A DNA stretch of 23,249 bases, taken from positions 4,637-27,885 of the IMG/VR virus record IMGVR_UViG_3300030329_001612; one strand, given 5' to 3'. Positions 1-23,249 of the stretch are shown here, piece by piece. A program made the position numbers and the translations under genes. The stretch comes from a virus. The notes beneath the pieces are model-generated. The model saw nothing but the letters and a program-made list of their open reading frames with translations. It ran no database searches and had not been told where the DNA came from. Each line of letters opens with the position of its first letter. Position 1 is the first letter of the stretch.

Positions 1-69
1 GGTCAATCTTTTACACTTGTCTACGTAGATTCTACAAGAGGCTGGGCTTATAAAACAAATACAGCATAG
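1..69 (+). CDS. C-terminal end of an upstream virion protein (partial)
   Basis: The first 69 bases read in one open frame to a TAG stop, giving 22 residues that end YVDSTRGWAYKTNTA. A beta-strand-like stretch followed by 'STRGW' near the C terminus is the kind of ending I associate with phage tail fibre or capsid-attached proteins, but 22 residues are too few to name a family. The next gene starts ten bases after the stop, which fits a continuing late structural operon. The rest of the gene lies outside the window. Confidence 0.5.
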   Translation, partial: GQSFTLVYVDSTRGWAYKTNTA

Positions 70-79
70 GAGCTAACAG

Positions 80-2290
80 ATGGCTCTTCAACAAATTAAA
101 TTTGCGCCAGGAATAGATCGACAGGATACTTCTGTTGGTGCTGTTGGTCGTTGGACAGATTCTGATTTAACTAGATTTAGATATGGACTACCAGAAAAAA
201 TAGGTGGTTGGCAATCACTTCTTACTGACACTATTGTAGGTGTTGTAAGAAAAGAATTTGCATTTGTAGATTTAGATGGAAATAGATACGTAGCATTAGG
301 CACAGACAAATTTTTATTGATTTATTTTGAAGGTCAACTTTTTGATATCACTCCTTTAAAAACTAGTATTACTGGTGCAACACTTTCAACAAACTCTACA
401 ACAACAGTTACAATAACAACTTCAGCTGCACATGGAATAAATGTAGGTGATATAGTTTTATTTGATAGTGTTACTTTACCAGGCGGCACAGGTTTTTCCA
501 CATCAGACTTTGAAGATAAAAAATTTCAAGTTATTACTGTTCCAACTCCAACTACTTTTACAATTACAATGGGATCAGCTGCAACTGGCACAGTTGCAAC
601 AGGTGGTAGTATAACTTTAAAACCTTATGAGCCTGTTGGTCCCGCTGCACAAAACTATGGTTATGGTTTTGGTATTGGAAATTATGGTGGTACTATTACA
701 GGTGCTTTACAAAACGATTTAGACGGGGCGTTGAGCGCGGATACAAATGGTAACAATGGATCAGCAACACAAATTAGATTAACATCAACAACAGGTTTTC
801 CAAGTCCAGCAGGTACAATAGCTGTTGGTGATGAATTAATAACTTATACTGGTGTAGTAGGTAATGAGTTAACAGGTATAACTAGAGGTGCATTAGGCAC
901 AGCAACAGCAGGCACATCAAATGGTCAAGCACATAGTGATGCTGCAACTGTTACTAATGCAACTGACTTTACAGGATTTGGTAGTGCAGTTTTAGCATCT
1001 ACAGTTACGCTTGAACCTGGTCTTTGGTCTTTAAATTCTTTTGGTGAAGTTTTAGTTGCTACAATATTAAATGGAAAAACATTTACATGGGATGCAGGTG
1101 TTGCTAGTCCTACAAGTAATAGAGCATCAACATCAACAAGTGGATTTGAAACTACAAACAATCCTACCGCAACAAGAACAACTTTAATCTCACCAACAAC
1201 AAGACACTTAATTCATTTTGGAACAGAAGTAACTATAGGTTCACCAACAACTCAAGATGATATGTTTATTAGATTTTCTGCAGATGAAAGTATTAATGAA
1301 TATACTATTCAAGCAACCAATACAGCCGGTTCACAAAGACTTCAAGACGGAACGCGGATTATGGGTGCATTAGTTGCAAAAGAAAATATTCTAGTGTGGA
1401 CTGACAATGCTTTATATACAATGAAGTTTGTAGGTGCACCATTTACATTTGGTTTTGAACAAGTGGGTACAAACTGTGGATTGATAGGACAGAATGCAGC
1501 TGTTGAGATTGATGGTGTTGCTTACTGGATGTCTAATAATGGTTTCTTTGCATTTGATGGTACAGTAAATTCTTTACCATGTTCTGTAGAAGATTATGTT
1601 TATGATGATATAAACACAACTAAAGGACAACAAGTTTGTGCTGGTATAAATAATTTGTTTACAGAAGTGTTATGGTGGTATCCAACATCTAGCGCTACAT
1701 TTAATGATAGATCAGTTATTTATAATTATGGAGCAAAAGCACCACCAGGTGAAATGGGTAATTGGTATACTAATACAAACACTAGTTTTAATAGAACAAC
1801 TTGGATTGACTCATTGATATATCCAAAACCTTATGCAACCGCTTATAATAGTACAAGCACTGGAACATTTCCTGCAATTGTAGGAGAAACAGGATTAGGT
1901 CAAAGTGTTTTATTCGAACATGAAATAGGCACAGATCAGATAAACCCTGATGGTACTACAACAGCTTTACTTTCTTTTATACAATCTTATAATTTTGCTT
2001 TACAAACAGATCAAGGTATAGGTGAATACTTTTTAGCCATGAGAAGATTTTTACCTAACTTCAAAGTATTGACTGGAAATAATCAAGTGACAGTATCTGT
2101 TTCAGATTATCCGTCAGAAGATGCGACAGCTACCACTTTAAGCCCCTTTACAATTACATCATCTACAACTAAAGTAGATACAAGAGCAAGAGGACGATAC
2201 GCAAATATTAAAATAGAGAATACAGGATCAGGTGAGTCTTGGAGATTTGGAACATTTCAAGCTGATCTACAACCTGACGGAAGAAGATAA
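80..2290 (+). CDS. Virion beta-propeller/tail protein, P22 gp10-like packaged-DNA stabilisation family (putative)
   Basis: This 736-residue protein is rich in Thr, Ser and Gly, with short alternating beta-like segments and no membrane span. The stretch at about residues 460-580 (CGLIGQNAAVEI, VAYWMSNNGFFAFDG, LPCSVEDYVYDDIN, EVLWWYP, RTTWID) resembles the repeated blades of P22 gp10-like proteins that plug the portal and stabilise packaged DNA. Two segments, about 100-180 and 226-293, look like extra beta domains inserted between blades; the first contains TITTSAAHGINVGD and the second GDELITYTG with LTGITRGALG. The start is well supported by GGAG at 69-72, seven bases upstream. The stop overlaps the next gene by one base (TAATG). 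The family call is from memory of motif style; a general tail or connector protein is the alternative. Confidence 0.6.
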   Translation: MALQQIKFAPGIDRQDTSVGAVGRWTDSDLTRFRYGLPEKIGGWQSLLTDTIVGVVRKEFAFVDLDGNRYVALGTDKFLLIYFEGQLFDITPLKTSITGATLSTNSTTTVTITTSAAHGINVGDIVLFDSVTLPGGTGFSTSDFEDKKFQVITVPTPTTFTITMGSAATGTVATGGSITLKPYEPVGPAAQNYGYGFGIGNYGGTITGALQNDLDGALSADTNGNNGSATQIRLTSTTGFPSPAGTIAVGDELITYTGVVGNELTGITRGALGTATAGTSNGQAHSDAATVTNATDFTGFGSAVLASTVTLEPGLWSLNSFGEVLVATILNGKTFTWDAGVASPTSNRASTSTSGFETTNNPTATRTTLISPTTRHLIHFGTEVTIGSPTTQDDMFIRFSADESINEYTIQATNTAGSQRLQDGTRIMGALVAKENILVWTDNALYTMKFVGAPFTFGFEQVGTNCGLIGQNAAVEIDGVAYWMSNNGFFAFDGTVNSLPCSVEDYVYDDINTTKGQQVCAGINNLFTEVLWWYPTSSATFNDRSVIYNYGAKAPPGEMGNWYTNTNTSFNRTTWIDSLIYPKPYATAYNSTSTGTFPAIVGETGLGQSVLFEHEIGTDQINPDGTTTALLSFIQSYNFALQTDQGIGEYFLAMRRFLPNFKVLTGNNQVTVSVSDYPSEDATATTLSPFTITSSTTKVDTRARGRYANIKIENTGSGESWRFGTFQADLQPDGRR

Positions 2291-2457
2291 TGGCAAAGAT
2301 AGTAGTCAGATTACCAGAACCAAAAAAAGAATATACAGAAGATAATCAAAGACAAATTAACAGAGCATTGTCTTCTGTAGTAGAACAATTAAATGCTACA
2401 TTTTTAAGACAATTAAAAGAAGACCAAGAACGATTTACTTGGTTAGGATTAGGTTAA
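2290..2457 (+). CDS. Small conserved virion-operon protein, 55 aa
   Basis: A 56-codon frame starts at an ATG that shares its A with the upstream TAA and ends in a TAA that shares its last A with the next ATG. The product is charged and probably helical, with a central segment of the type QINRALSSVVEQLNATFL followed by acidic and basic residues and an aromatic end (FTWLGLG). It has no signal peptide or membrane span. Similar small genes sit next to tail or connector genes in marine phages, so a virion assembly or connector role is plausible, but I cannot name a family. The tight coupling on both sides is the main evidence that it is real. Confidence 0.7.
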   Translation: MAKIVVRLPEPKKEYTEDNQRQINRALSSVVEQLNATFLRQLKEDQERFTWLGLG

Positions 2458-2789
2458 TGGCAAATATATATTTAAATAAAAAAGCAAGTTTAACAGATAC
2501 TACAAATACTACTGTTTACACAGTACCCGCTGACTCTAGAGCTATTGTTAAATCTTTGTTGGTGGCAGAGGATGCAGCAGGTGCAGCTGTTGTTAAAGTA
2601 ACTTTAACTAATTCTAGTGGCACAGCATTTGTAGTAGATAACAATGTTAGTTTAAGTGCTAATGAAAAAGAACAAGTATTAAGTGAGCCTTTAATTATGG
2701 AGGAAAGCGAGATATTAAAAGCACAAGCAACAAGTGGTGCAGTAGATGTTATTGCATCAGTATTAGAAATAAATAGGGAGGATAGATAA
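2457..2789 (+). CDS. Small beta-rich virion protein, 110 aa
   Basis: I place the start at ATG 2457, which overlaps the upstream TAA, rather than at a TTG 18 bases earlier. The product begins MANIYLNKKASLT and consists of alternating hydrophobic strands (TVYTVPADSRAIVKSLLVAE, VVKVTLTNSSGTAFVV) with no Cys and no membrane segment. This pattern fits a small beta-sandwich virion protein such as a head decoration, head-tail joining or tail-completion subunit. I cannot choose among these from sequence alone. It is followed by a one-base overlap with the next gene, and GGGAGG just before that ATG should give efficient downstream initiation. Confidence 0.7.
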   Translation: MANIYLNKKASLTDTTNTTVYTVPADSRAIVKSLLVAEDAAGAAVVKVTLTNSSGTAFVVDNNVSLSANEKEQVLSEPLIMEESEILKAQATSGAVDVIASVLEINREDR

Positions 2790-3037
2790 TGCCGTTTATT
2801 GAAACAGAAGCTTCTGTTAGGTATGAAATAATTAATGGTAAAAGAATACCAGTAATTACACCTAAAACAGAGGTAACTCTTACAAATACAGTTACAGGCA
2901 AGGAATATAAGTCAGACGCAGAAGCGTTGGCAGATGTACAAAATCCTGAAACTTCTACGGAATCTGGACACATCAGAAGAGATGTAAAAGTAACCGTTGA
3001 AGAGATACCTTTAGGTGCTGCTACTAACATATTCTAA
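2789..3037 (+). CDS. Small hypothetical virion-operon protein, 82 aa
   Basis: The 82-residue product is soluble and beta-prone at the start (VRYEIINGKRIPVITPKTEVTLTNT, described here only in part), with an acidic middle (SDAEALADVQ) and a basic strand near the C terminus (RRDVKVTVEEIPL). The start is preceded by a strong Shine-Dalgarno site, GGGAGG, and overlaps the previous stop as TAATG. It closes a run of three small genes between the beta-propeller gene and the large internal virion protein genes. I do not recognise a family. A 95-base gap follows before the next gene; it holds no clear promoter or strong terminator, only a possible 18-codon frame at 3067-3123. Confidence 0.7.
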   Translation: MPFIETEASVRYEIINGKRIPVITPKTEVTLTNTVTGKEYKSDAEALADVQNPETSTESGHIRRDVKVTVEEIPLGAATNIF

Positions 3038-3132
3038 GATTGACTGAGAGTAAAAAAACAAGTAAAATGAAAGATACAGCCTATATCAAGCTTGGCTGCC
3101 TTGCATTTCACTACATTAATTAGAGATAAAAT

Positions 3133-4917
3133 ATGGTAAAAAGATTAGTTAAAAGAGCATTCAGACCAGTTCGTAAAATAGCAAAAAAGATTATACCTAA
3201 AGAGGTAAGACCTTTCTTACCTTATATCGCTGCTGGCTTTGGACCTTCTACTGCAGGTTTAAGTTTTGGTAGTGGGTTGGGAACAGCATTAGGAAAAAGA
3301 GCATTAATAGCAGCAGCAACATCTGCAGCTACGGATGAGCAAGGTGATCCATTAAGAGCAGGATTATTAGCAATTGCCCCTAATGTAGCAGCCGAAGGTT
3401 TAGGTGCAGTTGCAAGTAAGTTTCCCATGGCAGGAGTTGATGATCCAGGAGCAACTTTTAGCTTTGCTGAAAAAATAGGTGAAGGTGCAAGAAGAGGGGC
3501 AGATTTTATTGAAAGACAAGGTGCAGTAAAAACAATAGGTGCACAAACAGCAATAGATCAATCTGCAAAGTTTGCAGAAATTAGACAAGATGAAATAGAT
3601 AAGTATAACGAAGAATTAAGAAAACAAGGTGTGTTAGATAAAACTAAAAGAAGAACATCAATCTTAAATATTTATTTAAATGCAGGTTACGAACCTGATT
3701 ATGTAAATAGTATGTTAGATAGATATGGATATGATAAAGGTGGTCTTGCAATGTTTAAAAATATGACTCCTAGAATGCAAGGTTTTAAAGCTCCAAAGTC
3801 TGCTACTTCTTTGTTTAGAAAAAAGCCAGACGATATTGAATATACAGCTCTCTTGGAAGGAATTGAAATAGATGATGATAATGATGATGATGATAAAGAT
3901 AATAAAAAAAGAAGAAAAGGCAAAAAAGATGAACCAGTAGAGGTAAGTGTAGTAAAAGAAGAACCTGATTTTGTAGAGGCTATGTTAGCTGCTAAATCTG
4001 GAGTTGAACAAGCTTTTGGAATACCATTTAGTGGTGTAGCACCAGCAGAGTTTAAAAGATTTGCTAGAGGTGGTGAAGTAGAAATAGAAGAAGAAACAGA
4101 AGATTTAGGTATTAGAGATTTCATGAGAGACCAAGGAGTTGAATATGGTGACCAAGTGTCTAACACTCAAAACGATAGAATTTTAGAAATGCTTTTTGAA
4201 AAATATTTAGAAATGGGATTATCTCCTAAAGATGCTGCAGAGGCAGCACAAAACGAATTTGATAGAATGAGTAGAAAATCTGATGAAGGTATTATGCAAA
4301 TGGCATCAGGATATAAAACTGACATAGAAGAAATGTATGAACAATATGTTTTTGAAATGGAAGAACAAGGATTACAACCAATGTCTTTCAGAGAATTTAT
4401 GGATCAAGCTAGATCTGGTATGGCTGATGGTGGTGAAGTATCCATAGGTAAAATAGAAATGTTAATTAAAAGAGGCGCTGATAATGATCTTATAAAAGAA
4501 TATACTGGCGCTGCAGATGGTGTAATTGATCAAATAAGAGATGCCATGGAAAGAAAAAAAACTAATATGGCTGATGGCGGTATAATGAGTCCAGAAGAAT
4601 ATTTTGAAGGTAAAAGAAAATATCAAAATAAAAAAGGTAAAGAAAGAATGAGAAGAGAGTATGAGGAATACCGAGACAGAATGAAGTATGGTCCTAGAGA
4701 TGAAGCTAAAGATGGTGGTATAATGGAAAAAGATATGAGAGGTGGTGGATTTATACCTGAAGGTACAAAAGAGAGAGCTGATGATGTACCAGCAAGATTA
4801 AGTAAAAATGAATTTGTAATGACAGCAGATGCTGTTAGAGCAGCAGGTGGTGGAAGTGTTAACAAAGGCGCAAAAAGAATGTATGATATGATGTATAGTC
4901 TGGAAGGAAAAGTATAA
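3133..4917 (+). CDS. Large putative internal virion protein with repeated GG motifs, 594 aa
   Basis: The N terminus is strongly basic (MVKRLVKRAFRPVRKIAKKI), followed by a Gly/Ala-rich, weakly hydrophobic stretch to about residue 95. An acidic-then-basic run (IDDDNDDDDKDNKKRRKGKK) sits at about 246-265. Six copies of a short x-GG-hydrophobic motif occur: KGGLA near 202, ARGGEV near 311, ADGGEV near 431, ADGGIM near 480, KDGGIM near 526 and RGGGFI near 536. The C terminus, around DDVPARLSKNEFVMTADAV at 550-568 and then AGGGSVNKGAKRM, is an ending I know from marine phage virion proteins. The gene overlaps the next by TAATG. Position and composition suggest an internal or ejected virion protein; no enzyme motif is visible. 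Confidence 0.6.
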   Translation: MVKRLVKRAFRPVRKIAKKIIPKEVRPFLPYIAAGFGPSTAGLSFGSGLGTALGKRALIAAATSAATDEQGDPLRAGLLAIAPNVAAEGLGAVASKFPMAGVDDPGATFSFAEKIGEGARRGADFIERQGAVKTIGAQTAIDQSAKFAEIRQDEIDKYNEELRKQGVLDKTKRRTSILNIYLNAGYEPDYVNSMLDRYGYDKGGLAMFKNMTPRMQGFKAPKSATSLFRKKPDDIEYTALLEGIEIDDDNDDDDKDNKKRRKGKKDEPVEVSVVKEEPDFVEAMLAAKSGVEQAFGIPFSGVAPAEFKRFARGGEVEIEEETEDLGIRDFMRDQGVEYGDQVSNTQNDRILEMLFEKYLEMGLSPKDAAEAAQNEFDRMSRKSDEGIMQMASGYKTDIEEMYEQYVFEMEEQGLQPMSFREFMDQARSGMADGGEVSIGKIEMLIKRGADNDLIKEYTGAADGVIDQIRDAMERKKTNMADGGIMSPEEYFEGKRKYQNKKGKERMRREYEEYRDRMKYGPRDEAKDGGIMEKDMRGGGFIPEGTKERADDVPARLSKNEFVMTADAVRAAGGGSVNKGAKRMYDMMYSLEGKV

Positions 4918-5663
4918 TGGCAGAAACAATAACACGACAGTATAGAGAACCATTTGTAGAAGCAGCTGGAATGGGGATTACAGATAGAGGGTTAGCTCTT
5001 CTTAAAGGTCCTATTCCTACAGCTACGTATACAGGTAGACAATTTGTACAAGATCAATCAGCATTAGAACAACAAGCAGCAACAGCTGCAGCAGGTTTAG
5101 ATAGTTTAGTTGGAGCAGATGCTTACAAACAATTTATGTCACCATACCAACAAGAAGTTATTGATACTTCGCTTGCGGCTATGGATAGAGAACAAGCAAA
5201 AGGCATTACATCTTTAAGACAAAGAGCAGCACAAGCTGGAGCTTTTGGTGGTGGTAGAGAAGCAGCAGCTTTAGGTGAGTATCAAGCAACAGCTGATATA
5301 GCTAGAGCAGTAGAAGAAGCTAGATTAAGAGAAGCAGGATTTCAAAATGCAAGAGCAGCCGCGGCAGCTGATCTTCAAGCAAGACAAGGTTTAGGACAAT
5401 ATCAAACCGCATTAGGATCAGGTCAAAGACAATTAGATCAAGCTAAACTAGCAGCAGATCAAGAAGCAGCTAGAGAAGCAGCCTTTGCAGATTACACACA
5501 ATTAGGATTAATAGGACCACAGTTAGCATCAGTTATCGGTGGATTCCCAGCAGCAACACAAGTTCAATCAACACCTCCACCAAGTGCTACCCAACAATTA
5601 TTAGGATTAGGTATTGGTGGTGCAGGATTAGCAGGAGCATTAGGCTTTAAACCTTTTGGATAA
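4917..5663 (+). CDS. Ala/Gln-rich helical virion protein, 248 aa
   Basis: The product is mostly helical with long Ala, Gln and Arg-rich stretches between about residues 50 and 200, including SPYQQEVIDTSLAAMDREQ and RQRAAQAGAFGGGREAAALG. The C terminus is hydrophobic and glycine-rich (LLGLGIGGAGLAGALGF). Proteins of this composition, length and position are frequent among the ejected or internal virion proteins of marine podoviruses. A membrane-inserting role for the C-terminal tail during DNA delivery is inference. The start overlaps the preceding stop as TAATG and has GGAAGGA upstream. No catalytic motif is seen. Confidence 0.6.
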   Translation: MAETITRQYREPFVEAAGMGITDRGLALLKGPIPTATYTGRQFVQDQSALEQQAATAAAGLDSLVGADAYKQFMSPYQQEVIDTSLAAMDREQAKGITSLRQRAAQAGAFGGGREAAALGEYQATADIARAVEEARLREAGFQNARAAAAADLQARQGLGQYQTALGSGQRQLDQAKLAADQEAAREAAFADYTQLGLIGPQLASVIGGFPAATQVQSTPPPSATQQLLGLGIGGAGLAGALGFKPFG

Positions 5664-5665
5664 TT

Positions 5666-6700
5666 ATGAGTAGAATATTAAGAAGACCAATGTTTAGAGG
5701 CGGTAAAGTATCTAGCTACGGCACAGGTATTGCATCTGGTTTAGGTAGACAGGGTTATGCGCCTGGTGGTGAAGTATTAGATATTTATAGAAGTGTTGAA
5801 GAACAAATTCCAGAATACAAACCACAAGGTTTAACAACTGGTGATTACTTAAGAATCGCTAGTGCAGGTTTAGATATATTAGGTGCACCATCAGAAGGTG
5901 GTGGTATTGGTGGAACACTTGCTACCATATCAAAACCTTTGTCTAAATTAGGAGTTGATCTTGGAACGTCTATGGACACAAGAGAGGCTAAAGGTAGAGA
6001 ACGAAGAGATGATTTAGTTAAAGCTGTAACAGCTGGTGAAATAGATTTAAAAGGTGCACAATTAAGATCAAGAACTAGAGTTGATGCAGTTAAGGGATAT
6101 CTTGATGAAGTATATAAATTAAAAAGAAATGCAGCTGCAGGTGATGCAGAAAAACTAAAACAGATAGAAGCAGATTATCAAAGCGACTTTGAAAACTTTG
6201 TTGTAAAAGGTTTAGATATTTCTGATATTTCAAACATAGTTAAAGGTGATGAAGTTCAAGAAAGAATTTTTGAGGCAGCAGAATCTAGTCTTGAAGCTCA
6301 AGGAATAACTAAAGATGATCCAAAATATTCTGAAAAATTAATTATGGAGGCAACAAAAATTACACAAGAGTATGGAAAAAATCTACAAAGAGGTTTTGCA
6401 GAAGGTGGACCGGTAACAATGACAGAAGATGTTAATGTAATGACACAAACACCTGGTGGTATAACAGATGTTAATATGTCAGAAACAGAAACTGTTAGTC
6501 CTACAGAAGCAGCTCCTATGCAACTAACTTACGATCAATTAAGAGCTAGATTACCAAAAGAAATTGGCGATGAGATTGTAAGACTATTAGCTAACAGCTA
6601 TGAAGCTCTCGCAGACTTTGCCTCAATTGCAACACAAGCAGATGTAGACAATTTCAATGTTAAATACGGAGTCGAATTAGTATTACCACAGGAGGCCTAA
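5666..6700 (+). CDS. Putative internal virion protein with GG motifs, 344 aa
   Basis: This starts two bases after the preceding stop with GGA upstream. Its N terminus (RRPMFRGGKV, then YAPGGEVLDIY) carries the same GG-hydrophobic motif found in the 594-aa gene, and further copies occur near residue 245 (AEGGPV) and 262 (TPGGIT). Residues 50-110 form a Gly/Ser-rich segment, followed by helical charged regions (about 110-240) and a helical C terminus (about 285-344, QLRARLPKEIGDEIVRLLAN). There is no membrane span or recognisable enzyme domain. Sharing the motif with its neighbour suggests a common process, such as maturation or assembly, for both proteins; that link is inference. Confidence 0.6.
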   Translation: MSRILRRPMFRGGKVSSYGTGIASGLGRQGYAPGGEVLDIYRSVEEQIPEYKPQGLTTGDYLRIASAGLDILGAPSEGGGIGGTLATISKPLSKLGVDLGTSMDTREAKGRERRDDLVKAVTAGEIDLKGAQLRSRTRVDAVKGYLDEVYKLKRNAAAGDAEKLKQIEADYQSDFENFVVKGLDISDISNIVKGDEVQERIFEAAESSLEAQGITKDDPKYSEKLIMEATKITQEYGKNLQRGFAEGGPVTMTEDVNVMTQTPGGITDVNMSETETVSPTEAAPMQLTYDQLRARLPKEIGDEIVRLLANSYEALADFASIATQADVDNFNVKYGVELVLPQEA

Positions 6701-6702
6701 TT

Positions 6703-9700
6703 ATGGCTAATCCCTTTGAGTTTACACTTCCGCAATTAAAACAGTTTGCAAAAGATCAAGATACTAAAAACAATATTTTAGAAACAAATCCTAGTGATAA
6801 AGTAAAAGTTGTAAAACCTAAAACAACAGCAGGTGGTTTTGTTGAACAATTAAGAAATGATCCAAAAAGTTTTGGTGCAGCTTTTGCGTTAGACTATGTA
6901 AACAAAGAAAGAAAGAAAAAAGGTTTAGAACCTTTGTTTGAAGAGGATATACAGAAAGATGAAACAACAGTAGGTAAAGAATTTCAAGCTGCCATAGCGG
7001 GGGCAGGTGCAAACATATTTGAAGGTCTTGCTAATATATTAACCATCCCTGTTGATTATACTTTTGATACTAGTTTTACCAGAAAGTTAAATGATGTAAC
7101 TAGAGAGTTTGTAACCGAACATGGTAGTCCTAAAACTTTAACTGGTGACATTGCTAGAATAGGAGTTCAATATGGTTTGCCAAGTACAGTAACTTTAAAA
7201 ATTGTAAATCAAATACCTAAATTAGGTAGCATACGTAAATCATATACAGGGTTTAGAAAAACATTATCTAACATAGAAAACAAATTTTTAAGAAGATCAG
7301 CTAAACTTGGTACAAGTATTGCTAGAAGATCTGGTCAAGGTGGTTTAGCTTTAGGAGCAGCTGATGCATTAGTTGCAGAACCAGATAGACCAACATTATT
7401 TTATCAACCAGTAAGTGAAGAAGGCAAGACAGGTAGAGATTTAGCTGCAGCTAGATTTATAAACAAAGTTAAATTTGGTCAAGAAGGCGCAACATTCGGT
7501 GTTGGATTTGCATTAGCAGGTAAAGCATTACCTATTGGTGCTAAATATGGATTATATAAGCCTGGAGCTTTTGTATTAGGTATAGGAGCTAAAGCAGCTG
7601 ACACTGTAATTAAACCTGTATCATATGTTGGTGCACGAATACCAGGCATACGAGTTCCTTTTCAACTAGCTCAAAAAGGTAGTGAGTTATTAGTTAAAGA
7701 ATTAGGCACAAGAGTTGTATTACCTGCATTTGGACAAACGGTAAAAGGAGCGTGGACTGCTAAATTACCAGACTTTGCAAAGTGGAGAACTTTTTCAACA
7801 GAGAGTTCTAAACCACTAGAGGCATCATTAAAAAGATTAGATAACAAACTAGCTTATTTAAGATCTATGGGTCCTCAAACAGGAAAACAATATGCATTAA
7901 CTACAGCAGCAAGACAAGAAATTAAAAGAGCTGCAAGAAGAACAGAAAAATTATTAGAAAGTATAGAAAAAAGATCTTACAGATTAGCTAAATCTTTTGA
8001 AGGTAGATACAACAAAGGGATACAAAACTCCAAAGCTAGTCAAGAATATTATTTAGATGGTGTATTAGAATTTTTAAAAGGACAGAAAACTTTAGCTGCT
8101 TTACCTAAAGATCTACAAGTTACAGCAAGAGCTTTAAAAACAGATATGGATAAGATTAGAAAAACATTTGGTGATTTATTACCATCAGGTGATTTAAGAG
8201 ATGCTGTTCTTAAAAATGTAAAAGGTTATATGAGAAAGTCTTTTGCTATATTTGAAAACCCTGGATACGCTGTTTCTGAAACTTCGCCTTTATTTAAAAA
8301 AGCACAACAGTTTGCTCTTAATTTAATTAATGGCAAAGGTGGTGCAGTTTATAGAGTGCAAGCTAAAAAAGTTTATGGTGGCCCTGGAGTCTCTGTTGGT
8401 AGAGCTAGAGAACTTCAAGCTAAAGAAATGGTCAGAGAAATATTAAGATTAGGTAAAGTTGATAAATATGATCCTATAAGAAATTTAAATGAAATAGGAA
8501 AACTTATAAGAATGAAAAACTTTATAGCAACAGGTGAAGAATTACCTACAGTAATTAAAAATTTATTGGGTCAACAAAACAATTTAAGAGCACAAGTAAT
8601 GACAACCATTTCTTCAATGTCTACACAAACTACTAACAAACTGTTATTTGACAGATTAGCTAAAGTTTTAACTAAAGAAGGTATTTTATTTAGAACAGAA
8701 GAAGCTGCAAAGCGAGCTGGTATTATGAACCCTGTAAGAATATCTGGAGCTAGGGGACTTGGAGCTATGAAATCATTATTAACAGATATTAAAAAACCTT
8801 TATATGGTGCATCAGATTTAGTTGAAGCTCTTACAACATCAAAAGGTTTTATGGATGCATTCATACAACATGGTCTTTACAAAAATTTATTACAATTAAA
8901 AACAGGAGTGCAGTATGGTAAAACTGTATTGTCTCCTGAAACACAAGTTAGAAACTTTTATTCTGCAATGATGTTCCCTCTTGCAAGAGGAGTTCTTGGT
9001 GGCAGAGCTTCAGCAACAGATGCTATTGCCATGGTGGCTGATGATATTTTTAATGCAGGTAAAGGTGACGCTAAAGCAGAATTAAGATTACTAGCTAATA
9101 TTGATGAAGGTATTAAATACGGTGTTTTAGATGAAAACATTGTAGCGTCAGAACTTCAGGCAGTCTTAAAAGAAGTTAGAAATGGTAGTATTGAAACTGT
9201 AGAAGGTTTAGCTAAATTTTTAGAAAAAAATCCACTTACAGAAAAGGCAGCAAGACTATATGCTGGAGGTGATAACGTTTGGAAATGGTTTACTTACAAT
9301 TGGTATAAGTCTTTTACAAAAGATTTATTTAAAGGTGATGTGGCAAACGCAAGAAAATGGTTTAGAGATATAGCTGGTAGAGAAATGTTAGACACTACGT
9401 TAACAGGTGGTAAAGTAGATATAGACGAAGCCATTAGACAAGCAGCTTCGTGGTATACAAGAAATACTATTCCAACTTACAGTAAAGTTCCTGCATTTAT
9501 TAAAGAATTAAGACGAAGTCCGTTTGGTAATTTTGTATCTTTCCCTGCAGAGATGTTAAGAACAACATTTAACAATATGACTATCTCCGTGAAAGAAGCG
9601 GCCTCTACGAATCCTGAATTGAGAGCTATGGGAATAAGAGGATTACTTGGTTTATATACCGTATTGGGTGGTGCATCTATGGGTATCAAAGGATTGTATG

Positions 9701-10959
9701 GATCAATAACAGGATTAGGTGATGAAGAAATGAATTTATTTAAACAATACTTTGCACCTCCATATCAAGCTAATTCAAACATGTTACCACTAACTAAACC
9801 TGATAAAGGTAGATTTAAAGTTGTAGATTTATCAGATTTCATTCCGCAGTCTGTAGTAATAGAACCGATCGAAGCCATCTTTACAAAATTAAGAGAACAA
9901 AAATCTTTAGGTGACAAAGATATAATTGAAGTTTTCTTTGGTAAAAATGGACCGGTGAGAACTTTTTTTGAATCTTACATAAGTACCCCAATTGGATTTG
10001 AACCTTTTCTAGATGTAGGTAGAGGTCAAACAGACACAGGTAAAAAAATATGGAGTAAAACAGATACTCTTTATGAAAAAGGTGAAAAATCTCTCATGCA
10101 TATTTTAAATGTATTAGAACCTGGTATTGTTACATCTAGTCAAAAGTTTTTTGATGCAATTACAAAACAACCTACACCAACAGGTGTAGTAAGAGAAACA
10201 GGAGATGTCATCATTGGTGCAAGCACAGGTTTAAAACCTTACAATGTAGATATTAAAGAATCTTTAGATTACAAAATATCTGAATTTACACGAATTAGAT
10301 CAGATGTATTTAGAGCCGAAGATTTTTATAAGTTTAAAGATATTAGAGCTAGAGGTGGAGATGTGATTGTAGAAGAATTTATAGACATACAGCGTGAGGC
10401 TTTTAGATTACAAAAAGATATTTACAACGCCATACAAGCAGCTAAAGAATTTGGTTTAACTGATAGAGATATTAGAAAAATATTTAAAGCTAGAAAAGGT
10501 ATTAGCTCTAGAACGATTAGAAATATTATGAACGGTAAATTTACACCAGTTAACTTCTCTGAAGACAGATTTAAGAAAAAATTAGATATAATTAAGAAAA
10601 GAGAAAAAGAATTAGATTTTGATTATGATTTGGATAAAAGATTTGTATTTCCAAAAAGAGAAATGAAAAGAGTTATTAGAAGACTCAGAAGAGATAGATT
10701 TGATGAGCCTTTCTATTATGACAGACCAAAAGACGATAGAAGAAGTAGTTTACCTGCGGTTGAACCAAGTAATGTTGGTCTAGCCTCAATAAGAACTACG
10801 CCAAGAATAAAAACACCACCACTACCTAAACAACCAACACCAGTGGTGCAAACAACTGTAAACAACCTAGTGCCAAACACAGGCTTGACAGCATCTGAAA
10901 CAGCACTATTATCGCCCGACGAACAAGCGATAAGATTAAAACAAAGAGGTATCGGTTAA
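6703..10959 (+). CDS. Very large internal/ejected virion protein, 1418 aa
   Basis: This is the largest gene in the window. A strong Shine-Dalgarno site (GGAGG) precedes ATG 6703, two bases past the upstream stop. The product is mostly helical and basic, with weakly hydrophobic Gly/Ala segments near residues 95-130, 250-300 and 975-1006 (the last includes GLLGLYTVLGGASMGIKGL). Between about 1300 and 1350 it is very charged (KREMKRVIRRLRRDRF), and the tail is Pro-rich, ending SPDEQAIRLKQRGIG. The size, its place just before lysis genes and the membrane-active-looking segments fit the giant ejected proteins of podoviruses (analogous to T7 gp15/gp16). I see no convincing transglycosylase catalytic motif. 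A tape-measure role is less likely. Confidence 0.65.
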   Translation: MANPFEFTLPQLKQFAKDQDTKNNILETNPSDKVKVVKPKTTAGGFVEQLRNDPKSFGAAFALDYVNKERKKKGLEPLFEEDIQKDETTVGKEFQAAIAGAGANIFEGLANILTIPVDYTFDTSFTRKLNDVTREFVTEHGSPKTLTGDIARIGVQYGLPSTVTLKIVNQIPKLGSIRKSYTGFRKTLSNIENKFLRRSAKLGTSIARRSGQGGLALGAADALVAEPDRPTLFYQPVSEEGKTGRDLAAARFINKVKFGQEGATFGVGFALAGKALPIGAKYGLYKPGAFVLGIGAKAADTVIKPVSYVGARIPGIRVPFQLAQKGSELLVKELGTRVVLPAFGQTVKGAWTAKLPDFAKWRTFSTESSKPLEASLKRLDNKLAYLRSMGPQTGKQYALTTAARQEIKRAARRTEKLLESIEKRSYRLAKSFEGRYNKGIQNSKASQEYYLDGVLEFLKGQKTLAALPKDLQVTARALKTDMDKIRKTFGDLLPSGDLRDAVLKNVKGYMRKSFAIFENPGYAVSETSPLFKKAQQFALNLINGKGGAVYRVQAKKVYGGPGVSVGRARELQAKEMVREILRLGKVDKYDPIRNLNEIGKLIRMKNFIATGEELPTVIKNLLGQQNNLRAQVMTTISSMSTQTTNKLLFDRLAKVLTKEGILFRTEEAAKRAGIMNPVRISGARGLGAMKSLLTDIKKPLYGASDLVEALTTSKGFMDAFIQHGLYKNLLQLKTGVQYGKTVLSPETQVRNFYSAMMFPLARGVLGGRASATDAIAMVADDIFNAGKGDAKAELRLLANIDEGIKYGVLDENIVASELQAVLKEVRNGSIETVEGLAKFLEKNPLTEKAARLYAGGDNVWKWFTYNWYKSFTKDLFKGDVANARKWFRDIAGREMLDTTLTGGKVDIDEAIRQAASWYTRNTIPTYSKVPAFIKELRRSPFGNFVSFPAEMLRTTFNNMTISVKEAASTNPELRAMGIRGLLGLYTVLGGASMGIKGLYGSITGLGDEEMNLFKQYFAPPYQANSNMLPLTKPDKGRFKVVDLSDFIPQSVVIEPIEAIFTKLREQKSLGDKDIIEVFFGKNGPVRTFFESYISTPIGFEPFLDVGRGQTDTGKKIWSKTDTLYEKGEKSLMHILNVLEPGIVTSSQKFFDAITKQPTPTGVVRETGDVIIGASTGLKPYNVDIKESLDYKISEFTRIRSDVFRAEDFYKFKDIRARGGDVIVEEFIDIQREAFRLQKDIYNAIQAAKEFGLTDRDIRKIFKARKGISSRTIRNIMNGKFTPVNFSEDRFKKKLDIIKKREKELDFDYDLDKRFVFPKREMKRVIRRLRRDRFDEPFYYDRPKDDRRSSLPAVEPSNVGLASIRTTPRIKTPPLPKQPTPVVQTTVNNLVPNTGLTASETALLSPDEQAIRLKQRGIG

Positions 10960-10961
10960 GT

Positions 10962-11156
10962 ATGGACATGAAACCAAAGACAACAAGAGAACATATATTA
11001 TCCCTGTATGGACACATATCAGGAGTGAAAAAGAATTTAACTCACGTACACAAAGATGTAGATAAATTGGGCGGCAAGATAGATAAAATCTATTGGGTTC
11101 TTTTGACTGTTGCGGGAACTGCAGTACTCTTTGTTTTAGAGAGGATGTTTGGATGA
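10962..11156 (+). CDS. Holin-like small membrane protein, 64 aa
   Basis: The first 40 residues are charged and helical (GHISGVKKNLTHVHKDVDKL), followed by one transmembrane segment at about 44-61 (VLLTVAGTAVLFVLERMFG). A short coiled coil followed by a single C-terminal membrane span is the layout of XhlA-like holin or holin-associated proteins. The stop overlaps the start of an M15 peptidase (ATGA), which supports a lysis role. AGAGG lies upstream of ATG 10962; an in-frame ATG two codons later is possible. Holin activity is inferred from topology and neighbour only. Confidence 0.6.
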   Translation: MDMKPKTTREHILSLYGHISGVKKNLTHVHKDVDKLGGKIDKIYWVLLTVAGTAVLFVLERMFG

Positions 11157-11605
11157 AATTAAGTTTAAACTTTTCTTTAAAAGAATTAACTGCTTCGCAG
11201 ACAGCGGATCGTAAAGGTATTGATAATACACCAACAGAAGAACATATAGAAAATTTAAAATTACTTTGTGAAAATATTTTACAACCAACTCGTGATGAGT
11301 GGGGTATTATAAGCGTGTCCTCGGGCTACAGATCACCAGAATTATGTGTAGCAATCGGCAGCTCTGAACGATCGCAGCATGCACGTGGCCAGGCGGCAGA
11401 CTTCGAATGTCATCGTGTAGATAACAAGATGCTATTTGAGTGGATTACTAATGAGCTAGATTACGACCAAGCAATTTTAGAATTTTATAATGGCACACCC
11501 GATAGTGGTTGGATTCATGTATCTTATAACAAAGATGGTAATCGTAAACAAAAACTACGAGCATTCCGTAACGACGCCGGTAAGACTCAATACGAAGAGA
11601 TTTAG
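11153..11605 (+). CDS. Peptidase M15_3-family zinc peptidase (endolysin)
   Basis: The 150-residue product has the signature of the M15 D-Ala-D-Ala carboxypeptidase-like family. SGYRS occurs at 57-61, SQHARGQAADF at 74-84 supplies zinc ligands His76 and Asp83, and WIHVSY at 120-125 supplies the third ligand His122. The length is normal for single-domain phage M15_3 enzymes, with no separate cell-wall-binding domain or signal peptide. It should cut peptide cross-links in Gram-negative peptidoglycan. I chose ATG 11153 because it overlaps the holin-like gene's TGA as ATGA; a longer reading from an upstream non-ATG codon would overlap that gene by 64 bases. Bases around the catalytic motif are much richer in G+C than the surrounding sequence. 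Confidence 0.9.
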   Translation: MKLSLNFSLKELTASQTADRKGIDNTPTEEHIENLKLLCENILQPTRDEWGIISVSSGYRSPELCVAIGSSERSQHARGQAADFECHRVDNKMLFEWITNELDYDQAILEFYNGTPDSGWIHVSYNKDGNRKQKLRAFRNDAGKTQYEEI

Positions 11606-11608
11606 CTT

Positions 11609-11986
11609 ATGAAAAATAGTCTTCTGGTGCACAAGCACTTAATCATTCGCGCCGAGGCTAGTCGACCACCGACAGATGAAGAGTATCTAAAAAATTGGAT
11701 GATAGATTTTATAGAGTCCATAGATATGAAAATATTTATGGGTCCTTATGTAAAGTATTGTGCCATGGATGGTAACAGAGGTATTACAGCTGTAGCAATT
11801 ATAGAAACCTCACACATAGCAATGCATATATGGGATGAACCTAAACCTGCGTTAGTGCAAATGGATGTTTATTCTTGTGGTGAATTTGATCACACAGATA
11901 TTTGTAAAAAATTAATGAGTGATTTTGATATCCATAAAATAGAATACAAATATTTAAATAGAGAGACAGGACTTGTAGATCTTTAA
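11609..11986 (+). CDS. speD: SpeD-family pyruvoyl-dependent decarboxylase (S-adenosylmethionine decarboxylase-like)
   Basis: The 125-residue product matches the small class 1B SpeD fold in length and motifs: ETSHIAMHIW at 66-75 and VYSCGEFD at 87-94. In this family the precursor cuts itself before a serine, which becomes the pyruvoyl cofactor; here that is Ser68, followed by His69 and His73, with the catalytic Cys at 90. Typical SpeD has Glu-Ser at the cleavage point, whereas this protein has Thr-Ser with the Glu one position earlier. AdoMet decarboxylase supplies aminopropyl groups for spermidine, but SpeD homologues that decarboxylate ornithine or arginine are known, so the substrate is uncertain. 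It follows the endolysin by three bases, implying late expression, and could supply polyamines for DNA packaging (inference). Confidence 0.85.
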   Translation: MKNSLLVHKHLIIRAEASRPPTDEEYLKNWMIDFIESIDMKIFMGPYVKYCAMDGNRGITAVAIIETSHIAMHIWDEPKPALVQMDVYSCGEFDHTDICKKLMSDFDIHKIEYKYLNRETGLVDL

Positions 11987-12135
11987 TCTTCAAGTTTAGT
12001 TAACTCAACTTCTACTAACTTCCACCTACCGTTCTCTTGTTTTACCCATTTATGTTCTCGACAAAACTTAACCCATTCTTTATGTAATTTAAGTTTTTCT
12101 TCATATGTTAATTTTTCTTCTTCTTTCTTTTTCAT
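11983..12135 (-). CDS. Small charged protein, 50 aa, minus strand
   Basis: A 51-codon minus-strand frame runs from ATG at 12135 to TAA at 11983-11985, overlapping the speD stop by four bases in convergent orientation. The product is strongly charged and helical: MKKKEEEKLTYEEKLKLHKE, then EWVKFCREHKWVKQ and a C-terminal strand WKLVEVELTKLED. Its coherent composition and the ideal promoter directly upstream argue that it is real despite its size. I know no family. It resembles many small phage proteins that bind host factors, but no function can be assigned. Confidence 0.65.
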   Translation of the reverse strand: MKKKEEEKLTYEEKLKLHKEWVKFCREHKWVKQENGRWKLVEVELTKLED

Positions 12136-12140
12136 ACCCT

Positions 12141-12149
12141 ATTATACCA
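12141..12149 (-). promoter_or_regulatory. Extended -10 promoter for the 50-aa gene
   Basis: On the minus strand the sequence reads TGGTATAAT, a perfect extended -10 element (TGn plus TATAAT). No well-spaced -35 is present; TTGAAA lies only 12 bases upstream of the hexamer. Only five bases separate TATAAT from the ATG, so the predicted first transcribed base would fall in or next to the start codon, giving an essentially leaderless mRNA. Confidence 0.55.
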
Positions 12150-12224
12150 CACACACTTTTTCAAAAGGTTAAATAAGCAAGCAAAGTGAATTAAGGCAAA
12201 AAATAAGTGTTGTAGCAGTAGGGG

Positions 12225-12262
12225 AAAAAAAATTAAGAAAACGTTTTTTTGATTTTTTAATT
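12225..12262 (-). terminator. Weak AT-only terminator candidate at the end of the minus-strand helicase operon
   Basis: TTAATT at 12257-12262 can pair with AATTAA at 12231-12236, and on the minus strand the structure is followed by eight T residues (complement of 12225-12232). It overlaps the stop codon of the 91-aa gene. The stem is short and made only of A-T pairs, so termination may be weak or the match may be chance in AT-rich sequence. Confidence 0.3.
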
Positions 12263-12536
12263 ATTTTGGTTCGTGTCCTCCACACACATAACCAATAACT
12301 TTTTTACCCTTCCATCTATGTTTGTAATGATTCTCTCCTGGTTTGGGATTTTTTTTTAAAGTGATTACTACATTCTGATGATACCAACTACTACAAACTA
12401 TTGCGTTTGAATCATGCCAGTTGATACCGTCACGTCCATTATAATCCTCTCTTGTATTTGGTATTTCAAATGTATGCATTTCTATTTTACCAAATAGTGT
12501 AAGAGTTAATAAAGTTATCATCACAATATTTTCCAT
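12261..12536 (-). CDS. Small exported or membrane-anchored protein, 91 aa, minus strand
   Basis: The N terminus (MENIVMITLLTLTLFGKIEM) has a short hydrophobic stretch at about residues 4-15 that could be a signal or anchor, although it has an acidic residue instead of the usual basic ones. The rest is soluble, rich in Asn, His, Lys and Trp, with two cysteines at 48 and 85 that could form a disulphide if exported. AGAGAA lies upstream of the start. It is the last gene of a minus-strand run behind the SNF2 helicase and the two-TM protein, three bases after the latter. I do not recognise a family; a periplasmic or cell-envelope role is only a possibility. Confidence 0.6.
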   Translation of the reverse strand: MENIVMITLLTLTLFGKIEMHTFEIPNTREDYNGRDGINWHDSNAIVCSSWYHQNVVITLKKNPKPGENHYKHRWKGKKVIGYVCGGHEPK

Positions 12537-12539
12537 GAT

Positions 12540-12740
12540 TTATTCTCTATCATCATGCCACCGTTCATTTATTTTAATTGCCATCCAGATAGCAATAGGA
12601 ATACAGAATATAAAGGTTAATTCCATAGACCTTTTAATTGAAAATCCAAAATAATGATTTAATACTGTGGTTATTAATATGGGTGCACATGCTCCAACCA
12701 ACATAAGTATTACCATCCTTATATAAAACGGGTATTTCAT
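12540..12740 (-). CDS. Small two-TM membrane protein, 66 aa, minus strand
   Basis: I place the start at the ATG whose last bases overlap the helicase stop as ATGA (12737-12740), not at a TTG two codons upstream. The product has two membrane spans, at about residues 7-28 (IRMVILMLVGACAPILITTV) and 41-57 (FIFCIPIAIWMAIKI), and a charged C terminus (NERWHDDRE). Both ends are expected to lie on the same side of the membrane. Size and topology fit holin-like, superinfection-exclusion or toxin-like phage proteins, but there is no diagnostic motif. Being joined to a helicase operon rather than the lysis genes makes a canonical holin less likely. Confidence 0.65.
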   Translation of the reverse strand: MKYPFYIRMVILMLVGACAPILITTVLNHYFGFSIKRSMELTFIFCIPIAIWMAIKINERWHDDRE

Positions 12741-14170
12741 ATCCAATCTTGAACTGTATCACCCATTACCGTAGATGCAATGTTAATTTTTTTTCTTAGT
12801 GCTTTAATAATTTTTTCGTCAACAGTTTTTTTAGCTATAAGATCTACATAAGTTACAGGTTTGTGTTGGCCTATTCTATGTGCTCTGTCTTCTGATTGTA
12901 ATCTTTTTTCTAAGTCGTAACTATTAGAATAGTAAATTACATTACTAGCAGCAGTAAGAGTTAATCCATATCCTGCAGTCTGTGTATTACCTACAAAATA
13001 TTTAACTTTAGATTTAGGATCTTGAAATTCTTTAATGGCTTTTTGTCTATCTTCAGAAGATACTTCTCCATAATATTGAACCACACATCCCTCATCATAT
13101 TCTTTTTCCAAAGCTTCAGTAATTTCTTTTATATCATGCACATAGTTAGCCCAGATTATAACTTTACCTTCCATTTCATCAATAACATCAATAAGTTCTT
13201 CGATACGATTATGTTTAAAATTAGTTATCTCACCATCATCAGATTTTAAATGACCACAAGTTATCTGATGCAACCGCATCAGTTGTGTTAATACGTGAGG
13301 AGCTGTAGCCATCTTACCTTTTAGTTGAGCTAGAGCTGCGGACTTCATAGTTGCATAAGCTTCATTTTGTTCTTTAGTTAATTCTACAACTCTATTCATA
13401 TAGATTTTTTTAGGTAAGTCTAAGCAATCTTTCTTTTGTACACGATAAGAAAACTCTTTTAATATCTCTTCTAGTTCATCTAATCTTTGATAAGATCCCA
13501 CTATCTGCACTCTTCTACCACCAAAATTTCTATCTATCATAACAGCATATCTATTTCTAAATGTATAATAAGATACGTGACCTAACAGATCTTCATCTAA
13601 AAAAGCACATTGACTATATAAATCTAAGGGTGATTTAGTTACAGGAGATCCTGTAAGAATACGTCTGTATTGTGCGTGTTTACCTAACAATAATATATTT
13701 TTAGTTCTTTTAGCTGATGGATTTTTAATAGTGGTAGACTCATCCACAACCATAATAGTTTTATGAGTTCTTAAAAATTTATATGCAAACTCCACACCTT
13801 TTTTTGTGCTGAATGCTTCAACATTCATAATAAGGATGTGAAGGTCTAAATCTGATTCAAATAATTGTTGATACTCTTTATCCTTTGCTTTGGATGTTGT
13901 TGCAGTCCATAGTACCATTTTGGGTTTTATGTGGTCAACTAAATGATTTGGTATTTCTTGAGACAACCAGTTGGTGTAAACGCCTTTTGGTGCTATAATC
14001 AATGCCCCATTTATTTTACCTTTATCATAAAGCATAGACATATTATCAATCAACACTTTTGATTTACCTGTACCCATCTCCATAAAATAGCCATATTCTT
14101 TTTTATCCCATGACTTTTTTAAAGCAGTAAGCTGATGCTTATATGGTGTCGTTTTAAATTTGTAATTCAT
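12737..14170 (-). CDS. SNF2-type superfamily 2 helicase, minus strand
   Basis: The product (477 aa from the chosen start) carries a full SF2/SNF2 motif set. Walker A is MEMGTGKS at about 30-37, the Walker B-like motif is VVDESTTIKNP at about 141-151, motif III is LTGSPVTKSPLDLYSQ at about 172-187, motif V is GYGLTLTAAS near 400-409 and motif VI is QSEDRAHRIGQ near 425-435. HRIGQ is typical of SNF2 enzymes. Such proteins use ATP to translocate on double-stranded DNA; in phages they may remodel replication or recombination intermediates or displace bound proteins. An upstream in-frame ATG at 14188 would add six residues, but the predicted promoter starts transcription near 14183, so ATG 14170 with AGAAAG upstream is preferred. 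The stop overlaps the two-TM gene as ATGA. Confidence 0.93.
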   Translation of the reverse strand: MNYKFKTTPYKHQLTALKKSWDKKEYGYFMEMGTGKSKVLIDNMSMLYDKGKINGALIIAPKGVYTNWLSQEIPNHLVDHIKPKMVLWTATTSKAKDKEYQQLFESDLDLHILIMNVEAFSTKKGVEFAYKFLRTHKTIMVVDESTTIKNPSAKRTKNILLLGKHAQYRRILTGSPVTKSPLDLYSQCAFLDEDLLGHVSYYTFRNRYAVMIDRNFGGRRVQIVGSYQRLDELEEILKEFSYRVQKKDCLDLPKKIYMNRVVELTKEQNEAYATMKSAALAQLKGKMATAPHVLTQLMRLHQITCGHLKSDDGEITNFKHNRIEELIDVIDEMEGKVIIWANYVHDIKEITEALEKEYDEGCVVQYYGEVSSEDRQKAIKEFQDPKSKVKYFVGNTQTAGYGLTLTAASNVIYYSNSYDLEKRLQSEDRAHRIGQHKPVTYVDLIAKKTVDEKIIKALRKKINIASTVMGDTVQDWI

Positions 14171-14181
14171 ATTCTTTCTAC

Positions 14182-14217
14182 TTGACATCTATATAGGAAG
14201 ATATATATCTGTGTCAA
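14182..14217. promoter_or_regulatory. Overlapping divergent sigma70-like promoters
   Basis: A perfect TTGACA at 14182-14187 on the plus strand faces a perfect TTGACA at 14217-14212 on the minus strand. Minus strand: a 16-base spacer leads to TATATA at 14195-14190, with predicted start near 14183. Plus strand: a 16-base spacer leads to TATATC at 14204-14209, with predicted start near 14216. Each -10 lies between the two -35 boxes, so polymerase could occupy only one promoter at a time. Both leaders would be about 13-14 bases long before ATG 14170 (minus) and ATG 14230 (plus). The 36 bases form an imperfect inverted repeat. Confidence 0.65.
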
Positions 14218-14229
14218 GAGAATAATAGA

Positions 14230-14637
14230 ATGAAGAATAAAATTTTTGAATTATATAAACCAAATTCTTTAAGAGAGTTTTTAGACTTTCACAAAAACAA
14301 TCCTGAAGAAAAATTTGTATATGTGTTACAGCACCCGCCTGCAAATATAAATATATTAGGTGCATCTGACTTTGGTTATCTTGTAATCTGTTTGCCTAAC
14401 TATGGCCCAGATTCACAAATAATATTCTCATCAAGTCCATTTGTTTTTAAGATGCAAAAAAATTTAAGAGATTTTAGAAAACAAGATTATGTATTGCTCA
14501 CAGGTGATCCAGCTATTATTGGTATCTCTTGTGCAATCGTTTGTGATAAAACAAACGGAAAGTTTAACCTTCTCAAATGGGATCGAAGAGAGGCTAAATA
14601 TTATCCAATAAATTTCGATCTCTATCAGAAAGGATAA
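14230..14637 (+). CDS. Conserved-looking phage protein of unknown function, 135 aa
   Basis: This is the first gene to the right of the divergent promoters, so it should be the leading gene of the replication transcript. The 135-residue product is globular, with mixed alpha/beta pattern and hydrophobic strands such as KFVYVLQH, FGYLVICLPNYGP, YVLLTGDPAIIGISCAIV and KFNLLKWDRREAKYYPI. There is no signal peptide, membrane span or catalytic motif I can name. The LLTGDPAIIGI segment resembles a small unknown protein seen near replication genes of marine phages, but that is recall, not a search. AAGGA before the next gene and the two-base gap link it to the 199-aa gene. Confidence 0.7.
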   Translation: MKNKIFELYKPNSLREFLDFHKNNPEEKFVYVLQHPPANINILGASDFGYLVICLPNYGPDSQIIFSSSPFVFKMQKNLRDFRKQDYVLLTGDPAIIGISCAIVCDKTNGKFNLLKWDRREAKYYPINFDLYQKG

Positions 14638-14639
14638 CA

Positions 14640-15239
14640 ATGAGTACAAAAATAAAAACATATACAGGCAGTGGTGCATTTGACGTAAGAAGTGAAATGT
14701 TAAAAGATACTAAAGACATGCTTGATAATGTAGAGATAACAGATATTGCACAACAATGTGTGTTATTAAAAAAGAAAGAAGATGAGGTAGCAGAACTAGA
14801 AGATAAACTCAAAGCTAAAAAACAAGAGCGTGATGATATTAGTTCTAGAGTTATACCTGAACTTCTACAAGAACAGGGATTATCAGAAATAAAACTTGCA
14901 GATGGCAGTAAAGTTTCTGTAAAAAAAGAATTTAGGGCTACTCTACCAAAAGATGATTTGACTAGAGAAGCTGCCTATAAATGGCTTCGTGACCAAAACT
15001 TAGGTGACATTATTAAAAACAATGTGACTGTTAGTTTTGGAAAGGGAGAAGATAACAAGGCGAACCAATTGGTGGACCTTGCGGTTGCTAATGGTTTTAC
15101 TCCACAACAGAAATCTGATGTGGCGTGGAATACATTGACAGCCCTGTATGAGGAGCGTGTCAAGGCCGGCCTTGACATGCCTTCTGACGTCTTTCATCTT
15201 TGGATAAAAGACAAAACAAAAATAAGTCGGAAAAAATAA
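14640..15239 (+). CDS. Coiled-coil replication-block protein of unknown function, 199 aa
   Basis: Residues about 38-75 form a charged coiled coil (QCVLLKKKEDEVAELEDKLK and following residues). After it comes a globular domain, with VIPELLQEQGLSEIKLADGS then KVSVKKEFRATLPKDDL and a helical C terminus. The basic strands around 85-97 could bind nucleic acid, but no named domain is visible. It lies between the 135-aa gene and the SSB-like gene, with AAGGA upstream, so a replication or recombination accessory role is plausible. A perfect 20-bp palindrome lies within its 3' part (15158-15177). Its stop overlaps a four-codon frame that leads into the next gene. Confidence 0.75.
   Translation: MSTKIKTYTGSGAFDVRSEMLKDTKDMLDNVEITDIAQQCVLLKKKEDEVAELEDKLKAKKQERDDISSRVIPELLQEQGLSEIKLADGSKVSVKKEFRATLPKDDLTREAAYKWLRDQNLGDIIKNNVTVSFGKGEDNKANQLVDLAVANGFTPQQKSDVAWNTLTALYEERVKAGLDMPSDVFHLWIKDKTKISRKK
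15158..15177. repeat. Perfect 20-bp GC-rich palindrome inside a coding region
   Basis: The half-site TGTCAAGGCC is followed directly by its exact reverse complement. The centre GGCCGGCC is an 8-bp palindrome (an FseI-type site). It lies in the codons for the C-terminal part of the 199-aa protein (VKAGLDM region), in otherwise AT-rich sequence. It could be a protein-binding site or a restriction-relevant site; its role is unknown. Confidence 0.9.
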
Positions 15240-15252
15240 TGGAGGATGAATA

Positions 15253-16023
15253 ATGGCTAATGAAATAAAAGCTAAAGAAAACGGATCAGTTGCGTTGTTT
15301 GGTAACGATCTGCAAAAAGGTTTTGAAAACATGACGCAAGAAGATATGGCGTTACCGTTTATCAGAATCTTAGGACAGCTATCACCACAGGTAACTGAAG
15401 GTGATGCGAAGTTTGTAGAGGGTGCCAAACCAGGTATGATCTACAATACTGTTACCAACGACTTGTTCGATGGTAAAAAAGGTATCAAGGTTATACCTTG
15501 TTACTACAAAAAAGACTATCCGGAATGGTCTGACAGAGGTGATGGGCCAGGTGCTCCTGTGGCTACACACTCACCAGGCAGTCCGGTTATCCAAACAGGT
15601 AAAAGAGATGGCTCTAAAATTAGATTACCAAACGGTAACTATTTAGAAGAGACTGCTTATTACTATGTGATGGTAGAAAAAAGACAAGGCGGATACAGCC
15701 CTGCTTTAATTACTATGAAATCAACTCAGTTGAGCGTCAGTAAGAAATGGAATTCTATGATGAAGTCTGTTCAGATTGACGATGGTAAAGGCGGATTTGC
15801 TGTACCACCTATGCATGGGGTAGTCTACAATCTTCAATCAAATCTACAAAAGAACGATAAAGGTTCTTGGTATGGTTGGGTTGTAACTATGGACCGAATC
15901 ATGGGACAAAAAGATAAGACTTTGTATTTAAGTGCAAAGGACTTCTCAGGGAATGTCTCAAAAGGCAACGTGCAAACAAAGGCTGATGTGGAAGAGACGT
16001 CAGATACTAAAACTCCGTTTTAG
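15253..16023 (+). CDS. Putative single-stranded DNA-binding protein, 256 aa
   Basis: The protein is soluble and beta-rich. Its N-terminal part (MALPFIRILGQLSPQV at 32-47) and WSDRGDGPG region resemble a phage family often found beside replication genes. The C terminus is acidic and ends in Pro-Phe (ADVEETSDTKTPF), like the partner-binding tails of bacterial SSB (…DIPF) and the acidic, Phe-ending tail of T7 gp2.5. That tail and the location before primase, helicase and polymerase genes suggest an SSB; the fold itself is not proven by visible motifs. The Shine-Dalgarno site GGAGG at 15241-15245 is strong, and a strong terminator follows directly, which fits high expression. A general unknown replication protein is the alternative. 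Confidence 0.6.
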   Translation: MANEIKAKENGSVALFGNDLQKGFENMTQEDMALPFIRILGQLSPQVTEGDAKFVEGAKPGMIYNTVTNDLFDGKKGIKVIPCYYKKDYPEWSDRGDGPGAPVATHSPGSPVIQTGKRDGSKIRLPNGNYLEETAYYYVMVEKRQGGYSPALITMKSTQLSVSKKWNSMMKSVQIDDGKGGFAVPPMHGVVYNLQSNLQKNDKGSWYGWVVTMDRIMGQKDKTLYLSAKDFSGNVSKGNVQTKADVEETSDTKTPF

Positions 16024-16029
16024 TTTTAG

Positions 16030-16051
16030 AAGGGGCCGCAAGGCCCCTTTT
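16030..16051 (+). terminator. Strong rho-independent terminator after the SSB-like gene
   Basis: AAGGGGCC at 16030-16037 pairs perfectly with GGCCCCTT at 16042-16049 around a GCAA loop of the stable GNRA type, and T residues run to 16051. It starts seven bases after the stop codon. The downstream primase has no obvious promoter of its own, so the hairpin probably lets part of the transcription through, or acts as a 3' end stabiliser. Confidence 0.9.
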
Positions 16052-16071
16052 ACATTCACAGGTAAAATAAA

Positions 16072-17592
16072 ATGAAGTTTAAAAGTATATTTGAAGGTTT
16101 AAAAATTGCATATGGACAATACCAAAAAGGTGAAAGAGGAGAAAACGGTAAACAAAAAGGAAAAGCATTTATCGTTAGAAAACAAATCACCGACGATCTA
16201 TGGAAGAATCATATCGAAGGCAAAGGCCCTGCACTTGGAATTATCCCAATTACCGAGTCCAATACTTGTAAGTGGGGCTGCATTGATATTGATGAGTATA
16301 ATCTCTCTCATAGTGATCTTATATCTAGGATCCGAGATTTTGGTTTCCCCTTAATAGTATGTCGCTCTAAATCAGGAGGAGCACATGTATTTTTATTTAC
16401 AAGAGAATTTATATCTGCTGCTCTCATGCAGCAAACTCTCAAACGAATTGCAAAAGTTTTAGGATATGAAGGTTGCGAAATCTTTCCTAAACAAACAGAA
16501 ATACTTGTGGAACGTGGGGACACAGGTAACTTCTTAAACTTACCCTACTACAATGGAACGAAAGGATTACGATATGCTATCAACGATAGTGGCTCCTCTT
16601 GTACACTTGAGGAATTTTATAAGCTCTATGATGTTTGTGCGTGCACAAGGCAAGAAGTGGAGAAAATTAAAGTTGAAGAGAAAAAAATAGAAGAGGCTTT
16701 TCCTGCGGGACCACCTTGCTTAAATAAACTGGCATCAGTTGGTTTTGGTGAGGGGTCTAGAAATAATGCATTATTCAACATAGCTGTTTATTATAAACAA
16801 TCACATCCTGATAGTTGGGAAGATAAAATTGTAGAAGCTAATTTAAAATATATGGAACCGAAGTTAAGTAATAGTGAGGTTCAACAATTAATTAAATCTG
16901 TAAATAGAAAAGGCTATGATAAGTATAGATGTAAAGACGCACCAATCAACGCGGTCTGTCAATCGGGTTTGTGTAGAACAAAACGTTTTGGTGTAGGCTA
17001 TGGTGAAGAAGAAATGCCTGTGTTAGGTAATCTTACTAAATACAAATCCACTCCACCTCAATGGTTCTTAGATGTAAGTGGAACGCGGATCGAATTAAAA
17101 TCAGAACAATTATATAGCCCACCTTTGTTTGCATTAGCATGTTTAGATCAAGCTAACCTGGTTGTGCCTGTACCAAAAGCAAAAGATTGGAAACAATATT
17201 TTTTAAAACCTATGATGCAAAATTTACAAGAAGTAGAACCATTAGAATCTTTAGATCCTATGAACCAACTAATTGGACTGTTACAAGATTGGACAACAAA
17301 CAGACAATCAGCAAGAACTATAGATGACGTATTAAACAAACTACCATTTACGGACGAAAACAAAGAATTCACATATTTTAGAATGGATGATTTTTATGCG
17401 TTTTGTAAAAAGAATAATTGGGATGTAGATAAAATAAAGACAGGTAATTTAATAAAAAGACTTGATGAAACTTTTGTTTCAGAAGAAAGAGTTAGAATAA
17501 AAAAACAACAACCTAGACTAATAAAAATAAAAACAATGAGAGCGATGGAAACATCTGTATCAAAAGTACAATATCATAAGGAGGCTTTTTAA
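16072..17592 (+). CDS. AEP-superfamily DNA primase (TOTE/PrimPol-like)
   Basis: The 506-residue product has the hallmarks of the archaeo-eukaryotic primase superfamily. GCIDIDEY at 69-76 gives the metal-binding DxD (Asp72, Asp74), SKSGGAHVFLF at 99-109 gives the SxH-type motif with His105, and FPKQTEI lies at 138-144. A second domain at about 210-305 has a helical block (RNNALFNIAVYYK, EVQQLIKSVNR) flanked by Cys216, Cys287, Cys296 and Cys301, which may bind an Fe-S cluster or zinc as in primase C-terminal domains. The rest (about 310-506) is not recognised. It should make primers for PolA, encoded downstream. It starts just after the terminator with a modest AGGT site, and ends with a TAATG overlap. 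Confidence 0.85.
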   Translation: MKFKSIFEGLKIAYGQYQKGERGENGKQKGKAFIVRKQITDDLWKNHIEGKGPALGIIPITESNTCKWGCIDIDEYNLSHSDLISRIRDFGFPLIVCRSKSGGAHVFLFTREFISAALMQQTLKRIAKVLGYEGCEIFPKQTEILVERGDTGNFLNLPYYNGTKGLRYAINDSGSSCTLEEFYKLYDVCACTRQEVEKIKVEEKKIEEAFPAGPPCLNKLASVGFGEGSRNNALFNIAVYYKQSHPDSWEDKIVEANLKYMEPKLSNSEVQQLIKSVNRKGYDKYRCKDAPINAVCQSGLCRTKRFGVGYGEEEMPVLGNLTKYKSTPPQWFLDVSGTRIELKSEQLYSPPLFALACLDQANLVVPVPKAKDWKQYFLKPMMQNLQEVEPLESLDPMNQLIGLLQDWTTNRQSARTIDDVLNKLPFTDENKEFTYFRMDDFYAFCKKNNWDVDKIKTGNLIKRLDETFVSEERVRIKKQQPRLIKIKTMRAMETSVSKVQYHKEAF

Positions 17593-17777
17593 TGGCAATT
17601 TATGCAGATTGTAAAAGTAAAAGAGAAGCTAGATTAAGATGGAGAAAAAGTCCTAAAGGAAAGGCTTGGGACAAAGCTTACTACCAACGACCTTATGTTC
17701 AAGCTAAACGAAAAGCAAAAAAATTAATGAGAAAACAAAATGAAAACAATTATATTGGGACCGCCTGGAACGGGTAA
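17592..17777 (+). CDS. Small basic protein, 61 aa
   Basis: The start shares its A with the primase stop (TAATG), with GGAGG just upstream at 17581-17585. The product is very basic (KSKREARLRWRKSPKGKAWD, then YVQAKRKAKKLMRK) and contains no Cys pair or HNH catalytic set. Its last 12 residues are encoded in the same bases as the start and Walker A motif of the SF1 helicase, a 38-base out-of-frame overlap. The composition suggests nucleic acid binding, but I know no family. The strong ribosome site and coupling support a real gene. Confidence 0.7.
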   Translation: MAIYADCKSKREARLRWRKSPKGKAWDKAYYQRPYVQAKRKAKKLMRKQNENNYIGTAWNG

Positions 17778-19269
17778 GACTACTACATTATTAAACTTAG
17801 TAGATCAGTTTATACAACAAGGCGTAAGACCAAAACAAATAGGATACTTTTCTTTTACTAGAAAAGCAGCAAGAGAAGCAGCAACAAGAGCAGCTGAAAA
17901 GTTTGGTCTTGATGCAGAAAAAGATTTAGAAAATTTTAGAACTTTACACTCGTTTGCATTTCAAAGATTAGGAATGACAAAAGAAAAAATGATGACAGCA
18001 GAAGATTATCGAGAGTTTGGTAAGATGGTAGGTATACCTATTAAGACAGGTAAACACTCAGATGAAGATGGTACTTTTAATTCAGACAATGAATATCTTA
18101 CTATTATGAATACAGCCAGAGTTAAAAGAATGGATTTGTTAGAATACTATGACTCTAGACAAAACATATTAGATATAGAAAGAGATACACTTTATTTATT
18201 ATCTGAAGAATTAAAACGATATAAAAAAGAAAAAGGTCTAAAAGATTTTACAGATTTATTAGAAGATTTTATTAAACAAGAAAACAAACCAAACTTTGAA
18301 GCTTTGTTTATAGATGAAGCGCAAGATTTATCTTTAATACAATGGGAGATGGTTAGATCTATGTGGGCTAATGCTAAAAAAACTTACATAGCTGGTGATG
18401 ATGATCAAGCTATATTTAAATGGGCTGGAGCTGACGTAGATCATTTCATAGCATTAAAAGAAGAAGTTAATGATATTAAAGTATTGGATCAATCATATCG
18501 AATACCTGGTGGACCAATACATGAATTGTCACAAAAAATAATTAATAAAGTACAAAATAGATTTGATAAGAATTATAAACCTAGAACTCAACAAGGTATC
18601 TTGCGTAGATATTCTGATATTACACAAGTGGATATGTCTAAAGATAATTGGTTGGTATTATCATCAGCTAATCATTTTCTTGATGATGTAAAAGAAGTTT
18701 GTGAATTAAGAGGATGGTATTATCAACACAGGGGTATGAATTCCGTTCCATTAAAACTTTTAATAGCTTTAAATAATTGGGAGAGATGGCGTAAGAAAGA
18801 TGCAATACAAGGTGCTACAAATTTATTGGGTCCTATTGAGATAAAAAATATATATGAATATCTTGGATCAAATGTGTCACCAGGTTTTAGAACAGGTAAA
18901 CTTTTTCATTCTGAAGAAAAATACACATTAAAAGAATGTATGGAGAAGTATGGATTACTTACAGATAAAGTTTGGTATGAATCTTTTGATGGTTTAGATA
19001 CCATCACAGAGAACTACATTCGTAACATGCGGGCGAATGGAGAACAGATAAACAAAAATCCGCGTATCATTATGTCAACAATACATGGAGCGAAAGGAGG
19101 CGAAGCTGATAAAGTTTTGCTTATGCAAGATCTTACAAATGCAGCGTTAGAAACTATGAGTTATGATCCAGACGAATTACATAGGTTATTCTATACTGGA
19201 GCGACGAGAGCGAAGCGCGAATTGCATGTGTTAGATCCAAAGAACTTTGATCGAGCTTATATTTTATAA
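17740..19269 (+). CDS. Superfamily 1 UvrD/PcrA-like DNA helicase
   Basis: All SF1A motifs are visible in the 509-residue product. Walker A is GPPGTGKTT at 7-15, motif Ia is FSFTRKAAREA at 37-47, motif II is FIDEAQD at 190-196, motif III is GDDDQAIFKWAGA at 219-231, motif IV is DQSYR at 250-254, motif V is STIHGAKGGEAD at 446-457 and motif VI is LFYTGATRAKRELHVL at 483-498. It should translocate 3'-5' on single-stranded DNA and unwind duplexes. It is shorter than UvrD (about 720 aa), with reduced insertion domains, as is common in phages. As the only processive replicative-type helicase seen on this strand, it may drive fork unwinding with the AEP primase and PolA; that role is inferred from context. 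Confidence 0.95.
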   Translation: MKTIILGPPGTGKTTTLLNLVDQFIQQGVRPKQIGYFSFTRKAAREAATRAAEKFGLDAEKDLENFRTLHSFAFQRLGMTKEKMMTAEDYREFGKMVGIPIKTGKHSDEDGTFNSDNEYLTIMNTARVKRMDLLEYYDSRQNILDIERDTLYLLSEELKRYKKEKGLKDFTDLLEDFIKQENKPNFEALFIDEAQDLSLIQWEMVRSMWANAKKTYIAGDDDQAIFKWAGADVDHFIALKEEVNDIKVLDQSYRIPGGPIHELSQKIINKVQNRFDKNYKPRTQQGILRRYSDITQVDMSKDNWLVLSSANHFLDDVKEVCELRGWYYQHRGMNSVPLKLLIALNNWERWRKKDAIQGATNLLGPIEIKNIYEYLGSNVSPGFRTGKLFHSEEKYTLKECMEKYGLLTDKVWYESFDGLDTITENYIRNMRANGEQINKNPRIIMSTIHGAKGGEADKVLLMQDLTNAALETMSYDPDELHRLFYTGATRAKRELHVLDPKNFDRAYIL

Positions 19270-19631
19270 TGGATGAAAACAAAAACGATAGATATATGTT
19301 TGCTTATATTGCTGGTCTTATTGATGGGGAGGGTTGTATTACATACACACAACAACTCCAACATCGTAAAGGAAAGCCCAGAGCCTACAAGTACTGGAAC
19401 ATACGAATTGAGGTAGCGATGACACATAAAGAAACAATAGAATATTTACATGAAGCACTTGGTTGTGGACACGTTAATATCAGACCAAAGATGTCTCATC
19501 AAAACTTTGATCAATGGCGTTGGCGATGCAGCCACAGAGATGCATTAGAGGTTGCAAAAGCTATAGAACCATTTTCAAAAACAAAAAAGAATAAATTAAG
19601 AGAGGTGATAAATCATTATGAAAAGTCTTAA
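19269..19631 (+). CDS. LAGLIDADG-type homing endonuclease, single motif
   Basis: The 120-residue product has FAYIAGLIDGEGCITY at about 11-26, a textbook LAGLIDADG motif. It is followed by a beta-rich DNA-binding saddle (YWNIRIEVAMT, WRWRCSHRD) and a helical C terminus (KNKLREVINHY). With one motif it should act as a homodimer that cuts a long target site and promotes its own spread. It is free-standing, not inside an intron or intein that I can detect: the genes on both sides are intact. It overlaps the helicase stop by one base and the DUF3310 start by 14 bases, so it is fully built into the operon. Loss of endonuclease activity with retention of DNA binding is possible. Confidence 0.9.
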   Translation: MDENKNDRYMFAYIAGLIDGEGCITYTQQLQHRKGKPRAYKYWNIRIEVAMTHKETIEYLHEALGCGHVNIRPKMSHQNFDQWRWRCSHRDALEVAKAIEPFSKTKKNKLREVINHYEKS

Positions 19632-19824
19632 GAAACAAATTGGAGGACGACACTATCAAAATTTTGTCATTCAGCCAGCAGAGTTTATAAACAAGAATAG
19701 GTTGCAATTTGCAGAGGGGAACGCTATAAAGTATATATGTAGGCATCCTCACAAAGGAGGCATACAAGATATAGATAAAGCTATACATTATCTAGAAATG
19801 GTAAAGGAGAGAGACTACAAGTGA
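19618..19824 (+). CDS. DUF3310 (SaV-like) phage protein, 68 aa
   Basis: The product matches the DUF3310 pattern: GGRHYQNFVIQPAEFI at 9-24, then FAEGNAIKYICRHPHKGG and a closing helix DIDKAIHYLEMV. This small family is widespread in phages beside DNA replication genes and is sometimes labelled nucleotide kinase without clear proof of activity. There is no P-loop in this protein, so I would not call it a kinase. AGAGGTG upstream supports ATG 19618 even though the gene starts inside the homing endonuclease. Its TGA overlaps the GTG start of the polymerase (GTGA), which ties their translation together. Confidence 0.88.
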   Translation: MKSLKKQIGGRHYQNFVIQPAEFINKNRLQFAEGNAIKYICRHPHKGGIQDIDKAIHYLEMVKERDYK

Positions 19825-21683
19825 GAAGTACACAAATACCCCTATTTACCCCTGAAACAGAATGGGTCATGCCAGATGAACTAAAAGATCTGCGCGGAGC
19901 CAAAGAAATAGCAATAGATTTAGAAACTAACGACCCACTCTTGAAAGAGTTAGGCTCTGGTAATGTAACTGGAAAAGGGCACATTGCTGGCGTTGCGGTG
20001 GCCGTAGAAGGCTGGTCAGGCTATTATCCTATACACCACGAGCAAGGTGGTAATATGGACAAAAATCTGGTGTTAAACTGGCTAAAAGATTTGTTTACAC
20101 AAGAAGATACAACCTTCATTTTTCACAATGCTATGTACGATATTTGTTGGTTAAGGTCAGCAGGACTGACCATAAAAGGACCCATAATGGACACGATGAT
20201 AGCAGCATCCTTGATAGACGAAAACAGAATGAGCTATCAATTAAATGCCTTATCTAAACATTACGTTGGCATAGGTAAAGATGAAAAAATTTTATTAGAA
20301 GCAGCAAAAGAGTATGGATTAGATGCTAAAGCAGATATGTGGAGATTACCACCAATGTTTGTAGGTCAATATGCAGAGCGTGATGCAGAAGCAACTTTAA
20401 AACTTTGGCAAAGATTAAAAGTAGAACTATACAATCAAGAATTAATGGATGTATTTAACTTAGAAACAAAATTATTTCCATGTCTTGTTGATATGAGATT
20501 TAAAGGTGTAAGAGTTGATTTAGAAAAAGCACAAAATATTAAACAAAATTTAATTAAAAGGGAAGAAAAAATTATACAAAATATAAAAAAATTAACTGGT
20601 GTTGACGTAGAAATTATGGCAGCCAGATCTATAGCAAAAGCCTTTGATAAGTTAAAACTTCCATACGATAGAACAGAAAAAAGTAAAGAACCAAGTTTTA
20701 CAAAAAACTTTTTACAGAACCATCCACATGAATTAGGAAGATCAATAGCTGAAGCAAGAGAATTAAACAAAGCTCACACTACATTTATAGATTCAATAAC
20801 CAAACATGCAGTTGATGGTAGAATACATGCAGACATAAATCAAATTAGATCAGACCAAGGTGGCACGGTTACAGGTAGATTTAGTATGAGTAATCCAAAC
20901 TTACAACAGATACCCGCAAGACATCCTGAACTTGGTCCAATGATTAGATCTATATTTATTCCAGAAGAAAAACATGTTTGGGGTTCATTTGACTACTCAC
21001 AACAAGAACCAAGAATTTTAGTGCATTACGCAAAACTGCAGAATTTGGACGGAGTTGATGAAATTGTAGACGCATACAACGCCGGAGACGCTGATTTCCA
21101 TCAGGTCGTGGCCGACATGGCAGGCATAGAACGGAAGCAAGCCAAGACGATTAATTTAGGTCTTATGTATGGAATGGGTAAAAATAAATTGATGGCTGAA
21201 CTAGGTTTGATGAAAGAGTCAGCAGAAAAATTAATTAGACAATATCATACTAAAGCTCCATTTGTAAAAAAACTAATGGACAATGTATCTAGAAAAGCAA
21301 ACGACAGAGGTAAGATTAGAACTTTATTAGGACGTGCATGTCATTTTGATTTATGGCAGCCAGTACAATTTGGTGTATTCAAACCTTTACCACTCGAACA
21401 AGCAAGGAAAGAATATGATGAACCATTAAAGCGTGCGTTTACATACAAAGCATTAAATAAATTAATACAAGGATCTGCGGCTGATATGACAAAAAAATCT
21501 ATGGTAGCTCTTTATGAAAATGGTATAATACCACACATACAGATTCATGATGAGGTAGATATTTCTGTTGAGTCTGATGTTAAAGCAGAAGAAATAATTA
21601 AGATTATGGAAGCTGCTGTTGAATTAAAGGTTCCTAATAAAGTTGATTATGAAAAGGGGGCTAACTGGGGTGAAATTAAGTAA
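19821..21683 (+). CDS. polA: Family A DNA polymerase with 3'-5' exonuclease, Leu762 type
   Basis: The 620-residue product starts with GTG, overlapping the DUF3310 stop, with AAGGAGAG upstream. The exonuclease domain has AIDLET (Asp33, Glu35), FHNAMYD (Asp107) and QYAERD (Tyr184, Asp188), the DEDDy set. The polymerase domain has TGRFSMSNPNLQQIP near 351-365, motif A DYSQQEPR at 391-398, motif B from Arg438 through Lys442, Leu446 and Tyr450, and motif C IHDE with Asp577-Glu578. Leu446 aligns with E. coli PolI residue 762, which is Phe in E. coli and Tyr in T7. There is no 5'-3' exonuclease domain, as usual for phages. It should be the replicative polymerase. A patch of higher G+C covers the region between motifs A and B. 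Confidence 0.96.
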   Translation: MRSTQIPLFTPETEWVMPDELKDLRGAKEIAIDLETNDPLLKELGSGNVTGKGHIAGVAVAVEGWSGYYPIHHEQGGNMDKNLVLNWLKDLFTQEDTTFIFHNAMYDICWLRSAGLTIKGPIMDTMIAASLIDENRMSYQLNALSKHYVGIGKDEKILLEAAKEYGLDAKADMWRLPPMFVGQYAERDAEATLKLWQRLKVELYNQELMDVFNLETKLFPCLVDMRFKGVRVDLEKAQNIKQNLIKREEKIIQNIKKLTGVDVEIMAARSIAKAFDKLKLPYDRTEKSKEPSFTKNFLQNHPHELGRSIAEARELNKAHTTFIDSITKHAVDGRIHADINQIRSDQGGTVTGRFSMSNPNLQQIPARHPELGPMIRSIFIPEEKHVWGSFDYSQQEPRILVHYAKLQNLDGVDEIVDAYNAGDADFHQVVADMAGIERKQAKTINLGLMYGMGKNKLMAELGLMKESAEKLIRQYHTKAPFVKKLMDNVSRKANDRGKIRTLLGRACHFDLWQPVQFGVFKPLPLEQARKEYDEPLKRAFTYKALNKLIQGSAADMTKKSMVALYENGIIPHIQIHDEVDISVESDVKAEEIIKIMEAAVELKVPNKVDYEKGANWGEIK

Positions 21684-22333
21684 TGGCATATTTAAATGCA
21701 AACATACCGGCGACATACGCCCAAATAAGAAAAGAATATCTCTATGATCTTAAAAAACATCATGGCGAAGTTGAAGATTGTATTATCTTTGGTCTTACGA
21801 GTATGGGCGGGAGGGCTATACTTTTTCACGCTATTATGGGTAACGGTGCAATCTTTTATCGCCTACCTATTAGCGCGTTTATTCAACAAGGATATAGACC
21901 AGAAGACGTTCCCAAGCGACGTCTTGATGAATTGGAGCTTTGGAATTCTTTCTCTTATTATCCTACTGTTATTACTTGGAATATTTTAAGTGCAGCCTCT
22001 GGTAAATACATTGGTAAAGATAAAAAATGGCACCATGGTAGATATCTATTTACCGTTGACTGGGCTCACCCAGATGGTAATATACTAGATACTGACCATT
22101 CAGAGATTCCGCACGAACATAAGTGCGCTCACATAATTGCTCTTGATGATGGCAATTTTGCAGCACAACCAAACAATAGATGTATATGGGATTTACCTTC
22201 TTTCACTGTGAAAGACAATATTCCTGATTGGAAAGTGCAAACTAATGAGTGGAACGTTGAAGATACAGGTAAGTGGAAAACAGAAGATACTGATAGTTTC
22301 TTCTATGAAATTGAGGAAAAAAAAGATGTATAA
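21683..22333 (+). CDS. Conserved-looking phage protein of unknown function, 216 aa
   Basis: The gene overlaps the polymerase stop as TAATG. The product is globular with an alpha/beta start (YAQIRKEYLYDLKKHHGEVE), hydrophobic strands (CIIFGLTSMGGRAILFHAIM), a Trp/His-rich middle (KKWHHGRYLFTVDWAHPDGN) and an acidic C-terminal tail (EDTGKWKTEDTDSFFYEIEE). There is no membrane span, and His/Asp clusters near 130-165 could bind metal, but there is no motif that I can tie to an enzyme. Coupling to polA suggests a replication-time role. An out-of-frame hydrophobic reading inside the gene is a shadow. Confidence 0.8.
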   Translation: MAYLNANIPATYAQIRKEYLYDLKKHHGEVEDCIIFGLTSMGGRAILFHAIMGNGAIFYRLPISAFIQQGYRPEDVPKRRLDELELWNSFSYYPTVITWNILSAASGKYIGKDKKWHHGRYLFTVDWAHPDGNILDTDHSEIPHEHKCAHIIALDDGNFAAQPNNRCIWDLPSFTVKDNIPDWKVQTNEWNVEDTGKWKTEDTDSFFYEIEEKKDV

Positions 22334-22415
22334 AAAATTTATAGAACCAGTATGGTTTTGGATCAAAAAAATCTGGAGAAAAATAACAGATTTTATATCT
22401 AAAAAATTTGATTAA
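22326..22415 (+). CDS. Trp-rich basic mini-protein, 29 aa
   Basis: A 30-codon frame starts inside the end of the 216-aa gene, with GAGG at 22313-22316 nine bases upstream. The product has hydrophobic positions spaced 3-4 apart (Trp10, Ile13, Trp17, Ile20, Ile24) and many Lys, so it would form an amphipathic basic helix. Trp12 and Phe11 add further aromatic bulk. It could bind membranes or a host protein. Its size makes it uncertain, but a good ribosome site and a similar peptide 330 bases downstream favour a real gene. Confidence 0.5.
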   Translation: MYKKFIEPVWFWIKKIWRKITDFISKKFD

Positions 22416-22437
22416 TTCTTAACGCGCGTATAAGATA

Positions 22438-22465
22438 GGGTGATAACGGGAGACTGATATCACCC
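22438..22465 (+). promoter_or_regulatory. Stem-loop in a short noncoding gap before a small gene
   Basis: GGGTGATA at 22438-22445 pairs perfectly with TATCACCC at 22458-22465 around a 12-base loop that exposes GGGAG. No T-run follows, so it is not a standard terminator. A promoter-like TTGATT (22408-22413) and TATAAG (22429-22434), 15 bases apart, would start transcription near 22441, close to the 5' arm. It may stabilise an mRNA 5' end or control the gene at 22475; both are inference. Confidence 0.45.
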
Positions 22466-22474
22466 GCTAATAAT

Positions 22475-22645
22475 ATGAAAACAATACCCGACGCGATAAG
22501 CGATATAAAAAGGTTTACGAGAAGAGCGATAGATATACCATTATCTTGGATGGAACACATTGGTAGTAAGATGAATGTGTATGCCTGGAACAAGAGATGG
22601 GGAAATAGAAAAAAAGGCTATGGCTACAGAAACGAAGACTTGTAA
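22475..22645 (+). CDS. Small basic protein of unknown function, 56 aa
   Basis: A 57-codon frame follows the stem-loop by nine bases and has no clear Shine-Dalgarno site. The product is basic and aromatic, beginning MKTIPDAISDIKRFTRRAID, then LSWMEHIGSKMNVYAWNKRW and a Gly/Tyr-rich end. It has no Cys and no membrane span. It overlaps the Cys-rich 36-aa gene by 26 bases in another frame. The codon choice looks like its neighbours, which supports coding, but no family is recognised. Confidence 0.5.
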   Translation: MKTIPDAISDIKRFTRRAIDIPLSWMEHIGSKMNVYAWNKRWGNRKKGYGYRNEDL

Positions 22646-22730
22646 AAATTGTTACCACGAGTGCCATTGTGATGGAGACTTACACGCAGACGAATACGGC
22701 GTCTGTGTTTGTGATGAATGTAAATGTTAA
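22620..22730 (+). CDS. Cys-rich mini-protein, 36 aa, likely metal-binding
   Basis: The 37-codon frame encodes eight cysteines in 36 residues, at 8, 11, 15, 17, 29, 31, 34 and 36. They form two clusters, CKNCYHECHC and CVCDECKC, joined by an acidic linker (DGDLHADEYG). Paired Cys groups of this kind normally bind zinc or iron, as in zinc ribbons or rubredoxin-like knuckles; a metallothionein-like role is another possibility. The ribosome site is poor (AAAGG only two bases from the ATG), and the gene overlaps its upstream neighbour, so translation may be coupled. The regular Cys pattern is unlikely to arise by chance in AT-rich sequence. Confidence 0.65.
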   Translation: MATETKTCKNCYHECHCDGDLHADEYGVCVCDECKC

Positions 22731-22745
22731 TTAGGGAGTTTAGTT

Positions 22746-22823
22746 ATGAGATGGCTAAAAAAACTATGGAACCGTTACGTAAATTGGTTATTTAATGAGC
22801 ACAAAAAATATGAAAAAAAGTAA
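22746..22823 (+). CDS. Second Trp-rich basic mini-protein, 25 aa
   Basis: AGGGAG at 22733-22738 sits seven bases before the ATG, one of the best ribosome sites in the window. The 25-residue product (MRWLKKLWNRYVNWLFNEHK and five more, mostly Lys) has Trp3, Leu4, Leu7, Trp8, Tyr11, Val12 and Leu15 on one helix face and basic residues on the other. It overlaps the start of the coiled-coil gene by 29 bases, so it could also act as a leader that sets translation of that gene. It may be membrane-active. Confidence 0.5.
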   Translation: MRWLKKLWNRYVNWLFNEHKKYEKK

Positions 22824-23121
22824 AAGTAAATTAGATTGGTTCAAAAAAAATATAGTAATTGTGCCTGTTGTAGGAGCAATCCTAGCCGGGACTTTTACAT
22901 CTGTTAGATATGTATTAACTATGACAGACACTATTCAAGTTAATAAAGAAATATTAGAAACTGTAACACAAGATTTAGCACTTCAAAAAGAAGTACTTGC
23001 TGATATTAAAAATAGATTAGCAAGAGCAGAAGCAACATGGGATATGGCAGAAAATATATTCCAACAACTAGCAGACCAAGTAAGAAGACATGAATACGAT
23101 ATTAAAGACCTTTCTCGTTAA
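22795..23121 (+). CDS. Membrane-anchored coiled-coil protein, 108 aa
   Basis: A basic N terminus (KSKSKLDWFKK) precedes one transmembrane segment at about 19-42 (NIVIVPVVGAILAGTFTSV and following), after which residues 45-105 form a charged coiled coil (ILETVTQDLALQKEVLADI, RLARAEATWDMAENIFQQL). The positive-inside rule puts the coiled coil in the periplasm. This is the layout of i-spanins (Rz-like), although it lies far from the endolysin, and an anchor protein for another complex is equally possible. No good ribosome site precedes ATG 22795; coupling to the 25-aa gene is likely, and ATG 22810 is an alternative start. Its 3' end overlaps the next gene by 32 bases out of frame. Confidence 0.7.
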   Translation: MSTKNMKKSKSKLDWFKKNIVIVPVVGAILAGTFTSVRYVLTMTDTIQVNKEILETVTQDLALQKEVLADIKNRLARAEATWDMAENIFQQLADQVRRHEYDIKDLSR

Positions 23122-23249
23122 TTTAACGTGGATATTATTTTTCTTGTTTGTGGTGACATCATCAGCACAAGCACGTAACGAATATTTAAACGACGGCACA
23201 AATACGTGTGATCAAGGTAGCTGGGAAGCCTATACAGAAGTTAGACAAT
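23090..23249 (+). CDS. Signal-peptide protein, N-terminal part only (runs off the window)
   Basis: An ATG at 23090 opens a frame that stays open to the end of the window (53 codons). It begins with a classic signal peptide: MNTILK, a hydrophobic core NLTWILFFLFVV and a cleavage site TSSAQA before RNEYLNDG. The mature start contains one Cys (NTCDQGSWEAY) but no lipobox Cys at the cleavage point, so it is not an Rz1-like lipoprotein. It would be exported to the periplasm or outer membrane. The out-of-frame overlap with a membrane-anchored coiled-coil gene recalls Rz/Rz1 pairs, but the missing lipobox argues against that. No function can be given from this fragment. Confidence 0.7.
   Translation, partial: MNTILKTFLVNLTWILFFLFVVTSSAQARNEYLNDGTNTCDQGSWEAYTEVRQ

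Follow-up and report, generated by a model that had tools for sequence, protein, structure and literature searches.

A strictly conserved pair of facing TTGACA boxes and the two-way promoter it probably forms between the helicase and replication genes of an ocean phage

How is transcription started at a junction from which two gene units run in opposite directions, and does the DNA between them choose one unit over the other? The junction lies in a stretch of 23,249 nucleotides (hereafter the window; G000:C1:4637-27885) within a 34.7-kb virus record. The source is an ocean phage with SAR11-type bacteria as hosts, and its nearest named relatives are the HTVC023P-type pelagiphages, its helicase being 74% identical to that of phage 023Pt_psg01 (psg01 below), 55% to that of HTVC027P and 47% to that of HTVC023P. 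Here, and likewise in relatives, two divergent transcription units meet at a 36-bp site, with a helicase gene on the minus strand and a gene for a 135-aa protein on the plus strand, and the deposited records of psg01 and HTVC027P start and end at this helicase/135-aa-gene junction. The features concerned are the following:

12261-12746, minus strand: remainder of the short leftward unit, two small ORFs (12540-12746 and 12261-12536; from the ORF list)
12737-14170, minus strand: SNF2-type helicase, 477 aa, leading the short leftward unit (PF00176, E 1.9e-24; PF00271, E 6.2e-16)
14182-14187, plus strand: TTGACA, −35 box of the putative rightward promoter, overlying the predicted leftward start (~14183); read in the sequence, TTGAC conserved
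14190-14195, minus strand: −10-like TATATA of the putative leftward promoter, spacer 16 (register 16-19); read in the sequence, TATA enriched in relatives
14204-14209, plus strand: −10-like TATATC of the putative rightward promoter, spacer 16 (register 16-18); read in the sequence, TATA enriched in relatives
14212-14217, minus strand: TTGACA (TGTCAA as read on the plus strand), −35 box of the putative leftward promoter, overlying the predicted rightward start (~14216); read in the sequence, GTCAA conserved
14230-14637, plus strand: 135-aa gene, Pam3 gp32-like, leading the rightward unit (PF23992, E 1.8e-25)
14640-15239, plus strand: Pam3 gp33-like gene (PF23984, E 2.4e-30)
15253-16023, plus strand: Pam3 gp34-like gene (PF23977, E 1.4e-70)
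16072-21683, plus strand: replication block with primase, UvrD-type helicase, LAGLIDADG ORF, DUF3310 and DNA polymerase A (Pfam and PHROGs)

Profile searches of the two small leftward ORFs returned no confident family. The longest helicase ORF opens at 14188, within the left TTGACA box; the start codon is likely to be the one at 14170, because the alignment of relatives begins there and the upstream ATG is not retained.

Direct reading of the sequence confirmed that two TTGACA boxes face each other with 24 bases between them. A single TTGACA-N18..30-TGTCAA arrangement is present in the window, where shuffling leads one to expect 0.03, although isolated TTGACA boxes are less frequent than chance would give (9 vs 19.6 expected). 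No further TTGAC-N24..26-GTCAA copy was found in the window or in psg01, and a looser match, in which 23 bases separate TTGAC from GTCAA, is located near the end of the phage's own record (34563-34595). Another facing TTGACA pair, 17 bases apart at 15135/15163, lies within the coding region for a 199-aa protein and is probably due to chance.

Conservation was assessed in loci gathered from viral metagenomes, using as queries the 135-aa protein, the helicase, and the helicases of HTVC027P, HTVC023P and an intermediate phage. In the first locus set, TTGAC-N-GTCAA was present in 98 of 99 distinct junctions, the hexamers being separated by 24, 25 or 26 bases. In the larger set it was kept in 81 of 82 distinct junctions of the window's own clade (inner distance 24-26) and in all 64 of a second clade with about 59-64% helicase identity (inner distance 21-26), whereas among 4300 junctions that had been shuffled it appeared in 2. 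Loss of the pair in close relatives that share the gene order, which the sequence-only reading had named as a refutation, is thus not what is seen: 145 of 146 distinct junctions from two clades retain it, the sole exception belonging to a distant freshwater phage. The phage collection searched contained no isolate from the window's clade. It is not common to all HTVC023P-type phages, as 0 of 53 junctions of the HTVC027P clade and 0 of 55 of the HTVC023P clade carry it. Among 40 representative cores TTGAC and GTCAA are invariant and the central positions nearly random, and the inner length varies far less (sd 0.44) than the two leader distances (sd 8.4 and 7.3). Such complete invariance exceeds what is usual for −35 boxes and could reflect a second constraint, for instance an operator or the context of a start codon.

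The −10 elements that would accompany these boxes are weak in the window, TATATC and TATATA each matching 4 of 6 positions and lacking T at position 6. A strict promoter scan of the window reported neither of them; it overlooks the site because it requires T at that position. When the box pair was held fixed, the interiors were shuffled and the −10 was scored at spacer 16-18, the natural interiors scored above the shuffled ones on both strands, with z values of 3.8 and 2.5 for the window's clade and 5.3 and 2.3 for the second clade, which overstate independence because related sequences enter the shuffle tests. In relatives, TATA begins preferentially at spacer 16-18 (plus strand) or 16-19 (minus strand), at frequencies many times those of the shuffled interiors; at other spacers the two are close, and the caveat on related sequences applies here too.

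The predicted starts, derived from the sequence, would lie at 14216 and 14183, 33 bp apart. The nearly equal leaders described in the sequence-only reading (13 and 14 bases) are obtained if the starts fall 7 bases past the −10s, but the equality is not conserved: box-to-start distances in relatives range over 11-57 and 11-34, which rules out equal leaders as a designed feature. No mapped transcription starts were found in the literature on these phages, and the phrase "transcription start" is absent from the main text of the RNA-seq paper on HTVC027P (PMC12753301).

Our preferred explanation, to which we assign a probability of about 0.8, is that the 36 bp at 14182-14217 form a compact bidirectional promoter, with two face-to-face overlapping elements used by the sigma70-type RNA polymerase of the host. 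The same DNA carries consensus −35 boxes on both strands together with TATA elements that are enriched in relatives at spacer 16-19, and the retention of the pair and the TATA spacing support the proposal that two fully overlapping divergent promoters separate the helicase unit from the replication genes. Transcription of the helicase gene in one direction and of the DNA-replication genes in the other would thus very probably start from a single site. Each antiparallel promoter would have its −35 box at the RNA start of the other, with both −10s in between, and polymerase would bind in one orientation at a time, leading either to the helicase unit on the left or to the replication operon on the right. 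As to the polymerase itself, the lytic phage HTVC027P belongs to the same group; host RNAP genes went up in the course of its infection, and a phage RNAP is listed as specific to the other phage studied (PMC12753301).

From this geometry, mutual exclusion of two polymerases is likely, and it has been argued for overlapping promoters that both orientations cannot be occupied simultaneously (PMC4207663, PMC12825309). The further proposal of a built-in either/or switch is unsupported. At ordinary firing rates competition need not matter: in five tested E. coli bidirectional promoters basal firing was too rare for it, although strong activation one way can repress the opposite direction (PMC12825309). 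A switch requires a regulator with a different effect on the two promoters (discussed in PMC4207663). With many genome copies and many rounds of initiation, both units would be expressed in one cell. The default expectation is joint expression: the site's likely job would be to turn both units on together, at a ratio given by the two promoter strengths. Competition would become relevant only with frequent firing from a strong promoter, a case left possible because both −35 boxes are consensus.

The remark that no repressor gene is visible holds for the window, but the rest of the record encodes a weak candidate. A 58-aa protein of psg01 (10602-10778) gave a weak ribbon-helix-helix (RHH) match (PF01402, E 0.0023, below the curated cut-off). 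A protein search found its counterpart, 38-40% identical, in the phage's own record beyond the window (G000:C1:30347-30520), and HTVC027P gp21 (11641-11820) is 32% identical to the psg01 protein. Direct RHH_1 and HTH_3 profile searches over the own record gave no match, and this small protein should be regarded only as a lead to a regulator. These RHH-like (CopG-like) proteins of 58-59 aa are found in three members of the group, and the HTVC027P copy sits at another divergent junction. The product of the 135-aa gene was rejected as the regulator: it belongs to the Pam3 gp32 family, and its alpha/beta model (pLDDT 81.9) gives no sign of a DNA-binding fold and has no significant fold match (best PDB match E 0.022).

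A phage regulator would have a larger part if the pair were mainly an operator, with a dimeric protein on two TTGAC half-sites, about three helical turns apart (30-31 bp between box centres), controlling both promoters as a true switch. The inverted symmetry and the full invariance of the half-sites are in keeping with this, as are the RHH-like proteins described above. However, the inner right block departs from the palindrome in some relatives while a promoter-like block persists, and the inner length differs by at least one base, which would shift the half-sites; moreover, psg01 and the window hold no second copy of the element, and the RHH evidence consists of a sub-threshold match and an empty RHH_1 search of the own record. 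We therefore consider this explanation unlikely. Less probable again is a combined scheme in which TTGAC/GTCAA serves both polymerase and a phage RHH-like regulator that times both units in the most abundant known SAR11 phage group, with related clades keeping two-way firing and swapping between separate and shared −10s; we mention it as speculation.

The junctions that lack the pair bear on the next alternative. In the HTVC027P clade (about 55% helicase identity, same gene order) the left box is lost, and most junctions retain the right one as AAGTCAA, whose GTCAA could be a −35 for transcription towards the helicase, TATATA mostly lying 17 bases from it. In many of them the left side carries TTTACT, and TATAAT-like boxes lie 18 bases away. 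TTTACT and a central TATA may replace the left box in this clade, with the two −10s overlapping centrally; this is a reading rather than a result, because the −10 score is only modestly above shuffles on the plus strand (z 2.3) and not above them on the minus strand (z −0.1). HTVC023P-clade junctions have yet another appearance. On the helicase tree the second clade and the HTVC027P clade group together (support 100/99) with the window's clade outside, and the distribution of the pair requires two changes. One reading is an ancestral pair followed by loss in the HTVC027P clade, although the root was set at the midpoint and gives no proof.

The retained GTCAA, without a left TTGACA, would suit an explanation in which one promoter only is real and the other box is kept for another purpose, for example as part of the leader of the 135-aa gene or of the context of its start codon. 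The right box of second-clade junctions often adjoins an ATG (GTCAATG). In the window's clade, however, the right box is invariant even at 11-34 bases from the start codon, and both directions have TATA blocks at promoter spacing; we judge a single promoter to be slightly less probable than an operator. An AT-rich palindrome might also be a replication origin or unwinding element instead of a promoter. The site is AT-rich, symmetric and adjacent to replication genes, but its conserved letters match −35 and −10 boxes at promoter spacing, which makes this very improbable. A functionless chance pair in AT-rich DNA, to which the weak −10s and the lack of enrichment of promoter-like sites across the window (63 vs 79.7 expected in the strict scan) might seem to point, has the low expectation for such a pair against it and is already refuted by the retention in relatives.

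Overlapping divergent promoters are familiar from several systems. In E. coli, the bioA and bioBFCD units diverge from face-to-face overlapping promoters with the operator of a repressor (BirA) in between, and phage lambda has the divergent promoters PRM and PR a short distance apart, with repressor genes and operators adjoining them (lambda also features in the discussion of PMC4207663). The phage site resembles the former in its predicted face-to-face overlap and differs in that a repressor binding between the boxes is hypothetical; with the latter it would share divergent phage promoters lying close together, and it differs from it in promoter geometry.

In Bacillus plasmid pLS20, the divergent promoters Pc and Pr occupy the same DNA; each is proposed to have its −35 and −10 boxes where the −10 and −35 boxes of the other lie, and the Pr start is 6 bp from the Pc −35 (PMC4207663). 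The phage site likewise has predicted divergent promoters overlapping on the same DNA. However, the plasmid promoters are unequal in strength, one being far from consensus, whereas both phage −35 boxes are consensus, and the switch in pLS20 is brought about by a dedicated regulator, Rco, together with looping, a function for which the phage has a candidate only. The bidirectional promoters of E. coli and other prokaryotes are similar in offering one polymerase platform in two orientations, where one binding event excludes the other (PMC10268837, PMC12825309). In the class described by Warman, Grainger and colleagues, divergent starts are separated by 7-25 bp and each promoter's −10 overlaps the start of the other (PMC10268837); the phage site falls outside this definition, because its predicted starts are 33 bp apart, its −10s are separate and it is the −35 boxes that overlap the starts. 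Junctions of the HTVC027P clade are nearer to it, with a central TATA that would be shared by both directions and putative starts that a hand count places about 21 bp apart.

The kind of promoter is thus already known, both as overlapping divergent promoters with exchanged −35 and −10 boxes (PMC4207663) and as bidirectional promoters (PMC10268837, PMC12825309), and the phage site is an unusually tidy example of it, not a proven on/off switch. What is unusual is the consensus −35 pair, how strictly two clades conserve it, and that the geometry seems to have changed at one junction. The word "promoter" is absent from the main texts of the HTVC023P-type phage papers searched, and a strictly conserved two-way promoter offers a concrete place to test early transcription in these phages. 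Likewise, the different geometries that nature provides at one orthologous junction could be used to test how the form of the overlap influences competition between polymerases.

Some further observations concern other parts of the window. Within the replication block, the primase (16072-17592, plus strand) matches the TOTE-system archaeo-eukaryotic primase domain (PF22548, E 1.7e-11) as well as PriCT_1, and the LAGLIDADG endonuclease ORF (19269-19631, plus strand; PF00961, E 3.4e-06) lies between the UvrD-type helicase and DUF3310 genes. An S-adenosylmethionine decarboxylase-like gene (11609-11986, plus strand; PF02675, E 2.7e-16), possibly a metabolic gene of the phage, adjoins a peptidase M15 gene. 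The top promoter-like match of the scan, TTGACA-16-TATTAT at 10885-10912 (plus strand, 11/12), is located near the end of a 1418-aa ORF, with a 64-aa ORF and the M15 peptidase gene following directly, and could be a lysis promoter.

Follow-up and report, generated by a model that had tools for sequence, protein, structure and literature searches.

A conserved set of small genes in an uncultured ocean phage: a possible disruptin-like envelope module and its RNA hairpin

Disruptins are phage peptides described in PMC12819732, where they are said to be hard to predict. The same paper states that 13% of tailed phages of Gram-negative bacteria have no recognisable spanins. In spanins, cysteines are usual in either partner, according to PMC6139136. 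The locus described here belongs to a phage close to the HTVC023P-type pelagiphages, a type described in PMC9599517. It lies at the right-hand end of a DNA stretch of 23,249 nucleotides (hereafter, the window), which covers positions 4637-27885 of a 34,719-base IMG/VR virus record (the parent record, itself a fragment).

The window encodes polymerase A, helicases, a primase, an M15 endolysin, and structural proteins. The polymerase A, primase, and helicase genes are homologous to those of HTVC023P-type pelagiphages, and the gene order around the polymerase is common to both. This gene content, together with the nucleotide similarity to Pelagibacter phage HTVC027P and to 023Pt_psg01 (80.5% and 67.0% identity, respectively, over about 63% of the right-hand 3.4 kb), places the window near this type. 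The phage of the window is an uncultured phage from the ocean, and its relatives infect SAR11, an abundant marine bacterium. The region with the small genes is best explained, if tentatively, as the point where a replication operon meets an envelope/lysis operon. Elsewhere in the window, positions 11609-11986 hold an S-adenosylmethionine decarboxylase-like gene (phrog_3125, E 2.1e-18), possibly a polyamine-related auxiliary gene.

Six small genes at the right-hand end of the window

A preliminary description of the window had proposed a cluster of six small genes, and all six open reading frames (T1, B56, C36, T2, CC, and SP) were found where it had placed them (Table 1). The left neighbour of the cluster, the 216-aa gene, is labelled "PurM" in the pelagiphage records of HTVC027P and 023Pt_psg01 and "ferredoxin" in PHROGs. 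The overlaps are 8 nt between the 216-aa gene and T1, 26 nt between B56 and C36, 29 nt between T2 and CC, and 32 nt between CC and SP, with gaps of 59 nt from T1 to B56 and 15 nt from C36 to T2. Four of the six neighbouring pairs therefore overlap; the five reported previously are reached only if the 1-nt overlap of the polymerase and 216-aa genes is counted. The reading frame of C36 is already open from 22575, and T2 is preceded by GGGAG, a Shine-Dalgarno-like sequence. A short run of N follows just after 23249 in the parent record.

Table 1. Features of the small-gene cluster and its left neighbour, in window coordinates.
Feature	Position	Strand	Description
216-aa gene	21683..22333	+	left neighbour of T1; phrog_3704, E 9.8e-75; pN/pS 0.19
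T1	22326..22415	+	29-aa cationic amphipathic Trp-rich peptide
Structured element	22416..22474	+	near-palindrome TCTTA..TAAGA, then hairpin GGGTGATAAC-GGGAGACT-GATATCACCC, immediately 5' of the B56 ATG
B56	22475..22645	+	basic 56-aa protein, motif WNKRW.NR..GYGY
C36	22620..22730	+	eight-Cys 36-aa protein, CxxCxxxCHCx(4)HxDxYGxCxCxxCxC
T2	22746..22823	+	25-aa cationic Trp-rich peptide
CC	22795..23121	+	108 aa; hydrophobic N-terminal segment, then coiled-coil-like stretch
SP	23090..23249, on to 23557 in the parent record	+	155-aa protein, N-terminal signal sequence

The codon-level conservation check proposed in the preliminary description was carried out on codon alignments. The in-frame pN/pS values were 0.34 for T1, 0.29 for B56, 0.32 for C36, 0.34 for T2, 0.35 for CC, and 0.32 for SP, compared to 0.69-1.81, with many stops, in the two shifted frames of these genes. 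The 216-aa gene served as the control in the same test (Table 1). The alignments held 7 to 52 sequences per gene after removal of sequences that were >97% identical or gapped in core columns; the T1 value rests on 7 and the B56 value on 47 nr97 sequences, and the T2 set, which was collected by HMM, takes in single T peptides of other phages. For CC, 261 of 276 candidate stretches were gathered as relatives (80 kept), and for B56, 98 of 103 (80 kept).

These sets had been picked by HMM on open frames, and the test was therefore redone from nucleotide matches alone. It covered T1, B56, C36, T2, and CC, as SP is cut by the window end, and matches covering <80% of a gene were dropped. In every distinct match, one frame stayed open across at least 80% of the query (7/7 for T1, 45/45 for B56, 60/60 for C36, 23/23 for T2, and 108/108 for CC). 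A cruder version with a fixed phase had flagged 2, 3, 4, 2, and 18 matches, respectively, as broken. The three-frame version found an intact frame in each of the flagged matches, and the flags are thus read as gapped alignments in a fixed phase. Frames broken in close relatives, which the preliminary description had named as evidence against its claim, were accordingly absent in these five genes. All six frames are genes under purifying selection. Whole genes do vary between relatives: C36 is missing from one locus (L094), and other loci lack B56, with the structured element directly before C36 or T2.

The T peptides, B56, and C36

T1 and T2 resemble each other and belong to a fast-evolving set of cationic amphipathic Trp-rich peptides. 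Their profiles align (hhalign, A5 against A4, probability 95.9), with the qualification that A5 mixes T1 with single T peptides and that Lys/Trp-rich profiles of 25 residues can match by composition. In most relatives, the 216-aa gene is directly followed by a short basic peptide rich in Trp or Lys, and divergent analogues of T1 occupy this place in many of them. Many relatives have only one T peptide, immediately 5' of CC. T2 is probably a paralogue of T1, and the element, B56, and C36 may have been inserted at this site as a cassette, leaving the T gene in two copies.

The hydrophobic moment over 14 residues is 0.87 for T1, 0.74 for T2, and 0.81 for B56, and the net charges are +5, +6, and +6, respectively. 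By these values, all three have the short cationic amphipathic helix that characterizes disruptins. A filter for amphipathicity, charge, and Trp was passed by 15 of the 23 open reading frames adjoining CC, compared to 27 of 450 control frames; this test favours the candidates, because the most amphipathic frame was kept where several adjoined CC. A frame of 20-45 aa lies immediately before CC in only 23 of 54 nr90 loci. B56 has 98 relatives in viral contigs.

Among 16 aligned members of the C36 family, 13 positions are invariant, namely eight Cys, two His, Asp, Tyr, and Gly. A degenerate DNA pattern of this core matched at least 119 viral stretches, and the same exact pattern gave 0 matches in 84,980 bacterial and archaeal species genomes. 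By this pattern, C36 appears to represent a large virus-restricted microprotein family. The 80 loci examined encode 76 distinct proteins of 32-72 aa, which often carry a further CxxC tail. Within 3 kb of C36, these loci have the 216-aa gene (48/80), B56 (5), CC (6), or a T2-like peptide (20).

C36 also occurs just 5' of the capsid gene in the T7-like pelagiphages HTVC041P, Eyrgjafa, and Gjalp, and in KM23-C739. In KM23-C739, the upstream gene that overlaps C36 resembles, by eye, the C-terminal part of B56, and B56-C36 therefore looks like a small module common to two phage groups. The preliminary description had expected annotation pipelines to skip most of the cluster. This is borne out by C36 in HTVC041P (OR420753.1 17805-17912, L084) and KM23-C739 (KT997847.1 21461-21568, L171), where it has no CDS of its own beside the capsid gene. 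The expectation goes too far for several other homologues, since a T1-like gene and CC are annotated in 023Pt_psg01, CC and SP in HTVC027P, and C36 in Eyrgjafa and Gjalp. Cys-rich parts are fused to T-like helices, in both orders, in a number of phages and contigs (L026, L033, L034, HTVC027P gp12, HTVC041P, Eyrgjafa gp29, L243, L259, L240, L260, L273, and L305).

None of the 16 members matched a Pfam family at E up to 1, including the curated metallothionein model, and assignment of C36 to the metallothioneins thus has no Pfam support. There was no PDB match for C36 and no convincing PHROG match for the family. The AlphaFold2 model of C36 was of low confidence and too poor for comparison.

A hairpin element upstream of B56

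The preliminary description had overlooked a structured RNA element between T1 and B56. The fold z of this element is -3.35. The hairpin loop GGGAGACU is invariant, as is the loop GGGAGACT, and the stem covaries. In an alignment of 22 hairpin sequences, 99.7% of the cells were paired, and the covariation was 0.266, compared to a mean of 0.097 for shuffled alignments and at most 0.070 when the alignment was slid. G-U pairs occur in the stem, an argument for RNA. The near-palindrome is almost constant, and the alignment is therefore uninformative on its pairing.

The covariance model R1 gave 46 matches in 51 sources, many of which had supplied the model, and its only match in the window is this element. 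A pattern scan found 60 stretches, in which the element precedes B56, truncated B56, C36, T2, or unrelated genes. As the element precedes whichever of the cassette genes B56, C36, and T2 comes first, it is a feature of the operon rather than of any single gene. Apart from the window, the hairpin sites include HTVC027P (L164) 1842, 023Pt_psg01 (L165) 12971, HTVC120P (L424) 20650, and L425-L488. In many marine phages the hairpin lies just 5' of a start codon, and the promoters are host-type or T7-like. Upstream of the element, four loci (L137, L159, L184, and L219) have a perfect TTGACA-17-TATAAA, with the loop 17 nt past the -10, and in L488 a TTGACA/TATAAA-type promoter lies directly upstream of a similar hairpin. 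No -35 was found for the window-type copies of the element. A second pattern, with another stem, matched 64 stretches, compared to 0 with a control loop; these stretches lie mostly between the capsid and tail-tube genes of T7-like phages.

At the gathering score, Rfam gave no match in the window and none at the element in six other loci. On the marine viral contig L137, positions 4655-4776 match Rfam RF02976 (Flavobacterium-1 RNA) with 93.2 bits. We found nothing in the open-licence literature on the pelagiphage hairpin, on phage metallothioneins, or on this gene cluster. A B56-specific riboswitch was rejected because the hairpin also precedes C36, T2, and unrelated genes. An intrinsic terminator was likewise rejected, as no terminator-like site was found, and antitermination of the boxA/boxB type was dropped because HTVC027P has the hairpin, yet B56 was found in no phage record. 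We infer that the element combines a promoter with a 5'-leader RNA hairpin, and the hairpin is possibly a general leader element of phage mRNAs. Widespread in phages and without an Rfam match, it may be the most novel part of the region. If confirmed, it would be a new cis-acting RNA element common to phages with host-type and T7-type promoters.

CC, SP, and the role of the cluster

At least 551 relatives of CC were confirmed in viral contigs. SP adjoins CC in 96 of 100 loci with distinct CC, and a second coiled-coil protein lies near CC in 72 of them. CC and SP share the same 32-nt overlap in 88 of the 94 loci that allowed its measurement. Loci with identical CC were dropped before endolysins were counted. 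Of the 51 distinct-CC loci with sufficient sequence, 29 have an M15 endolysin on the same strand as CC and at most 3 kb downstream (18/34 at 90% CC redundancy), and the other 22 have none in this interval; an M15 endolysin was upstream of CC in 1 of 69 loci. The M15 endolysin of the window itself is located at 11093-11605, about 11.5 kb from the cluster, and that of 023Pt_psg01 is likewise away from the CC cluster. The link to lysis is therefore a matter of gene neighbourhood in the relatives and not in the phage of the window.

The first part of the M15 endolysin frame is shared with the gene of a 64-aa coiled coil that has a C-terminal membrane segment (window 10962-11156). This coiled coil looks XhlA-like, but neither Pfam nor PHROGs gave a significant match. 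In the T7-like phage HTVC120P, the CC homologue sits between tail fibre gp38 and DNA maturase B gp52, the place where T7 has 17.5, 18, 18.5 (Rz), and 18.7. In T7-like phages, PHROGs assign no function to the genes beside CC homologues. Holin labels of the 3TM and XhlA types for neighbours of CC homologues were considered and set aside; Skadi gp35 has at most a sub-threshold XhlA match in Pfam, and PHROGs gave such neighbours no function or weak matches. Skadi-3 gp38 (L172 2688-3119) is labelled "peptidase M15" and is likely misannotated: it has no peptidase domain in Pfam and matches only a family of unknown function in PHROGs.

The hydrophobic N-terminal segment and coiled-coil-like stretch of CC fit the outline of an i-spanin. 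Its matches to Rz-like spanin profiles are weak (best E 0.0017; phrog_739 in 9, phrog_214 in 4, and phrog_89 in 3 of 19 members) and are mixed with generic coiled-coil matches. SP has four invariant Cys in an alignment of 33 sequences, and its AlphaFold2 model (pLDDT 61) was too poor for comparison. The predicted central beta-hairpin of SP occurs in two interchangeable versions (SWEAYTEVRQ.. and SFDVSIEQRD.., e.g., L001 and L055) on an otherwise conserved frame, as if a module were swapped. SP has no lipobox. A lipobox scan that recovered both positive controls, Rz1 of lambda and of T7, gave 0 candidates in the parent record (34.7-kb fragment, three pieces), HTVC027P, 023Pt_psg01, and HTVC120P, and one minus-strand candidate each in HTVC023P 1-49999 and Skadi-3. 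A stricter scan on part of the same set, to which these controls do not apply, likewise gave none. With no lipoprotein gene among these results, there is no support for a classical spanin pair, and we do not claim spanin membership for CC/SP.

Our preferred reading, which we hold tentatively, is that the cluster forms a module for envelope attack and lysis, with peptides that work much as disruptins do. In this view, T1, T2, and the basic helix of B56 would be amphipathic peptides that act on membranes and weaken the envelope as infection ends, and C36, fused to T peptides in several phages, would be their metal-binding partner. CC would be an inner-membrane coiled coil facing the periplasm, with SP as its periplasmic partner, and the two together would serve outer-membrane disruption in phages that lack a lipoprotein spanin. 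The element would provide the promoter and leader hairpin of the cassette operon. The preliminary description had suggested host-interaction or membrane proteins, and by sequence the small proteins do look envelope-type or membrane-active; its lysis option fits the endolysin linkage of the right half of the cluster in relatives. Several observations count against this reading: the distance of the endolysin from the cluster in the window and in 023Pt_psg01, the 22 loci with no M15 endolysin in the 3 kb downstream of CC, the small share of loci with a short frame right before CC, the weak and mixed spanin matches of CC, the PHROG neighbours of CC homologues that carry no function, and the occurrence of C36 5' of the capsid gene in T7-like phages, a place not associated with lysis.

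The same proteins could instead take over the host, a somewhat unlikely alternative in which the peptides and the Cys-rich protein are made in early or mid-infection and bind host machinery or membranes, with C36 as a zinc-binding microprotein on a host enzyme. This is consistent with the location of the cluster after the DNA polymerase and 216-aa genes, with the frequent proximity of C36 to the latter, and with the virus-restricted pattern of C36; in addition, the early genes of HTVC027P are all of unknown function according to the transcriptome paper on that phage (PMC12753301). Against it, the CC/SP half, linked downstream to the endolysin, looks envelope-directed. That half might conceal a two-component spanin, with CC as the i-spanin, SP as a non-lipidated o-spanin, and the T peptides and C36 as unrelated riders. 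The i-spanin outline of CC with its weak spanin PHROG matches and the overlap of SP with CC argue for this, as do the four invariant Cys of SP, given that cysteines are usual in either spanin partner. We nevertheless regard it as quite unlikely, since SP has no lipobox, the parent record, HTVC027P, 023Pt_psg01, and HTVC120P gave no lipoprotein candidate, and the fusions tie C36 to the T peptides.

It is very improbable that C36 is a metallothionein-like protein for metal buffering or redox, surrounded by independent genes. Its eight invariant Cys, two invariant His, and frequent CxxC tail would suit such a role, but the Pfam and PDB searches gave no match, and the invariant Asp, Tyr, and Gly, like the fusions to helical peptides, point to a particular fold or partner. 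The chance that the frames are spurious or an assembly artefact is close to negligible. Short frames are common in A+T-rich DNA, and this stretch does contain a few spurious ones of 20-23 aa; chance origin is nevertheless refuted for T1, B56, C36, T2, CC, and SP by frame-specific purifying selection, by the intact frame in every distinct match, and by the occurrence of these genes in hundreds of independent contigs.

Under the preferred envelope/lysis reading, this conserved and ordered set of micro-genes offers testable candidates for opening the outer membrane of SAR11, and C36 stands out as a large, apparently virus-restricted microprotein family that lacks a Pfam, PDB, or convincing PHROG match. 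A wider proposal, which we consider unlikely, is that some of the most abundant ocean phages break the outer membrane without spanins by means of tandem amphipathic Trp/Lys micro-peptides, a virus-only metal-binding microprotein, and a membrane coiled coil, from transcripts that start with the widespread, undescribed hairpin (loop GGGAGACU) as a common leader.

Bacterial metallothioneins are short and Cys-rich, as is C36. C36 differs from them in its lack of a Pfam match, in its invariant His, Asp, Tyr, and Gly, and in its occurrence in viral contigs only in the searches performed here. CC resembles Rz/Rz1 spanins in its predicted N-terminal membrane segment and coiled coil, in an overlapping next gene whose product is predicted to be exported, and in weak profile matches, whereas the lipoprotein partner of these spanins was not found here. 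The T peptides resemble disruptins such as phiKT gp28 in being short, cationic, and helical, with an amphipathic character, and we propose that they too may act on the outer membrane; this likeness is one of peptide properties as described in PMC12819732. In contrast to disruptins, two or three such peptides are accompanied here by a Cys-rich protein and a putative membrane coiled coil. The closest loci, those of HTVC027P and 023Pt_psg01, have the same order as the window, with polymerase, 216-aa gene, small gene, CC, SP, and second coiled coil. They differ from it in lacking B56 and a separate C36, and their GGGAGACT hairpin stands before other genes. In HTVC027P gp12, a Cys-rich part is fused to a Trp-rich tail, whereas the window has these as separate genes.
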